NCBI RefSeq assembly: GCF_002270355.1
Contig: NZ_NJFZ01000009.1
Coordinates: 310,001-374,000 of the forward strand
DNA from: Flectobacillus sp. BAB-3569
Lineage (GTDB): Bacteria > Bacteroidota > Bacteroidia > Cytophagales > Spirosomataceae
Length of the DNA: 64,000 nt
Direction of reading: 5' to 3'
A program made the position numbers and the translations under genes. Position 1 is the stretch's first letter, and every line of letters begins with the position of its first letter. Under the pieces are notes generated by a model. That model was not told the DNA's origin. It saw only the letters and a program-made list of their open reading frames with translations, and did not search any database. This document shows positions 1 through 64,000 of this stretch, piece after piece.

Positions 1-1704
1 GCCTTAAGACAATATCAAATAAAAGAAGTTCTTAAAAAAATACACAAAGCATACATCAAAAACAATAAAAGCAGAAACCTGCTTTTATCAGTAGATGACT
101 TTGGACACATTTTTGAAAATGCTCCTGACCTTGACCAAAAAGTTTTGACGGCTTTGATGATGATCGAAAAAGATTATTTAGCAAAAACTCGATTTAACGT
201 GATTATTGCAAGACCAAAGAAGTTATTTGTTCGAGTTTTTGCAAGAATTTCAGATCAACATCTATCAATTTACAATACAAAATATTCAAACACATTTACT
301 CATATCTGTTCCTTAGAAAATGGGAATAATATTGTTGAAATTGATTTAGACAAATTGTGGTATCAGAATTTTAATGACAAAAGTTTTCCAATAGTAAAGC
401 GTGATTTCTACACAGGTTATTTATTCAGAAACGATGGAATTGAAGTAATTCCTCAACTTAAAATATCGTTTGAAAGAATTGGCACATTCAATAATTTGTA
501 TCAAAATCTACAATCGTTATTTGTAAACATTCAAACAATTTTCGCAAATTTTGAAGGTTCATTTTTCAATCAAAAAGAATTGGAAATTGAATTAAGTAAA
601 TTTTTAAATGACGAGGTAAAAGCTGAAAAAATCAGCAAATTCATTCTTTCTTCATATTCAGGTAGATTAATTCAGCCAGGTGTAATAGAAGCAAATGCTT
701 TTTTACAACAACGCAGAGAAATTGATGGTTATAAATACAGAATTTTTAATAATCAATATTTAGCAAGTTTTACTGCGCTTACAAATAGACTAAACAATTT
801 GTTTGGAAATACAGACGAGTATGTAGTAAATCGATATGTAACAAATAAAGAATCCAACTCAATAAACTATGTAAGACTTGGATACTTTTTAGAAATGCTT
901 GAGCTTGGAACTTTTGAAATAAAAGGCGGAGAAAATCCAATGGTTTTCATTCGTATAAATGATCCATTAAGAATTGAAAGAGATTCAAACAATAATAGTT
1001 ACAATAATACTCTATTATCAAAAACTTTAGAAAGACATGATTTGAGCAATCAGATCTTTGATCATTTCTTTTTACGCAGTTTCTCAAACGATGAACGTTG
1101 GGATTTTGTAGAGGATTTTTTCCTTGGATCAGATGTTGATATGTTATTGGATAAACATAAAGGTGGCGAAGCAAATAATTTAAACATCATAGAATTTTTA
1201 AACAAAAATTCTACACCCATTAATGCTGAAGCAACAGAATTAGATGAAAAGAACAACATTCACATTTTTCAACCGAATTCAGAAACGTTTTACAATAGTA
1301 CAAATTTATTGACTATTGAAAACGAGCAAGGAATAAGAACAATGAAAATATCTGAATGGTTGGTTGAAGATCCTGTTTCTTTTCATTCAGCCTTTCAGAA
1401 ACATAAATTGAAAATTGACGGTAAAATATTTGAAATTTTAGTCTCAAAACTTAAAGCAAACCATTTTGAATATTTTCGAGATAGCCTTGGACTAAATATG
1501 CGAATTGATTTTAAAGGTTATGATACACAAGTAAAGGCTCTCGTTCCATACAAGAATGAACCTATTAAGTTTTACAGATGGTGGTGTAATAATCAAGAGC
1601 TCGTTACAATGAGCTTAAAAGAGAAAATTGAGCTTTTTGATAAAGTTTTTATGCAAAAGCCCATTACATTGAAAAGCGAACATAGAAAAATAATTAATAA
1701 ATAG
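1..1704 (+). CDS. C-terminal part of a large unrecognised, possibly ATPase/helicase-type defence protein (5' end outside window)
   Basis: The reading frame is open from base 1, so at least 567 codons are present and the true start lies upstream. A first methionine-like codon inside the window (TTG at 145) is not a convincing start because the frame before it also reads as normal protein. Near the beginning is a hydrophobic stretch followed by two aspartates (LLLSVDDF, about residues 30-37), which resembles a Walker B strand of a P-loop NTPase. The rest is mixed alpha/beta with many Asn, Phe and Lys and no motif I can name. It ends 282 bases before a RloA/RloB pair on the same strand, so a role in defence is plausible but only inferred from position. 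A strong hairpin terminator follows it. Confidence 0.6.
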   Translation, partial: ALRQYQIKEVLKKIHKAYIKNNKSRNLLLSVDDFGHIFENAPDLDQKVLTALMMIEKDYLAKTRFNVIIARPKKLFVRVFARISDQHLSIYNTKYSNTFTHICSLENGNNIVEIDLDKLWYQNFNDKSFPIVKRDFYTGYLFRNDGIEVIPQLKISFERIGTFNNLYQNLQSLFVNIQTIFANFEGSFFNQKELEIELSKFLNDEVKAEKISKFILSSYSGRLIQPGVIEANAFLQQRREIDGYKYRIFNNQYLASFTALTNRLNNLFGNTDEYVVNRYVTNKESNSINYVRLGYFLEMLELGTFEIKGGENPMVFIRINDPLRIERDSNNNSYNNTLLSKTLERHDLSNQIFDHFFLRSFSNDERWDFVEDFFLGSDVDMLLDKHKGGEANNLNIIEFLNKNSTPINAEATELDEKNNIHIFQPNSETFYNSTNLLTIENEQGIRTMKISEWLVEDPVSFHSAFQKHKLKIDGKIFEILVSKLKANHFEYFRDSLGLNMRIDFKGYDTQVKALVPYKNEPIKFYRWWCNNQELVTMSLKEKIELFDKVFMQKPITLKSEHRKIINK

Positions 1705-1749
1705 GGATGAACAAACTGATTTACATGTCTAAATCTCATCTCATCTCAT

Positions 1750-1790
1750 CACCCCTCCTCTAAATCTATTTAAAGGAGGGGTGTTTTTTG
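1750..1790 (+). terminator. Rho-independent terminator, first copy of a repeated hairpin
   Basis: A 10-bp G/C-rich stem (CACCCCTCCT with AGGAGGGGTG) around an A/T-rich loop is followed by six T. It sits 45 bases after the stop of the first gene. Almost the same hairpin occurs at 4042-4080. Confidence 0.8.
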
Positions 1791-1958
1791 TTGAAATCTT
1801 AGTTTAAAAAGGTGCTTTTAAAGCTTAAGTTTAAAGTTATTAAAACCTCATAATTAGAGTAGTAATTTGTGCTAATATGCACATAGTTTTTTCTTAGAAT
1901 ACCGTTGTTTTTACTATTAAAACCTAGTTGGAAAGATTCCTACTTGTGAAAAAATCAC

Positions 1959-1966
1959 TAAATTTG
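1959..1966 (+). promoter_or_regulatory. Bacteroidetes -7 promoter element TAAATTTG
   Basis: TAAATTTG matches the TAnnTTTG -7 consensus of Bacteroidetes sigma factors and lies 20 bases before the RloA start codon. No TTG is seen at the ideal distance upstream, so only the -7 half is supported. It would give a very short leader. Confidence 0.4.
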
Positions 1967-1986
1967 TACAGATAAAACTAAAATGT

Positions 1987-3366
1987 ATGTTAATTAAGTT
2001 TTCTGTAGAGAATTTTTCGTCATTTAACGATAGGCAGAATTTCTCCTTATTGCCAGGTAAAGGAACCCTAAAGGGAGAACATAAGACAACAAAAGTCAAA
2101 GGAGTTTCAGTTCTTAAAACTTCCGTACTATTTGGTGCCAATGCTTCTGGAAAATCAAACCTTATCAAAGCAATTGAATTTGGGAAAAGATTGGTACTAC
2201 GAGGAACCAATCCTGAATCCATTATTGACTATCAAAAATTTAGACTAGATAGTAATTGTAATAATAAAGATTCTAGAATAGAATATGTTATTCAACATAA
2301 TGGCAAAAATTATGCTTACGGATTTGTTTTTGATTCCACTGCCATAAAAGAGGAATGGCTATTTGAGGTGAGCTTGAAGAGCGAAGTGAAAATATTTGAA
2401 AGAAACATCAATAATAACCAAATATATGATTTGGATAATATTGTGAAAAATATCAAATCTGATGAAGAAAAGCAATTTTTGAAATTTATCGCAAAAGGAA
2501 CACCGAATAATCAGTTGTTTTTAAACGAAATAAGAACTCGAAAAGTCAAAGAAAATGTTTCAAAAATTGAAGATATACTGAATGTGATCGATTGGTTTCA
2601 AAACTCGTTAAAAGTTATTTTTCCAGATGACAAATACAATGAAGGTTTGAAGTTTGAATTGCATCAAGATGAAGAGTTACTAACAACATTTGAGCAGTTT
2701 TTAAAATATTTTGATACTGGTATAAATGGTGTATGCCTTGAAAAAGTTGATTTTGAGAGTGTAGATGTACCTAAAGCAATTTTAAGTAAAATAAAAGAAG
2801 ACCTATTAAGTAAAAAATCAGAAAACGTAAGAGCTTCAATTCTATCAAATAGAAATACAACCTATTTTCTTTCTATTAAAGATACAGATTTAGTTGTAGA
2901 GAAATTTATGACTAAGCATTCTGTTAGAGGACAGGACGAATTAGAAAAGTTTGATACAAGTGATGAATCTGACGGAACAAATAGAATAATGGATTTTATA
3001 CCACTTTTAATGGACTTGTTAAAAGGTGATAATGTATTTATTATTGACGAGATGGAAAGGAGTCTACACCCTAATCTTATGTATGATTTAATCGATTTAT
3101 TCATTTCAAAAGCTACAAATATTAATAGCCAACTTATTTTGGCTAGTCACGAATCATCACTATTAACTCAAAAGTTATTACGCAAAGATGAAGTTTGGTT
3201 TGTGGTAAAAGATAGTTTTGGCGCAAGTAAACTTCATTCCCTTGAAGATTATAATGTACGATTCGACAAAGAAATTAGAAAAGATTATTTATTAGGAAGA
3301 TTTAAGGCAATACCTCGCATAGGCAATAGAAATAAGCTTACAATTTTAAATCATCATTCATTGTAA
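1987..3366 (+). CDS. AAA family ATPase, RloA/AbiLi-like
   Basis: This 459-residue protein is an SMC/ABC-type AAA ATPase of the kind found in OLD, RloA and AbiL phage-defence systems. It begins with the typical MLIKFSVENFSSF strand. Walker A is GANASGKS at residues 50-57. A signature-like segment (DESDGTNRIMDF) is near residue 325, and Walker B (NVFIIDEMERSLHP) is near 349-362, followed by the ASHES switch region. The middle third is helical, as in this family. ATG at 1987 is chosen because the conserved N-terminal strand starts there. The partner gene begins 4 bases after the stop, so the two form an operon. The proposed role is an ATPase sensor controlling the RloB effector in abortive infection; that is family knowledge, not shown here. 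Confidence 0.8.
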   Translation: MLIKFSVENFSSFNDRQNFSLLPGKGTLKGEHKTTKVKGVSVLKTSVLFGANASGKSNLIKAIEFGKRLVLRGTNPESIIDYQKFRLDSNCNNKDSRIEYVIQHNGKNYAYGFVFDSTAIKEEWLFEVSLKSEVKIFERNINNNQIYDLDNIVKNIKSDEEKQFLKFIAKGTPNNQLFLNEIRTRKVKENVSKIEDILNVIDWFQNSLKVIFPDDKYNEGLKFELHQDEELLTTFEQFLKYFDTGINGVCLEKVDFESVDVPKAILSKIKEDLLSKKSENVRASILSNRNTTYFLSIKDTDLVVEKFMTKHSVRGQDELEKFDTSDESDGTNRIMDFIPLLMDLLKGDNVFIIDEMERSLHPNLMYDLIDLFISKATNINSQLILASHESSLLTQKLLRKDEVWFVVKDSFGASKLHSLEDYNVRFDKEIRKDYLLGRFKAIPRIGNRNKLTILNHHSL

Positions 3367-3369
3367 ATT

Positions 3370-4023
3370 ATGCCAAGAGAAAGAGAGGACTTATTTAGAG
3401 AAAGCAATTCTTTAGAAAAAGAAAAAATAATAGTTTTAGCCTTTGAAGGTAACGATACAGAAGAAATCTATTTTGAGGAATTTAAAGACTCAGAGATGTT
3501 TAATGATGCTTTGATACTTTTACATCTTTTAAAACGACCTAAAAAAGACACCAATAGTGCACCAAATCACGTTTTTAAAAAACTGAAAAAGGAAGCGAAA
3601 GATGAGTATAATTTTAAGGATACGGATGAGCTTTGGATGATAATCGACACAGACAGATGGAAAAACATTCCTGATATAATTTCAGAATGTAAAAAGCAGT
3701 CAAATATGTTTGTAGCTGTGAGTAATCCTTGCTTTGAGTTTTGGTTACTTTTACACATTAAAGATATATCAGAATACAATGAGGAGGAGCTTGATTTAAT
3801 CTTGAAAAATGGAAAAGTCAGTAGCAAGAAAAATTATGTAGACACTAAAATAGTAGAAATTTTAGGTGCGTATAATAAAAGTAATCCTAAGCCAGAGTTG
3901 TTTCTTCCAACCGTTGATTTTGCTGTTGAACAAGCAATGAGATTAGATGAAAATAATGATGAATATCCTAAAAAATTAGGCTCTCATGTTTATAAAGTTC
4001 TTATGAAGCTGAAAAAAACATGA
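3370..4023 (+). CDS. RloB/AbiLii family protein
   Basis: The 217-residue product matches the RloB family: an early strand with a glutamate (IIVLAFEGNDTEE, about residues 20-32), a central DELWMIIDTDRW motif (about 94-105) and the conserved SNPCFEFWLLLH segment (about 118-129). The glutamate and paired aspartates are in TOPRIM-like positions, which suggests a metal-dependent nuclease. It lies 3 bases after the ATPase stop and is surely cotranscribed. Pairs of this kind correspond to RloA/RloB and to AbiLi/AbiLii. The nuclease role and target are inferred. A hairpin terminator follows at 4042. Confidence 0.8.
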   Translation: MPREREDLFRESNSLEKEKIIVLAFEGNDTEEIYFEEFKDSEMFNDALILLHLLKRPKKDTNSAPNHVFKKLKKEAKDEYNFKDTDELWMIIDTDRWKNIPDIISECKKQSNMFVAVSNPCFEFWLLLHIKDISEYNEEELDLILKNGKVSSKKNYVDTKIVEILGAYNKSNPKPELFLPTVDFAVEQAMRLDENNDEYPKKLGSHVYKVLMKLKKT

Positions 4024-4041
4024 GTCGCTATTTCGGATCCC

Positions 4042-4080
4042 AGTTTCCCCTCCTCTAAACCCATTTAAAGGAGGGAAACT
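4042..4080 (+). terminator. Hairpin terminator, second copy of the repeated hairpin
   Basis: AGTTTCCCCTCCT pairs with AGGAGGGAAACT (one bulge) across a loop that shares CTAAA and ATTTAAAG with the hairpin at 1750. It separates the RloAB pair from the convergent tag gene and may stop transcription from both sides, although the T tract is weak. Confidence 0.55.
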
Positions 4081-4095
4081 AGAGTAAATTCACCA

Positions 4096-4647
4096 TTAAA
4101 CCTCCGCCCATTTAGGGTTTTGGGCAAGCACTTTTTGTTGTGTCGGACAATCGTCATCGTGCGAGCCTTTTAGATAGCCAATACTCATCAAGAATTCTCC
4201 CACAATTTCGCCTCCTGTAAATTTGAAAGTCTTTTTGAAAAGTTTTACCCATTCTTCCTTGGTTTTGGGATGGTGTGCTTCTAGCCATTTTTCAAAAGAA
4301 CCATATTCTTTTTGCAGAACTTGAATTTTTTTAGCGTTTTCAATCGCCGCATTGATTTTTAAGCGATTGCGAATAATGCCTGCATCTGCCAAAAGCCTTT
4401 CTCTATCCTCCTCGGTGTACGAGGCTACTTTGTCGATATCGTAATGACTGTAGGCTTCTTTGAAGGCTTGCTCTTTTTTTAGGATTGTTTCCCAACTCAA
4501 ACCCGCTTGGTTGATTTCTAAAATCAATCTGCCAAATAACGCATTATCGTCGTGGATCGGGAAACCGTAGTGATGGTCGTGATAATGGGCATGCAAGGCC
4601 TTACGGTCGGCAGGTTGCATATTTTGAATAGCTTTGCAATAAGACAT
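4096..4647 (-). CDS. tag: DNA-3-methyladenine glycosylase I
   Basis: The enzyme removes 3-methyladenine from alkylated DNA and starts base-excision repair in the cytoplasm. The start is set at the ATG whose product begins MSYC, because Tag proteins carry a zinc-binding Cys at position 4; an upstream ATG at 4734 would add 29 residues without family support. The 183-residue length fits Tag. Visible features are Cys4, the early His cluster (HAHYHDHHYG), the LEINQAGLSW block holding the essential Glu, the DAGIIRNRLKI helix-hairpin-helix, and the C-terminal zinc ligands in SHDDDC. It is divergent from an AraC regulator 88 bases away. Confidence 0.92.
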   Translation of the reverse strand: MSYCKAIQNMQPADRKALHAHYHDHHYGFPIHDDNALFGRLILEINQAGLSWETILKKEQAFKEAYSHYDIDKVASYTEEDRERLLADAGIIRNRLKINAAIENAKKIQVLQKEYGSFEKWLEAHHPKTKEEWVKLFKKTFKFTGGEIVGEFLMSIGYLKGSHDDDCPTQQKVLAQNPKWAEV

Positions 4648-4735
4648 AGGTCGGGTTATAGATTTGTTAAACTCAATCAACGTAAGTAATTTCGAAATAG
4701 TTCTTTCATAAAAAGAATCCTTAAAACCCTTCAAT

Positions 4736-5608
4736 ATGACTCAGCAAACGCCCTCTATTTTCGAATCACATTATAAAAAATTAGGTTTAGTCCGACTGTC
4801 AACGGATACGTTAACAGCGGTTAATAGCGATTTGTACAAACCGTTTATCAAGGTTTTGTATTTGCCCCAAGGATACCAACTAAAGGTCGATTTTCAAGAA
4901 TACCAAACTGTAGAGCCGAGTCTGTTTTTTGTAAATTCCAATCAGTTTTTACAAATTGATAAAATCGGAGAGCAAAAGGGATATTTGATGTTTTACAACC
5001 GAGATTTTTATTGTATTCAGATACATGATGCCGAGGTGGCTTGCGATGGACTGCTGTTTAATAATTTGCAAAACATGCCGATGGTAGAACTGCCTGCAAG
5101 TGAACAAGCATGGGCCAATCAACTTTGGGTACAAATAGAGGAGGAGCTAAGCACGAACGAATCGGGGCAGGAAGAAATGCTACGGGTGTATTTAAAACAG
5201 TTAATCATTCGTGCGACTCGCATATGGAAAAAGCAAGAACTACATCAAGTTCAAGACGGAACTAGTAGCGATACAGAGTTCTATCGAGATTTTAGTCGAT
5301 TAGTCGAAATACATTATAAAGAAAAACATAGCGTTGCTGACTACGCCGACTTGTTGGGGTTTGCTCCCAAAACTTTGACACATAAATTTAAAAGACTGCA
5401 CTTGTCTCAGCCCAATGAAGTAATCAAAGACCGTATCATTCTGGAAGCAAAGCGCCTTTTGACCTATACCCAAATGAGCGCAAAGGAAATTGCCTATCAT
5501 TTGGGGTATGATGACCCTGCCTATTTTAATCGTCTTTTTGCTCAGAAAGTAGGGGATACGACGACTAATTTTAGAAATAAATACCTTCAAGGGAAAAAAG
5601 TACAATAG
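4736..5608 (+). CDS. AraC family transcriptional regulator
   Basis: This 290-residue regulator has an N-terminal cupin-like sensing half (about residues 20-150) and a C-terminal AraC double helix-turn-helix (about 190-285). The second HTH shows the signature MSAKEIAYHLGYDDPAYFNRLFAQKVGDTTTNFR split around residues 240-280. It is transcribed away from tag and towards the alpha/beta hydrolase, whose start is 87 bases after its stop, so it may control that gene. No ligand can be named. Confidence 0.88.
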   Translation: MTQQTPSIFESHYKKLGLVRLSTDTLTAVNSDLYKPFIKVLYLPQGYQLKVDFQEYQTVEPSLFFVNSNQFLQIDKIGEQKGYLMFYNRDFYCIQIHDAEVACDGLLFNNLQNMPMVELPASEQAWANQLWVQIEEELSTNESGQEEMLRVYLKQLIIRATRIWKKQELHQVQDGTSSDTEFYRDFSRLVEIHYKEKHSVADYADLLGFAPKTLTHKFKRLHLSQPNEVIKDRIILEAKRLLTYTQMSAKEIAYHLGYDDPAYFNRLFAQKVGDTTTNFRNKYLQGKKVQ

Positions 5609-5695
5609 TTGTATGCTTTTGTGCCTTTATCTGGGTAGTTCGTTGGAGTAATTTTGTCATATCAATTTAAAACAACAACTAAACAAATAGAAAAC

Positions 5696-6778
5696 ATGAA
5701 AGCTCAAGCACTTGCCTTACCTAATGGCAGCACACAAGATTTAACCATTGTAAAATCATTTTTAGTACTCTTATTGGCTTTAACGGCGCATTTAACTTTT
5801 GGACAGTTACGCCCTTACGCTGGTCAGGACGACCCACAAGTTTTTTCCGAAATAAGACCATTTTTGAAAGCACTCAACTCAGGAAACGGTAAACCACTCG
5901 AACAACTTAGTCCAGCCGATGCACGTCAAGTATTGGTTGGTGCACAAAAATCGGTTCAGGTAGATTATTCAGGTATTCAAGAAACCGAAAAAGTGATTTC
6001 TCAAAATGGTTATAAAGTAAAAGTGCATATCACCAAGCCTGTAGGTGTAAAACCCAACGCACCAGTATTTATTTTCGTTCATGGCGGTGGCTGGGTATTA
6101 GGCGATTATCCGACGCATAGAAGACTAGTTCGTGACTTGGTCGTAAATAGTGGTGCAGTGGCTGTTTTTCCTGATTACACTCCATCGCCAGAGGCAAAGT
6201 ATCCAGTCGCTATTAATGAGATTTATGCCGCTACCCAATGGGTATCAGAGCATGGTAAAGAAATAGGCGTGAATGGTAAAAACTTAGCAGTAGTCGGTAA
6301 TAGCGTAGGAGGTAATATGTCAGCGGCAATTGCTCTGATGGCAAAAAACAACCACGGTCCTGCTATTAAATTACAGGTGCTTTTGTGGCCAGTTACAGAT
6401 GCTAACTTCGAAACTGGTTCATACAATGAATTTGCAGAAGGTCGCTTTTTGACTAAAAATATGATGAAATGGTTTTGGGATAACTACTTGCCAGAGGTCG
6501 AAAAACGTAAAGAAATCTATGCATCACCTTTGCAAGCTACCGTAGAGCAATTGAAAGGTTTGCCAGAGGCATTGGTACAAACAGCCGAAAATGATGTATT
6601 GCGTGACGAAGGTGAGGCTTATGCAAGAAAGCTCAACGAAGCTGGCGTAAAAGTTACTTTAGCAAGATATAATGGCTTGATTCATGACTACGGTATGTTG
6701 AACCCGATTTCAGGTGTTACAGCGTCTAAAGTGGCAGTATTGCAAGCAGCATTATCAATCAAAGAAGCACTGAAATAA
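5696..6778 (+). CDS. Secreted alpha/beta hydrolase (HSL/esterase family)
   Basis: A 360-residue esterase or lipase of the hormone-sensitive-lipase type. The oxyanion-hole motif HGGGW is near residue 133. The nucleophile elbow reads GNSVGG (family GDSAGG). The acid is in ENDVLRDEG and the catalytic His in LIHDYG near the end, so the triad is complete. A hydrophobic segment (SFLVLLLALTAHLTFGQ) near residues 20-36 looks like a signal peptide ending at Gln. ATG 5696 is preferred over 5654 because it puts this segment nearer the N-terminus. It probably acts in the periplasm or outside on small esters; the substrate is unknown. It follows an AraC gene on the same strand. Confidence 0.85.
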   Translation: MKAQALALPNGSTQDLTIVKSFLVLLLALTAHLTFGQLRPYAGQDDPQVFSEIRPFLKALNSGNGKPLEQLSPADARQVLVGAQKSVQVDYSGIQETEKVISQNGYKVKVHITKPVGVKPNAPVFIFVHGGGWVLGDYPTHRRLVRDLVVNSGAVAVFPDYTPSPEAKYPVAINEIYAATQWVSEHGKEIGVNGKNLAVVGNSVGGNMSAAIALMAKNNHGPAIKLQVLLWPVTDANFETGSYNEFAEGRFLTKNMMKWFWDNYLPEVEKRKEIYASPLQATVEQLKGLPEALVQTAENDVLRDEGEAYARKLNEAGVKVTLARYNGLIHDYGMLNPISGVTASKVAVLQAALSIKEALK

Positions 6779-6825
6779 CTAAACAGATATATTCTCTTGA
6801 TTTAGTGATTATTTTAAAATGTATT

Positions 6826-6877
6826 AGAATCAAACAAGGCGTTCGAAACGAGTTTTTCGAACGCCTTGTTTGATTCT
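6826..6877. terminator. Perfect 23-bp hairpin between convergent genes
   Basis: AGAATCAAACAAGGCGTTCG and its continuation form a perfect 23-bp stem with a 6-base loop (6849-6854). It lies between the ends of the hydrolase (+) and the aldo/keto reductase (-), so a bidirectional terminator is likely, although neither side has a long T tract. Confidence 0.65.
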
Positions 6878-6898
6878 ATATTCCAATGACACATCCTT

Positions 6899-6921
6899 AG
6901 ACGCAATCATTGCGTCTCTAC
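6899..6921 (-). repeat. Solitary REP element
   Basis: An imperfect palindrome (AGACGCAATCATTGCGTCT) followed by CTAC, which is GTAG on the minus strand. This is the same layout as the REP array at 20.2-21.4 kb, including the following AAGTT that some array copies share. It lies just past the end of the aldo/keto reductase gene and may have been spread by the RAYT at 21477. Confidence 0.7.
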
Positions 6922-6947
6922 AAGTTAATTTCGCGAGGAATAATCGC

Positions 6948-7970
6948 TCAATTATTTCTATAATCTCCTTGGCGTTTTACCATCCAGCTAGGGTATTGCA
7001 TTGGAAGCGGACTTATTGTATCAATTTTCTGCAAATCCTCAGCCGAAAGCTGTATTTGTGTCGAAGCAATATTGTCTTGTAACTGAGTAATTGTTTTAGC
7101 TCCGATAATCGTACTGGTAACACCTGGTTGATGGCGAACCCATGCCAAAGCTACTTGTGCCACAGTAGTTTGATGTGCTGTTGCAATTTCCTGCATAACA
7201 TCTACCAAGTCATAAGCTTTTTCTTTATCGATTGGAGGAAAATCAAAATTCTCTCTTCTCGAACCAGCTACTACCTGCTGACGAGTATATTTGCCACTCA
7301 AGAAACCACCAGCCAATGGACTCCAAGGGAAGATGGCTAATTTGTGATGCTGTGCCATGGGTACTAATTCATGCTCTATATCGCGCGAAACAGCCGAGTA
7401 ATAGTATTGTAAACCAATGAAATGATGCCAGTTGTGGCTTTTTGCAATCTCCTGAGCCGTTGCCACCATCCATGCAGGCCAGTTGCAAATGGCAATGTAA
7501 CGAGCTTTTCCTGCATTTACCACATCATTCAAGGTATGTACAATTTGCTCTACCGAAGTACGAGGATCAACGCCATGAACATACAAAATGTCCACATAAT
7601 CCATTTGGAGGCGTTTTAAACTAGCATCAATCGAGTTGAAAATATGATAGCGAGAAAGCCCAGCACTATTGGGCGCATCATTCATTCGTCCTAATACTTT
7701 GGTCGCAATGACAACTTCGTCACGACGAATACCGAGGTCAATAAGCGACTGTCCGAGTAATTGCTCAGATTGCCCAAAAGAGTAAATGTTGGCAGTGTCG
7801 ATAAAGTTAATGCCTGCATCAATCGCCGCTTTGATTAATTGATTGACCTCCTCTTGTTGGAGTTGACCAATATTTCCCCAAATGCCAGCGTCTTTTCCGC
7901 CAAAAGTCATAGTTCCGAGGCATAATTCTGATACTAAAAGTCCAGTTTCGCCTACATAATTGTATTTCAT
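6948..7970 (-). CDS. Aldo/keto reductase
   Basis: A 340-residue NAD(P)H-dependent oxidoreductase with the TIM-barrel AKR fold. The catalytic tetrad is visible: Asp and Tyr in DTANIYSFGQSE (about residues 58-69), Lys in IATKVLGR (about 88-95) and His in YVHGVD (about 128-133). The C-terminal cofactor region (STIIGAKTITQLQDN) is also present. The gene is preceded on the same strand by an AraC regulator 118 bases upstream, which may control it. The substrate cannot be told from sequence. Confidence 0.9.
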   Translation of the reverse strand: MKYNYVGETGLLVSELCLGTMTFGGKDAGIWGNIGQLQQEEVNQLIKAAIDAGINFIDTANIYSFGQSEQLLGQSLIDLGIRRDEVVIATKVLGRMNDAPNSAGLSRYHIFNSIDASLKRLQMDYVDILYVHGVDPRTSVEQIVHTLNDVVNAGKARYIAICNWPAWMVATAQEIAKSHNWHHFIGLQYYYSAVSRDIEHELVPMAQHHKLAIFPWSPLAGGFLSGKYTRQQVVAGSRRENFDFPPIDKEKAYDLVDVMQEIATAHQTTVAQVALAWVRHQPGVTSTIIGAKTITQLQDNIASTQIQLSAEDLQKIDTISPLPMQYPSWMVKRQGDYRNN

Positions 7971-8088
7971 AGGTTTTGTTTTATTAGTTTTTGAAAAAGT
8001 TTTTACTAAAAATCTGATGCAAATTTCTTACAAAACTCTTGTGTACAGTTATCCCAAACGAAACATAAACTATAAAAAATCAAACAAT

Positions 8089-8988
8089 TTAGATTTCTCG
8101 GAATAACTTTGGGGTGGTTTGCAACGCACGACGGAAAAAGGAGGTAAAATGCGAAGGGTCGTCAAACCCAAGGGCGTATCCTATCTCAGCAATATTCCAA
8201 TCAGTATGTTTGAGGAGGGTTTGTGACTCTTGCAAAACTCTTTCTTGAATCAACTGGGAGGTAGTTTTGCCCGTAACCGTTTTCAAAGCACGATTGAGAT
8301 GATTGATATGGATGGAAAGATGCCCAGCAAAATCAGCAGGAATGCGTAGTTTCATTCTTTGCAAGGGCGATTCAATCGGAAATTGCCTTTCGAGTAATTC
8401 CACAAACAAAGAGGTAATGCGATTATTAGCCGAATGCGTATGTTTTTGGATATTATCATTGGGCAACAAACGCATAGCTTTATGAATAACCTGTTGCACT
8501 AATGCTCTCAAAAAATCATATTTGAAGGCATAATCGACATTTATTTCAGCAGACATCTGTTCAAAAATTAGTCGAAATTCCTCAATTTGTTCTTCATCAA
8601 GATTATAAATAGGAAAGCTGCCAGGCTTAAAAATAGGATACTCTTTGATATTAGGAATTTGATTCAAAAAAGCTTCTGTAAACACACAAAAATAGCCGCG
8701 CTGAGTTTCTCCAATTCGTTCGATTTTATAAGGAATCATCGGATTGGCAAACGATATTCCAGCAGACTTTATTTCAATCGATTTGTCAGCGTAGTGATAT
8801 ATATTGTTGCCGATAATCAACGAAATTTTATAGTAGTCCTTGCGACTATATGGCACCGATTTTGTGGGTTTACCAATATAATCCTCCATCTTGAATACGT
8901 TGAAATGCCCCACGTCTTTGCGGAGGTTTTCGGGTAAACAGTTGGTACTATTCTTGTAAAAATCTTCTAAAGTATGAACCTTTTCCAT
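8089..8988 (-). CDS. AraC family transcriptional regulator
   Basis: A 299-residue AraC/XylS protein with an N-terminal ligand-binding cupin region and a C-terminal DNA-binding domain. The last helix-turn-helix is plain in WNIAEIGYALGFDDPSHFTS near residues 260-280, followed by FFRRALQTTPKLFR. It is upstream of, and on the same strand as, the aldo/keto reductase, the usual layout for an AraC activator and an oxidoreductase target. That link is inferred from position. Confidence 0.88.
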   Translation of the reverse strand: MEKVHTLEDFYKNSTNCLPENLRKDVGHFNVFKMEDYIGKPTKSVPYSRKDYYKISLIIGNNIYHYADKSIEIKSAGISFANPMIPYKIERIGETQRGYFCVFTEAFLNQIPNIKEYPIFKPGSFPIYNLDEEQIEEFRLIFEQMSAEINVDYAFKYDFLRALVQQVIHKAMRLLPNDNIQKHTHSANNRITSLFVELLERQFPIESPLQRMKLRIPADFAGHLSIHINHLNRALKTVTGKTTSQLIQERVLQESQTLLKHTDWNIAEIGYALGFDDPSHFTSFFRRALQTTPKLFREI

Positions 8989-9160
8989 GAAGTAAAGTTA
9001 TAAAAAATCAAACTAAGTAGGGAAACGTTATTAGTTAACAGTATATTGGTTTTTTGAAGATATTCATAATCAAAAGGTTATAGTCAAATTTTGCCTCAGT
9101 TATACTATTGATTTAATCTTTCCTACTACTTAACCTGTAAAATGCAACGAAAAAATCGGC

Positions 9161-10042
9161 CTACAAGTTAATTTCCTCGTGCAGAATTTGATAAAATTCT
9201 TTAACAGCCTTTTTCTGATAAACTTCTTTCATTGAAATAATCATAGCCGTTCGGTCCATATTTTCACCCAACAGCGGAATTGTTGCCAAGCCGTCTTTCT
9301 GGCTGACAGACGTTTTTGCCAAAATCGTGTGCCAATTCCCTGTTTTGACCAATTCTAGCAAAGTCGGAATATCATTGATTTCAATTGCAATATTGGGCGA
9401 TAGAGCGTGGCGCTCGAATAAATCATGCACAAATTTGCTTGTCATATATCCTTTGGCTGGAAGAACCAATGGATATTGTGTAATCTGTTCCAAAGTGATT
9501 ATCTCCTTTTGTGCCAATGCCGAATCTGGTGCGGTCACAACTGTCATAGGTGAGCAAAATAGATTTTGATAGTCAAAATGTTTTTCAACTGCTATATCTC
9601 CAAAAAAACTTAACGCAAAATCAAGTTCCAAATGATTTAATTTATCAATCAATTCTTCGGAAGTGCCAAATACGACTTTTATCTTAATTTGTGGGTATTG
9701 CGTCGCAAAAAGAATTAGTGCAGGAGTCAAAACATATCGTAGCCCATAGGTTACACCAATGGTAATTTTCCCAGTTTGAAAATTGTGCAAGTCCCTCAGC
9801 ATCAGCAATCCATCTTGTGCCTTATTGATACTTTGAAAGGCAAAATCCGCAAATAATGCACCTGCTTCAGTAAGTGTAACGCGTTTGCCAATACGATTAA
9901 ATAAGGGTATATCCAGCTCATCTTCTAGCTGCTTAATCTGCTGAGAAAGAGTGCTTTGACTGATATTGAGTTGCTCTGCCGCTTCGGTAAAATTGAGTAA
10001 CTCTTTAGCCTTGAGAAAGTATTTTAGTTGTCGAAGCTCCAT
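9161..10042 (-). CDS. LysR family transcriptional regulator
   Basis: A 293-residue LTTR. The N-terminal winged HTH (MELRQLKYFLKAKELLNFTE, then LNISQSTLSQQIKQLEDEL) is textbook, followed by the two-lobed substrate-binding domain from about residue 90. It is divergent from the MFS transporter gene at 10338, whose expression it may control; the 295-base gap between them is the likely operator region. Confidence 0.9.
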   Translation of the reverse strand: MELRQLKYFLKAKELLNFTEAAEQLNISQSTLSQQIKQLEDELDIPLFNRIGKRVTLTEAGALFADFAFQSINKAQDGLLMLRDLHNFQTGKITIGVTYGLRYVLTPALILFATQYPQIKIKVVFGTSEELIDKLNHLELDFALSFFGDIAVEKHFDYQNLFCSPMTVVTAPDSALAQKEIITLEQITQYPLVLPAKGYMTSKFVHDLFERHALSPNIAIEINDIPTLLELVKTGNWHTILAKTSVSQKDGLATIPLLGENMDRTAMIISMKEVYQKKAVKEFYQILHEEINL

Positions 10043-10337
10043 GGGTATTGAGTGAGTTGTGAATTTTGAATTGTGAGTTAGTGAATTTCGAATGGGTGTT
10101 TGTTTTAGGAGATTCCCTATTTTGGTTTATTTATTATAAATCCGAAATCAAACATCCGAAATCCGAAATCCGAAATCGAGAAGGTTTTTCTAAATCGAAA
10201 ATACCGATTGATGTGATAGAAAAAAAGCGTTTTACGAATTTAAAACTTCTCTACAACTTTGTAGCGTAATCATGAAGCATTTCTAGAGTGTGGATGATAT
10301 TGAGAAGAATGTTGCATAACGTAAAACATCCCAATTC
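10043..10337. repeat. Intergenic region with dispersed micro-repeats
   Basis: This LysR-MFS gap has a 19-base segment TGAGTTGTGAATTTTGAAT (10053-10071) that recurs exactly at 27781-27799. It also has a short tandem block of ATCCGAA units (10141-10177) that recurs in altered form at 43769-43798. A possible 67-codon frame here is built from these repeats and is not called as a gene. The promoters of the two flanking divergent genes must lie here. Confidence 0.5.
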
Positions 10338-11540
10338 ATGAATATCGAATATAAGGCGGTTTCATTACCGAAAAATTTTATCCTAGGGTTTACCCAAATC
10401 TTGCTTTGGGGTGGCTCATTTTTCTTGTTGGCTATTTGGGCTAAACCTATTGTTGCAGAAACAGGCTGGTCGCACCAATTAGTGTATGGCGCCTTGTCTT
10501 TGGCAATGTTGGTATCAGGAATGTTGGCTTCGAAGGTGGGAAAAATGATTGATACAATCGCAAGAAATTACAATTTGTTATATGCAGGATTTGTCATGGG
10601 AGCGGGGCTTATTATCATAGGTTTATCCCGTCATTTTTTGCTATTTTTATTAGGCTGGTGTGTGGTAGGAGTAGCTATGGCGATGGGATTGTATGATGCA
10701 CTTTTTGCTACATTAGGGAAAAAATATGGCAAAATTGCCCGTAAATCTATTGTGCAAGTTACCTTAATTTCAGGGTTTACCACAACGGTTGTATGGCCAT
10801 TGCTTTCATTTTTATTGAATCATTATGGCTGGCGCAACGCTTGTTTTGTGTATGCAGGAATTCTCATCGTTTGGGTTTTTCCAGTTCATAAACTCTTGAT
10901 TCCTGAAAAAGTACAAATTGGAGAAGAGGAAAATGTCTCACTGAGCATTCAAGAAACAGTCCCGACAGGCTTAGAAAACACTAGTGTGTTCACGATACTT
11001 TTAGTAAATTTTACCATTGGTTCTATCCTGATGACAGGAATTTCTGTCCATTTAGTAGAAATACTCAACGACAATGGACTACCCCTGACTATGGCTATAA
11101 GTGTAGGTGCTATGCTTGGGCCAAGTCAAGTGGGAATACGATTTTTAGATGCAATCTTACCTAAAAAAACACCTTTAAATTCAGCCTTGGTATCGTCAGT
11201 AACCATTTTTGTAGGGCTGATTTTATTTTTGATGCATCATCAAATTTCATTTTTAGCTGTCATTTGTTTTGGTTTAGGGAATGGGATGCGTTCAATTTTG
11301 CGTGGCACATTACCTCTATGGATATTTGGTGCCGACTCGTATGCAACAATCATGGGTAGGTTAGCGGGATTACCGATGGTCGCACAAGCACTGACACCTT
11401 TATTGAGCGGCTATATGATTGCTCATTTTAGTGTCAAAAAATTTGTAGGTTTACTGGTAGTTTTGGCATTTATCAATATCATTACCATGGTGGTTTTGAG
11501 AAATAAGATATTGAATAAGAGTCGTTTACTAAGCGCATAG
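10338..11540 (+). CDS. MFS transporter
   Basis: A 400-residue inner-membrane protein with about 12 hydrophobic segments in two halves. These are separated by a charged central loop (about residues 195-215, IPEKVQIGEEEN). The length and layout fit the major facilitator superfamily. The short basic loop after segment 2 (SKVGKMID) is a weak form of the MFS motif A. The substrate is unknown. It is followed after 21 bases by an MBL-fold enzyme, suggesting that transport and hydrolysis belong together, and is divergent from a LysR regulator. Confidence 0.85.
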   Translation: MNIEYKAVSLPKNFILGFTQILLWGGSFFLLAIWAKPIVAETGWSHQLVYGALSLAMLVSGMLASKVGKMIDTIARNYNLLYAGFVMGAGLIIIGLSRHFLLFLLGWCVVGVAMAMGLYDALFATLGKKYGKIARKSIVQVTLISGFTTTVVWPLLSFLLNHYGWRNACFVYAGILIVWVFPVHKLLIPEKVQIGEEENVSLSIQETVPTGLENTSVFTILLVNFTIGSILMTGISVHLVEILNDNGLPLTMAISVGAMLGPSQVGIRFLDAILPKKTPLNSALVSSVTIFVGLILFLMHHQISFLAVICFGLGNGMRSILRGTLPLWIFGADSYATIMGRLAGLPMVAQALTPLLSGYMIAHFSVKKFVGLLVVLAFINIITMVVLRNKILNKSRLLSA

Positions 11541-11561
11541 GCTCAAAATCCACTTGAAAAT

Positions 11562-12278
11562 ATGAAAATTATTCCTTTACAAGAAGGCAATTATTTTGTC
11601 GATAAAAATCGAGCGTTTATCCCATTGACTTCCGCCATAAACGAGCAAGGTTTAAAACTAGCAGTGCAACCTTTTCTGGTAATTACCAATACGGATTATA
11701 TCCTTATCGAAACAGGTTCGGGGCATGAAAACTTAGGACGCCCTATTATCAAGGATTTGTTAGCCAAGGAAGGCATTACACCCGAGCAAATAACCAAGGT
11801 ATTTCTGACGCATTTTCATAAAGATCATATCGATGGTTTGGGAATAATCAAAGAAGGTAAATACCAATTAAATTTTCCTAATGCCCAAGTTTTTGGACAA
11901 AAGAGAGAGTATGAATATGCGCTATTGCAAACGCAAAGTTCCTCTTATAATTTCCAGAAATTGATGCCATTACAAGATTTGTCTAACATGGTTTGGATGA
12001 ATGAAGATAGCGGAAATCTCACACCTGAAATCTCCTATCAAGTGGTGGGGGGACATTCGCCCTATTTGCAAGTATTTTGGATGAAGGATGATACAGAAAC
12101 CTATTTCTTTGGTTCAGATAATCTTCCACAGGAAAGTTACTGGCAACATAGCATTGCCTACAAATCGGATTATGATGGTAAAAAAGCCAGAGATCTAAGA
12201 ACTCAATGGAAGCAACAAGCCCAAGAAGAAAATTGGAAAATATTGTTGTATCATGATATGGGAAAAACGATGATATAG
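11562..12278 (+). CDS. MBL-fold metallo-hydrolase
   Basis: A 238-residue metallo-beta-lactamase-fold protein. The metal-binding HFHKDH motif (HxHxDH form) is at about residues 87-92. A later His in VGGHSPY (about 165) and Asp in FFGSDN (about 188) complete the dinuclear site, and the final His is in LLYHD near the end. This fold serves lactonases, thioesterases and glyoxalases, and the exact substrate is not clear. It is 21 bases after the MFS transporter and likely cotranscribed with it. Confidence 0.85.
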   Translation: MKIIPLQEGNYFVDKNRAFIPLTSAINEQGLKLAVQPFLVITNTDYILIETGSGHENLGRPIIKDLLAKEGITPEQITKVFLTHFHKDHIDGLGIIKEGKYQLNFPNAQVFGQKREYEYALLQTQSSSYNFQKLMPLQDLSNMVWMNEDSGNLTPEISYQVVGGHSPYLQVFWMKDDTETYFFGSDNLPQESYWQHSIAYKSDYDGKKARDLRTQWKQQAQEENWKILLYHDMGKTMI

Positions 12279-12455
12279 ATTGTTTTCCGATTTTATGACA
12301 TTTTGTTCAGGGCTAAAATAGGATTTCGAAATGCTGAGATCAAACCTAAATCCACAAAATAAGATTTCTTGTTTTCCTTTTTATTAAACAAGAAATCTTT
12401 CTACATTTATATCACCTTAAGAACCCATTATAAAACTCAAAATTTACGCCAAAAA

Positions 12456-13287
12456 ATGAGATTTCAGGCTACATCTCAAACCTACTGAAGATAGACAAAA
12501 GCTACTTTTCAATTATCAGTATCCCTTACAAGCTTGGTTATATAAAATCTTGTATCAGGCAGACCAATCGTATGCTTCCTTTTTGCATAATCAAGGTTAT
12601 GCAGTGCCCAATAGCCATAAAAGTTTTAAGCACTTTACATTTTCCTCATTACAACTAGGCAAGACCAAACCTATCAAATCTGGCGACACGTATATACAGC
12701 TCAGTTCGGACAGTGTTTCGTTAGTTGTATCGTTCTACATCGACAAGGCAGCCGAAGGATTTATTGTTGGATTATTTCAGAATCAGGAGGTAAGTTTATT
12801 CAATCGCGACTACCGCGCCAACTTTATCGTAACCAACGTAGAAGCATTGCCTAATCCATTCGATGCGTTCGCAGGTAATCAAGTCGTAACGAAGTCGTTC
12901 AGAACCATTTCACCTATGGTGGTAGCGAGAAAAGAAGAAGGATTAGACCAATATTTAAGTCCAACAGACGAACGTTACAGCGAGTTTTTTGCTATCAATT
13001 TGGTTGACCGATACCGCACCATCGAAGGAAACGAAAGTTTGCAAATAGATAGTACCACTGCCCAGAGCTTAGTGAAATTTAAGCTTATATCAGACCCTAC
13101 GAAAGTGAAGAAACGAGGTTTCTTCGTAAAAGAAGGAAAGCTTAAAGATGAAACAAAAGTCATTGGTTATCATAACTTTACCTTCGAAGTAACTGCCCCT
13201 TCCAAACTATTGGAAATAGGATTTTTGGGAGGCTTAGGGAAATACTGTGCAGTTGGTTGTGGTTCTGTGGAGGTTTGGGAGAGGTAA
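12456..13287 (+). pseudogene. cas6: cas6 (first copy) with a +1 frameshift near the start
   Basis: From TTG 12550 the frame gives 245 residues, ending in the glycine-rich loop GFLGGLGKYCAVGCGSVEV typical of Cas6 pre-crRNA endonucleases. Upstream of 12550 the same frame continues as perfect Cas6 N-terminal sequence (FRLHLKP, then NYQYPLQAWLYKIL) back to 12463, but it meets a TGA at 12457 and has no start codon. An ATG at 12456 with AGA gives the expected M-R only if one T of the TTT at 12462-12464 is skipped. So the gene carries a 1-base insertion after codon 2, or needs a frameshift. It stands before a WYL regulator and a second, intact cas6 of a different sequence type. Confidence 0.8.
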
Positions 13288-13318
13288 TTAATAGCACACA
13301 CTATTTTTGACAATAACT

Positions 13319-14245
13319 ATGAATAAGTTTAATGACAATAGTCCAAAATACCGCTTATTGGCGATTCTCAAACTCCTCATTGAGAGTCCGTACCAATACA
13401 CCAAAAAAATGTTGGAAACGAAGTTCAACGTTAAGAATGATGCAATTACCCAAGATTTTGAGGAATTGAAAGATGCAGGTTTTGATGTTCAATATGACAA
13501 GAAATATCGCTATGCCATTGTTCCCAATAAGCCTATGGAACATTTGGAAGATATGTTGTTTTTTACCGAAGCAGAGAAAGAAATCTTGATAGAAGCCCTA
13601 GCCAATAATGCCAAAGCTTCGGAGAAAAAAAACAAGCGCATGCAAGAAAAACTCAATACGATATATGATGTGTCAAAATTGGGAAGTAGCTTATTCTCAA
13701 GGACTTTTCTCTCAAAAGCCAACTTGTTAGAGCAAGCCAAGCAAGAAAAAAAGATTGTCAAACTCATTAACTATCGCTCAACCAACAGCAGTGAAGTAAC
13801 CGACCGACAGGTGGAACCGTTTCAGGTAAGTGTAAAAGAAGATATTCTTCACGCTTTTGAAGTAGAGAAGAAGGCGATTCGTCATTTTCGTATTTCGAGA
13901 ATTGAGCGTGTAGAGTTGCTAGAAGCTGATTGGCGCTACGAAAACCAACATTATGTAACGGCAACCGACCCATTTAGGATTGTGAATGATGACAAAGTTA
14001 GGGTGCATATTCGCCTACGAGTGGGAGGGTACAATGAGTTAATAGAAAGGTTTCCATTGACACAAGCCTATTTGCAACCCTCAGCCGATGAGTTGGGCGT
14101 TTATGATTTTGAATGCAATGTCAACGAAAAGTTCTTCGGGCTGACCAATTTTATTTTGGGCTATCACGAGCATATTGTGGAAATAATAGAACCCGAAAGC
14201 CTTATTGAACATATCAGAAGGCATATTGGGAAAATAAATTTTTAG
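13319..14245 (+). CDS. WYL-domain transcriptional regulator
   Basis: A 308-residue regulator. The N-terminal winged helix-turn-helix (residues about 5-60) resembles the DeoR/HTH_11 type. The middle and C-terminal parts form the WYL-like ligand-binding region (about 130-300). A degenerate core is seen around VKLINYRSTNSSE and the VEPFQVSV strand. WYL proteins often sit in CRISPR-Cas and other defence loci as repressors or ligand sensors, and this one lies between two cas6 genes. ATG 13319 is preferred over a TTG four codons earlier. Control of the cas operon is inferred from position. Confidence 0.85.
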   Translation: MNKFNDNSPKYRLLAILKLLIESPYQYTKKMLETKFNVKNDAITQDFEELKDAGFDVQYDKKYRYAIVPNKPMEHLEDMLFFTEAEKEILIEALANNAKASEKKNKRMQEKLNTIYDVSKLGSSLFSRTFLSKANLLEQAKQEKKIVKLINYRSTNSSEVTDRQVEPFQVSVKEDILHAFEVEKKAIRHFRISRIERVELLEADWRYENQHYVTATDPFRIVNDDKVRVHIRLRVGGYNELIERFPLTQAYLQPSADELGVYDFECNVNEKFFGLTNFILGYHEHIVEIIEPESLIEHIRRHIGKINF

Positions 14246-14327
14246 GGGTATGGGGAATAGTGCGGTAGGTAGGGGTGTAGGTTTGAAATATGAAATTTAG
14301 AAATTAGAAAATATAGAAAACAAATAT

Positions 14328-14993
14328 ATGCGTTTACATATTCAATTATCAAAAAATACAACTATCGTTCCGTTTAATTATCAGGAACAGCAAGTCAGTA
14401 AATTACACTATTGGCTTGGCAAAAATGAGATACACGATAAGTTATCTCTTTATTCTTTTTCTTGGCTAAAAAATGGTCGCCAAGAAGGGAGCAAAGGTTT
14501 AAATTTTAAAACTGGAAGTCAGTTTTTTATTAGTTGTTATGATAGTTCACTTATAAAACAGCTAATAAAAAGCATTCAGCAAGACAATGACTTTGGTTGG
14601 GGAATGAAAATCAAGGCTTTGACTCTTGAAAATGAGCCTGAATTTTCCTCTCAGCGTCGCTTTTTGGTTGGGAGCCCTGTTTTTATCAAGCGTTCGCAAG
14701 CTGAAGAAAAAGGGGCTAAATTCTTCTATTATAATGATGAAGAAGCAAATCAGTTTTTGACCGAGAGCTTACAACATAAACTGAATGATGCTGGATTGTT
14801 GTATGAAGATGTTTCTGTTCAGTTTGATGAATCGTATCAAAATCCAACGACTAAAGGAGTTACCTACAAAGGCATTTTCAACAAAGGCTCGATATGTCCC
14901 GTAATCATTAACGGAACTCCCGAACAACTGGCATTTGCATGGAATGTCGGCGTAGGAAATTCAACAGGTATTGGCTTTGGCTCATTAATTTAA
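14328..14993 (+). CDS. cas6: CRISPR-associated endoribonuclease Cas6 (second copy, intact)
   Basis: A 221-residue RAMP protein. It starts with the ferredoxin-like strand MRLHIQLSKN and ends with the glycine-rich motif WNVGVGNSTGIGFGSLI, which binds the repeat stem in Cas6 enzymes. It would cut the precursor transcript within repeats to make crRNAs. It differs strongly from the frameshifted cas6 at 12456, so the two are not a recent duplication. The gene is the first of a tight run: cas5 starts 6 bases after its stop. Confidence 0.85.
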   Translation: MRLHIQLSKNTTIVPFNYQEQQVSKLHYWLGKNEIHDKLSLYSFSWLKNGRQEGSKGLNFKTGSQFFISCYDSSLIKQLIKSIQQDNDFGWGMKIKALTLENEPEFSSQRRFLVGSPVFIKRSQAEEKGAKFFYYNDEEANQFLTESLQHKLNDAGLLYEDVSVQFDESYQNPTTKGVTYKGIFNKGSICPVIINGTPEQLAFAWNVGVGNSTGIGFGSLI

Positions 14994-14999
14994 GATACA

Positions 15000-15587
15000 A
15001 TGGAAAAATATTATGTAGTTAAATACAGCGGACAATTCGGTTTTATAAAGCCGTGGACTGCGGTAAGAGATAGCGAAACATTTTCGCAACAGTTTCTTAC
15101 TCCTTCAATTGTTGAAGGTATTGAGAAAAAGCTATTTCCTGAGTTGTTGGGGGAAAATGGAATTAAAAAAATTGTAAGATATAGACTTTCCTACGCTCAA
15201 ATTAATTCACAACAGGAGGTAATACAAACAAGAGGATGGAATTCTACTCGTCAGGGAAAACAGGTTTTATTCGATAGACCCAAAGCCATTTTATTGAGAG
15301 GAGTACTACTTGAACCCGACTTATTTCTGGTATTCAACACAAAGGAAGATGCCCAAAGAGCATTTACGCAACACATTTGCTTGTGTAGAAATGAAGATTT
15401 GTTATTTCCTGTATCAACAGAAGAAATTTTCATCAATCAATTTGACGAAGATACAGAGCGTTTTTCGGGCTATGAGTTAATGTTCGAGAAAAACGAAAAA
15501 GCGTTTATGGTGGGGTATCATCGTGTTACAAATGAACCTATGTATGGCTGGTTAAAAATAGTAGGAACACCTGTAAAACAATTCTAA
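15000..15587 (+). CDS. cas5: CRISPR-associated protein Cas5
   Basis: A 195-residue RAMP protein. The N-terminus (YYVVKYSGQFGFIKPWTAVR) is the Cas5 pattern: a beta strand leading to an aromatic Gly-rich turn. In type I systems Cas5 caps the 5' handle of the crRNA in Cascade. The stop codon overlaps the cas3 start (TAATG), so translation is likely coupled. No damage is seen. Subtype I-B is the best guess from gene order and the presence of cas4. Confidence 0.82.
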   Translation: MEKYYVVKYSGQFGFIKPWTAVRDSETFSQQFLTPSIVEGIEKKLFPELLGENGIKKIVRYRLSYAQINSQQEVIQTRGWNSTRQGKQVLFDRPKAILLRGVLLEPDLFLVFNTKEDAQRAFTQHICLCRNEDLLFPVSTEEIFINQFDEDTERFSGYELMFEKNEKAFMVGYHRVTNEPMYGWLKIVGTPVKQF

Positions 15588-17737
15588 TGGAAAAGTTATA
15601 CGCAAAATCAGGTCCAGAATGGACGAGCTTAGAAGACCACTTACATCATGTAGCTATTGCTGCCCAAAAATTTGCTAACCATTTGGGATTAGACCAAAAT
15701 TTAGCCTATAAAGGGGCTATTCTTCACGATATAGGAAAAGCTCATCCTACTTTTCAAGAACGTTTGTTAAGCAAAGGGGTAAAAGGAAAAACTTACAGGC
15801 ACGAGATAGGCTCTCTTTTCTTTTTGTCTGTATTTCCTAAATCAGAATGAGATATATTAATTGAGATGGTAGTCGGTCATCATAAATCTGTCAAGAATGA
15901 TAGTGGAGAAAAAGGATTGCTTGATTTAGATAAAGGTTATGACTATTTAGACCATCATTTAGGAAAATGGAATAAATGGAGTGATAGAGGAGTTGCCTTA
16001 TTCAATCATTTTGGTATAGTCGCAACCTCCATTTCCAAAGAAGAAGCATTAGACAATCTTGAATACGTTATCAAGTATTGTAAGAAGAAAGTAAAGCAAC
16101 GTGGTTATTCGGAATGGCGTGGTGTGTTAATGGGGGCAGACCATTTTGCCTCTGCACTAATTCATGATACAGAAAAGAATTTAGATAGATTATTCAAGTC
16201 GCCTAATCTATCTTCTTTTCAGAGAGAAAGTAAGCTATATCCATTATCTCAAGTTAAAAACTTTACTTCTGAAAAAAGACATACGATTGTTGTAGCTTGT
16301 ACGGGTGCAGGAAAAACAGACTATCTATTTAAAAGATGTAGAGGACGAGTTTTTTATACGTTACCCTTCCAAGCATCTATCAATGCGATGTTTAAAAGAG
16401 TAGCAAACTTTCTCGAAAGTACAAATCCTGATTTGGATATTAGGGTTTTACACGCCGCTTCAAGTGTTGTAAAGAGAGGGAAAGATGAAGAAGAAAGTGT
16501 TTTACAGTCATTATTTGGCTCATCCGTAAAAATCTTGACTCCTCACCAATTAGCGGCTGTTGCTTTTGGGCTGAAAGGTTATGAAGCCTTATTATTAGAC
16601 TTGAAAGGTTGTGATATTATTCTCGATGAAATTCATACATACTCAGGTATTTCACAAGCCATTGTTTTGAAACTTATTGAGGTTTTAAATAAAATTGATT
16701 GCAGAATTCACATTGGAACGGCTACTATGCCAACTATCCTCTATACCAGAATTCTTCAGTTATTAGGAGATAATGTATTGGAAACAAGCTTGCCACCTGA
16801 CGAATTAGATAAATTTGACCGTCATAGAGTTCACAAAGTAGAGTCTTTTGATTTCACTAAACAATTGATTCCCAATGCTGTGACTAATAATGAAAAAGTT
16901 CTAATTGTTCTCAATACCGTTGACAAAGCACAAGAGGTATATGCCTTGATTAAAGAGCTTTACCCAAAAACACCAACGTTATTATTACATAGTAGATTTA
17001 GAAGAGGTGATAGAAATAGTAAAGAAAAAGACTTGTTAGGCTTAGATGAACAAGGTGCTTCTATCAATTTATTCAATACATCAAATAAAGCCTGTATTGT
17101 CGTTTCTACTCAGATTGTAGAAGTTAGCTTAGATATTAGTTTTGATATAATGGTAACAGAAACCGCACCTTTGGATGCACTTGTTCAACGATTTGGTAGA
17201 ATTAATAGAAAAAGAACAGAAGACACGATTGGCAAAATTAAGGATGTATATGTCATTGCTCCGCCTGACACTGAGAAAGAAGCGAAACCGTATGAGTTAG
17301 AGACGCTGCAACGGACATTTGAAGTTCTCGAAGATGGAGAGATACTTAAAGAAAGAAATCTACAAGCAAAAATAGACCAAGTTTTCACGGAAATCAATTT
17401 TATGAAAATTGAAGAACATGCCATATTCAAAGAAGATGGTAGAATGACTATTGATTGCCTTACTCATAATAGCAAATCGATTCTCTTTGAATTACTTGAT
17501 ATTGATTCAGTTTCGTGCATCAGAGAGGCAGACCAAGAGGAGTATGAGAAATCTTATTTTGAAAGAAGGCTCGAATTAGAAATTCCTGTGCGATATTTTT
17601 CTGTGTGCAAAATGAACCAGATTGAAAAAGGCAACCGCCCGTTCATTATACCAGACAAAGCTTACAGTGAAGAAATGGGGCTTTTTATAAGAGAAATAAA
17701 GGAAGGAAATTTTAACTCTAAATATCAAATATTATGA
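15587..17737 (+). pseudogene. cas3: cas3 HD-nuclease/helicase interrupted by an in-frame TGA
   Basis: One frame runs from ATG 15587 to the stop at 17735-17737, but TGA at 15848-15850 breaks it after 87 codons. The first part holds HD-domain motifs (HLHHV, AILHDIGK, RHEIGS). The second part starts in the same frame with DILIEMVVGHHK, the last metal-binding HH, then the helicase: Walker A ACTGAGKTD, the DEIH box in ILDEIHTYS, GTATMP, and motif VI QRFGRINR. The stop therefore cuts inside the HD nuclease fold, unlike natural Cas3''/Cas3' splits. Restart at ATG 15866 could give a 623-residue helicase without a full HD site. TGG (Trp) to TGA is the simplest origin. The last 4 bases overlap cas8. 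Confidence 0.88.
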
Positions 17738-19083
17738 TAACAACAGTAGTTGGAAAGACATTTTTAGAGGCATATAATCAAAAATATCAGACTCAAAAAA
17801 TGCCAAAAGAGTTTTTTGAAGAGGTATATTTTGAATTGTTTTATAATCATTCAAAGTATATGCAATGGGTTACAAACTCTCCTTTTGTACAAATGAAAAC
17901 TGGACAAAAGCCTGAAACTTTAACCTATACTGAAAGAAAGGAAAAACTTGAAAACTTATTCGAGAAGGTAGAAAATAATGAACCAGATGCAAGTTTTGCT
18001 ATTGGTTTTCCTGCTTCTGAATCTAAAGAATACGCAAGTACGTCGGGCTTAGTTAGTGATTTGATTATTCCTACCACGGTTGATGATGTTTACCTTTCAT
18101 GGATAGGTAGTGGCTTAGGCATTGGTGTTGCGGGAGGTTTTACAATTTTGTTTGATGACCCTGCTATTACGTTACAAACATTTGAAGGATGGAAAGTATA
18201 TCGTAAATACCTTAAAGATGATGGGTTGGATAAATTACGAGGAAATCAAATAAATACTTGGAATGGACAGTGGCTAAAATACTCTCTTGATGAAGATTTA
18301 TTTAGAGAAGATTTTGATTTTGCAGAACTAACCAACAATAAGATTTTTGAAGTTGGTTCTACATTGGTAGAAGTCAATACTGTGAATTGGTCAGAGTTAT
18401 TTTTTAGTCTTTCTCAATTATATCCCAAAGGAGAATTAACAGGATATGTTTATGGTTTGGGACAGACTAACAAAACCATTGGATTTATACCTTTTTATTT
18501 CAAATCAGGGACAAGAATAATAGAAGTTTATAAACAGCTTTTTGGTTCGGCAAACACAGATAAAAAGAAGTTTGAGGCACTTTTCGGCATGCACATAAAA
18601 CGTGCTTGTGAACTTGGAAGTATTGGTTTACAAGCTTTACGTCCTGAAAAGTTAAAAGATTTCATGAGTAGCGACAAAACTATATCATTCAAAAAAGAAG
18701 AAGATACAATAAATTATTTCGCATATAAAACTTGGTTAGTAGCAATGCTTTCAAAAAACAAAGAAGAAATAACAGATTATACCCTTGAGATAGCGGAGAC
18801 TATTCAGAGGTATAGAAATGGGTCTAAAGGAATGGAAAGACCTACCTTAATTAATAAGGAACTATTTGCATCCAAAACTAAAAAAGGTTTTATAGATGCT
18901 TTAACTGTTATGGTTAAAGACTTAGATACCAATGATTTGGAGCGAATAAAAAAATTAAAAGACGAAATACATCTAATGACCAATGAAGAATTTGGGTATT
19001 TCTGTACTCTATTAAAATTTGATTACGCATTTCTTGAAAAAAATCTTAAAAATATAAACTACAATAACAACGATTTATATTAG
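17734..19083 (+). CDS. cas8: CRISPR-associated large subunit Cas8 (I-B-like)
   Basis: A 449-residue protein with no strong catalytic motif, as expected for the Cascade large subunit that recognises the PAM and recruits Cas3. Identification rests mainly on its place between cas3 (ATGA overlap) and cas7 and on length. A glycine-rich hydrophobic stretch (IGSGLGIGVAGGFTI, about residues 128-142) and helical C-terminal third are visible. No lesion is seen. The subtype label is inferred. Confidence 0.72.
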   Translation: MITTVVGKTFLEAYNQKYQTQKMPKEFFEEVYFELFYNHSKYMQWVTNSPFVQMKTGQKPETLTYTERKEKLENLFEKVENNEPDASFAIGFPASESKEYASTSGLVSDLIIPTTVDDVYLSWIGSGLGIGVAGGFTILFDDPAITLQTFEGWKVYRKYLKDDGLDKLRGNQINTWNGQWLKYSLDEDLFREDFDFAELTNNKIFEVGSTLVEVNTVNWSELFFSLSQLYPKGELTGYVYGLGQTNKTIGFIPFYFKSGTRIIEVYKQLFGSANTDKKKFEALFGMHIKRACELGSIGLQALRPEKLKDFMSSDKTISFKKEEDTINYFAYKTWLVAMLSKNKEEITDYTLEIAETIQRYRNGSKGMERPTLINKELFASKTKKGFIDALTVMVKDLDTNDLERIKKLKDEIHLMTNEEFGYFCTLLKFDYAFLEKNLKNINYNNNDLY

Positions 19084-20113
19084 AACTTTAAAAAGAGCTG
19101 AACACACGGTGTTTTGTGTGTCTGATGGACAAAAGTATTATTACGACACTCAATTTAATAGAAGAATCCCTTATTCAAGTGGACAACAGATAAAACGTTC
19201 ATTGATTGATTCGCTTTGTTCTGAAATAAAACAAACGCCATCACCTACCACATTTCTTTTTGATGTTACAAAACAAAAAGAATTAAAAGAAGGAGAGGTT
19301 TATGGTACTTGCGACCCAACTTATGCAGACCAACTATTTGGCGGTTGGATGAAAGCAGCTAAAGGAGGAAAAGACCGAACCCTTAAAAGAAGAAGTCCCT
19401 TATCAATCTCAGCGATGAGAGCATTACACCCTTTATTAGCTGGCACTTATACTGAAAATGCGTCATTTGACAGAAGCGATAGACCTAATAACTTGGTCAT
19501 TGTTCGAGATGAAAAAGGGAATGAATTAGAAGATGATGAGATTGTTGCATTTTTGGAAGGCAAAGACAGAAGTTTAAGCCGTAAATGGATTCCAGATAAT
19601 AAAAGAGCAACTGGTTTATTTGTTTCTGATATTGCTATTGATTTAAGGAGGCTTTTTTCCGTTTCGGTTAATTCATTTGAGCCTGAAATGTCAGATTCTA
19701 CTATTGAAAAACTTCGTTCAGAGGGTTGGATTGATTCAGAAAATGTATTTGGCAAATGCTTAGTAGCTCCTAAACCTCTTCGAGAAGAATGGATAAAAGG
19801 TTTGGCTAAAGCTCTTATTGATTGGAAAATAACATCTAATCAAGCCAGAACATTTAGTTTGATGGATACATTGGCTATTTCCATAAGCGATAATGCGAAT
19901 CTTATTGCAGGTAGTATTCGTGCTAAACTTTCGGAAGAAGATTCTGACAAGGCAAATCCAATTATCGACGAATCTTTGAAAGGGGTTAGTACATTTATTA
20001 CTTTACAGGCAGGCGGTTTTATCCAAACAAAAGGAGAAACATACGATGCCCTCGAAAAAGCAGAAGCCCATCTTATCCAACTTCTCTCTGATTTTGATTA
20101 CGAAAATCAATAA
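19064..20113 (+). CDS. cas7: CRISPR-associated Cascade backbone protein Cas7, start codon unclear
   Basis: From GTG 19109 the frame codes for 334 residues with Cas7 features: DGQKYYYD, then RIPYSSGQQIKRSLID. Conserved-looking sequence continues upstream in frame (TTIYIRTLKRAEHTVFCVSD) to a stop at 19055, and no ATG, GTG or TTG lies in that extension. The codon where a start is expected is ATA at 19064 (then ACA ACG ATT), inside the end of cas8. Either the start mutated from ATG to ATA, a rare start is used, or translation begins at GTG 19109 without the first strand. Cas7 units coat the crRNA spacer in Cascade. A long REP array follows instead of the next cas gene. Confidence 0.78.
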   Translation: MTTIYIRTLKRAEHTVFCVSDGQKYYYDTQFNRRIPYSSGQQIKRSLIDSLCSEIKQTPSPTTFLFDVTKQKELKEGEVYGTCDPTYADQLFGGWMKAAKGGKDRTLKRRSPLSISAMRALHPLLAGTYTENASFDRSDRPNNLVIVRDEKGNELEDDEIVAFLEGKDRSLSRKWIPDNKRATGLFVSDIAIDLRRLFSVSVNSFEPEMSDSTIEKLRSEGWIDSENVFGKCLVAPKPLREEWIKGLAKALIDWKITSNQARTFSLMDTLAISISDNANLIAGSIRAKLSEEDSDKANPIIDESLKGVSTFITLQAGGFIQTKGETYDALEKAEAHLIQLLSDFDYENQ

Positions 20114-20132
20114 TGAATGAAACGAAACGTAG

Positions 20133-20152
20133 AGACGTTGCATGCAACGTCT
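20133..20152 (+). repeat. REP element in inverted orientation at the array border
   Basis: A perfect 20-base palindrome AGACGTTGCATGCAACGTCT preceded by GTAG at 20129-20132. All 13 following copies face the other way (CTAC or a variant after the palindrome), so this one forms the opposite border of the array, 20 bases after the cas7 stop. Confidence 0.8.
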
Positions 20153-20208
20153 TCAAACCAAATTAGAATTATGGATATAAATTAGATCTCTAGGTATGGA
20201 CATTCTTT

Positions 20209-21444
20209 AGACGTTACATGTAACGTCTCTACGTTATATATTGAAAGGTTTTTGTGTGGATGTGTTATGTATGGTTGTTGGTTTCAATATCTCTATGTAT
20301 CGACATTCTTTAGGCGTTACATGTAACGTCTCTACGTTAGACATTGCAGGGTTTTTGTGTGGATGATTATGTATGATTGTTGGTTTCAATATCGCTAGGT
20401 ATGGACATTCTTTAGACGTTACATGTAACGTCTCTACGTTAGACATTGCAGGGTTTTTGTGTGGATGATTTATGTATGATTGTTGGTTTCAATATCTCTA
20501 GGTATGGACATTCTTTAGACGTTACATGTAACGTCTCTACGTTATATATTGAAAGGTTTTTGTGTGGATGATTTATGTATGATTGTTGGATTCAATATCG
20601 CTAGGTATCGACATTTTTAGACGTTACATGTAAGGTCTCTACAAGTTTTACATTGCAAGGTTTTTGTGTGGATGTGTTATGTATGGTTGTTGGTTTCAAT
20701 ATCTCTATGTATCGATATTTTTAGACGTTACATTTAAGGTCTCTATGTTATATATTGCAAGGTTTATGTGTTGTTGGTTTCAATATCTCTAGGTATCGAC
20801 ATTTTTAGACGTTACATGTAAGGTCTCTACGTTAGACATTGCAGGGTTTTTGTGTGGATGATTTATGTATGATTGTTGGATTCAATATCTCTAGGTATCG
20901 ACATTTTTAGACGTTACATGTAAGGTCTCTACAAGTTTTACATTGCAAGGTTTTTGTGTGGATGTGTTATGTATGGTTGTTGGTTTCAATATCTCTATGT
21001 ATCGATATTTTTAGACGTTACATTTAAGGTCTCTATGTTATATATTGCAAGGTTTATGTGTGGAGATGTTATGTATGGTTGTTGGTTTCAATATCTCTAT
21101 GTATCGACATTCTTTAGACGTTAAGTGTAACGTCTCTACGTTAGATTTTGCAAGGTCTTTGTGTGAATATGTTATGCATGATTGTTGGATTCAGTATCTC
21201 TGTGTATGGATATTCTTTAGACGTTACATGTAACGTCTCTACGTTAGATTTTGCAAGGTTTATGTGTGAATATGTTATGCATGATTGTTGGATTCAGTAT
21301 CTCTGTGTATGGATATTCTTTAGACGTTACATGTAAGGTCTCTACGTTATATATTGCAAGGTTTATGTGTAGAGATGTTATGCATGGTTGTTGGTTTCAA
21401 TATCTCTAGGTATCGACACTCTTTAGACGTTACATGTAACGTCT
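20209..21444 (-). repeat. Array of 13 REP palindromes, about 103-bp period
   Basis: Palindromes with consensus AGACGTTACATGTAACGTCT start at 20209, 20312, 20414, 20517, 20619, 20723, 20807, 20909, 21013, 21116, 21219, 21322 and 21425. Most are followed by CTCTAC, i.e. GTAG next to the palindrome on the minus strand, the tetranucleotide mark of RAYT-recognised REPs. Spacers of about 83 bp are also alike (GGTTTTTGTGTGGATG, GATTGTTGG, TTTCAATATC). One unit is short (84 bp). About 215 bp at 20555-20771 recurs almost exactly at 20845-21061, so the array grew by segmental duplication. Short frames across it are not genes. Confidence 0.92.
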
Positions 21445-21476
21445 CTACAAGTTTTACATTTATAAATTTGGAAAAT

Positions 21477-22025
21477 ATGGCTTTATTCAAAAACAAATAT
21501 CGAATAGAATCTACACGGCTAACTTCTTGGAATTATAATGGAGAAGGAATGTATTTTGTTACCATTTGTACTAAAAATCGAGAGCATTTCTTTGGAGAAT
21601 GTAAGGATAAAAAAATGAAATTATCTAGTATAGGAGCTTTGATACAGGGATTTTGGTACCAAATTCCTAAACATTTTCCTCATGTAACCTTAGGTGAATT
21701 TATTGTAATGCCTAATCACATCCATGGAATAATTGATATTGGGGTGTTGAAAGAATCCAAAGAAAAGGCAGTTAACGATGTCAAAAAACAAACAAAGTTT
21801 TACCAATCTATTGCTCCCAAGGCGAGTGGTGTACCAGTTGTCATTCGTTCTTTCAAATCGGTATGTACTAAGCATATCAATGAAATATTTCCCTCATTGG
21901 GTTTTGCTTGGCAGGAACGTTACTGGGAACATATTATTAAAGACGTAGATAGTTTTCAAAAAATCTCAAATTATATTTATTCCAACCCTGATAGTTGGGA
22001 AGATGATAAATTCTTTTTACCATGA
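21477..22025 (+). CDS. REP-associated tyrosine transposase (RAYT)
   Basis: A 182-residue Y1/HUH single-strand transposase related to IS200/IS605 TnpA. The HUH motif is MPNHIHGII (about residues 80-88). Tyr candidates for catalysis are in YWEHIIKD and NYIYSNP near the C-terminus. ATG 21477 is chosen because upstream sequence of this frame is REP array. It lies 33 bases after the last REP and overlaps the cas4 start by 4 bases (ATGA), so cas4 translation may depend on it. The enzyme probably recognises the GTAG-marked palindromes beside it. It appears intact. Confidence 0.9.
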   Translation: MALFKNKYRIESTRLTSWNYNGEGMYFVTICTKNREHFFGECKDKKMKLSSIGALIQGFWYQIPKHFPHVTLGEFIVMPNHIHGIIDIGVLKESKEKAVNDVKKQTKFYQSIAPKASGVPVVIRSFKSVCTKHINEIFPSLGFAWQERYWEHIIKDVDSFQKISNYIYSNPDSWEDDKFFLP

Positions 22026-22561
22026 ACATCAACGCTACGCTTATCAACTACTATCATCTTTGTCATCGAAAACTTTGGCTTCATGCCAACGGTATTACGA
22101 TGGAACATACTTCTGATGTGGTTTATGAAGGTAAACTTATTGGGGAAGAAAGCTATCCGCAGCGAGCGGAGAAAAACCAAGAATTAGAAATTTTGGCAGA
22201 GTTGGATGGTGGTATTCGAGCTTCGGCAAAGATAGACTTTTTTGATGCTCAGAAAGGGATTGTCCATGAGACTAAGAAGTCGGATGCCAAGGAAAGAGCC
22301 CATGTGGCTCAGGTAAAATTTTATCTCTTTTTATTAAGAAAAAATGGTATTCCTGCACATTGTGGCATTATCGAATACCCAAAACTTCGAACTACCGAAC
22401 GGGTTGAATTGCCTGATGATGAAATGTCTGAAATCGAAAATTGGATAAAAGATGTTTCTGAGATTATTCATCGAGAAGTCTGTCCTCCCAAACTATCTAT
22501 ATCCAAATGTCGTTCATGTAGCTATTTTGATTTTTGTTGGTCTGGTGAAGTAGAAGAATAA
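22022..22561 (+). CDS. cas4: CRISPR-associated exonuclease Cas4
   Basis: A 179-residue RecB-type nuclease with an Fe-S cluster. Cys14 (YHLCHRKLWL) and the C-terminal CRSCSYFDFC give four cysteines for a 4Fe-4S cluster. The RecB nuclease core is ASAKIDFFD followed by VHETKKSD. Cas4 selects PAM-containing prespacers with Cas1-Cas2. The start overlaps the RAYT stop (ATGA), and cas1 begins 37 bases after its stop. No lesion is seen. Confidence 0.92.
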   Translation: MNINATLINYYHLCHRKLWLHANGITMEHTSDVVYEGKLIGEESYPQRAEKNQELEILAELDGGIRASAKIDFFDAQKGIVHETKKSDAKERAHVAQVKFYLFLLRKNGIPAHCGIIEYPKLRTTERVELPDDEMSEIENWIKDVSEIIHREVCPPKLSISKCRSCSYFDFCWSGEVEE

Positions 22562-22598
22562 CATCGTTTGAACACCACAATATAAACCGTTTGATATC

Positions 22599-23602
22599 AT
22601 GAAAAAATCCTATTACCTCTTTAATCCTGGACGCATGAGCCGTAAGGATAATACGCTGTATTTTACCCCTGTAGATGAACACGGAAACGAAGGTCAAGTT
22701 CGCCCAATACCTGTTGAGTCGGTAGATAATTTGTATTGTTTTGGAAGTTTGGATGCCAATAGTGCCTTGTTTAATTTTATGGGTAAAAACCATATATCGG
22801 TACATTTTTTGATTATTATGAGCACTACACTGGCTCATTTATGTCTAAAGATTACCTGTTGGCTGGCAAAATGCAAGTAGAGCAAACCAAGCACTATATT
22901 TCTGATAAAAAACGAATGGTTATTGCCCAGACCTTGATTAATGGAGCGGCGTTTAATATGAGTCGTAACTTGAAATATTACCAGAGTAGAGGTAAAGATG
23001 TTACCAGTTCGTTGGAACGTATAGAAAATTACGTTTCTTTGATTGAAAGTGCCCAAAAAGTAGATGAATTAATGGGGATAGAAGGTAATATTCGTCAGGC
23101 GTATTATGATGCTTTTGATACGATAATCAATGATTTTGAGATGGGAAATCGCAGTAAAAAACCACCTAAAAATGAAGTGAATGCCTTGATTTCATTTGGC
23201 AATATGATGTGTTATACGATGTGTTTGGACCAAATTTATCATACACAACTGAATCCTACGATTAGTTTTTTGCATGAACCAGGCGTTCGACGATATTCAT
23301 TGGCATTGGATATTTCGGAGATATTCAAACCATTGTTGGTAGATAGAACCATTTTTAGTGTATTGAATAAAAAGCAAATACAAGCGAATGATTTTCGACA
23401 AGATACCAACAGATGTGTATTGAAAGATAGCGCCAAGAAGGTATTTGTCCAAGCATTCGACGAACGATTAAAAGAGACATTTAAACATCGAACATTAGGA
23501 CGTAACGTTAGCTACAAGCACTTGGTAAAGTTAGAGTGTTATAAACTCAGCAAGCATATTTTGGGAATAGAGACTTACAAGCCGTTTAAAATGATGTGGT
23601 AG
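22599..23602 (+). pseudogene. cas1: cas1 integrase with a -1 shift at a T6 run
   Basis: Two overlapping frames together encode a full Cas1 of about 334 residues. The first (from ATG 22599) gives MKKSYYLFNPG to GKNHISVHF. The second continues as DYYEHYTGSFMSKDYLLAGK to GIETYKPFKMMW. The shift maps to six T at 22805-22810. Read in zero frame this is T TTT TTG, a -1 slippery heptamer, and slipping back one base gives exactly HFFDYYEH. The metal ligands are all in the second part: Glu in GIEGNIRQAYY, His in FLHEPGVRRY and Asp in LALDISE. It is either a 1-base deletion or a slippage-decoded gene. Confidence 0.88.
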
Positions 23603-23670
23603 TATCAACTAGTGGCTTGTGAATGAGTGGCTTAGTGGATAAAGTTGATGAAATTAAAACATTGATTGAT

Positions 23671-23934
23671 ATGTATGTGATTTTGGTGTATGATATGGGA
23701 GAAAAGCGAGTAAGCAAAATGATGAAACATTGCCGAAAGTATTTAAACTGGATTCAAAATTCGGTATTTGAGGGGGAAATTACGGAGGTAAAATTGAAGG
23801 AATTAGAGATAGGTGCACGAAAAATCATGAACGAAAATGAAGATAGTTTGATTATCTTTAAGAGCAGGAATGAGCGTTGGCTTGACAAGCAAATAATAGG
23901 AGTAGAGCGTATGAGTACAGATAATTTTTTATGA
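23671..23934 (+). CDS. cas2: CRISPR-associated protein Cas2
   Basis: An 87-residue ferredoxin-fold protein starting MYVILVYDMGEKRVSKM, the standard Cas2 opening with the Asp of strand 1 at position 8. An ATG at 23623 in the same frame would add 16 atypical residues, so 23671 is preferred. Cas2 bridges two Cas1 dimers in the spacer integration complex. It is followed by the leader and the array. Confidence 0.9.
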   Translation: MYVILVYDMGEKRVSKMMKHCRKYLNWIQNSVFEGEITEVKLKELEIGARKIMNENEDSLIIFKSRNERWLDKQIIGVERMSTDNFL

Positions 23935-24149
23935 CGTATAATGATATACGCAAGTCGTCGAGTCTCATAAAGTTCATTGAAATCCTGAAATTTTATCAAT
24001 CAAAGGGAGAGTTTTTGGAGTTAAGTTTCTGATAATCAATAGTCGTCGATGTACGGGGTAAATCCTATCATTACACATCGACGATTTTTTTCTAGTTTTT
24101 TCGAGGAAAAAAGTGTTATTTTATCAAATCAAGGCCATTTTTCAAACGG
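23935..24149 (+). promoter_or_regulatory. CRISPR leader region
   Basis: This A/T-rich 215-base gap lies between cas2 and the first intact repeat, the normal place for the leader with the array promoter and integration signals. The first three repeats next to it are identical while distant ones decay, which fits a leader at this end. No exact promoter is identified. Confidence 0.55.
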
Positions 24150-24638
24150 CTTTTAATCGTACCATTTAGGAATTGAAACTATTCGAGCTATTGTGAGAAA
24201 CCAAACCAATGATTTTCTTTTAATCGTACCATTTAGGAATTGAAACAAAGAATAATTACTACTTTTGATTTGAATAGGATCCTTTTAATCGTACCATTTA
24301 GGAATTGAAACTTTTAGAACCATACCTTTTTTCAATTTCTTTTTGTACCTTTAATCGTACCATACAGGAATTGAAACACCAATTTTGATTCCGATTTTTT
24401 CCATATATTCCCTTTCATCGTAGCATGTAGGAATTCAACTATGAGCAACTTGATTCAGCAAATACGACTATTGACCGTGTAATCGTACCACGTAGGAATT
24501 GAAACAAATTATTTGAATCAATTCTTGTTACAAATTCGGGTCTTTTATTCGTGTTATATAGGAATTGGAATAACATTCGTACGTTCATTTTGTGGATGCT
24601 CCACGAAGTCTTTAATCGTACTATTATAAATAGAATAT
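24150..24638 (+). CRISPR. CRISPR array, 8 repeats and 7 spacers, mostly decayed
   Basis: The 30-base repeat starts CTTTTAATCGTACC and ends TTTAGGAATTGAAAC. Copies: 24150, 24217, 24282 (identical), 24348 (CC at the start, ACA in place of TTT), 24411 (several changes), 24476 (changed first bases, CG for TT), 24542 (heavily changed) and 24609 (barely recognisable). Spacers are 33-37 bases: 24180-24216, 24247-24281, 24312-24347, 24378-24410, 24441-24475, 24506-24541, 24572-24608. The GAAAC end is typical of type I-B and III repeats. Five of eight repeats differ from the consensus, so only the leader-proximal units look functional. Confidence 0.93.
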
Positions 24639-24715
24639 TAAATGACTTTGAATTCTTTCAGAGTTATTTAGCGAAAAAGTACATAATGTGTTTGTTTGCT
24701 AACCGAACATTTAGC

Positions 24716-24738
24716 CTATTTGTATAATAAACAAATAG
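24716..24738. promoter_or_regulatory. Possible operator upstream of a small HTH gene pair
   Basis: CTATTTGT, a 7-base A/T spacer and ACAAATAG form a perfect 8-bp inverted repeat that ends 11 bases before the ATG at 24750. Its position fits an autoregulatory operator bound by the HTH product of the second gene. This is inference. Confidence 0.4.
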
Positions 24739-24749
24739 ACAAACAGAAT

Positions 24750-24905
24750 ATGAAAGAACAGATTATTAAAGCACTTGAGGAGTCAAAAGAAAGTCTTTAT
24801 AGGAGGCTAGAAGAGGAAATAAAAAAACTCTCTGATGACGAAATCAATAACTATCTAGACTCAATTCTGAAAATCAATCAAATGATTGAAGAACTCAAAC
24901 TATAA
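24750..24905 (+). CDS. Small coiled-coil protein of unknown function
   Basis: A 51-residue, highly charged, all-helical product (many Glu, Lys and Leu in heptad-like spacing, e.g. LYRRLEEEIKKL). ATG 24750 is chosen over 24696 because the extra residues overlap the palindrome and look noncoding. I do not recognise a family. It overlaps or abuts the next gene and lies directly behind the CRISPR array, so the two may be a small regulatory or toxin-antitoxin-like pair. Function is not known. Confidence 0.5.
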   Translation: MKEQIIKALEESKESLYRRLEEEIKKLSDDEINNYLDSILKINQMIEELKL

Positions 24906-24930
24906 AAAGGCGAAAGCCCAATTAAAGATA

Positions 24931-25200
24931 ATGATAGAAATCTCTGGCGTTAAAACTGATGATCTTCTTAATCAAGCTAAAGAGCTAATTGAGAATGCAA
25001 AGAATTTTCTAATTTTAGAGGGGAAAATTATCGAATTAAGTGACTGGCTTACAATAAAAAACTATTGTAAAAAGTACGCTATAGCGGATGAGTCTGTTGT
25101 CACAAATTGGATTCGGCGAGGAATTATACCAGAGGATGATATTCGTGTATTTCCAGAGTTTAATAGTATTAGATTGGTAAGAGATAAAAAGTATAAATAG
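24931..25200 (+). CDS. Small HTH-like protein of unknown function
   Basis: An 89-residue product from ATG 24931; a TTG at 24886 would overlap the preceding gene by 20 bases and give 104 residues. The C-terminal half (LTIKNYCKKYAIADESVVTN, then WIRRGIIPEDDIRVFPEFN) resembles an excisionase/MerR-type helix-turn-helix, where IADESVVTNWIRRG would be the recognition part. The N-terminal half is helical. It is the second of two small genes and may bind the inverted repeat at 24716. Confidence 0.6.
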   Translation: MIEISGVKTDDLLNQAKELIENAKNFLILEGKIIELSDWLTIKNYCKKYAIADESVVTNWIRRGIIPEDDIRVFPEFNSIRLVRDKKYK

Positions 25201-25348
25201 ATCTTATCATAGTCTATATTTTAACCACCCTGTCTTTATCTGTAAAATTTTGTTCCATCTGAAGGCTCAGAGTCAATGTCGCAAATTTTAGAAGAATTAG
25301 TTTAAATACTTTTATTTACGGGTTGTCTTAATCTCATATACCTAAGAC

Positions 25349-25397
25349 AATCCCCGCAGACTTGGTTTCCTCTGGTCGGTTGCGGGGATTAATTTTT
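25349..25397 (+). terminator. Terminator hairpin AATCCCCGCA / TGCGGGGATT
   Basis: A perfect 10-bp G/C-rich stem with a 22-base loop followed by AATTTTT on the plus strand. It ends the small HTH pair and abuts the 3' end of the convergent GH28 gene. Confidence 0.75.
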
Positions 25398-26760
25398 ACT
25401 CTGATTTGAAATTGCTTACATTTTCATGTTTAGATGGCTGGTCAATAACTTTGGTGGCTTTTACCGATTTGAGTCGGACGTTCTCTATCGGTAATTCTTT
25501 TTGCCCTAATATTCTTGAAATAAACTTGACTTCTGACGCTTGAACGTTATTCAAAAATATATTTTTGATAGGGGTAAGCCTTTTTTCGAAGGTCTGTACT
25601 AAGTTACGCCATTGATACAAAACATCGGTTTCGATCCCTAATATGCCTTGGTCGATTTTTCCTGATTTTACGTTTTCTACATAAATATGATTGACATATC
25701 CACCCATTCTTTCATTGGTCTTGATAAATAACAAATGAAATAGCTTTGCGCCGTCTACTACTTCACAGTTTTGTATCCACACATTCTCGATTCCTCCTGA
25801 TAGCTCACTTCCTATGGCTACTAGTTGATGTCCATTTTTGACTAAACAATTTCTAATAATGATATTCTTTGAAGGTGTTTTTAATCTCCATCCTTCTGGA
25901 TTTCGTCCAGATTTGATTGCAATGGCGTCGTCACCTTGATCAAAAACACAGTCTTCAATCAATACATTTTGACTCATTTCGGGGTCTACGCCATCGTTGT
26001 TGTGCCCGTGTGCGTACACGTTGACTTTACGAATGATAACGTTTTTACATAGGTAAGGGTGTATAGTCCAAAAAGGGCTATTTTGAATCGAAATTCCTTC
26101 AAGTAAAACATTTTCACAGCGATTAAATTGAATAAATTGTGGACGTAAATGTGCTGTGTCGTTCACCATTTGGCGCTGAATTACAGGAGTATAGCTGATG
26201 CCTTGCAAATACAAACGCTTGATACTTTCCATGTGGGGTTTTGGTCTGGCAAACCAGATTTTCCATGTATCCATTTGTGCTTTTACTTCTCCTTCTCCCG
26301 TAATAGCTACATTTTTGCATTGATAAGCATAAATTAAGGGCGAATAATTATAACATTCCATGCCTTCCCATGTACTATGTACAGTCGGTAAATAGTCTGC
26401 AGGATTACCCGAAAATAGGAGTGTTGCTCCTTTTTCTAGATGTAAATTGACATTGCTTTTCAAATGAATTTTGCCTGTCAGCCATTCTCCTGCGGGTACA
26501 ACAACTGTACCTCCTCCTAATTTATTTGCTTGTGTGATGGCTTTTGAAATAGCTCGAGTTGTTTTTTCTTGATTTCCTTTTTCAGCTCCAAAATCAAGAA
26601 TTGATAGTTTGGATGATTTACTAAAATTCGGGGCTTTTACACTGACTGTACCAAAAGGTGCTTTGATGGTGGTAGTGGTAAAAGGGATAGAGTTTTCTTT
26701 TTTGAAACTACATAAAAAAGATCCTACAATGAGTCCTATGACATTAATAAGGGATTTCAT
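25396..26760 (-). CDS. Glycoside hydrolase family 28 (polygalacturonase-like), secreted
   Basis: A 454-residue right-handed beta-helix enzyme that hydrolyses alpha-1,4 links of polygalacturonate or rhamnogalacturonan. The GH28 catalytic region is clear: NNDGVDPE (about residues 255-262) and DQGDDAIAIKSG (about 274-285) hold the three catalytic Asp. The helix begins with ILDFGAEKG (about 54-62). The N-terminus has a hydrophobic export signal (LINVIGLIVGSFLCSF), perhaps a lipoprotein signal, although the lipobox is imperfect. It likely works with the GH88, DUF2264 and GH43 proteins encoded at 53.6-57.7 kb. Confidence 0.9.
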   Translation of the reverse strand: MKSLINVIGLIVGSFLCSFKKENSIPFTTTTIKAPFGTVSVKAPNFSKSSKLSILDFGAEKGNQEKTTRAISKAITQANKLGGGTVVVPAGEWLTGKIHLKSNVNLHLEKGATLLFSGNPADYLPTVHSTWEGMECYNYSPLIYAYQCKNVAITGEGEVKAQMDTWKIWFARPKPHMESIKRLYLQGISYTPVIQRQMVNDTAHLRPQFIQFNRCENVLLEGISIQNSPFWTIHPYLCKNVIIRKVNVYAHGHNNDGVDPEMSQNVLIEDCVFDQGDDAIAIKSGRNPEGWRLKTPSKNIIIRNCLVKNGHQLVAIGSELSGGIENVWIQNCEVVDGAKLFHLLFIKTNERMGGYVNHIYVENVKSGKIDQGILGIETDVLYQWRNLVQTFEKRLTPIKNIFLNNVQASEVKFISRILGQKELPIENVRLKSVKATKVIDQPSKHENVSNFKSE

Positions 26761-26944
26761 ATCATTTGTGATTTATATTTTTACGAAAATAAATCCTCTG
26801 CTTAAGGTAAGCGTCCTGTTGCATGGTGTTCTACTGCTGATTCTAGGGGCTACGTAAAAATGTATCATATCTTCGGAATTTTGTATAAGCCTTGAGCCGT
26901 AGGCATCCAGTAATTTTGTCACATCAAACAAAACAATTATTCTT

Positions 26945-27763
26945 ATGTCAAAAGTGATTCTTATTACTGGTGCTTCTCGTGGGTTCGGGAAAATATGGGC
27001 AAAAGCTCTTTTAGAACAAGGTCATAACATCGTAGCTACTGCACGCAATACTGATGATTTAAACGACTTGGTCGAGGCATTCGGTTCGCAAATTTTACCA
27101 TTGCCTTTAGATGTTACCAATCGTGAACAAGTGTTGGAAACGGTCGAAAAAGCCCATAAACATTTTGGTCGTATCGACGTTCTTATCAATAATGCTGGAT
27201 ATGGTCTTTTTGGGGCTGTCGAAGAAACTACTGAAGCTGAGGCTCGCCAACAAATGGAGGTGAATTTCTTTGGGCTACTATGGGTTACTCAGGCGGTATT
27301 GCCTTATATGCGTGCCCAACAATCGGGACATATTATTCAGGTTTCTAGTGTGTTAGGGTTATTCACTTTGCCAACGCTTGGTTTGTACAATGCATCAAAA
27401 TTTGCGGTTGAAGGTTTGAGCGAAACACTGGCTACAGAAGTAAAAGCATTTGGTATCCATGTTACTTTGATTGAGCCAAATGGTTTCTCTACTGATTGGG
27501 CGGGAGCTTCTGCCGCACAAACGCAGGAAATCCCAGCTTATGATGACTTAAAAGCGGCTTTCAGAAATGGCAGTACTCCTGATAGTTATGGCAAACCCGA
27601 AGCTACCGTTGAGCCTGTACTCAATTTAATTGCTTCGACCGAACCTCCTTTGAGATTAATTTTAGGAAAAGTGGGTTATCCTATTGTAAAATCTGTGTAC
27701 GAACAACGTCTTGCTTCTTGGGAAGAAAACAAGGAGGTTAGTGCCAAAGCGCACGGACACTAG
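26945..27763 (+). CDS. Short-chain dehydrogenase/reductase
   Basis: A 272-residue classical SDR. The NAD(P)-binding motif TGASRGFG is at residues 8-15, the NNAG motif near 85, the catalytic Ser in VSSVLG (near 135), and the Tyr-Lys pair in YNASK (near 150). An oxidoreductase working in the cytoplasm on an unknown alcohol or ketone. It is followed by a quinone-oxidoreductase-like gene and an AraC regulator on the same strand, but with separate promoters probably, as the gaps are 115-180 bases. Confidence 0.92.
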   Translation: MSKVILITGASRGFGKIWAKALLEQGHNIVATARNTDDLNDLVEAFGSQILPLPLDVTNREQVLETVEKAHKHFGRIDVLINNAGYGLFGAVEETTEAEARQQMEVNFFGLLWVTQAVLPYMRAQQSGHIIQVSSVLGLFTLPTLGLYNASKFAVEGLSETLATEVKAFGIHVTLIEPNGFSTDWAGASAAQTQEIPAYDDLKAAFRNGSTPDSYGKPEATVEPVLNLIASTEPPLRLILGKVGYPIVKSVYEQRLASWEENKEVSAKAHGH

Positions 27764-27806
27764 ATATTAGTGCTGAATTTTGAGTTGTGAATTTTGAATG
27801 AAAATA

Positions 27807-27841
27807 CCCTCAAGCGAGCGACTTTATTCCTTGCTTGAGGG
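27807..27841 (+). terminator. Hairpin after the SDR gene
   Basis: CCCTCAAGC pairs with GCTTGAGGG across a 17-base loop, 43 bases after the stop. The T tract is weak (AAACTTTATT), so termination is likely but not certain. Confidence 0.5.
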
Positions 27842-27941
27842 AAACTTTATTGAAGTATAAATCGCATATTTGTAATTTTACCAGCGTCACAATTTTTAGA
27901 ACAATTCTTATTTTATCTATTTTTTTATAAAATCATCAAAA

Positions 27942-28955
27942 ATGAAAGCTATCGGATTCAAAACCTCATTGCCTATATCATCACCAGACAGTTTTATAGA
28001 GTTTGAAACATCAATACCTAATCCTTCAGGACGAGACTTATTGGTGAAAATTCAAGCAGTATCTATCAATCCTGTAGATACTAAAATCCGTCAGAACGCC
28101 GCAAAAGATACTGTTTTAGAGAACCCCAAAATTATTGGTTGGGATGCCGTCGGGATTGTCGAAGCGGTAGGAGAGGAGGTATCTCTATTTAAAGTGGGTG
28201 ACGAAGTTTATTATGCGGGAGATATTACTCGCTCAGGAAGTAATGCTGAATTTCAGCTAGTTGACGAAAGAATTGTTGGAAAGAAACCCACATCTCTTTC
28301 TATTGAAGCTTCGGCTGCTATGCCTTTGACTGCTCTTACGGCTTGGGAAACCTTGTTTGATCGTATGCGTTTAAACCCTGAAAAAGATAAAGGTAAAACT
28401 TTGTTGATTATAGGAGGAGCTGGTGGTGTAGGTTCTATTGCGATTCAACTGGCTAAAAAATTACTAGGTCTAACGGTTATTGCTACGGCTTCTCGTCCCG
28501 AATCAATAGAATGGTGTAAAAAAATGGGTGCCGATGTGGTCGTAAATCACAAAGATTTGGTCAATGAGGTTCGTCAAGCAGGTTTTCATTTTGTTGATTT
28601 CATTTATGATGCTGTCGACATCAATGGATACTGGTATGCTGTTGTAGAGCTTATCAAACCTCAAGGACATATCAATTCTATCACGGGCAGTGGTACGCCA
28701 ATTTTATTGAATAAATTGAAAAGCAAAAGCGTTACTTTTTCTTGGGAATTTATGTACACCCGCTCAACTTTCCAGACTGATGATATGATTGAACAACATC
28801 ATATTTTGAATAAAGTTGCCACGTTATTAGAGGAGGGAGTTTTGGTTTCTACTCACAATAATACGCTTTCAGGACTTAGTGCCGAAACCTTCAAAAAGGC
28901 GCACGCTCAATTAGAGTCAGGAACTACTATTGGGAAATTAGTGGTTAAATATTAG
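27942..28955 (+). CDS. Zinc-type alcohol dehydrogenase-like / quinone oxidoreductase family protein
   Basis: A 337-residue MDR-superfamily NADPH-dependent reductase. The GroES-like N-terminal half (SINPVDTKIRQ, GWDAVGIVEAVG) and the Rossmann motif GGAGGVGS (about residues 159-166) are plain. The zinc-binding cysteines of true alcohol dehydrogenases are missing, so it belongs with zinc-free quinone or enone reductases (ZADH family). An AraC gene follows 114 bases downstream and may regulate it. Confidence 0.88.
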   Translation: MKAIGFKTSLPISSPDSFIEFETSIPNPSGRDLLVKIQAVSINPVDTKIRQNAAKDTVLENPKIIGWDAVGIVEAVGEEVSLFKVGDEVYYAGDITRSGSNAEFQLVDERIVGKKPTSLSIEASAAMPLTALTAWETLFDRMRLNPEKDKGKTLLIIGGAGGVGSIAIQLAKKLLGLTVIATASRPESIEWCKKMGADVVVNHKDLVNEVRQAGFHFVDFIYDAVDINGYWYAVVELIKPQGHINSITGSGTPILLNKLKSKSVTFSWEFMYTRSTFQTDDMIEQHHILNKVATLLEEGVLVSTHNNTLSGLSAETFKKAHAQLESGTTIGKLVVKY

Positions 28956-29069
28956 AGTAGTATTGTGCAATATTAAATATTTGAATTCAATAGTTTAAGA
29001 CTCATTCTGGGGTAACTTGCACATTTTTAGGTTTTTATCAGATATAGACTTTTTGCGGTCAAAAATACT

Positions 29070-29960
29070 ATGGAGCACTACAAAACCATAACCGAATTAC
29101 ATGAGCGAAGCGGGTATCCGTCGCCAGAGCATCCTATGATAAGCTTGCTGACCTGCCAAGAGCTTTCGACTTGCTCGTGGGGAGAAAGCAAGTTTACGGC
29201 TGATTTTTATATGATTGCGCTCAAAAAAATCAAATCTGGGACTTTTTTGTATGGCAAAACCAAGTATGACCACGATAATGGTTCTATGTCTTTTGTGAAA
29301 CCAAGACAGGTTTTGGAAATCAACAATGTTGAGCTTTCGGAAAAAGCCTTTGTGATTTACGTCCATGAAGATTATTTGTTGGGGCATCCTATGCACGATG
29401 AAATCAAAAAATATGGATATTTTGATTACGAAATCAACGAAGCTTTACACCTTTCGCCAAATGAGGAGTTGATTATGTGGGAGTTGTACGAAAAAATTGG
29501 CGTTGAATATCGAAATAATCAAGATGAATTTAGCAAGGATATTATCTTGGCACATCTTGACTCGATTCTTAAATATGCACAACGTTTCTATAAAAGACAG
29601 TTTATCAATCGTACGCAGTTGTCGGGAGGAACCGTTTCAAGATTTCAGAAAATATTGAGAACTTACTTTGAAAGTGGTAAAATTCAACAATTTGGCTTGC
29701 CATCTGTTCATGCCATTGCGAGTGAGCTTCATACTTCTGCTCGTTATTTGAGTGATCTATTGAAGCAAGAAACAGGCAAAACGGCTCTAGAGCATATCCA
29801 TATCTTCTTGATTGACGAAGCTAAAAATCTTTTGTTAGGAACAGACAATACTATTGCTGAAACAGCGTATCAACTAGGTTTTGAAAATCCTCCTTATTTT
29901 TCCAGATTATTCAAAAAAGAGGTTGGACTTACGCCTGTGGAGTTTCGCTTGAAAGGATAG
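29070..29960 (+). CDS. AraC family transcriptional regulator
   Basis: A 296-residue regulator with an N-terminal cupin-like domain and a C-terminal double HTH. HTH1 is in LPSVHAIASELHTSARYLSD and HTH2 in IAETAYQLGFENPPYFSRLF, ending KKEVGLTPVEFR. It is downstream of the oxidoreductase genes on the same strand. The inducer is unknown. Confidence 0.9.
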   Translation: MEHYKTITELHERSGYPSPEHPMISLLTCQELSTCSWGESKFTADFYMIALKKIKSGTFLYGKTKYDHDNGSMSFVKPRQVLEINNVELSEKAFVIYVHEDYLLGHPMHDEIKKYGYFDYEINEALHLSPNEELIMWELYEKIGVEYRNNQDEFSKDIILAHLDSILKYAQRFYKRQFINRTQLSGGTVSRFQKILRTYFESGKIQQFGLPSVHAIASELHTSARYLSDLLKQETGKTALEHIHIFLIDEAKNLLLGTDNTIAETAYQLGFENPPYFSRLFKKEVGLTPVEFRLKG

Positions 29961-30043
29961 GTATATTAATGAAATCATACCTAGATGCGACAAAAATAAG
30001 ACTTATATATTTTCGATAGCCTCTGCTGAACTGATATAATAGT

Positions 30044-30091
30044 AATTCCCATTAGCGGGTGAATGTATTCATCCGATAATGGGAATTTTTG
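30044..30091 (+). terminator. Long terminator hairpin after the AraC gene
   Basis: AATTCCCATTAGCGGGTGAAT and its partner form an almost perfect 21-bp stem with two mismatches and a 2-base loop, followed by five T. It separates the AraC gene from the convergent DsbA-like gene and may serve both. Confidence 0.8.
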
Positions 30092-30143
30092 GTCATATAG
30101 CTATTTATGCTTTAGCTCTGACAGAGGAATTCAGCACCAATAT

Positions 30144-31145
30144 CTATTTCACTTTCCAGATACTTCCATTTTTTGTAGTATGCTGTTGGAGTTTTCCTTC
30201 TTGTGTTAATTGTTTTAGTAGCTTTTCACTTTCTTGACGAGATTTTCCACTCAATTCGGTGAACTCTCTAGCAGTAAGTGTTGGATATTTGGCAAATAAA
30301 GCTTCCCAAGATTTATCATAGCTGTCTTTAAATACTGCTGGAGCCAAACTACTAATGGTTGTTTCGAACAAGGGATAAGGTCTAAAACCGTAAATAACTT
30401 GGGTCTTATTGAGCGAATTACTCAGCAATAGCGTAGGAAATCCTCTTACGCCCATTTTTCTTGCCAATAACAAATCTTCTTTGAAGAGTTCTGTAGCTTT
30501 ACCTGCATAATCTTGCTGAAGTTGTTCTGTATCCAAACCTACCTCGATAGCTGCTGCCTTAATTTGATTCCAGTCTGCAATGTTTTTCTTTTCCAGGAAA
30601 ACCATTTCACGCATTCTTCTCATAAACTTTTGAGCTTTCGCTTCGTCTTGCAATTGTGCTGCCTTAAATGCAATAGAAGGAGGATACGAGGATGCCAGAG
30701 GGTTTTCTAGCCATACATCACCATCAATAGGCATATCGTAGTGCGCGCTTACTTCATCCCAGTGGTGTGCTACGTCAGACGGTTTACTAATACCACCAGC
30801 ATTGTAGCTCCAATCAGGTAATAAACCACCCATGCGGTATTCGATTTCGAGATATTTCCCATATTCAAGCTTCAGTTTACGAAGTTGAGGCTCGATACCC
30901 CAGCATGAAGAACAAATTGGATCAGTGAAATAAATAATCTTGATTAATTTTTTTTGTTGGAATTGATAGTCAAAATCACCAGTTGTAGACGTAGTATCAA
31001 TCTCGCAAACTCCTGTTTCGGGATCGCACAAGAGTGGATTCGATTTAGAATCTTTCATAGAATTTTTCTTTTGTGCTTGGCTAGTATACCCACCAAGGCT
31101 GTTTAACAAGGCAATAATTATTAAGTTTTTAAAGAGAGAGTTCAT
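30144..31145 (-). CDS. DsbA family (FrnE-like) protein with C-terminal winged-helix-like segment
   Basis: A 333-residue protein. A thioredoxin-fold oxidoreductase region starts near residue 69 with the redox motif CSSC in FTDPICSSCWG (about 76-86), followed by the helical insert of DsbA/FrnE proteins and a cis-Pro loop (GVRGFPTLLLS, about 235-245). The last 50 residues (LTAREFTELSGKSRQESEKL, then LLKQLTQEGKLQQH) look like a winged helix. The N-terminus may be a signal peptide (LIIIALLNSLGGYTSQAQ), though an internal Met could give a cytoplasmic form. It is divergent from an HxlR repressor, a frequent partner of redox-stress genes. Confidence 0.8.
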   Translation of the reverse strand: MNSLFKNLIIIALLNSLGGYTSQAQKKNSMKDSKSNPLLCDPETGVCEIDTTSTTGDFDYQFQQKKLIKIIYFTDPICSSCWGIEPQLRKLKLEYGKYLEIEYRMGGLLPDWSYNAGGISKPSDVAHHWDEVSAHYDMPIDGDVWLENPLASSYPPSIAFKAAQLQDEAKAQKFMRRMREMVFLEKKNIADWNQIKAAAIEVGLDTEQLQQDYAGKATELFKEDLLLARKMGVRGFPTLLLSNSLNKTQVIYGFRPYPLFETTISSLAPAVFKDSYDKSWEALFAKYPTLTAREFTELSGKSRQESEKLLKQLTQEGKLQQHTTKNGSIWKVK

Positions 31146-31376
31146 TGAATAATAGGGTAAAATTGTACTACAAATAAAAATTGGTTTTTAGCTTAGGATA
31201 TTGCTTTTAGTATTAAAGACACGAAATTTTTGAAGTCTGGTCGTTATTATTTTTGCAAAAAAACTCGTTATGACTCATTACAACATTCTACTTATTAGAA
31301 CAATAAACTACGCCAAACACTAGTTACCATTTTGTTTATTAACAAATATCATATACTCCTACGAGTAATTATCAGT

Positions 31377-31395
31377 AAATTTGGGTACCAAATTT
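31377..31395. promoter_or_regulatory. Probable HxlR operator over a -7 element
   Basis: AAATTTGG-GTA-CCAAATTT is a perfect 8-bp inverted repeat in the divergent DsbA-hxlR gap, 25 bases before the hxlR start. It overlaps TAAATTTG (31376-31383), a -7 type promoter element, so binding would block transcription. Assignment to HxlR is inferred. Confidence 0.55.
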
Positions 31396-31420
31396 TGTAT
31401 AAACAAGAGGTCAAAAAAAC

Positions 31421-31729
31421 ATGACTACCAAAAATCAAGCCGAAAGTACTTGTCCTGCTGAAGGATTGCTAAAGACATTATCAGGAAAATGGAAGCCTCA
31501 AATCTTCCGTTTTGCCGTAAATGGCCCTATTCGTTTCAATACATTATTGAGAGAAATAGAAGGTGCCAACAAGCAATCGTTAGCAACTGCCCTCAAAGAA
31601 TTAGAATCTGAAGGTATCCTGCACAAAGTTATCATCAGCGAAAAGCCACTCCATATCGAATATAATCTTTCCGAAAGAGGACAATCCCTCGTGCCCATCT
31701 TCCAGCAACTCGAAGGAATCGTAAAATAG
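31421..31729 (+). CDS. HxlR family winged-helix transcriptional regulator
   Basis: A 102-residue protein with the HxlR hallmarks: an early Cys in STCPAEGLLKTLSGKWKPQI (Cys at residue 11), GPIRFNTLLREIEG and SLATALKELESEGILHK. The conserved N-terminal Cys allows sensing of oxidants or electrophiles in this family. It is divergent from the DsbA-like redox gene, which is its likely target together with its own promoter. Confidence 0.92.
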   Translation: MTTKNQAESTCPAEGLLKTLSGKWKPQIFRFAVNGPIRFNTLLREIEGANKQSLATALKELESEGILHKVIISEKPLHIEYNLSERGQSLVPIFQQLEGIVK

Positions 31730-31886
31730 CCTTGCCTACCATTTGCAGATAAATATTTTTAATTTTTGAATAAAAAAAGTATTCAAATTGTTTGATTGTC
31801 GTAAAAAACCATTACTTTTGTCATAAATAACCTCGCAAAATAATTTATTTGTCTATATTTTTACGTAAAAAATAAAAAACGTAATT

Positions 31887-32114
31887 ATGTCGACTACTCT
31901 AAACCAAGTAGAAATATTTCGGACAAAGGTTAGTTGTCCGAAGACCGCCGCCCAATTGCTTCAGCGTTTGCATGAAGTATTTCCGCATGATAAGTTCAAT
32001 TTCGATTTAGAGGATTGTGATAGGATTTTGAGAGTTGATAGTCCTTATTTAGAAATAGAAGCCATACCCAAGCGATTACAATCTTGGGGCTATTTCTGCG
32101 AATGGATTGAATAG
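31887..32114 (+). CDS. Small conserved-looking protein of unknown function
   Basis: A 75-residue product with a beta-alpha-beta rhythm (VEIFRTKVSC, AAQLLQRLHEVFPHDKFNFD, RILRVDS, YLEIEAIPKRLQSWG). The layout resembles a heavy-metal-associated or ferredoxin-like fold, but the CxxC metal motif is missing. A run TTACTTTTGTC lies in the A/T-rich upstream region. I cannot assign a function. Confidence 0.65.
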   Translation: MSTTLNQVEIFRTKVSCPKTAAQLLQRLHEVFPHDKFNFDLEDCDRILRVDSPYLEIEAIPKRLQSWGYFCEWIE

Positions 32115-32267
32115 TGATTATTTGACTAACAATGAATTGATTTCACCGATGCCAGTCACAGTGCTGGATTAAGTATTGAATTTACTTAAAATCGGTTTGC
32201 TACTATTGTTCTGTTCAAAGCTCAATTGAATTGATTACTTTGTTCCATATAAAACGATATAAGGCTT

Positions 32268-33199
32268 ATGAAACCCCTTATTATCATTGAATCACCCTCT
32301 AATTTGGGTCTGAAAGAATCTGCCCAAGGAAAAGAGCCAGGTGTAAGTAAACTGCCTCAGCACTTGAAAAAGCATGGTTTGTATGATAAACTTAACCCTG
32401 CTCAGATAATCCATTTGGCGGCTCCTCCTTACAGTTCGCAGTTTGATGAAGCTTCGGGTGTGCTCAATGCCTACAAGATAGCTGAGTATGCCAAAGTGCA
32501 AGCACAAGAACTAAAAAGGGTACTCTCTACAGATTCCTTTCCGGTCGTCATTGGCGGTGATTGTAGTATTCTGATAGGCAATGCCTTGGCATTGAAAGAA
32601 TTAGGTAATTACGGATTGATGTATTTGGACGGCCATACAGATTTTGTGTTGCCTTCTATGTCACAAACTGGCGGTGCCGCTGGGATGGACTTGGCTATTG
32701 TGACAGGGCATGGTCACCCAAAGCTCACCAATATCCATCAGCTAGAACCCTACTTTGAAGAAGAAAATGTTTGGTGTATAGGTAATAGGTATTGGGACCC
32801 CGAATACGTGGGTCTCATACAATCTTCGCAGATTGAATATGTACCGTTGTCACACCTCCGTGAGATGGGAATAGATACCTTACTGTCTTTATTTTTTATG
32901 CACATTGAGGCAAAAAATGGGATGGTTTCTGGATTCATCTCGATGTAGACGTCTTAGACCATAAAGTAATGCCAGCCGTAGATAGTCCTCAACCAGGAGG
33001 AATGTCGTATGAGGAGCTTCGAGAGCTTTTGATACCCTTGATGGCGCATCCGAAAGTGGCAGGCATACAACTTACCATATTAGACCCGACCCTTGACCCA
33101 TATGGCATTTATGCCCAAAGATTGATTGATAATCTTATAAAAATCTTAAGTCCCATTTTCAGAGAGGTAAAAGACCACGATGAAATAATGAGATTTTGA
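32268..33199 (+). pseudogene. Arginase/agmatinase family gene with a -1 shift at an A6 run
   Basis: Two frames together encode about 310 residues of a ureohydrolase-fold protein. The first, from ATG 32268, carries GGDCSI and MYLDGHTDF, two of the manganese-binding motifs. The third motif HLDVDVLD is in the second frame. The shift fits six A at 32912-32917: reading gcA AAA AAT and slipping back one base gives AKKWDGFWIHLDVDVLD, normal for the family. The phase equals a -1 slippery heptamer. GGDCS has Cys where arginases have His, so metal binding may differ. Hydrolysis of arginine or a related guanidino compound is the family role. Confidence 0.85.
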
Positions 33200-33262
33200 C
33201 CTTAGTTTAACCTCTAAACTTCTCTACTCTACTATTAGTTAACTTGGACCCTACACCTATTT

Positions 33263-33874
33263 TTAATTTCGATCTACCTCAACTAGTTGAGAGTCTTCAA
33301 AAATACTGGCTGGAGAGATGACTTTTTCGCCCAAAGGAATTCGTTTTCCATATCGTTCCTCTAATTTTTTTCTGACCAATTTATTTTCTAAGTCAAAATC
33401 CTTTAATCTTTGAAGCTTCCCAATTTCGATATTGGCACCACGCTTGTAGATTTTCCAAATGAGTTCTGAGCAATAGATACGTTGGTCGTCCCAGCCAAAG
33501 TAGATATCGTATTTTTTTCCTTGAAGTTTTTTTCCTTCTTTTTGCATCGCATCTAGTACCTTCGGCGTAAGAATGCTTTCGGCATTTTTTAGCCTTTTTA
33601 CAACAAAATGATGTTTTTCGCCTTTTGCAATCCATTCATTCAACGGCGTGAGTTTAACGGGTTGAACTGCCTCAAACACGAAATACTCCGTGCCCTTTTG
33701 ATAAATAATCCCACAATGTGAATACTTAGAATGTGTAGCTAATTGAATGGCTTTGCTCTGCGAAGAACGTGAAATTTGGAAAATAAGATCGCCATTTTTA
33801 TAGCTTTTTGTAGAGGAATGACAGCTTCCCAACGTAAAAAATAGTGCGTAGCATAAGCAAAAGATTGATTTCAT
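33263..33874 (-). CDS. YiiX/YebB-like permuted NlpC/P60 cysteine hydrolase, lipoprotein
   Basis: A 203-residue protein. The signal segment ends in LGSC (Cys18), a lipobox, so it is probably a lipoprotein facing the periplasm. The circularly permuted papain-like fold shows His in SKYSHCGIIY (about residue 53) before Cys in YCSELIW (about 138), the YiiX order. Such enzymes act on peptidoglycan peptides or lipids. It is separated from the upstream glycosyltransferase gene by a terminator. Confidence 0.82.
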   Translation of the reverse strand: MKSIFCLCYALFFTLGSCHSSTKSYKNGDLIFQISRSSQSKAIQLATHSKYSHCGIIYQKGTEYFVFEAVQPVKLTPLNEWIAKGEKHHFVVKRLKNAESILTPKVLDAMQKEGKKLQGKKYDIYFGWDDQRIYCSELIWKIYKRGANIEIGKLQRLKDFDLENKLVRKKLEERYGKRIPLGEKVISPASIFEDSQLVEVDRN

Positions 33875-33900
33875 AGTAGATGGAGGTTTAGTAAATACAA

Positions 33901-33930
33901 AAAGCCGAGGAACTTACATTACTCGGCTTT
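33901..33930 (-). terminator. Terminator of the GT2 gene
   Basis: AAAGCCGAG and CTCGGCTTT form a 9-bp stem; on the minus strand the stem is followed by TTTGTATTT. It is 87 bases past the stop of the glycosyltransferase gene. Confidence 0.8.
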
Positions 33931-34017
33931 GTTATATAACGTAATATAGGTAAAAGTCTTTTGTTGATAGAAAAATGCTTTTGATATTCTATTCTTAAAA
34001 TGAACCTTTACAGTCCA

Positions 34018-34917
34018 TTAAGCATGCAAACTCGCAGAAACACGTTTGAATAAGTTCTTAACTTTTGCGGCAGCATTATCTACTGGTTCAGTGAGCATAC
34101 CGTGAAACTCTTCTCCTTTGTGTAAAAAATGTGTCATAACATATCCCGATGTCATTCCCCATTTTTGGATAAAAGTAAAATACCCTTTGTTTTTCTTTAC
34201 TCTCCCCGTTGAGCGGCCAGAGAAATGATATACCTTACTTTCGCCAACGCCCTTGAATAATCGAATACCCATTTTCCAGAGTTTCATCGAAAAATCAGGG
34301 TCAGAATACATCCCCGGATGAAATTCAACGCTGTATCCACCAACTGCATTCCAAATGTCACGGTGTACAATATTGGGAGGCCAAGTGGCACCTGTCCAAT
34401 CGGGTTTTTTAAATGTTTGGTACTCTTTCAGAAGTTTATCTTCGTTGAATGACTTCAAATCTGTTCCATAATCATGATGAATCACACAATTGTTATTGGT
34501 ATTGTAAGGTTCAATCATGGTGGCAGACAAGAAAAAGTAAGGATGTCCAATGGCTTTGATTTCATCCGAAATCGCTTTATCCCAGTCTGGACACACATAC
34601 ATATCATCGTTCATGTATAAAATATAATCGGTGGTTGCCTGTTGGGCAGCATAGTTCAGAGCATAGCAAATACCAATATTATTAGCGCTGTAAGTATAGT
34701 CAATATCTGATTGCTCTCGAACCCATTCTAACGTTCCGTCTTTACCTTCGTTGACATGAACGATGATTTGGTGATTGAACAGAGAATTTTTCCTGATACT
34801 TTCAATACAAAGCTTTAAATAAGGTAAGTTGTTCCAAGAAGGAATTAAAATAGAAAAACGCTTCTCGCTATCCACTTCAGGGTGGTTTTTTTCTTGTAAG
34901 GTATTTATAAAGCTCAT
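34018..34917 (-). CDS. Glycosyltransferase family 2
   Basis: A 299-residue GT-A enzyme. The nucleotide-sugar fold starts with FSILIPSWNNLPYLKLCIES (about residues 22-41). The metal-binding motif is MNDDMYV (about 107-113), and the acceptor region has the DW/W-rich segment PDWTGATWPPN. No membrane segment is seen, so it works at the cytoplasmic side, probably in cell-surface polysaccharide synthesis. It is monocistronic as far as the sequence shows. Confidence 0.88.
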   Translation of the reverse strand: MSFINTLQEKNHPEVDSEKRFSILIPSWNNLPYLKLCIESIRKNSLFNHQIIVHVNEGKDGTLEWVREQSDIDYTYSANNIGICYALNYAAQQATTDYILYMNDDMYVCPDWDKAISDEIKAIGHPYFFLSATMIEPYNTNNNCVIHHDYGTDLKSFNEDKLLKEYQTFKKPDWTGATWPPNIVHRDIWNAVGGYSVEFHPGMYSDPDFSMKLWKMGIRLFKGVGESKVYHFSGRSTGRVKKNKGYFTFIQKWGMTSGYVMTHFLHKGEEFHGMLTEPVDNAAAKVKNLFKRVSASLHA

Positions 34918-35058
34918 GATATTTTGAGAGTTGGTCGGTAAAACTTAGATTACTCAAAAAACTAGACATAAAACCTACCCAGAACGTTGTCTATCGATAT
35001 TTACTTTGTGACCAGTTATCGGGATTTGTCGACCAACTCATTAAAAATCAGTATCAAG

Positions 35059-35817
35059 CTATCGAAGTTGTCCCTGATAAATTTCTTCGAATGCGGGTAA
35101 AAATCTACTTCCTACAGGCACTTCCACACGACCAATCTCAATTTTAGATTTTTGGAAAGCGGTAATTTTTTGTAAAGAAACAATGTATGAATTGTGTACT
35201 CTACAAAAATATTGTGCAGGAAGTTTGCCTTCCATAGCCTTCAAATTTGAGCGGGTTAGGATAGGCTTGTTGTCATTTACCGTAAAGATTTTTACATAGT
35301 CTTTAAGTCCTTCTACAAATAAAATATCTTGGTAAAATAGCTTAATCTTCTTATAATCAGCATTAATTACGACATAGTCTACTTCAGGAGCAGTAGTTTC
35401 GGCGACTTCTTTGTGACGTAACGTGTAGAGTTCATAGGCCTTGTTGGTAGCACGCAAAAATCTGTCAAACGGAATAGGTTTGAGCAAATAATCAATCACA
35501 TTGAGGTCGTATCCTTCCATGGCGTATTGCTGATATGCCGTTGTAAAAATGACCATTGGGGGCTGAATCAAGCTTCGTAAAAATTGTGTACCTGTAAGTG
35601 TAGGCATTTGAATATCTAAAAATACCAAATCGATTTGTCCTGAATTAATCAACTCCCAAGCCTCAAAAGGGCTAGAAAAAGTATTCACTAATTCCAAATA
35701 TGGGACTTTTTGAATATCGTCAGCAATCATTTCAAGCGCAAAAGGCTCGTCGTCGATGGCGATACATTTTAGTTTAGTAGGATAGTCAGATTGAGTTGAT
35801 GGTTTCATAAAATTCAT
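35059..35817 (-). CDS. LytTR family response regulator
   Basis: About 252 residues from the ATG giving MNFMKPS; an ATG at 35850 in frame is possible. The receiver domain has the acidic pair in CIAIDDEP, the phospho-acceptor Asp in DLVFLDIQMP, and Lys in LLKPI. The C-terminal LytTR DNA-binding domain (VNADYKKIKLFYQDILFVEG, then CRVHNSYIVSLQKITAF) is complete. It lies 174 bases after its cognate kinase on the same strand. Confidence 0.93.
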   Translation of the reverse strand: MNFMKPSTQSDYPTKLKCIAIDDEPFALEMIADDIQKVPYLELVNTFSSPFEAWELINSGQIDLVFLDIQMPTLTGTQFLRSLIQPPMVIFTTAYQQYAMEGYDLNVIDYLLKPIPFDRFLRATNKAYELYTLRHKEVAETTAPEVDYVVINADYKKIKLFYQDILFVEGLKDYVKIFTVNDNKPILTRSNLKAMEGKLPAQYFCRVHNSYIVSLQKITAFQKSKIEIGRVEVPVGSRFLPAFEEIYQGQLR

Positions 35818-35991
35818 AACAGTTGATGGATTTTGAGCGATTACGAACAAGTATTAATGGATTTGTATATTGGATTACAAATAGGAGAGAGTGCCGAAGA
35901 TAGCCGTATCTTGGGATGCAGCGTTGTTTAATTATTGGTTAAAAAGCAAGCTAAATCGCTTCGTTTGGGGAATGACTTTGGTTTAAGATAA

Positions 35992-37080
35992 TTACAATTG
36001 TATAAGTACTTCAACGATGAATAAGTCGTTTTCTGTTATTTTTAACTCATGTTTTTCAGGATAATGTAGTGCTAAGCGCTTTTTTACATTCTGTAAACCT
36101 ATGCCTGTCTTGTCTTCTTCCTTAAAATTGTGGTCAAAATTTCGATTTTCGGTAATAAACCTTAGAGTATCATTTGCTACAGAAAGTTTAATCAAAATGT
36201 GAGATTCTTCTATACTGTGCAATCCGTACTTAAAGGCATTTTCGACTAAGGGTATAAATAACAGTGGCTCAATAGCATATAAATGTATGGGACCCTCGTA
36301 TGAAAACTCGGCTGAATTTTTACCTGAGATACGCATTTTTTGTAACTCGATATAATTTTGGAGATAGTCTAACTCCTGCGTCAGAGGCACTTTATCACTC
36401 TCAGATTGATACAACATATATCTCAAAAGCTGCGAGAGTTTTACTATTGCGTCTTCGGTATGTTCAGATTTTTTGCGTGCCAACCAACGAATATTATTAA
36501 GCGTATTGAACAAGAAGTGAGGACTTACTTGAAGTTTTAAAACGGCTAATTCGGCCGCTACTTTTTCCAACAAAATTTGCTGTTGTAGGTCATGGTTTCG
36601 CAAACGTTCTTGCCATAATGCCAACGATGTACTGAAAATAATCGAGAAAAAGTACGTCAAGGTGGCGTTCATCAATTGTGGAAATGGCAAGAACATCCTT
36701 GGCGGGCGAGGCAAATTATCTACTTTGCCTTTCCATTCAGAAGGTGGGGGCATCTTGGGCATTCCCATGTCAAAACCGTGCATTTTGAGAAAATAATGCG
36801 ACCATGCCCAATGCAAAGCTAATATGATTACAAATCCAAGAATGATATAAATAGAGAATATATCACCTCGTTTTTTCATCAAAAACTTAGGTACAAGTAA
36901 CAGTAAATTGATATAAAAGGCAGCCATTAATGCCAAGTTATTGAAGCATTGAACCGTGAAAAATCGACTAAACTCAGGACGATTATAGAAACTATTGGGC
37001 ATCATGAGCACTGGTAAAAAGAATACCAACGACCAACCAACAATATGAAATACTAACTGATATTTTTCGAATACTTTCAT
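35992..37080 (-). CDS. LytS-type sensor histidine kinase
   Basis: A 362-residue membrane kinase of the His_kinase (PF06580) type. Four membrane segments lie in about residues 10-165. The conserved His is in SPHFLFNTLNNIRWLA (about 195-210). The ATPase part has the N box PLVENAFKYGLHS and G box TGIGLQNVKKRL. ATG 37080 is chosen because the 21 residues before it are not membrane-like. It phosphorylates the LytTR regulator encoded downstream. The CotH gene starts 285 bases away in the opposite direction and could be a target. Confidence 0.92.
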   Translation of the reverse strand: MKVFEKYQLVFHIVGWSLVFFLPVLMMPNSFYNRPEFSRFFTVQCFNNLALMAAFYINLLLLVPKFLMKKRGDIFSIYIILGFVIILALHWAWSHYFLKMHGFDMGMPKMPPPSEWKGKVDNLPRPPRMFLPFPQLMNATLTYFFSIIFSTSLALWQERLRNHDLQQQILLEKVAAELAVLKLQVSPHFLFNTLNNIRWLARKKSEHTEDAIVKLSQLLRYMLYQSESDKVPLTQELDYLQNYIELQKMRISGKNSAEFSYEGPIHLYAIEPLLFIPLVENAFKYGLHSIEESHILIKLSVANDTLRFITENRNFDHNFKEEDKTGIGLQNVKKRLALHYPEKHELKITENDLFIVEVLIQL

Positions 37081-37365
37081 GTTTTTCAAGTATGTGCTTT
37101 TATTACAAAGTGTTGAACTAACGTAAGAAAATTCCAAAATCACGCCAACTGTCTATCAAGAATGCCTTTGTGTAGATAAACGCTAGAGCCCATGTCTTTT
37201 TCTACAAATAGACATTCTATATCTATCATCCATTACCTTAAAAATTTATTCATAGATTAATTGTATAGTTTTGAGAAACAGTTATTTATGCCTTCGCAGT
37301 AGCCATGTTTGGTTATGCTAACGGAGAAAAAACTGATTATCTAAACATTTCAAATTGAATACATT

Positions 37366-38835
37366 ATGAAAAGAACACTTGTATGTTCACTGTTTGCCCT
37401 TATCCTGTTAGCTAACTTTTCATGGGTAGATGCACAGGTTTCTACTACACCGAATTATGCTAAGGTTTTCCCACAAAACCAGTTAAATAAAATCACGATT
37501 TCTATTTCAAAAGCTGATTGGGACAGTATTAAAATAGACATGAAGGAAAAGTTTAATACCGAATTTGGTAAATCTTCTTTTCCTCGCATGGGACCACCCA
37601 ATGGTGAACGTCCAAACCAGAAGGACTTTCCACCGATGTCACAAGATGGCAAACGCCCCGAAGTGTTTCCACCACAGCGAGGAGGAGATGGCGAAATGAT
37701 GCCTCCTCCAATGGGGACAAGCGATGAGCCTCGATACGTTGCTTGCGCTGTAGAATTTGAGGGAAAAAAATGGACAAACATTGGGTTCAGACTCAAAGGA
37801 AATTCGAGCTTGATGAGTTCGTGGGGAGCGGGGGTGTACAAAATGCCTTTTAGGCTAGATTTTGATAAATATGAAAAATCAGACTTATATGGTTTTCATG
37901 AATTATCTATGTCGCCTGCCTTTCATGACAACACGCTGATTCGTGAAAAACTAGCAAGCGATATATATCGCCAAGCAGGTATTCCAACTGCTCAGACTGC
38001 TTTTTATGAGGTATATCTCGACTATGGCGATGGCGTACAATATGCAGGTGTATACACCATGGTGGAGGTAATTGACGATACCATGATATCGACGCAATTT
38101 GGTAATTCAACTGGTAATATTTATAAACCAGAATCAACTTTTCAGCGATTTAGAGAAAAAGAGTTTGAAAAAAAGAATTTTAAAAAGGAAAAGAAATTTC
38201 AAGATGTTCAGTCGTTTGTAAGAGCTCTGAATGACTCGAGCAGATTGGTATCTCCTGCCCAATGGCGTTCTAATCTTGAAAAAACCTTTGATATGAAACA
38301 TTTTATCAAATGGTTGGCTATCAATACTGCCATGACCAATTGGGATACTTATGGGGCAATGGCTCATAATTTTTATTTATACAACGCACCCAACCGTGGT
38401 TTGGTCTGGATCCCTTGGGATAACAACGAAGCAATTTCGACCAACAATAAGCCCAATTTTCCTATCCCTGAAGGTATGCCAGAACCACCTAAGGATTTCA
38501 GAATGCCCAATAGAGGGCTTGCTCTGTCTCTCAAAGATTGCCCTAAACAGTTTGTGTTGATTGCTTATCTTGCGCAAGATCCAACCTATTATGGCTCTTA
38601 TTTGAAGGAAGTAGAAACTTTCAGAAAAAATACTTGGCAAGCAACCAAACTCAACAAACAGGTGGATGGATATGTAAGCCTGATAAAACAGGCCGCACTT
38701 AGAGAGAAAGCGCCCTATTCGCACTTAACAAATGAGAAAAGTTTTGAGGAAGGAATTCAAGGTTTGCAAAAACAAATTTTGAAAAGAGCCTCAGAAATCG
38801 ACCAGTTTTTAACTGAAAAATCCAAGTCAAAATAG
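37366..38835 (+). CDS. CotH-kinase family secreted protein
   Basis: A 489-residue exported protein: a signal peptide (CSLFALILLANFSWVDAQ) then the CotH fold. Recognisable blocks are KITISISKADWDSI near residue 42, GFRLKGNSS near 143, YGFHELSMSPAFHDNTLIRE near 177, and WIPWDNNEAI near 345. A low-complexity Pro/Met/Gly-rich insert is at about 73-117. CotH proteins are kinase-like; here the function is unknown. In many bacteria CotH genes lie beside VTC and DUF4956 genes, as they do here. Confidence 0.9.
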   Translation: MKRTLVCSLFALILLANFSWVDAQVSTTPNYAKVFPQNQLNKITISISKADWDSIKIDMKEKFNTEFGKSSFPRMGPPNGERPNQKDFPPMSQDGKRPEVFPPQRGGDGEMMPPPMGTSDEPRYVACAVEFEGKKWTNIGFRLKGNSSLMSSWGAGVYKMPFRLDFDKYEKSDLYGFHELSMSPAFHDNTLIREKLASDIYRQAGIPTAQTAFYEVYLDYGDGVQYAGVYTMVEVIDDTMISTQFGNSTGNIYKPESTFQRFREKEFEKKNFKKEKKFQDVQSFVRALNDSSRLVSPAQWRSNLEKTFDMKHFIKWLAINTAMTNWDTYGAMAHNFYLYNAPNRGLVWIPWDNNEAISTNNKPNFPIPEGMPEPPKDFRMPNRGLALSLKDCPKQFVLIAYLAQDPTYYGSYLKEVETFRKNTWQATKLNKQVDGYVSLIKQAALREKAPYSHLTNEKSFEEGIQGLQKQILKRASEIDQFLTEKSKSK

Positions 38836-39292
38836 TAGCGAACTAACAAGACTTTGTATTTTTTAAAAGTGTTATTAATTGTAGAAAATTAGAAAAATTA
38901 TGTATACAGATGGCGTTTTTGAACTCAAAAACGCCATTTTTTGCATAAAATTCATGTTAACAAAAGTTAAAATCTACAGATAAAAACGTAACTTCTACAC
39001 TCTGTGCCTAACTTGCTGATGGTCTCAAATTTTATCCGTTGATTTGCAAAAGAATTTTGAGGAGAGTTAGGGGTTTTATGAATAAGAGAATGATTCCTTG
39101 TAAGTGCGCAAGATTTTGAGTTATTGAAACTATCTAATGCACTCATGTGGTGATTTTATTTAGAATCTTTTTTAATAAGTAGGCAACAGTTTCTTAACAT
39201 TTCAAGTCATGGTAAATAAATGCATAACCTAACACAACGAAATTTTTTGCCAAATCTTTTAAGCATCAATATAAAATCTCTAACAGACAAAT
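38836..39292 (+). terminator. Intergenic region with a strong terminator at 38911-38942
   Basis: TGGCGTTTTT and AAAAACGCCA form a perfect 10-bp stem with a 6-base loop, then TTTTTTG: a clear terminator after the CotH gene. The other 350 bases are A/T-rich with no gene visible; they must hold the promoter for the gene at 39293. Confidence 0.8.
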
Positions 39293-39778
39293 ATGAAACA
39301 TTACCCAATCGCAATCCTTTTGCTTGCTACGTCCTATTTAAGTTATGGACAAAGCAAAAAAGAGGTAAAGAAAAATAAGATTAAAACTGTCACAGAACTA
39401 ATCACAGAATATGTGGGAGGAAAAGAAGTGACGCGCAACGACAGTTATAAAAAGTTTAATAAACTAGGTGAAGTATTAGAGGAGATAGAATATGATAAAA
39501 CAGGAAAGCTCAAGCGCAAAGTGCTTTCAAAGTACAACGAGTTTGACGATAAAGTAGAGGAGACTGTTGTCGATGTCAATAATCATCAGGTTGAAAGAGA
39601 GGTGTACAAATACGATTCTTTTAAAGAAAAATCTGAAGTGTTGCATTACAATGAGCGCAATGAATTGGATAGCAGGTCGGTATATATCATCAATGGCAAC
39701 GGACTGAAGACAGAGAAGAAAACTTATGATGCGAAAGGGAAATTAATTCAAATCAAAAAGTATTTGTATGGTTTCTGA
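39293..39778 (+). CDS. Small exported protein with YD-repeat-like strands, unknown function
   Basis: A 161-residue product with a signal peptide (IAILLLATSYLSYGQ) and then short repeating beta-strand units such as YKKFNKLGEVLEEIEYDKTG, similar to the toxin-like YD/RHS-type antiparallel units or MORN-like variants. Lys and Glu are abundant. Its end overlaps the start of the VTC gene by 11 bases, so they are translated together and may act together. No known function. Confidence 0.72.
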   Translation: MKHYPIAILLLATSYLSYGQSKKEVKKNKIKTVTELITEYVGGKEVTRNDSYKKFNKLGEVLEEIEYDKTGKLKRKVLSKYNEFDDKVEETVVDVNNHQVEREVYKYDSFKEKSEVLHYNERNELDSRSVYIINGNGLKTEKKTYDAKGKLIQIKKYLYGF

Positions 39779-40577
39779 GATGTTTATGCAAGAGGTTCAA
39801 ATACAAACTAGTTTATTTGAACCGATTACTTTAGCGGAAATGGATGGGGTAAAACTCATGGACCGTATGGATGTTAAGTACTTGATTCCTTTGGCGTTAT
39901 TGCCTGATATTTTGCGAGAAGCACAATCATTTTATCGAGTATTGGAAATAGACGATAATCGACTTTGTAACTACAAAACATTGTACTACGACACCGATGA
40001 TTTGGCACTTTACAAAGCACATCAAAATGGTTTGCTCAATCGCTACAAGGTAAGAGCTAGAAATTACGTTGAATCGAGTCTTTCTTTTTTTGAAATCAAA
40101 TACAAAAACAATAAAGGTAGAACCAAAAAAACGCGAATTAGCCAAGACGGAATAACTGAGGTATTGGAAGAAAATAGTGCAGATTTTTTACAAAAAACTA
40201 CACGAGATATCATTCCTGAATCGCTAAAAGGTATTCTGTGGGTAAACTACCAGCGTATTACTTTGGTAAGTAAGGTTGGGGCAGAACGCCTGACGATAGA
40301 CCTAAACCTTACTTTCGAGTTTGAAGAGCAACAAAAAGTTTATTCTGCTATTGTCATTGCCGAGGTGAAACAAGAAAAAGTGAGTCAATCTCCTTTTATC
40401 GACCTTATGCGAAAGTATCGACTCAAACAAGGCGGTATTAGTAAGTATTGTTTCGGTATAATTAGTTTGTATCAGCAAATCAAGCAGAATAAGTTTAAAA
40501 AGCATTTAAGAAGAGTCTCAAAAATATTGGCGCACCATGACCATCTTACAACAACTAACCTCACCACAAGTTACTGA
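39768..40577 (+). CDS. VTC-domain protein (polyphosphate polymerase-like)
   Basis: A 269-residue cytoplasmic protein with the CYTH/VTC tunnel fold. The conserved blocks are MDVKYLIP (Lys, about residue 33), YKTLYYDTDD, NRYKVRARNY (Arg pair) and FFEIKYKNNKGRTKKTR, which line the triphosphate-binding tunnel with Lys and Arg, and EVKQEK near the C-terminus (metal Glu). Eukaryotic VTC makes polyphosphate; in bacteria the role is open. It overlaps the genes on both sides (11 and 41 bases). Confidence 0.88.
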   Translation: MVSEMFMQEVQIQTSLFEPITLAEMDGVKLMDRMDVKYLIPLALLPDILREAQSFYRVLEIDDNRLCNYKTLYYDTDDLALYKAHQNGLLNRYKVRARNYVESSLSFFEIKYKNNKGRTKKTRISQDGITEVLEENSADFLQKTTRDIIPESLKGILWVNYQRITLVSKVGAERLTIDLNLTFEFEEQQKVYSAIVIAEVKQEKVSQSPFIDLMRKYRLKQGGISKYCFGIISLYQQIKQNKFKKHLRRVSKILAHHDHLTTTNLTTSY

Positions 40578-41154
40578 AAGTTTTCAGTGGATAGACAAAC
40601 TACCAGCCAAGTTCTTTATCCGAATGGGAATCAATTTATTGGCTGTTTTGATATTGATTCGCTTGATTTATTATAAAAATTATCGACGTGCAGATCTGTT
40701 TTTAACCTTTTTTGTATTCAATATTATCATTTTTTTATTGACCTATATGCTCAATAAAGTTGTAATGTCGATGGGTGCAGCATTTGGTTTGTTTGCCGTG
40801 TTTTCGATGCTACGGTATCGTACTGAGGGTATCTCTGCCAAGGACATGACCTATCTTTTTATGGTAATAGCTATAGGGTTGATTTCGGCAGTGAGCAAAG
40901 GAGGATGGGACGAATTATCGGTACTGAATGGGTTAATATTATTTGTTACATGGTTGTTAGAGAGTGGCTTAATCATGCGAAAGGAGTACTCCAAAATTGT
41001 GATGTATGAAAGGATAGAACTGATTACACCAGAAAAAAGAGAAGAACTTTTACAAGATTTACGAACACGTACAGGCTTAGACGTTCACAGAGTAGAAATT
41101 CATGAAATTGATTTTCTGAAAGACGGTACAAGAATGACTATTTTTTATCATTAG
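40537..41154 (+). CDS. DUF4956 membrane protein
   Basis: A 205-residue inner-membrane protein with four to five membrane segments in residues about 30-150. The family block GAAFGLFAVFSMLRYRTEGI (about 86-105) is clear. The C-terminal soluble tail (LLQDLRTRTGLDVHRVEIHE) is a ferredoxin-like domain. DUF4956 genes regularly neighbour VTC and CotH genes. It overlaps the VTC gene by 41 bases. Function is unknown. Confidence 0.9.
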   Translation: MTILQQLTSPQVTESFQWIDKLPAKFFIRMGINLLAVLILIRLIYYKNYRRADLFLTFFVFNIIIFLLTYMLNKVVMSMGAAFGLFAVFSMLRYRTEGISAKDMTYLFMVIAIGLISAVSKGGWDELSVLNGLILFVTWLLESGLIMRKEYSKIVMYERIELITPEKREELLQDLRTRTGLDVHRVEIHEIDFLKDGTRMTIFYH

Positions 41155-41256
41155 TTGATGCTTGCATAGTTGATTTATGTAAAGCGATAGGAAATAGGTC
41201 AAAGTTTTCGTCGCTGTCAAAAGCTCAACCAGTATTTAACCACATTTAACACTAAT

Positions 41257-41910
41257 ATGAAAAGAATCCTATTGCTATTGCTTCTTATGTCTTTTAAGAT
41301 GTTGGGGCAGGAAACAGACCTACGTTCTTGGACAGGACTTTCACTTGAGAAAAAGTTAAACAAGCATATCAGTCTCAATGCCAATTTGCAGGTTCGAACA
41401 ACGGATAATTTTACAGCGGTTGGTTCCTACGTAGGAGAGTTTGGATTAGGATATAAAATCAATAAACACTGGGAGGTTTCGGCTTATTATCGATTTTCGA
41501 AAAGACAAAAATGGGATAAAAGCGAAGATGCCTACATCTATAAACCTTTTCATCGATTCTATGCTAATATTGATTATGATAGAAAAATCTCCATTTTCAA
41601 ATTGAGTTACCGACTTCGTTATCAAGACCAATTTAAGGATACAGATACAGGGTTGGAAGAAACAAAGAGTTATTTAAGAAACAAAATTGAGTTAGCCTAT
41701 CCAAATAAAACAAGGTTTACGCCATCCATTTCGGCAGACTTTTTTTACAAAATTGGAGAGGATTTTGACCAAATAAGATATAAGGCAGGCGTTGATTATA
41801 CCGTAAATAAACGCAATAGTGTGGGACTCACATTTTTTAGAGATTATGCTCTCGTGCCTACCGACCTCGATGTTTATACCATTGGGTTAACTTACAAGTT
41901 AAAATTGTAG
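41257..41910 (+). CDS. DUF2490 outer-membrane beta-barrel protein
   Basis: A 217-residue protein with a signal peptide (ILLLLLLMSFKMLGQ) and about ten alternating amphipathic strands ending in TIGLTYKLKL, typical of outer-membrane barrels. Strand pairs such as YYRFSKRQKW and YRLRYQDQF match DUF2490. It completes the CotH/VTC/DUF4956 cluster, 102 bases downstream. Confidence 0.85.
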   Translation: MKRILLLLLLMSFKMLGQETDLRSWTGLSLEKKLNKHISLNANLQVRTTDNFTAVGSYVGEFGLGYKINKHWEVSAYYRFSKRQKWDKSEDAYIYKPFHRFYANIDYDRKISIFKLSYRLRYQDQFKDTDTGLEETKSYLRNKIELAYPNKTRFTPSISADFFYKIGEDFDQIRYKAGVDYTVNKRNSVGLTFFRDYALVPTDLDVYTIGLTYKLKL

Positions 41911-41933
41911 TAAACGGACTATACGTGATTAGC

Positions 41934-41973
41934 AAAAAGTTTGTGCGAGCAAAGTCTCTGGCACAAACTTTTT
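41934..41973. terminator. Bidirectional terminator
   Basis: AAAAAGTTTGTGC and GCACAAACTTTTT form a perfect 13-bp stem with a 14-base loop between the convergent DUF2490 and dacB genes. A and T tracts on both sides allow use in both directions. Confidence 0.88.
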
Positions 41974-41976
41974 CTT

Positions 41977-43454
41977 TTATAGGTCAGTCAACATGATCAT
42001 GAGTTTTTCGAGCTCTTTTGTGGCATTTCCATAACTCGAATCATATTTATTGAAGATAATTGAAAAACAATATAATTCGCCATTAGAAGCCGTAAAATAG
42101 CCTCCATAAGCTCTTACGCCTTCAATAGAACCACTCTTGGCATGGATATTCCCAGCGGCTTTGCTTTTCTTGGCAAGGTTGGCCACTGTGCCCGATACAC
42201 CAACCACAGGAATAGATTCGTAATAAGAATTGAAGCTTTTTTCGTTAGTCATAATCGACAATACATCGGTCATGATATCAGTGGTAACGGTATTGCTTGG
42301 TGATAGTCCACTTCCATCTTTCATTTTCAATCCTTGCATATTCAATCCTTTGGCTCGCCAAATTTGTTCAAAACCCTTAACTGCATCGCTTGTGCCATTT
42401 CCCATATTGAGCAGTACCGAAGGCGTTTTTAAAAATGCCTCTGCATATAAGTTGATACTTTGATAATTACAAGCTTTTACCAGTTCTTTCAAACTGGGAG
42501 AGTTTTGAGTAGCAATAGTCATCGTACCGCTTGGTTTGCTATGAGTTAAATAGCGTTTGTCCAACTCTAAGGTTGAGGTTGGTCCTTCTTGAATTTGAAT
42601 ACCGAGTTCTTCACATTTTTTGCCCAAAGCAAAAGCCACATAAAAAGCTGGGTCAGGAATCGACCCTTTTACAGAAAAACTGTTCCCTTGTGGAACAAAA
42701 CCTTCCAACAAAATGGCATCTTGGTAAGGCGTTGAGTAAATCATTACTTGGTCGCCCGTTCCTGATCGGTCGGTAAGGACTTTATTGATTTTGGTTAAAT
42801 ACGGTAAATCTGGTGCCGTTTTGACAAAACCCGCCGATTCCATATAACCCTTGGGCTGGAATGTAACCCAAAAGAGGTTTTCATTGATATTGAGTCCATA
42901 ACAGCCTGCACCATAATAATTACCCATATCGCCCCAAATCCATGTATTAGGAATCACGTTGGCATTGAAAAAACTCGCGTCCCCCATAATTCTCCCATTG
43001 ATTTTTTGATACCCAAAGCTTTGACTTTCATTGCCCAAGCATCCAACAGCTGTTTGTAATCAGGTTGATTTTTGAATCTCCAACTACCCAGTGAAGGGTC
43101 GCCATTGCCTTTGATATATATGTTTCCGTTCAATACACTATCGACAATGCTTCCACTATACTCTAAGGTTGTTTGGTACATGAAAGAATCACCCAAGGTC
43201 ATTAAGGCGGTTGCTGTAGAAAGCAACTTCATCGTGGAGGCAGGAGCAAGGCTTTTTTTAGCTTGAAAAGAAATGACACTTTTTCCCGTTTTGGCAGATT
43301 TTACGCTCATTCCCACCATACCCGTTTGTAAAAATGGGGAGTTGCTCAAACTATCCAGTCTTCGATTTACTTGGGTTTGCCATTTGAGCGTTAGACTATC
43401 TGTGCTTTGTAAGGAAAATAACCAATGGGTTAGCAGTAGGGTAAGTAATTTCAT
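41977..43454 (-). pseudogene. dacB: D-alanyl-D-alanine carboxypeptidase/endopeptidase (PBP4 family) with a -1 shift at an A6 run
   Basis: Two frames together make about 492 residues, the normal PBP4 length. The first part has a signal segment and the SxxK active site in APASTMKLL. The second has the KSG box in NIHAKSGSIEG. The break maps to six T on the plus strand at 43002-43007 (A6 in the sense strand): one more A restores LGIKKINGRIMGDASFF across the join. Here the run starts at codon position 1 (C AAA AAA), so it is not a standard heptamer. PBP4 trims or opens peptidoglycan cross-links in the periplasm. A shift here would remove the KSG box and inactivate it. Confidence 0.9.
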
Positions 43455-43840
43455 AAATCAAGGGTAAGGGTGGTTCAAGTAATCACAGATGAGAGTGGAG
43501 TCTGCTCTGTAAAAATAAATGCTGAGTTAGGATTGTATGAAAGATTAGTTTTGTATTTAGAACAAGATTGCCGCTACACCGATTCTATTTTAACAATAAC
43601 GTCACCCTTCGTACAATTATAATGCTGAATCGAGAGAGAGGCAAGAACTCTTTCACTTTCATAACTAGTTCTGTATGAAGGATTACAAACTCTTTCAGAT
43701 TTGGGATTTCTGATTTCAGAAATAAAGTAAAACAGCTTTGCTTTTTACAAAATATAGAAACCTACACTTCCGAAATCCAACATCCGATATCCGAAATAAA
43801 TGTTTTTTGTAATCCTTCGAACACTCACAATTCAACATTA
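43455..43840. repeat. Intergenic region with dispersed micro-repeats
   Basis: Between dacB and the first CocE gene (both minus) lies 386 bases without a gene. At 43769-43798 is CCGAAATCCAACATCCGATA, related to the 10141-10177 block. At 43814-43826 the complement reads TTGAATTGTGAGT, also found at 10067-10079. The same two modules therefore occur together at both places. Confidence 0.5.
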
Positions 43841-45727
43841 CTACTTCAGTATCTCAACTTCAATCGCACTACTGTTATATACTTTGTGAGTAGCTTTGAT
43901 AAAATCCGCAGCATCTGCTTTGTAAATATTGTCCACATATTTTTGTGGGTTAATATCAAATAAAGGAAAGGCTGTTGATTGCACTTGAATCATGATTTTA
44001 TGACCTTTCTTAAAAGTATGCAACACATCTTGCAAACGGAAAGTCACATCAGTGATTTGGTTTGGTACTAAAGGCTCAGGTTTTGAAAAGCTATTTCTGA
44101 AGCGACTACGCATAATTTCACTTCTTACCATTTGCTGATAACCAGCCAAGGTAATGTGTTTTGGCGTAAATGGCGTATTTTGCTCATCGCCTGGATATAC
44201 GTCTACTAATTTTACAAACCAGTCGGCATCTGTTCCAGTAGTGGCTACTTTGAGTTTTGCCAAAATCTCACCACCTAAGGTTACATCTTCTGTCAAAACA
44301 TCCGTTTCAAAAGTCAATACGTCTGTTCTACGACCTGCAAAACGTTGGTCTTCGCTCATGTAAGCACGAGGGGTAAAGCCAAACAGTTGCTTATTATCCT
44401 CTGTGTACGGCACAGGTTTATTAGGATCAGACACAAATTCAGAATAACCGTCGGAAGTGATTTTGTCTGTCAATTTTCCAGAATTACTCAAGTAGAAATT
44501 CACTTTCTGAGCTGTTTTTACTGGCCATTCTTTAAACTCTTGCCATTGTTTTTTACCAGTGTCAAACAAATAGGCCTCTGGCAAATCAGATTTTCCATCG
44601 CCTGCACCTTTCAAGAAATGTTTAAAGAATTTTAACTCAATGTTTCTTTGGAAAAATGTCGCTACGCTATCTCCAAAATATACATTTGAGTGCATGTGAT
44701 GACCTCTTTCTCTTGCCCAATCTCCATGTCCAAATGGACCCATAACGATGGTATTATAGATATTCTGGTTATTTTTTTCTACGTTTTTATAAATCGTCAA
44801 AGGTCCGTACAAATCTTCGGCATCATACCAGCCGCCTACAACCATAATAGCAGGAGCATTTTTGATGTTTTTTAAATGAGGAATGATACTTCTTTTTTGC
44901 CAAAATTCATCATAATTAGGATGATCTACATGCTCTTGCCAGAAAAAGTTATCCTTGTAATTAGCACCCAAATTTTTCAAAGGTGTTTGAGTTTTGTACC
45001 AATCAAAACCATCCTGCGTATTTCTTTTTGGAAACAAATTATCGTACCACGACTCAGTCGTTGGTTTTGGATGCTGAACGCCAAACACAGGAAACGTCAA
45101 TCCGTAACCAATCGTAAATGCACCATTGTGGTGGAAATCGTCAAAGAAGAAATCCGAAACTGGTGCTTGAGGCGAAGATGCTTTCAAGGCAGGGTGACCG
45201 CAAAGTGCTCCTGCAATAGTGTAAAAACCTGGGTAAGAAATACCATACTGCCCTACACGACCATTATTATTCGGAACATTCTTTACCAACCAATCAATCG
45301 TATCATAGGTATCCGAAGCCTCATCAACGTCTGTTTTGGCCTTCTTGTTGGCAATATGTGGTGTCATATTAGTCCAAGTACCCTCAGACATCCAACGACC
45401 ACGGACATCTTGCTCCACAAAGATGAACTTTTCACGCATCATGTGACGAGAGTAATATAGCATTTGTGGATAATCGTCTTTTCCGTAGGGAGCTATATCG
45501 TAACAAGTACGTTGCATGACGATAGGATACTTATTGTTGGCCGAAGCGTCTTTAGGAACATATACATTCGTGAAAAGTTTGACACCATCACGCATGGAGA
45601 TTTGGTATTGGTATTTCACATAGTTTTCACGCACAAATGCCGAGTCTTGTTGAGCAACAGACAATGATTGTGCTGAAATTTTGGTCATAGCTACCAACAA
45701 GCTCAATAAAAGGAACAGTTTTTTCAT
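43841..45727 (-). CDS. CocE/NonD family hydrolase (S15-like), secreted
   Basis: A 628-residue exported alpha/beta hydrolase. The signal peptide is LFLLLSLLVAMTKISAQ. The catalytic Ser is in GQYGISYPGF (about residue 170), Asp in GGWYDAEDLYG (about 300) and His in GPFGHGDWA (about 333). The C-terminal jelly-roll domain (from about 420) is that of X-Pro dipeptidyl-peptidases and cocaine esterase. It hydrolyses peptide or ester bonds outside the cytoplasm. It is a paralogue of the next upstream gene. Confidence 0.92.
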   Translation of the reverse strand: MKKLFLLLSLLVAMTKISAQSLSVAQQDSAFVRENYVKYQYQISMRDGVKLFTNVYVPKDASANNKYPIVMQRTCYDIAPYGKDDYPQMLYYSRHMMREKFIFVEQDVRGRWMSEGTWTNMTPHIANKKAKTDVDEASDTYDTIDWLVKNVPNNNGRVGQYGISYPGFYTIAGALCGHPALKASSPQAPVSDFFFDDFHHNGAFTIGYGLTFPVFGVQHPKPTTESWYDNLFPKRNTQDGFDWYKTQTPLKNLGANYKDNFFWQEHVDHPNYDEFWQKRSIIPHLKNIKNAPAIMVVGGWYDAEDLYGPLTIYKNVEKNNQNIYNTIVMGPFGHGDWARERGHHMHSNVYFGDSVATFFQRNIELKFFKHFLKGAGDGKSDLPEAYLFDTGKKQWQEFKEWPVKTAQKVNFYLSNSGKLTDKITSDGYSEFVSDPNKPVPYTEDNKQLFGFTPRAYMSEDQRFAGRRTDVLTFETDVLTEDVTLGGEILAKLKVATTGTDADWFVKLVDVYPGDEQNTPFTPKHITLAGYQQMVRSEIMRSRFRNSFSKPEPLVPNQITDVTFRLQDVLHTFKKGHKIMIQVQSTAFPLFDINPQKYVDNIYKADAADFIKATHKVYNSSAIEVEILK

Positions 45728-45851
45728 GTTTTAGGAGTGTTGATTCAGATTTGTTTTTGCTAAAATTAAAACAAAGAATCGGTTTTCATGAAAATACGGT
45801 GTGTTTTTTAGCTGAAATGAGCCTGAATGATAGATTAATAATCAAATAAAA

Positions 45852-45909
45852 AAGCGTCACAAGTTGGTATAAAATCCATATGGGAAGTTCACACCAGCTT
45901 GTAACGCTT
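45852..45909 (-). terminator. Terminator between the two CocE genes
   Basis: A 17-bp stem with two imperfect positions (AAGCGTCACAAGTTGGT with ACCAGCTTGTAACGCTT) and a 24-base loop. On the minus strand it is followed by TTTTTTATT, so it ends transcription of the upstream hydrolase gene. Confidence 0.8.
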
Positions 45910-45936
45910 AGCTTAATCTATTTATGATATGGTTTT

Positions 45937-47814
45937 TTAATTCTTCAAAACACCAAAAGTTATGAATGAAGGATAAGCTTTTTGGTGATATACTTTTTGG
46001 GTAGCTTTTTGATAATCACTTTCTTTTGCTTCAAAGATATTCACAAATTTCTGAGGATTTCTATCTGCCCAAGGGAAACAAGAACTCTGGATTTGCACCA
46101 TAATTTTATGTCCCTTTTTGAAGGTATGCAATACATCTTGTAGCTCTAATTTTACTTCTGTTGGTTTCCCTGGAATAAATGCTTCTGGTTTCGTGAAATC
46201 GTTACGATATTTTCCTCTAATAATCTCACTACGAATCAATTGTTGGTAACCACCATATATTACATCTGGGTGGGCAGGATTGCTAGGTGTGCTGTTAGGA
46301 TATACGTCTATAACTTTCACAATCCAGTCGGAATCTGTTCCTGTAGTCGAAACCTTCAGATTCGCTAAGATATTGCCCACCATCGTCAAATCGTCTTTGA
46401 GAGTATCTGTTTCAAAACTAATTACATCTGGGCGCTGATAGGCAAAACGTTGGTCTTCAACCATATATTCTGCTGAAAATCCATCATTAATTTTACCAGA
46501 AAATGGTACTGGACGATTTGGGTCAGACACATAACTTGTAAGTCCATTTTCATTTTGAGGCTTTGTCAAACCTAATTTTCCTCCATTTTGAAAATACAAA
46601 GTTGTTTCTTGTGCATTTTTAGGAGGATAAGTATCAAAATTTCTCCACTGATTATTGCCTGTTTCGAAAAGGGTCGCTTCTGGTAAATTCAAGCTCAATG
46701 ACTCATCTATCAAGTAATGATTAAAGAACGGACTTTCAATTTTTTCCTGATAATATAAAGACGTTTTCGAACCAAATTCAACATCTGCTAGTGATTGTCC
46801 AGAAGAGCCAGCCCAACCGCCGTGTACCCATGGTCCAACCACAAAACGAATGTCATTATTGGGAGATTGCTTTTCCATGGCTTGATAGGTTTTGAACGTT
46901 CCGTACAAATCTTGCTCATCGTACCAGCCACCAACTACTAATACCGCATGCTTGATATTTTGTAGGTGGGGTAAAATATTGCGTTTTTGCCAGTGCTCAT
47001 CAAAATTAGGATGGTCAAAATTTTCATGGAAATACTCATTACGCTTTTTGTAATATTGATCTTCTGCATTACGAGTCGGACCCATTTTCAAGTAAAAATC
47101 ATATCCATCTGGACTATCAAATGAGAAATAGGGCGCAGGACGATTTTTTGTAGGTTGAGTTTGTGGTTGGAAAAAGTTATAAAATCCAAAATTAGCTCCC
47201 AACATAAAAGCGCCTAAATGAAAGGCATCATCACGCCACAAATCTGCCATTGGTGCTTGTGGAGAGGAGGCCTTTAAGGCAGGATGTTGCGAAACCGAAC
47301 CTGCCGAAGTAAAAAAGCCAGGGTAGGAGATACCCCACTGACCTACTTTACCATTATTATTGGGAATATTCTTGATTAACCAATCGATGGTATCATAGGT
47401 ATCGCTCGATTCGTCAATATCTTTCTCAGAAGATTTTTTGTCAAGATGCGGTGTCATTTCCACAAATTTTCCTTCCGAAGCCCAACGACCACGGACATCC
47501 TGATAAACCACAATATAATTCTCACGAATCATAAAAGGGTTGGGCCCAATACGCTTTTTGAATTTGTCCGTACCATAAGGGTTGCAAGAATACGGCGTTC
47601 TTTGCATGATTATAGGGTGTTGCTTCGATTTGTCTTTGGGCGCATACACCTGTGTAAAAAGCTGCACCCCATCACGCATTTTTACCATAAACTCAGACTT
47701 TACATAGTTATTCCTAATGTAAGCTGAATCCTGAGCAATTGAATATTGATAGGTTGATTGGGCTTTTCCTAAAAAGGATAAAAAGAACAAGAGGCAAATA
47801 AGTGAGTTTCTCAT
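45937..47814 (-). CDS. CocE/NonD family hydrolase (S15-like), secreted
   Basis: About 625 residues from the ATG giving MRNSLICLLFFLSFLGKAQ, a clean signal peptide; an upstream ATG at 47967 would add 51 improbable residues. The catalytic Ser is in GQWGISYPGF, Asp in GGWYDEQDLYG and His in GPWVHGGWAG. It is a paralogue of the gene at 43841, with the same blocks nearly throughout, so an old tandem duplication is likely. A terminator separates the two genes. Confidence 0.92.
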   Translation of the reverse strand: MRNSLICLLFFLSFLGKAQSTYQYSIAQDSAYIRNNYVKSEFMVKMRDGVQLFTQVYAPKDKSKQHPIIMQRTPYSCNPYGTDKFKKRIGPNPFMIRENYIVVYQDVRGRWASEGKFVEMTPHLDKKSSEKDIDESSDTYDTIDWLIKNIPNNNGKVGQWGISYPGFFTSAGSVSQHPALKASSPQAPMADLWRDDAFHLGAFMLGANFGFYNFFQPQTQPTKNRPAPYFSFDSPDGYDFYLKMGPTRNAEDQYYKKRNEYFHENFDHPNFDEHWQKRNILPHLQNIKHAVLVVGGWYDEQDLYGTFKTYQAMEKQSPNNDIRFVVGPWVHGGWAGSSGQSLADVEFGSKTSLYYQEKIESPFFNHYLIDESLSLNLPEATLFETGNNQWRNFDTYPPKNAQETTLYFQNGGKLGLTKPQNENGLTSYVSDPNRPVPFSGKINDGFSAEYMVEDQRFAYQRPDVISFETDTLKDDLTMVGNILANLKVSTTGTDSDWIVKVIDVYPNSTPSNPAHPDVIYGGYQQLIRSEIIRGKYRNDFTKPEAFIPGKPTEVKLELQDVLHTFKKGHKIMVQIQSSCFPWADRNPQKFVNIFEAKESDYQKATQKVYHQKAYPSFITFGVLKN

Positions 47815-48200
47815 AAGCATATCATTAAGCGGGTTTACAAAGTATTTTTCAAAGTTAGGAGAAAAAGAGAAAAGGCACAAAGTTGAATAAGGATAGAGGC
47901 TTACAGTGAGTAAATGGTCAAGAGAGGTGTCAAAACCATTTTTTCTAGCTGTAAAAAACCATAACATTCACAGAAATCAGCTATGCTCAATTTTTGAAGT
48001 CTATCTATTTTTTGACAAAATAAACTAGTCACTTTGTGCCTGATCCCTCAATCCCTGATCCCTCATCTATATTTTTTACCATATTTTACCTAAAACAAGT
48101 CGAAAGCTACGTACGATTCCGTAATTTTGCACCCGAAGTTGTCCCGTGTACGCCGAATGTACCAAAAAACAATCTATTAGGATAGCCTCAAATGCTGAAA
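47815..48200. promoter_or_regulatory. Divergent intergenic region before hisG
   Basis: It serves the second CocE gene (-) and hisG (+). TAATTTTG at 48122-48129 matches the -7 element and would start the his transcript about 65 bases before hisG. TGATCCCTCA is directly repeated at 48041 and 48055. No histidine-rich leader peptide is seen. Confidence 0.4.
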
Positions 48201-49061
48201 ATGAACGAAGTATTAAGAATTGCGGTCCAAAAATCGGGTCGCCTTAGTGAAGATTCACTAAATCTTTTCAAGGAGTGCGGAATCAAATTTGATAATGGTG
48301 CTGGTAAATTAAAAGCTACATCCTCAAACTTTCCCGCAGAGTTTTTGTTTCTAAGAGACGACGATATTCCTGGGTATGTAGAGGACGGAGTAGCGGATAT
48401 CGGAATTGTCGGACAAAACGTTCATGTTGAAACAAGCAAGCATGTAAACGAAGTTAAGTTACTAGGATTCTCAAAATGTCGCCTTTCAATTGCAATTCCT
48501 CGCAGTGAAACGTATGGCGGAGTGAAAGAATTAGAAGGCAAAAGTATTGCTACTTCTTATCCTGTAATTTTAGGTAACTTCTTGAAAGATAATGGCGTAA
48601 CTGCCCATATCCATGAAATATCTGGTTCGGTAGAAATCGCTCCAAGTATTGGATTGGCACATGCCGTATGTGATATTGTTAGTTCTGGAGGTACTTTGTT
48701 AAGTAATGGTTTGAAAGAAGTGGAAGTGATTTTCCGCTCTGAAGCTATTATGATTGGATACCCTAACCTTTCACCAGAAAAACAAAACATTCTGAATCAA
48801 ATCTTGTTTAGAATAGACTCAGTACAACGTGCTAAAAACCGCAAATATGTTGTGCTAAATACCAAACAAGAGAATATTGCTTTGATTCGCCAATTGCTTC
48901 CAGGTATGAAAGCCCCTTCAATTTTGCCATTGGCAGACGAAGGTTGGGTGTCAATGCATTCAGTAATTGAGGAGCAAGATTTTTGGCAAAATATCGAAAA
49001 ACTTCGTGATGCAGGTGCTGAAGGAATTTTAGTATTGCCAATCGAGAAAATGATTTTTTAA
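48201..49061 (+). CDS. hisG: ATP phosphoribosyltransferase, long form
   Basis: First step of histidine synthesis: ATP plus PRPP to phosphoribosyl-ATP. About 286 residues. The start is taken at MNEVLRIAVQKSGRLSED because family members begin there; ATG 48192 is three codons earlier. The PRPP-binding loop is in DIVSSGGTLLSNGL (about residue 155). The extra C-terminal ACT-like domain (from about 215) marks the HisG-long form, which is inhibited by histidine. hisD and hisC follow on the same strand. Confidence 0.95.
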   Translation: MNEVLRIAVQKSGRLSEDSLNLFKECGIKFDNGAGKLKATSSNFPAEFLFLRDDDIPGYVEDGVADIGIVGQNVHVETSKHVNEVKLLGFSKCRLSIAIPRSETYGGVKELEGKSIATSYPVILGNFLKDNGVTAHIHEISGSVEIAPSIGLAHAVCDIVSSGGTLLSNGLKEVEVIFRSEAIMIGYPNLSPEKQNILNQILFRIDSVQRAKNRKYVVLNTKQENIALIRQLLPGMKAPSILPLADEGWVSMHSVIEEQDFWQNIEKLRDAGAEGILVLPIEKMIF

Positions 49062-49168
49062 TAATTGCTTTCAGCAAATGACATTTCGAGATTTGAAAAT
49101 AATCTTAATGGGTTCAAAATTTCCCAAGCCGAATGCCAAAGGCTGAATGCAAAAAGTATTCCTTTTGC

Positions 49169-50428
49169 ATGAAAATTATAAAATATCCATCACCATCCGA
49201 CTACCAAGCGATTCTTACTCGCCCAGTACAGGATATGTCAGTGATTGAACAAAGAGTCATCCCTATTCTTGAAAAAGTAAAGGCAGAAGGTGACAAGGCA
49301 CTTTTTGAATTGGCATTACAATTTGATAAAGTGACTTTAGAAACGCTCGAAATGGATGCTTCGAAGGTAGAAGCGGCAGCAGGATTATTGAGCGAAGAGC
49401 TTAAAACTGCTATCCATGCGGCGTATCAAAATATTTACAAATTTCACGTAGCGCAAAAACAAGCACCCGAAAAAATCGAAACTACCACTGGCGTTACTTG
49501 CTGGCGCAAATCGGTAGGCATCGAAAAAGTAGGGGTCTATATTCCGGGAGGAACAGCTCCTTTATTTTCGACCGTATTGATGCTTGGAGTTCCTGCGCAA
49601 ATCGCGGGTTGTAAAGAAGTAGTATTGTGTACGCCTTCCGATCACCCAGCGATTTTGTATGCAGCCCAACTTTGTGGCATTTCTAAAATCTTTCGCGTTG
49701 GGGGCGCACAAGCAGTGGCTGCGATGGCTTACGGTACAGAATCGATTCCTCAGGTTTACAAAATTTTTGGGCCTGGTAATCAGTATGTTACTGCCGCCAA
49801 AATGCTCGTAAACAAAGAAGGTGTAGCCATTGATATGCCTGCTGGGCCATCAGAGGTAGCGGTTTGGGCAGACAATTCTGCTAATCCTGCTTTTGTAGCG
49901 GCAGATTTATTATCACAAGCAGAGCATGGTATCGACTCACAAGTTTTGTTGGTATCGACTTCGGAAGAATTAATTGAAGCCGTTAATCAAGAGTTAGAAA
50001 AGCAATTGGCCGTACTGCCTCGTGCCGAGTTTGCAGCCAAAGCCCTAGAAAATAGTCAAGCAGTATTGGTTGAAAATCAGGGTATTGCTATTGATATGCT
50101 CAATCAGTATGCTGCCGAGCACTTGATAATGTCTGTCGAAAATGCAGAAGAATTATCTGAGCAAATCTACAACGCAGGTTCGATTTTCTTAGGAAATTAT
50201 ACACCAGAATCAGCTGGGGATTATGCTTCAGGTACCAACCATACCCTACCAACCAACGGTTTTGCTAAAGCCTATTCAGGGGTAAGTTTGGACAGCTTCG
50301 TCAAAAAAATAACGATTCAGAAAATTACAAAAGAGGGTATTCAACATCTGGGTAATACGATTATCGAGATGGCCGAAGCCGAATCTTTACGTGCCCATGC
50401 CAATGCGGTTCGCGTAAGATTGGCATAA
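49169..50428 (+). CDS. hisD: Histidinol dehydrogenase
   Basis: Last two oxidations of histidine synthesis, histidinol to histidine, zinc- and NAD-dependent. 419 residues from the ATG giving MKIIKYPSP; a frame-extending ATG at 49133 is less likely. Family blocks seen: GVYIPGGTAPLFSTVLMLGV, RVGGAQAVAAMAYGT, FGPGNQYV, DMPAGPSEV, and DLLSQAEHG with zinc and catalytic residues. It lies 107 bases after hisG. Confidence 0.95.
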   Translation: MKIIKYPSPSDYQAILTRPVQDMSVIEQRVIPILEKVKAEGDKALFELALQFDKVTLETLEMDASKVEAAAGLLSEELKTAIHAAYQNIYKFHVAQKQAPEKIETTTGVTCWRKSVGIEKVGVYIPGGTAPLFSTVLMLGVPAQIAGCKEVVLCTPSDHPAILYAAQLCGISKIFRVGGAQAVAAMAYGTESIPQVYKIFGPGNQYVTAAKMLVNKEGVAIDMPAGPSEVAVWADNSANPAFVAADLLSQAEHGIDSQVLLVSTSEELIEAVNQELEKQLAVLPRAEFAAKALENSQAVLVENQGIAIDMLNQYAAEHLIMSVENAEELSEQIYNAGSIFLGNYTPESAGDYASGTNHTLPTNGFAKAYSGVSLDSFVKKITIQKITKEGIQHLGNTIIEMAEAESLRAHANAVRVRLA

Positions 50429-50453
50429 TTTTTTGTCATAGAACCAACAAACT

Positions 50454-50494
50454 AGGTGATAGCTCCTCATTCGGTTGAGATGCATCACCTTTTG
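50454..50494 (+). terminator. Hairpin between hisD and hisC
   Basis: AGGTGAT and ATCACCT pair around an inner CTCA/TGAG stem, then TTTTG. It could reduce or end transcription between hisD and hisC. Strength is moderate. Confidence 0.5.
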
Positions 50495-50582
50495 TTGTTA
50501 AAAAGGGCGGAAAGTGCCATCAGTCCGTAAGCTGATGCATTAGCCAAACTTACTTATTTCACTAAATCCAAGAAACAAACTT

Positions 50583-51638
50583 ATGAAATTTGACATACAC
50601 TCAGTTGTGCGCCCGCACATCCTAAATCTTGCACCATACTCTTCTGCACGAGATGAATATACAGGTAAAGAAGGAGTATTTTTAGATGCAAACGAAAATC
50701 CAATTGGTTCGGCAACGCCAGAAAATTGGAACAGATATCCTGACCCATATCAGTTTGCAATCAAGGAAAAATTGGCACCCATCAAAGGCTGTCGTCCAAC
50801 GCAAATTTTCTTAGGAAATGGCTCTGATGAACCTATCGACTTAATTATTCGACTCACATGTGAACCAAAAGTTGATAATATTATTATATTGCCTCCAACT
50901 TATGGCATGTATGAAGTAAGTGCATCGGTTAATAATGTAGGAATACAAAAAATTCCATTGACTCCCGAATATCAATTGAATATTGATGCGGTTTTGGAAG
51001 CGATAAATTCAAAAACAAAATTGATTTTTATCTGTTCACCCAATAACCCAACAGGTAACTTGATTAATCGTGAGGCAATTTTACAAATCATCGAAAATTT
51101 CCAACAAGGAATCGTTATTATCGATGAAGCATACAACGATTTCTCCGATGAGCCTTCGTTCATTCCAAGTTTGGATGAATATCCTAATGTAATGGTACTT
51201 CAGACTTTCTCGAAAGCATGGGGTTTGGCTTCGCTACGTCTGGGAATGGCCTTTGCACAAGAAGAATTAATTACACTTTTGAATAAAATTAAATATCCTT
51301 ACAACATTAATGGTTTAACGCAAAAGTTGTTAATTGAGAATATCGACAATACAGATTTTGTAAAAAAATCGGTAGCCACACTTAATGAAAATAGAGCACA
51401 ACTTGAAAAAGAATTAAGCGAACTACCAAATGTTGAACATATCTACCCTTCAGATGCGAACTTCCTTTTGGTTCGTTTCAAAGAGGCAAAAGCTGTATTT
51501 GATTACTTAATTGACAATAAAACCATTGTTCGTGACCGCTCAAAGGTAATTTTATGTGACAATTGTTTACGTATTTCCGTCGGAACAAAAGACGAAAATG
51601 CCATTTTAATGGGTTATCTTCGTTCTTATGAGGCATAA
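50583..51638 (+). CDS. hisC: Histidinol-phosphate aminotransferase
   Basis: PLP enzyme that converts imidazole-acetol phosphate and glutamate to histidinol phosphate. 351 residues. Key blocks: FLDANENPIG (about 33-42), GNGSDEPIDL (about 79-88), CSPNNPTGN (about 155-163), IIDEAYNDF (Asp and Tyr contacts, about 178-186) and the PLP-lysine in FSKAWGLASLRLG (about 209-221). It is 154 bases after hisD. The beta-barrel gene follows within 20 bases. Confidence 0.95.
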   Translation: MKFDIHSVVRPHILNLAPYSSARDEYTGKEGVFLDANENPIGSATPENWNRYPDPYQFAIKEKLAPIKGCRPTQIFLGNGSDEPIDLIIRLTCEPKVDNIIILPPTYGMYEVSASVNNVGIQKIPLTPEYQLNIDAVLEAINSKTKLIFICSPNNPTGNLINREAILQIIENFQQGIVIIDEAYNDFSDEPSFIPSLDEYPNVMVLQTFSKAWGLASLRLGMAFAQEELITLLNKIKYPYNINGLTQKLLIENIDNTDFVKKSVATLNENRAQLEKELSELPNVEHIYPSDANFLLVRFKEAKAVFDYLIDNKTIVRDRSKVILCDNCLRISVGTKDENAILMGYLRSYEA

Positions 51639-51658
51639 ATCAATTAAATAACAATTTT

Positions 51659-52188
51659 ATGAAAAAATCAGTATTGTTTCTTCTACTCATGGTGGCATCT
51701 GTAGGTGCTTTTGCTCAAAACAGAGACTGGGCGATTGGTGGTAAAATTGGAGAACCATCAGGTCTAAGCCTACGCAACTACTTAAGAAATGACAAAAATG
51801 CTATTGAAATCAATTTTGGAGTTTATGGAGGTATTTGGGGAGTAAAAGACAGCTATAAAGATGGTGCATTCAACGGTTCGGGTATTGCTGTAAGCGGATT
51901 GTATCTATGGCATAACGAAATGGGAAGCAGTCGCTTTAAAAACTACTATGGTTTTGGAGGTCAAATTACTTCTAGAAAGTATTTTGTAGATGATACTTTA
52001 ACGGAATTCCTTACAAAAAAGAAATTCCAGCCACAGGATTAGGTGGTGTTGGTTCGGCAGGATTGGAGTATTTCTCTCCAGATTCACCGCTATCTATTTT
52101 CATGGAAGTGGGTGCTTATGTGGAATTAGTACCGTCAGTATTTTACTTTCATCCCCAAGCAGGCATAGGAGCAAGACTTAATTTTTAA
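51659..52188 (+). pseudogene. Outer-membrane beta-barrel protein gene with a -1 shift at an A6 run
   Basis: The first frame (127 codons, ATG 51659) gives a signal peptide ending VGAFAQ and barrel strands (WAIGGKIGEPSGLSLRNYL). It stops at 52040. In the -1 frame the protein goes on as EIPATGLGGVGSAGLEYF to GIGARLNF and stops at 52186-52188, so the whole would be about 176 residues ending in Phe like outer-membrane barrels. The join is at six A (52015-52020) read acA AAA AAG, which is the A AAA AAG heptamer known from E. coli dnaX. Either a base was lost or the gene is decoded by slippage. Confidence 0.85.
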
Positions 52189-52203
52189 AAATAGAATTGG
52201 TAC

Positions 52204-52233
52204 TTGCAAAAGTATTTTGAAATGATAACTTTG
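52204..52233 (+). promoter_or_regulatory. Stable-RNA promoter of tRNA-Ala
   Basis: TTG at 52204-52206, 19 bases, then TAACTTTG at 52226-52233: a full Bacteroidetes -33/-7 pair, 16 bases before the tRNA. The same -7 sequence TAACTTTGCA drives the tRNA-like RNA at 58326. Confidence 0.8.
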
Positions 52234-52249
52234 CAGTATCAATTCCAAT

Positions 52250-52323
52250 GGGGATGTAGCTCAGTTGGCTAGAGTGCTTGACTGGCAGTCAAGAGGTCGT
52301 GGGTTCGAGCCCCATCTTCTCCA
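52250..52323 (+). tRNA. tRNA-Ala (anticodon GGC)
   Basis: A 74-base cloverleaf without encoded CCA. The anticodon stem-loop is CTTGA-CTGGCAG-TCAAG, giving anticodon GGC. The T-arm is GTGGG-TTCGAGC-CCCAT. The acceptor pairs GGGGATG with CTTCTCC, which contains the G3-U70 alanine identity pair but also a U6-U67 mismatch, where A67 would be normal. Confidence 0.95.
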
Positions 52324-52330
52324 CTTTTGC

Positions 52331-52366
52331 AAAAGCGCTTATGTTCTGAACATAAGCGCTTTTTTA
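52331..52366 (+). terminator. Terminator of tRNA-Ala
   Basis: AAAAGCGCTTATGTTC and GAACATAAGCGCTTTT form a perfect stem over a minimal loop, followed by more T, starting 8 bases after the tRNA. Confidence 0.88.
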
Positions 52367-52480
52367 ATTTCTAAAGACTTTATGATATCAGAAAGGAATG
52401 AGAGAAATTCTCAGATAACTCCTGATGTAGATGTTTAACATAACTTTGTATACTATCAAACCCAATAAACATCATTCAAT

Positions 52481-52702
52481 ATGATCGATATTCAAGCAAT
52501 TATTGACAATTGTGAGCAGCAGGTTTGTCCTGTGCATGGAAAAAATCCTAAGGTAACTTATGAGGAGGATAACTTGGAGATTACAGCCTGTTGTGAAGAT
52601 TTTAAAGTGAGCATTAAAGAAATGTTCAATGAGGAACTTAGACAAGCTTTAGTTGAGTATCTTTTAGTAAGACCCATGAGGGAGCGCAACAAAACATCCT
52701 AA
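52481..52702 (+). CDS. Small protein with Cys motifs, unknown function
   Basis: A 73-residue product. Cysteines in NCEQQVCPVHGK (about residues 10-21) and the ITACCEDF pair (about 34-41) could bind metal together with His. The C-terminal part is helical. I do not recognise a family, although the layout, a CPxHG motif then a beta strand and CC, looks conserved. It stands alone between the tRNA and the next small gene. Confidence 0.7.
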   Translation: MIDIQAIIDNCEQQVCPVHGKNPKVTYEEDNLEITACCEDFKVSIKEMFNEELRQALVEYLLVRPMRERNKTS

Positions 52703-52777
52703 ATTTATATAATGATCAAATTGACTTTGTTTTTATAAAGTACAATAAAGATAGTTATACCCTAAATTGTAATAATA

Positions 52778-53197
52778 ATGTCGAGAAAACATTCCTTTAT
52801 TTTAACGTTATCAAACAATGTCACAGAGAAAGAAGGTGTAAATTATTTGATAGAAAATCATACAGGTTTTTTCAAGATTGACTTATCAACCAAAAAGAAA
52901 ATTCTAGATTTGCTACAGATTGAACATCGTTTTCTTCAATCCTTTGATATGATATATATTCCGAATTTAGTAGGGAAAGAAATTAATGGCGATGAAATAG
53001 AGACCTATTTAGAAGATATGATACTGGTTGAGCTAAAGACAACCAAGAAGTATTTACCCAATAACCCCAAAGGTTTCTTTTTTGGCGCTACTGAGAACGA
53101 ATTTAATTTTGGAGAAATACTAGGAGATAAATTTAGATTTTGCTTTGTAAGCTTACATGAAAAAGGCTCTTCTTTCGCACTATTAACTATTGAGTAA
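52778..53197 (+). CDS. Hypothetical protein, possibly PD-(D/E)XK-like fold
   Basis: A 139-residue product. In the C-terminal half a Glu followed by ILVELKTTKKYL (about residues 85-98) and then FFFGATENEF (about 109-118) resembles the E-x-K strand of restriction-endonuclease-like folds such as those with MILVELKTT and GATENE motifs. The N-terminal half is helical. No partner methylase or helicase is near. Nuclease activity is a guess from motif shape. Confidence 0.6.
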   Translation: MSRKHSFILTLSNNVTEKEGVNYLIENHTGFFKIDLSTKKKILDLLQIEHRFLQSFDMIYIPNLVGKEINGDEIETYLEDMILVELKTTKKYLPNNPKGFFFGATENEFNFGEILGDKFRFCFVSLHEKGSSFALLTIE

Positions 53198-53266
53198 CTT
53201 TGACTTATTATTCGAAATAAGAGAATACAATATCAAATTAATTTATAAATCACACACTTTAAAACT

Positions 53267-53446
53267 ATGATAAAAAGATACTTTCTTCATGCCTTAACAC
53301 TGATTTTATTCATATTTTGTGTTCATTCTAGTGCAACAGTTCTTGCTCGAAAATGTACTGGCTCCAAATATTGTTCTGCCTGTAAAAATTGTAAATACTG
53401 TAAACATTGCGCCAAAAATGGAGGCACTTGTGGTATTTGCAAATAA
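53267..53446 (+). CDS. Small Cys-rich exported peptide
   Basis: A 59-residue frame (ATG 53267). The first 27 residues form a signal peptide (LHALTLILFIFCVHSSATVLA). The mature part of about 32 residues has eight cysteines at 30, 36, 39, 42, 45, 48, 55 and 58, many with two residues between them (CSACKNCKYCKHC), and several Lys. This is similar in style to metal-binding or disulfide-rich peptides. It is downstream of the gene at 52778 on the same strand, 69 bases away. The role is unknown. Confidence 0.72.
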   Translation: MIKRYFLHALTLILFIFCVHSSATVLARKCTGSKYCSACKNCKYCKHCAKNGGTCGICK

Positions 53447-53621
53447 CTCTTTTCATTTCTAAAATGAATCTTTTACGTACAGCACCTCTCTCCAACCAAG
53501 GATAGACGTTCTTTTTATTTCAGTAGTTTTGAAAAACTTTTTCATGCTTTGAGTAAAGTATTACCTACTCTAAGCTTTATTGTTTAGGGCATAAGCCTCT
53601 AACATTTTAAAACTTTATGTC

Positions 53622-54839
53622 ATGAAATCCCAATTTATTAAAAACTACAGTCTTCTTTTATTCCTTTGCTGCTTGTTAGGTTTTACGAGTATTGCACAAA
53701 AAGCCTCTCAAGCTATTTCAAGACCACTTTTATTGAAGCAATTCAAACAAAGTTTTGCCGATGCACAAAAACAATATCAGTTTTTGGCTCAACATCTTCC
53801 CGCTGGTAAATTTCCAAAGACGTATTTTCCCAATACAGATCGCTATGAGTTTAGTAACTCTGACTGGTGGTGTAGTGGCTTTTACCCTGGCTCTTTGCTT
53901 TACATTTATGAACAAACCAAAGACCAAGCTACGTATCAGGAAGCTGAACGTATTTTGAAAGACCTAGAAAAGGAAAAGTATAATACTACAACCCATGATT
54001 TGGGTTTTATGATGTTTTGTAGTTTTGGTAATGCCAATCGTATTGCCTCAAAACCAGAATACAAAGAAGTTTTGCTGACTTCGGCCAAGTCTCTTGCTAC
54101 TCGTTTTAATCCAAAAGTTGGCTGTATTAAATCATGGGACTCAAAGCCTGATGATTTTTTGGTGATTATCGACAATATGATGAACCTTGAATTGTTATTT
54201 TGGGCAACTGAAGTAACGGGCGATTCTAGCTATTACAAAATTGCGGTAACCCATGCGAATACAACGATGAAACACCATTTCCGTCCTGATTATAGTTCGT
54301 ATCATGTGATTAATTACGACGCTAATACTGGAGAAGTTAAACAGAAGAAAACGGCACAAGGATTTGCCAATGAATCGGCTTGGGCACGTGGTCAGGCATG
54401 GGGCTTATATGGATACACCGTGATGTATCGTGTGACTAAAAATCCGATTTACTTAGAACAGGCGAATAAGATTGCTAATTTCTATCTAAACCATCCAAAT
54501 CTTCCAGCAGATAAGATTCCTTTTTGGGACTTCAATGCGCCAAATCAACCAGAGGCCTTACGTGATGCTTCAGCTGCTTCAGTTGTCGCTTCGGCACTAT
54601 TGGAATTACAAGGATATGTAAAGGCTCCTTTGGCTAAAACTTATGTGTCTTCAGCGGAGAAAATGCTTTGGAGTTTATCAAATTCTCCATACAAAGCGAC
54701 TTATGGCAAAAATGGGGGCTTTCTAATTAAACATTGTGTTGGTCATATTCCTCAAAATACAGAAGTAGATGTGCCTTTAACGTATGCAGATTACTATTTC
54801 TTGGAAGCTATGAAGCGCTATCAAGAATTGAAAAAATAA
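53622..54839 (+). CDS. Glycoside hydrolase family 88 (unsaturated glucuronyl/galacturonyl hydrolase)
   Basis: A 405-residue exported enzyme that removes unsaturated uronic acid from oligosaccharides left by polysaccharide lyases. The signal peptide is LLLFLCCLLGFTSIAQ. Alpha/alpha-barrel blocks: NSDWWCSGFYPGSLLYIYE (about 79-97), the catalytic-type Asp in THDLGFMMF (about 125-133) and in VIIDNMMNLEL (about 184-194), and ESAWARGQAWGLYGY (about 251-265). It leads a gene set with DUF2264 and GH43. Confidence 0.93.
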   Translation: MKSQFIKNYSLLLFLCCLLGFTSIAQKASQAISRPLLLKQFKQSFADAQKQYQFLAQHLPAGKFPKTYFPNTDRYEFSNSDWWCSGFYPGSLLYIYEQTKDQATYQEAERILKDLEKEKYNTTTHDLGFMMFCSFGNANRIASKPEYKEVLLTSAKSLATRFNPKVGCIKSWDSKPDDFLVIIDNMMNLELLFWATEVTGDSSYYKIAVTHANTTMKHHFRPDYSSYHVINYDANTGEVKQKKTAQGFANESAWARGQAWGLYGYTVMYRVTKNPIYLEQANKIANFYLNHPNLPADKIPFWDFNAPNQPEALRDASAASVVASALLELQGYVKAPLAKTYVSSAEKMLWSLSNSPYKATYGKNGGFLIKHCVGHIPQNTEVDVPLTYADYYFLEAMKRYQELKK

Positions 54840-54925
54840 GAATTATCCAAGTGAAATTTCTCTCTATTTGGTTCAAGGCTTAGATAAAATGCTTTGAACC
54901 AAATAGATTTTTACATAACAAACCT

Positions 54926-56176
54926 ATGAAAAAACTTATCCTCGCTGCTCTTATGGCTGGTGCTTTGAGCTATCAAGCTACTGCACAAAAGTCAAAAAAG
55001 AAAAAAGAAACGACCGTCGAAGCGCCTGTGCTCACTACTCGTGAGGTATGGCTCGCTCACCTTGACCAACTGTCTCGACCTGTGTTGCAAAGCTTAGCAA
55101 ATGATAGCCTCAAAATTAAAATGCCTGTCGAATTATCTGTTCATATAGATAACAAAACAAGCCGTTCGCAAGTGGCGTATCTCGAAGCCTTTGGTCGTTT
55201 GCTCTGTGGTATAGCACCATGGCTCAATGCTGAAGGCGGTACTCCTGCTGAAGTTGCGCTAAGAGATACTTACAGACAATGGGCTGTAAAAGCTGTTGCT
55301 AATGCTGTAAATCCTCAGGCAAAAGATTATATGAAATTCGAGGGGGCTGGGCAGCCTTTGGTCGATGCTGCATTTTTGGCATTGGCTTTTGTGCGCTCTC
55401 CTTGGCTTTGGGAGCATTTGGATGCTACCACCAAACAAAATGTAGTAAATTCTTTTGTGAAAACAAGAGAAATAAAACCTGGTTTTAGTAACTGGATATT
55501 GTTTTCAGGGATGATTGAGGCCTTTTTCTGCAAGTATGGCTATTCATGGGATATCCTCCGTATAGAGTATTGCTACCGTCAGTTTGAACAATGGTATTTG
55601 GGTGATGGTATTTATGGCGATGGCGAAAAGTTTCATTATGACTACTACAACAGCTATGTTATTCAGCCTTTTCTGGTAAATATTCATCAAGTAGTAAGTG
55701 CAAAAAATCCTTCTTTTAATTGGGCAGGGAAAAAAATTATGGAGCGTGCACAACGTTACGCACATATTCAAGAAAAACTGGTGAATCCTGATGGTACATT
55801 TCCTGCTATAGGTAGGTCGTTGGTATATAGAGGAGGTGCTTTTCATCATTTAGCTGATATGGCGCTGGTTCATAATCTTCCTAAGGAAATTAGTGTGGCT
55901 CAAACACGTGAAGCTTTAACGGCAATCTTGAAGAAAACAACAGAATCAAAAACCACTTTTGATGAAAAAGGCTGGTTGAAAATCGGATTCTACGGCGCTC
56001 AACCCGAAATCGCAGATTCATATATCACAACAGGGAGTTTATATCTATGCTCTTTTATTTTGCTTCCTCTAGGTTTGCCAGAAACAGATGAGTTTTGGAG
56101 TTCAAGCCCACAACCTTGGACATCGCAACGAATTTGGCAAGGATTGCCAGTACCACCAGACCATGCCATCGATTAA
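54926..56176 (+). CDS. DUF2264 domain protein, exported
   Basis: A 416-residue protein with signal peptide LILAALMAGALSYQATAQ, then a Lys-rich stretch. The DUF2264 alpha-barrel shows SQVAYLEAFGRLLCGIAPWL (about 81-100), DGIYGDGEKFHYDYYNSYVI (about 228-247) and GRSLVYRGGAFH. This family is found in pectin and rhamnogalacturonan utilisation loci and may be a glycosidase; the activity is not settled. It is 86 bases after the GH88 gene. Confidence 0.92.
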   Translation: MKKLILAALMAGALSYQATAQKSKKKKETTVEAPVLTTREVWLAHLDQLSRPVLQSLANDSLKIKMPVELSVHIDNKTSRSQVAYLEAFGRLLCGIAPWLNAEGGTPAEVALRDTYRQWAVKAVANAVNPQAKDYMKFEGAGQPLVDAAFLALAFVRSPWLWEHLDATTKQNVVNSFVKTREIKPGFSNWILFSGMIEAFFCKYGYSWDILRIEYCYRQFEQWYLGDGIYGDGEKFHYDYYNSYVIQPFLVNIHQVVSAKNPSFNWAGKKIMERAQRYAHIQEKLVNPDGTFPAIGRSLVYRGGAFHHLADMALVHNLPKEISVAQTREALTAILKKTTESKTTFDEKGWLKIGFYGAQPEIADSYITTGSLYLCSFILLPLGLPETDEFWSSSPQPWTSQRIWQGLPVPPDHAID

Positions 56177-56329
56177 AAGAATATTTGTTGATTAAACAGG
56201 TTAAGTTGAGTTGAAATGCTAACCGGTTTATCCTTTTATCTACTAACTTGAGTATAATTGTGTATGATTGACACTTATTGGTAAATAGCCAATCTCTAAA
56301 AATTATTTAATCCCTTTAATAAACAAACC

Positions 56330-57706
56330 ATGAAATTATTCAAATATCTTCTAGGAATGGGTCTGTGTTTGTCAATAGCGAAAGCTACTGTCGCGCAAAC
56401 CGTTCGAAATTACAATCCTATTATTCCTGACTTAATTGCTGATCCAAGTATTGTAAAGTTTGGAGATACTTTTTATTGCTACGCCACTACAGATGGTTAT
56501 GATAAAGGTTTGGCAACTTCAGGACCTCCAGTTCTTTGGCAATCCAAAGATTTGGTGAATTGGTCTTTTGACGGAATATTCTTTCCATCGGCTGCCAAAC
56601 AGCTTTTTTGGGCGCCAAGCTATGCCCAAAAGGTAGGAAATGACTATTTCTTTTACCCGACGGTCAATACACATATTTACGTAGCAAAAGCTTCTTCTCC
56701 GAAAGGTCCTTTTAAATTGGTGGGAGAAGATACTTTCGAAAAGGGTAAAGCTCCAGCTCCGCTTGTGCTGATGGATGGGCCTAAAAAGACCAAAGGAATC
56801 GATGCAGAAATCTTTATCGACGATGATAAAACGCCTTATTTGTTTTGGGCACAACGTGGTGCGGCTAAGCTAAAGCCCAATATGACCGAATTAGATGGCA
56901 ATATTCAGGTGATTCAAACGAAGAGAAATGGATATTCTGAAGGTCCAATCTTTTTTAAAAGAAAAGGTATTTACTACTATATGTACACCTTGAGCGGTCA
57001 TGAGCATTATGCTTATGCATATCAATATAGCAAAGTTTCTCCTTTTGGACCTTATGAATTTCCTAAGGAAGAAATTATCGCTAAAACCGATACCACTGAA
57101 AAAATCTATGGTCCTGGGCACGGCAATGTATTCAATATTGGCGATGATTATTATTTCACTTATCTCGAATTCGGTCGCTCGGGAACTAACCGTCAGGTTT
57201 GGATTAATAAAATGGAGTTTAACGAAGATGGAACGATCAAACCCGTAAAATTGACCAATAAAGGTGTAAATCCTTTGAATGTAAAAGATAAAGGGTTGAA
57301 AATAGAGGAAACAAGTGCTTCTTCAACTAAGCCAGAATACAAAGTTCCTCATATTTATGATGCGACACTCAAACGCACTGAGTACTACAATCCTGTCAAT
57401 GCGACTGATTGGTCAAACGGAACTCGCTGGATGGCAGATGCAGCCGATTCTTTAGCGACTTTTACGGCAAAATTGTCAAAACCTCAAACCATTAAGAAAG
57501 TTGAAACCTACTTTGTTAAACCAACTGCTGGTCATGCCTATGTTTTGGAAGGCTCGCTAGATGGTAAAAGTTGGGTAAAATGTGGAGGACACGAGGACGT
57601 TCAAATCAAATCTCCGCACACAGATGTATTGAATAAGAAATTTCAGTATTTGAGAATCAAATTCTTGAAAGGAGTTGCAGGAATTTGGGAATTCAAAGTT
57701 TATTAA
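56330..57706 (+). CDS. Glycoside hydrolase family 43, exported
   Basis: A 458-residue enzyme with signal peptide LGMGLCLSIAKATVAQ. The five-bladed propeller has the base Asp in DPSIVKFGDTFYCYAT (about 35-50), the second Asp in GIDAEIFIDDDKTP (about 161-174) and the acid Glu in SEGPIFFKRKGIYYYMYT (about 204-221). The last 120 residues look like a discoidin/F5-8-type carbohydrate-binding domain. It likely acts on arabinan or galactan side chains of pectin. A terminator follows. Confidence 0.93.
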   Translation: MKLFKYLLGMGLCLSIAKATVAQTVRNYNPIIPDLIADPSIVKFGDTFYCYATTDGYDKGLATSGPPVLWQSKDLVNWSFDGIFFPSAAKQLFWAPSYAQKVGNDYFFYPTVNTHIYVAKASSPKGPFKLVGEDTFEKGKAPAPLVLMDGPKKTKGIDAEIFIDDDKTPYLFWAQRGAAKLKPNMTELDGNIQVIQTKRNGYSEGPIFFKRKGIYYYMYTLSGHEHYAYAYQYSKVSPFGPYEFPKEEIIAKTDTTEKIYGPGHGNVFNIGDDYYFTYLEFGRSGTNRQVWINKMEFNEDGTIKPVKLTNKGVNPLNVKDKGLKIEETSASSTKPEYKVPHIYDATLKRTEYYNPVNATDWSNGTRWMADAADSLATFTAKLSKPQTIKKVETYFVKPTAGHAYVLEGSLDGKSWVKCGGHEDVQIKSPHTDVLNKKFQYLRIKFLKGVAGIWEFKVY

Positions 57707-57730
57707 TTCCTGATATTGTCAATATTTATT

Positions 57731-57761
57731 AAAACCTCAGCTCATTTGGGTTGAGGTTTTT
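57731..57761 (+). terminator. Terminator of the GH88-DUF2264-GH43 set
   Basis: AAAACCTCA and TGAGGTTTT form a 9-bp stem with a 12-base loop, followed by T, 25 bases after the GH43 stop. Confidence 0.8.
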
Positions 57762-57996
57762 CTATTTTTTAAATGGATATTTGAGTAATCGGTAAGAGCA
57801 AAAGGAATTTTTCTTCTTTTTGTCATCAAAAAGAGGGAAATCGAAAAGAAAGTATTGCTTTGCTAAATTGAAATATTATTTGGAAAATCTATAAAAGAGG
57901 CAAATCATAAGAGGGTTTGTGAAAAGTAGATAGAACTAAAAAAGCTAAAATAACTCAACAGTAGCACTTTAGGAAGTACAAAAGGCTATAAAAACA

Positions 57997-58028
57997 AAAA
58001 AAGCAGACTCAGTAAGACTGCTTTTTTG
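57997..58028 (-). terminator. Hairpin downstream of the tRNA-like RNA
   Basis: AAAAAGCAG and CTGCTTTTT form a stem with an 11-base loop and A/T tracts on both sides. On the minus strand it is about 140 bases past the 3' end of the tRNA-like RNA and would give a primary transcript of about 350 bases. Confidence 0.6.
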
Positions 58029-58166
58029 AATTACACTTCATCAACAAACTAAAAACCAAATAAAACTACTTTATTATATTCGTAGTCAATCTGATAATCT
58101 GGGAATAAAGGTAATCAGGAAATTTTATTTTGCCAAATCGTATATCCCCAAAATTTCAGATAATTG

Positions 58167-58326
58167 CTGTAGGAGAAGGACTCGAACCTCCACGGCGTAG
58201 TTAGGTATAGTACAAAATCTGGTGGTCAACCCCAGTCTATCTTGCGATAGGCATTATACTAACTTTATCCCGTAATCACCACCCCCGAGACAGGAGGGCA
58301 CGTCTGCCAAATTTCATCACCCTACA
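58167..58326 (-). ncRNA. tRNA-like RNA with class II D-arm and a ~90-base structured insert
   Basis: Read on the minus strand, TGTAGGG at the 5' end pairs with TCCTACA at the 3' end (7 bp). Next come a class II D-arm (ATG-AAATTTGGCAGA-CGT) and a hairpin CCCTC-CTGTCTC-GGGGG in the anticodon place. At the 3' end is a T-arm GGAGG-TTCGAGT-CCTTC. Between the second hairpin and the T-arm lie about 90 bases rather than 4-20. There, CTATC-GCAA-GATAG is a GNRA-capped hairpin, GGTGGT can pair with ACCACC, and AGTTAGTATA with TATACCTAACT; the last two would cross, making a pseudoknot. The anticodon by position would be GTC with U37, which does not fit a class II tRNA. CCA is not encoded. I do not know a matching family. 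Confidence 0.7.
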
Positions 58327-58360
58327 TTGTGTGTGTCGTTGTTCTTTTAACTTGACAATG

Positions 58361-58392
58361 CAAAGTTAACAGTCGTTCAGATATTTTGCAAA
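58361..58392 (-). promoter_or_regulatory. Strong promoter of the tRNA-like RNA
   Basis: On the minus strand TTTG (58392-58389), 20 bases, then TAACTTTG (58368-58361). This is the full -33/-7 consensus, with the same -7 and following bases as the tRNA-Ala promoter at 52204. It points at the tRNA-like RNA with about 25-30 bases of leader. Confidence 0.75.
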
Positions 58393-58531
58393 TATTTTAT
58401 AAAAAATTATTAAAATTTATAGTGTTTTCAAAAATTTGCTATTTTTGTTAACGAATCGTTAAAAATGGCAATTCTTGAAGCCTTGTTTTTTGCGAAATTG
58501 TTAATAATAACTTTAGACTATATTAATACTT

Positions 58532-59005
58532 ATGGAAAAAGTACCAGGCATTGACCAAGTTGATTTAAAAATATTAGGGCTTTTGATGAGCGATGCTACT
58601 ATGCCCTATACCGAAATTGCCAAAAAAATCCATGTTTCCAGTGGTACAGTCCATGTAAGGATGGCCAAAATGGAAGAAATGGGAATTGTTAAAGGCTCCC
58701 AACTGATTGTAGACCATACTCGACTTGGATGGGATATATCTGCTTTTCTAGGTATTTATCTGGATAAAAGTTCGCTATATGCGGAGGTTGCAGACCAACT
58801 CATGCAAATCCCTGAAGTTGTAAGCATAAATTATACCACGGGCATTTATTCTATTTTTGCCAAAATTGTTTGTCGTGATACCGTTCATTTAAGAGAAGTA
58901 TTGCATGATAAAATTCAAAAAGTGGCAGGTATTCAGAGAACAGAAACATTTATATCGTTGGAAGAGTCGGTAAATCGCTCGGTTCCGTTTGCGAATCCTT
59001 CTTAA
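58532..59005 (+). CDS. Lrp/AsnC family transcriptional regulator
   Basis: A 157-residue regulator. The N-terminal HTH (DLKILGLLMSDATMPYTEIA, then KKIHVSSGTVHVRMAKMEEMG) is typical of Lrp, and the C-terminal RAM/ligand domain starts near residue 68. Amino-acid-responsive control is the family role. It reads away from the tRNA-like RNA; the gap of about 200 bases holds both promoters. Confidence 0.93.
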   Translation: MEKVPGIDQVDLKILGLLMSDATMPYTEIAKKIHVSSGTVHVRMAKMEEMGIVKGSQLIVDHTRLGWDISAFLGIYLDKSSLYAEVADQLMQIPEVVSINYTTGIYSIFAKIVCRDTVHLREVLHDKIQKVAGIQRTETFISLEESVNRSVPFANPS

Positions 59006-59269
59006 AAGGAGGGTTTGAGTGGAGTTTTCTTCAAAAATTAGGAATAATTGGGGTACATCTTAGAAAAATTCTAAACAACAGAACTTTTCTTGCGCTTTTT
59101 GGTTTATTTTTGTAGACCAATTATTTCAGTGAATGAATTCAAAGGTCAATAATTAGTTAAAAAGCTAACAAATATCATTTTTTTGAATGACATTTTAACA
59201 TGCTTTGAAATTACTTCCTTGTCTAGCACAAAATCACTGATATACCAATTGCTGTAACAGATTAAAACA

Positions 59270-60718
59270 ATGGCAAAAGAAGAAATAGACATTCTCGAAG
59301 AAATCACCTCCTCTGAGTATAAATATGGTTTCGAAAGTCACTTCGAAACAGATGAAGTACCTGCAGGTTTGAATGAAGACGTTATCCGTCAAATCTCGGC
59401 TAAGAAAGACGAGCCAGAATGGATGTTGGAATGGCGTTTGAGCGCATACCGTACTTGGTTGGGTATGCAAGAACCAGAATGGGCTAACGTTGACTATAAA
59501 AAAGTTGACTACCAAGCAATCAAATATTATTCAGCTCCAAAACAAACGAAAGTTGTCAATTCATTGGATGAGATTGATCCAGAATTACGTCGTACTTTCG
59601 AAAAATTAGGTATCTCTCTTGACGAGCAGAAACGCCTTTCTGGAGTTGCAGTAGATGCTGTAATTGACTCAGTTTCAGTGGCTACTACTTTTAAAAAGAC
59701 TTTAGCTGAAAAAGGTATTATCTTTAGCTCGATGTCTGAAGCAATTAAAGAGCATCCTGAATTAATCAAAAAATACTTGGGTTCAGTGGTGCCTGTAAAG
59801 GATAATTTCTTTTCGGCATTGAATGCTGCTGTATTCTCAGATGGTTCATTCTGTTATATTCCAAAAGGAGTAAGATGCCCGATGGAATTGTCTACGTATT
59901 TCCGCATTAATGCGGCTGGTACTGGTCAATTTGAGCGTACTTTGATTGTTGCTGACGAGTCTTCTTATGTAAGTTACTTAGAAGGTTGTACTGCTCCAAT
60001 GCGTGACGAAAACCAATTGCACGCTGCTGTAGTTGAAATTGTAGCACACGAAAATGCAGAGGTTAAATACTCTACTGTTCAAAACTGGTATCCAGGTGAT
60101 AAAGACGGTAAAGGTGGTATTTACAACTTCGTAACAAAACGTGGTATTTGTGATGGCGCTAACTCAAAAATCTCTTGGACTCAAGTAGAAACAGGTTCTG
60201 CAATTACATGGAAATACCCTTCTGTAATTTTGAAAGGTGATAACTCTATTGGAGAATTTTATTCAGTAGCTGTTACTAACAATATGCAACAAGCAGATAC
60301 TGGTACGAAAATGGTACACATTGGTAAAAATACCAAGTCTCGTATCGTTTCAAAAGGTATTTCTGCAGGTCGTTCTCAAAACTCATATAGAGGATTAGTT
60401 GAAGTGATGAAACGCGCTGAAAATGCTCGTAACTTCTCTCAATGTGACTCATTGTTGATGGGTGACCGTTGTGGTGCGCATACTTTCCCATACATTGAAG
60501 TAAAAAATAACACAGCTACTGTAGAGCACGAAGCGACAACTTCGAAGATTGGTGAAGATCAAATCTTCTATTGTAATCAGCGTGGAATTTCTACTGAAGC
60601 AGCTATTGCTTTGATTGTGAACGGATATGCCAAAGAAGTATTGAACCAATTACCAATGGAATTTGCTGTAGAAGCACAAAAACTTCTCGCTATCTCTTTG
60701 GAAGGTTCGGTAGGTTAA
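59270..60718 (+). CDS. sufB: Fe-S cluster assembly scaffold protein SufB
   Basis: A 482-residue cytoplasmic protein that, with SufC and SufD, builds and transfers Fe-S clusters. It has the SufB pattern: [16 protein letters not shown] near residue 38, the beta-helix core with [20 protein letters not shown] near 232-251, and the C-terminal [14 protein letters not shown] and [20 protein letters not shown]. No other suf gene follows; a terminator and a bestrophin gene do, which is unusual because sufC and sufD normally come next. Confidence 0.96.
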
Positions 60719-60745
60719 CGAATTGTAATTTATTACGATAGATAT

Positions 60746-60780
60746 AAAAACAGCTTCTATTTTTGATAGAAGCTGTTTTT
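60746..60780 (+). terminator. Terminator after sufB
   Basis: AAAAACAGCTTCTAT and ATAGAAGCTGTTTTT form a 15-bp stem with a 5-base loop, then a T-rich tail. It separates sufB from the bestrophin gene. Confidence 0.88.
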
Positions 60781-60823
60781 GTTTGTATCATCGAAACTAT
60801 TATACAAAATTATTCTTATCTCT

Positions 60824-61711
60824 ATGATCAATTATAATCCAAAGGAATGGTTCACCTTTATTTTCCACTTTCATAAAGCCGATACTTTCAGAAAGTTGTT
60901 CCCTATGCTAATTGCTATTGGAGCCTACTCTGGTTTGATTGCTTATTTGGAAGTAGATGTTTTTAAATTAAGTGAAAATTCGCATATCAAAAATATTCCA
61001 GCTATGCATGGAATGCTAGGTTTTGTGATTTCGATGTTGTTGGTATTTAGAACAAACACTGCCTATGATCGTTGGTGGGAGGGAAGACGTAACTGGGGCG
61101 CTTTGACAAATGCCTCACGCAATTTTGCCATCAAAATTCAAGCGATAATACCCAAAGAGCTAGTAGCAGAAAGAGTCTTAATCGAAAAGCTTATTGTAGA
61201 ATATGCTTTTGCATTGAAACGCCATTTGCGTGGACATCAAAATGATAGTGAGTTGTTCATTTCTGAATATAAAGTGAAGCCAGAATATCACAAACCTAAT
61301 TACATAGCCAAATTGCTAGTTGAGCAGGTGCAGGCATTATATGCAAAAAATATCATTTCTGGCGAGCAGTTACTTTTTATTAATGAGGAAGTTCGAGCTT
61401 TTACAGATATTTGTGGCGCTTGTGAGCGTATTAAAAATACGCCAATTCCATTTTCCTACACAGCCTTTTTGAAAAAGTTTATCTTCTTTTATGTAATGAC
61501 TTTACCCTTTGGTTATGTTTTTACGTTAGGTTATATAGTGATTCCAGTGGTAGTTTTTGTGTTTTATGTGTTGGCAAGTTTAGAGCTGATTGCAGAAGAA
61601 ATTGAAAATCCATTTGGGACAGATGCCAATGATTTGCCACTAGCGCAGATGTGTAGAAATATCCAAAAGCATGTAGGTGAAATTTTTCAAGAAGAATCTG
61701 TTTTGAGATAA
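60824..61711 (+). CDS. Bestrophin family ion channel protein
   Basis: A 295-residue membrane protein from the ATG giving MINYNPKEW; an earlier ATG at 60779 overlaps the terminator. The bestrophin block FRTNTAYDRWWEGRRNWGAL (about residues 69-88) is clear. Four membrane segments are near 25-45, 55-70, 215-235 and 240-260. The acidic segment after the last (ELIAEEIENPFGTDANDLPL) is the calcium-clasp-like region. Bacterial members are cation or anion channels. Confidence 0.93.
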   Translation: MINYNPKEWFTFIFHFHKADTFRKLFPMLIAIGAYSGLIAYLEVDVFKLSENSHIKNIPAMHGMLGFVISMLLVFRTNTAYDRWWEGRRNWGALTNASRNFAIKIQAIIPKELVAERVLIEKLIVEYAFALKRHLRGHQNDSELFISEYKVKPEYHKPNYIAKLLVEQVQALYAKNIISGEQLLFINEEVRAFTDICGACERIKNTPIPFSYTAFLKKFIFFYVMTLPFGYVFTLGYIVIPVVVFVFYVLASLELIAEEIENPFGTDANDLPLAQMCRNIQKHVGEIFQEESVLR

Positions 61712-61715
61712 AAAG

Positions 61716-61747
61716 AAAGCCGTTAGTTTATCGCTAACGGCTTTTAT
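61716..61747. terminator. Bidirectional terminator
   Basis: AAAGCCGTTAG and CTAACGGCTTT form an 11-bp stem with a 7-base loop between the convergent bestrophin and pheA genes. Confidence 0.88.
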
Positions 61748-61749
61748 TT

Positions 61750-62826
61750 TTACACCATTTTTACATAACTTCCGAGCCACTTAATGTCGGATTCATGTTT
61801 TTTCATGATATGTTGAACATTCTCATCTAAGAAATACCCATCAAATTCCATCAAGAACCAGAAGTTGAAGGTTTCACCTTCTTTCACAGGTCTCGATTCA
61901 ATTTTAACAAGGTTGATTCCACGATTTTCAAACTCTTGTAGGAATCTTACCAGAGTTCCTGGCTTACCATCATCGGGAAGTTTAGCAATGATGGTAGTTT
62001 TATCTTTTTCACTCTTCTGATTGACAAAATCTTTTCCGATAATGAAAAATCTTGTTCTATTTTGAGAGGAATCTTGAATATTGTCAAACAAGATAGGAAC
62101 ATCAAACAATTTGGCTGCGATATGCGAACAAACTGCGGCAGATTGCTCATCTTGAGAAGCTAATTTGGCAGCTTTGGAAGTCGAATCTACTTGTACAAAA
62201 AACTCTTCATCCTTACCATTGAAATATTCATTTAAGAATTTTTCACATTGCCCAAAAGCGATGTCTTTTGAATAAATTCGTTTGATATCCGATAATTTTT
62301 CAGATTTGGTAGCAAACGTAAAGTGAACAGGAATAACCACTTCTGCTACAATTTTCAAATCTGTTTCGTTTAGCAAATCAATCGTCTCTTTTACAATACC
62401 TTCCAAATTGTTTTCGATAGGGACAACACCAAATCTTGCACGACCTGTATCAACACTTTCAAAAACTGAACGAATGCTTGGCAAAGGTAAGTAATCGCTC
62501 ATAGCACCAAAACGACTTTCGGCTGCTTGGTGAGTAAAGCTACCCTCAGGACCCAAATAGGCAATACGTTCTGGCAGTTCAAGATTACGAGATACTGCAA
62601 AAATTTCAAGGTAAATAGCCTCAATCGCAGGTCGTGTCAATAAGCCTTGGCTCATTTCTGCAAGACGGTCGATGATTTGCTTCTCACGCTCAGGACGATA
62701 AATAACAGTCTGAGTCGTTTTTTTAAGCTCTCCAACATGCTTAACAACTTCCATACGCTTGTTGAGTATCTCAAGCATTTCATTGTCAAGCTCATCAATT
62801 TGTTGTCGTAATTGTTCTAGGGTCAT
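61750..62826 (-). CDS. pheA: Bifunctional chorismate mutase/prephenate dehydratase
   Basis: A 358-residue enzyme of phenylalanine synthesis (chorismate to prephenate to phenylpyruvate). Residues 1-85 are an AroQ-type chorismate mutase (LRQQIDELDNEMLEILNKRM). About 93-270 is prephenate dehydratase (IAYLGPEGSFTHQA, STSKAAKLA, TRFFIIG). The ACT domain from about 275 shows GTLVRFLQEFENRGINLVKI and the ESRP motif, which binds phenylalanine for feedback control. It lies 90 bases downstream of parE on the same strand. Confidence 0.95.
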   Translation of the reverse strand: MTLEQLRQQIDELDNEMLEILNKRMEVVKHVGELKKTTQTVIYRPEREKQIIDRLAEMSQGLLTRPAIEAIYLEIFAVSRNLELPERIAYLGPEGSFTHQAAESRFGAMSDYLPLPSIRSVFESVDTGRARFGVVPIENNLEGIVKETIDLLNETDLKIVAEVVIPVHFTFATKSEKLSDIKRIYSKDIAFGQCEKFLNEYFNGKDEEFFVQVDSTSKAAKLASQDEQSAAVCSHIAAKLFDVPILFDNIQDSSQNRTRFFIIGKDFVNQKSEKDKTTIIAKLPDDGKPGTLVRFLQEFENRGINLVKIESRPVKEGETFNFWFLMEFDGYFLDENVQHIMKKHESDIKWLGSYVKMV

Positions 62827-62916
62827 ATTATGGTTAACAGGATATTTCTGCTAGCGAACAGGAAGAGGAATACTTGATTAAGGGCTCACAAAGACTATTG
62901 AGCCCTTAGTAATATC

Positions 62917-64000
62917 TTATGCTGCTGCTTCGGCAGGGTCTTTTTCAATAATGAGATTGTCGATAATAAACCTCTGACGGTCAGGGGTATTTTTACCCAT
63001 GAAATAAGTCAAAATTTTAGGGATGGTTGTATCCTTTTCTAAAATGACAGGTTCTAAACGAATATTATCGCCTATAAATTTACCAAATTCTTCTGGAGAA
63101 ATCTCACCTAAACCTTTGAAACGTGTAATTTCTGGTTTTGGACCCAATTTTTGAATAGCATTGAGACGCTCTTCATCGGAATAGCAATAGATGGTTTCCT
63201 TTTTATTTCTAACACGGAACAATGGTGTTTCCAAAATATAAAGGTGACCATTTCTTACTAAATCTGGGAAAAATTGTAAGAAGAATGTCATCATCAACAA
63301 ACGGATGTGCATACCATCTACGTCGGCATCAGTTGCAATAATGATTTTGTTATAACGAAGACCTTCCAAGCCATCTTCAATATTTAAGGCATGTTGGAGT
63401 AGGTTAAATTCTTCGTTTTCATAAACAATCTTTTTGGTCAAACCAAAACAGTTGAGAGGTTTCCCTCTTAAGCTAAATACAGCTTGCGTTTGAACGTTTC
63501 TTGATTTGGTAATTGAGCCACTTGCCGAGTCACCTTCGGTAATGAAAAGCATCGAATCGTAACGATTATCAGACTTTTCGTTAGATAAATGCACACGACA
63601 ATCACGAAGTTTTTTGTTGTGCAAATTGGCTTTTTTAGCACGCTCGTTCGCCAATTTTTTGATACCTGCAATATCTTTACGCTCACGCTCAGATTGTTCA
63701 ATACGTTTTTTAAGCGCCTCGGCAGTAGTTGGATTTTTGTGCAAAAAGTTATCCAACTCAGTTTTGATGAAATCTCCTACAAAACTTCTCACTGTCTGAG
63801 AGCTTGAATCAGGGGACATAGTGATTGACCCTAATTTGGTTTTTGTTTGAGATTCAAAAACTGGTTCTTGAACACGAACAGCTACTGCGGCAACAATACT
63901 GGCACGGATATCCTCAGGTGCGTAATCTTTTTTGTAAAAATCACGTACTGTTCTAACAACTGCTTCACGAAAAGCTTGCAAGTGAGTACCTCCTTGTGTG
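62917..64000 (-). CDS. parE: DNA topoisomerase IV subunit B (partial, 5' end outside window)
   Basis: C-terminal 360 or so residues; the frame is open to base 64000 ([18 protein letters not shown]), so the ATPase domain lies outside. The TOPRIM domain is clear: [10 protein letters not shown] and [10 protein letters not shown] hold the catalytic Glu and Asp pair. The C-terminal core has [20 protein letters not shown]. The Bacteroidetes-type ITEGDSASG in place of EGDSAGG supports ParE over GyrB, though the two are close and the call is not certain. Confidence 0.88.

Follow-up and report, generated by a model that had tools for sequence, protein, structure and literature searches.

A widespread tRNA-Asp-like RNA of Bacteroidota, probably a dedicated carrier for asparagine synthesis

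The window, the whole stretch of 64,000 nucleotides from Flectobacillus sp. BAB-3569 (contig NZ_NJFZ01000009.1) that was analysed, encodes on its minus strand (58326-58166) a cloverleaf RNA of 161 nt whose variable arm holds a large structured domain. The RNA belongs to a widespread tRNA-like family, whose window copy has no match in Rfam 15, and this is established whatever its function. Its sequence features and genome context make it probable that it is a dedicated, non-decoding tRNA-Asp-like RNA serving as the carrier for tRNA-dependent asparagine synthesis. With somewhat less confidence, we propose a wider picture in which many Bacteroidota make free asparagine on this RNA gene in place of an asparagine synthetase, under the control of an AsnC-type regulator and separately from decoding, and in which large phages carry the gene to maintain host asparagine. 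The chemistry of tRNA-dependent asparagine synthesis is already known; what is new is an RNA of its own set aside for it.

An earlier note, made from the letters of the window, had described an unusual tRNA-like RNA at this place. That observation is confirmed: the exact ends are 58326 (U1) and 58166 (C74) on the minus strand, the acceptor, D-arm, T-arm and a 5-bp/7-nt arm at the anticodon place are all found, and the cloverleaf is backed by compensatory changes. The acceptor end had been drawn slightly wrongly, as the pairing is TGTAGGG/TCCTACA, followed by G73-C74. The parts of the locus are as follows.

58166..58326, minus strand: tRNA-like RNA gene, body U1-C74, 161 nt (alignment, covariance models, homologues)
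58320..58326, minus strand: acceptor stem, 5' strand TGTAGGG (U1 and G2 in 123/123 distinct host sequences)
58168..58174, minus strand: acceptor stem, 3' strand TCCTACA (C71 and A72 in 123/123 distinct host sequences)
58166..58167, minus strand: G73 (discriminator) and encoded C74 (123/123 distinct host sequences)
58300..58317, minus strand: D-arm ATG-AAATTTGGCAGA-CGT (covariation ATG/CAT, TTG/CAA, ACG/CGT)
58282..58298, minus strand: anticodon-like arm CCCTC-CUGUCUC-GGGGG, loop at 58293-58287
58277..58280, minus strand: V-stem, 5' strand GGTG (covariation GGTG/CACC, GATG/CATC, GAAG/CTTC)
58194..58197, minus strand: V-stem, 3' strand CGCC (compensatory changes)
58198..58276, minus strand: structured variable-arm domain (about 79 nt)
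58254..58261, minus strand: domain helix, 5' strand TAGTATAA (double changes in 5/8 pairs)
58208..58215, minus strand: domain helix, 3' strand TTGTACTA, the 8-bp partner of TAGTATAA
58237..58250, minus strand: hairpin CTATC-GCAA-GATAG (double changes in 4/5 pairs; loop and length vary)
58220..58234, minus strand: element TGGGG-UUGA-CC-A-CCA (near-invariant in the own family, absent from some other families)
58175..58191, minus strand: T-arm GGAGG-TTCGAGT-CCTTC
58361..58368, minus strand: promoter-like -7 box TAACTTTG
58392-58389, minus strand: TTTG of a -33 element
58029..58061, minus strand: conserved downstream element ATTTGGTTTTTAGTTTGTTGATGAAGTGTAATT, 33 nt (core in 81/81 own-family loci)
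57995..58027, minus strand: terminator-like hairpin and T run after ATTTGGTTTTTAGTTTGTTGATGAAGTGTAATT (by eye)
58532..59005, plus strand: divergent AsnC-type regulator gene, 157 aa

The cloverleaf is well supported by comparison. In the own-family alignment (37 sequences), 96.8% of cells are paired, double changes occur in 15 pairs against a shuffled mean of 8.9, and the covariation score is 0.238 against 0.122 after shuffling. In the core of 31 diverse sequences (30 distinct), 99.4% of cells are paired and double changes are found in 13 pairs against 5.9, in an alignment that was fitted to model R1 and is thereby biased in favour of the structure. Covariation in the own-family alignment extends to the V-stem, to the domain helix and to the GNRA hairpin of the earlier note, which has double changes in four of its five pairs. 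The anticodon-like stem hardly varies among relatives and so says little by itself, and the T-arm stem has a one-base bulge in many relatives of the own family. Folding energy of the single sequence is unremarkable (z -0.47), so that the demonstration of a real structure lies entirely in the comparative evidence. An alternative fold from RNAalifold agrees with most helices and omits the D-stem.

The pseudoknot suggested previously from two crossing helices is not supported by counts of pairing and double changes. GGTGGT/ACCACC pairs in 97.3% of cells with no double change and is broken in some relatives, and AGTTAGTATA/TATACCTAACT pairs in just 68.4% of cells. The bases concerned are better explained by the V-stem (GGTG/CGCC) and the 8-bp helix TAGTATAA/TTGTACTA, both of which carry compensatory changes. 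The length of the variable-arm domain differs strongly among homologues, and the domain is nearly gone in an intermediate 77-nt form (genome G232, L139/L386; 68 bits) that has the loop CUAUCUC, U1-A72 and G73; ARAGORN calls this form tRNA-Asp(AUC), unlike the window RNA. The 77-nt form suggests that the domain is dispensable.

Several signals flank the gene. The promoter-like TAACTTTG of the earlier note stands at 58368-58361, with identical letters upstream of tRNA-Ala, and boxes resembling it lie upstream of most own-family copies (by eye); by the Bacteroidota consensus it is promoter-like. The ATTTGGTTTTTAGTTTGTTGATGAAGTGTAATT element is near-identical among relatives; its core also occurs in L086, L087 and 21/119 named loci, and all 92 viral stretches lack it. 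The element may form the 3' portion of the transcript or be a second small RNA. The encoded C74 also ends all 45 host tRNAs listed from the window genome.

Standard tools pass over the RNA. Rfam 15 has no family at threshold at the window locus; cmscan to E = 10 over 58000-58500 gave four weak matches, none to a tRNA-like family, and bacterial Y RNA (YrlA) is absent among the Rfam matches to E = 10 at the locus. The tmRNA model (RF00023) has no match there, the tRNA model (RF00005) stays below its gathering threshold, and ARAGORN makes no call at the window locus or at 20 homologous loci; the cloverleaf helices do show compensatory changes. The check proposed in the earlier note (Rfam, homologues, covariation) left its claim unrefuted, with no Rfam match and with both homologues and compensatory changes present. 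No account of such an RNA was found in the openly licensed literature, which is weak evidence of novelty.

The family is common in its own taxonomic neighbourhood. In the own family, a DNA-similarity match (E <= 0.01) occurs in 204/222 genomes, usually just one per genome; some complete own-family genomes have no detectable copy, so the RNA is not essential everywhere. Across the order, the first covariance model (37 sequences) matches at E <= 0.01 in 359/390 genomes; 73 of these matches are weak (E > 1e-13; possibly ordinary tRNAs or short forms), and a hand cut leaves strong matches in 286/390. The RNA is multi-copy in many genomes, with tandem copies in distant families (four about 195 nt apart in L099, five in L100). 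R2, a second covariance model based on 31 diverse sequences, scores homologues at 72-135 bits over 108-196 nt, and its cross-matches to ordinary class II tRNAs stay at or below 62 bits and below 90 nt (two inspected have Leu anticodons). Because of these cross-matches, the raw R2 tallies (308/345 and 237/247) were discarded and places of at least 72 bits alone were counted; both R2 genome searches used Infernal's stricter filters. By hand count among the places listed, 48/332 genomes from other orders of the class hold the RNA, and in other classes of the phylum no R2 homologue was found among the matches listed, all of which are below 62 bits and 90 nt. Holders among the matches listed include Spirosoma, Dyadobacter, Emticicia, Algoriphagus, Cyclobacterium, Chitinophaga, Ferruginibacter and Saprospiraceae. 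Over 4 kb, a contig titled Cellulophaga sp. BC115SP (L205, NZ_JAAALB010000015.1) shares 90.7% identity with the window, and it has both the RNA and the downstream element; its Cellulophaga label may be wrong. A plasmid search with the RNA gave no match.

The loop and the acceptor stem give the RNA its identity. The key clue turned out to be the earlier note's comment that such a loop is out of place in a usual class II tRNA, as the loop is of aspartate type: the host tRNA-Asp loop is CUGUCAC and that of the RNA is CUGUCUC, with A37 changed. The bacterial aspartate set consists, in the account of PMC9976931, of G73, G34, U35, C36 and C38 together with G1-C72 and G2-C71. In 123 distinct host sequences U1, A72, G2, C71, G73 and C74 are invariant; in the 7-nt loops (n=122), G34 is found in 119, U35 and C36 in 122 each and C38 in 120. 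These sequences came from DNA or model searches, which preferentially pick up similar sequences and may make the positions look somewhat more invariant than they are. Departures at the determinants occur in the second copy of L094 and in L136, L402 and L403, and L401 could not be scored. The RNA thus has G34, U35, C36, C38 and G73 of an AspRS substrate and always has U1-A72 at the place of G1-C72. As described in PMC9976931 and PMC4206432, U1-A72 licenses amidation of Asp-tRNA-Asn by GatCAB, and G1-C72 of tRNA-Asp prevents it; the GatCAB signal is present in 123/123 sequences. At the U20a antideterminant, the RNA has CA after GG (class II numbering is uncertain here), and host tRNA-Asn and tRNA-Asp share GGTTAG in this region.

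Across these loops, the U33 and A37 that flank GUC in an elongator tRNA-Asp are not both kept: no loop has A at position 37 (U 113, G 6, C 3; n=122), and U33 is kept in 109/122 loops and lost in 13/122. From its letters, the RNA looks made to be ASPARTYLATED, yet not for decoding.

Genome context points to asparagine. The best NCBIfam match of the divergent neighbour is AsnC (NF008384; 155 bits, below the equivalog cut-off of 227), and its best PDB match is E. coli AsnC. By tblastn, an AsnC-type gene accompanies 190 of the 252 loci in which the RNA core is recognisable (own family 79/80, order 16/20, class 17/33, named 78/119), upstream and divergent in 190/190, with the match beginning 141-304 nt from the core. 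Since some loci repeat one place, distinct 100-nt contexts were also counted, giving 162/220 (own family 64/65, order 16/20, class 16/32, named 66/103). With at least 700 nt of flank the figure is 173/218, and 45 of the 62 loci that lack the neighbour have such a flank. In the named loci, all 78 AsnC-like matches lie less than 600 nt from the RNA core, and a small control found the neighbour at 0/11 ordinary tRNAs. A tblastn search of 92 viral and 204 host stretches found no gene for AspRS, GatB or AsnRS beside the RNA. In E. coli, AsnC is an activator of asnA, which encodes asparagine synthetase A, and asparagine abolishes this activation, as reported in PMC4482635 and PMC8707732.

GatB accompanies the RNA in a hand-chosen, non-random sample of 45 genomes, of which 25 have the RNA and 20 lack it. 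AsnRS is present in 45/45, and GlnRS is above cut-off in 29/45 (G678, which has a partial match, is counted as lacking it). Stand-alone GatB occurs in 25/25 genomes with the RNA and 12/20 without. The 16 genomes without GlnRS all have GatB and are uninformative, as they presumably need GatCAB for glutamine. Among genomes with GlnRS, stand-alone GatB is found in 20/20 with the RNA versus 1/9 without (Fisher 2e-6, kinship ignored), and these nine are not independent, the AspRS tree requiring three label changes, two of them forced by well-supported branches. The exception is G208 (99% complete), which has GatB, GlnRS and AsnRS, and in which an RNA copy was undetected. Among the remaining eight, GatB gave no match in five, and three have a GatB-AspRS fusion. 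Genomes with GlnRS and without the RNA therefore seem either to have lost GatCAB too or to use a protein-only Asp-to-Asn tRNA route, with G208 as the exception.

The fusions (L439, 754-4059; L440, 853-4170; L441, 817-4131; 1101-1105 aa) belong to three own-family genomes without the RNA, join GatB to a second, bacterial-type AspRS, and are encoded directly after a GatA-like gene (best match gatA, 428-436 bits, below the cut-off of 481). Each is possibly an asparagine transamidosome in one chain. No AsnC-type gene was found in the 12.5-14.5 kb around each of the three. At two compared positions the fused AspRSs have H and D. The ordinary AspRSs of RNA-bearing genomes (24 of 25) have K (18), L (4) or F (2) at the first and K at the second, and those of RNA-less genomes (n=18) have K (17) or A (1) and K (18). 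The position bearing H is presumably the site that separates discriminating from non-discriminating enzymes, H marking those that also charge tRNA-Asn; a signature of non-discriminating bacterial AspRS, H31/G81, was reportedly described by Bernard and colleagues in 2006. Because H is likewise missing from the 18 ordinary AspRSs of genomes without the RNA, the signature separates the fusions only.

AsnB-type proteins above the curated cut-off are found in 21/25 genomes with the RNA (the others are G198, G164, G103 and G152) and 15/20 without, so many genomes may have another source of asparagine. Many of the longer proteins (about 600-670 aa) may be paralogues. A compact AsnB frame (549-584 aa, above cut-off; the length limit is our own choice) occurs in the RNA-less genomes G228, G236, G595, G836 and G968 and in 0/25 with the RNA. 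G630 has two compact AsnB in one 1204-aa frame, and G342, which has the RNA, has an AsnB frame of 597 aa.

The RNA is also carried by phages. The exact core motif was found in 92 viral stretches, in many cases within tRNA arrays: at least five ordinary tRNAs are found in 30 of them and at least ten in 16, one has 25 tRNA calls, and six have a tmRNA call. R2 applied to 80 viral stretches gave 79 full-length copies (at least 79 bits) and one that is cut off. In the 50 copies printed of these 79 (hand-picked), acceptor pairs 3-7 change jointly (by eye) and UG...CAGC is fixed, with a TG start in 49/50 and a CAGC end in 50/50; the search pattern itself dictated their loop. For some IMG/VR contigs a host origin is possible, and the secure cases are the ones with large tRNA arrays. 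In a 636-kb phage record, a 12-kb stretch in which ARAGORN calls nine tRNAs also holds a full-length copy scoring 111 bits. Searched against annotated phage records, the copy of L341 gave one match (LR756504), and the window copy and the copies of L302, L290, L300 and L294 gave none. That phages with their own tRNAs and tmRNA bring the RNA argues that it supports translation, directly or via amino-acid supply.

Two further features of phage copies and arrays may be recorded. In L317, L272, L302, L312, L309 and similar phage copies, the D-loop has about 20 extra bases, hairpin-like by eye. Weak model matches of 122-149 nt lie in the phage tRNA arrays of L277 (7682-7830), L284 (4907-5050) and L344 (5064-5185, 5269-5412); the alignment opens a long insert in the anticodon loop, those of L277 and L284 have no ARAGORN call, and all are possibly intron-bearing phage tRNAs.

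These observations can be arranged into a pathway. The AsnC-type regulator, linked and divergent in most loci, would control the RNA gene, and the transcript would be trimmed in the manner of a tRNA and receive CCA. Because the RNA carries G34, U35, C36 and C38, G73 and G2-C71, the ordinary cellular AspRS is proposed to charge it with aspartate, and because U1-A72 replaces G1-C72 of tRNA-Asp, GatCAB is proposed to amidate this aspartate to asparagine on the RNA. The RNA would be barred from reading Asp codons because A37 is lost, U33 is relaxed and the variable arm is enlarged. Asparagine would then be released as the free amino acid and used by AsnRS, and phages that carry the RNA with tRNAs would presumably keep the asparagine supply up during infection. 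Against a carrier stand the absence from the RNA of G1-C72, which AspRS is reported to use in PMC9976931, and also G208, the AsnB-type proteins in genomes with the RNA, the 62/252 loci without an AsnC-type neighbour (the class set has it in only 17/33), the few host sequences that depart at the determinants, and the AspRS signature, which fails to set RNA-bearing genomes apart from RNA-less ones. If true, a noncoding RNA would be a dedicated metabolic carrier, and tRNA-dependent amino-acid synthesis would run apart from translation. It would also help to explain why some bacteria with both AsnRS and GlnRS retain GatCAB, a puzzle raised in PMC4206432.

Four other readings were weighed. The identity elements, the AsnC-type neighbour and the co-occurrence with GatB would also suit a tRNA mimic acting as sensor or scaffold, one that would bind AspRS, GatCAB or both without itself passing on asparagine, for example as a structural component of an asparagine transamidosome or by titrating AspRS as a decoy. 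This is unlikely, as the G73-C74 3' end is invariant as in a charging tRNA and phages hold the RNA among ordinary tRNAs; a pure AspRS decoy would moreover leave the fixed U1-A72 without reason. Slightly less probable again is that the charged RNA gives aspartate or asparagine to a non-ribosomal acceptor (a lipid, cell-wall peptide or protein N-terminus), as a non-decoding tRNA-Gly serves as donor in staphylococcal cell walls. The relaxed U33 and the lack of A37 would suit such a donor, but the one conserved neighbour found, in loci surveyed systematically for the AsnC-type gene, is this regulator; a transferase gene may lie nearby.

A true elongator tRNA-Asp with an odd variable arm, or one that inserts asparagine at Asp codons, perhaps for special codons or stress, is very improbable. 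GUC is retained in 119/122 scored loops and phage tRNA arrays carry the RNA; however, ordinary tRNA-Asp genes are present in the window genome and in phage array L302 itself, position 37 is never A, U33 is lost in 13/122 and U1-A72 replaces G1-C72. A tmRNA-like rescue RNA or decayed tmRNA, which tRNA-like ends and a structured insert might suggest, is the least likely of the four, as the anticodon-like arm is intact, the insert lies in the variable arm, no tag reading frame was seen in the RNA (by eye) and some viral stretches carry both RNAs. Canonical tmRNA is present in 19/19 genomes searched, the window genome having its own elsewhere, and a role for the RNA as substitute for a missing tmRNA was rejected on this ground. 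The interpretation in the earlier note is thus partly supported: a new tRNA-derived RNA was the right choice among its options, an intron-bearing tRNA is not supported, since the extra sequence lies in the variable arm and the anticodon arm is intact, and neither is a decayed tmRNA-like gene, given conservation far outside the family.

The proposed carrier for asparagine synthesis shares traits with several known systems. Like tmRNA (RF00023), it has tRNA-like ends and inserted structured RNA and is carried by some phages, but it keeps an anticodon-like arm and has its insertion in the variable arm. With class II tRNAs (Leu, Ser, Tyr) it shares a D-arm of Leu type and a V-stem, and it differs from them in loop, acceptor and the score and length of its homologues (72-135 bits, 108-196 nt). 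The locus resembles the E. coli asnC-asnA pair in that an AsnC-type gene is divergent from a (proposed) asparagine-synthesis gene, although here that gene is an RNA and not asparagine synthetase A, and the regulator scores below the AsnC equivalog cut-off. With bacterial tRNA-Asp it shares the loop CUGUC-N-C, G73 and G2-C71 (the set given in PMC9976931), whereas U1-A72, the constant lack of A37, the class II shape and the large variable-arm domain set it apart, and the window RNA is missed by ARAGORN and the Rfam tRNA model. A further parallel is the two-step route to asparagine studied in Bdellovibrio (PMC4206432), with a non-discriminating AspRS and GatCAB; there the misacylated RNA is tRNA-Asn itself, and what is made on it goes into translation. 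The RNA shares with this route the GatCAB signal U1-A72 and co-occurrence with GatB and AsnRS; unlike it, a separate RNA with an Asp loop would let the ordinary AspRS feed GatCAB, and its product should not decode.
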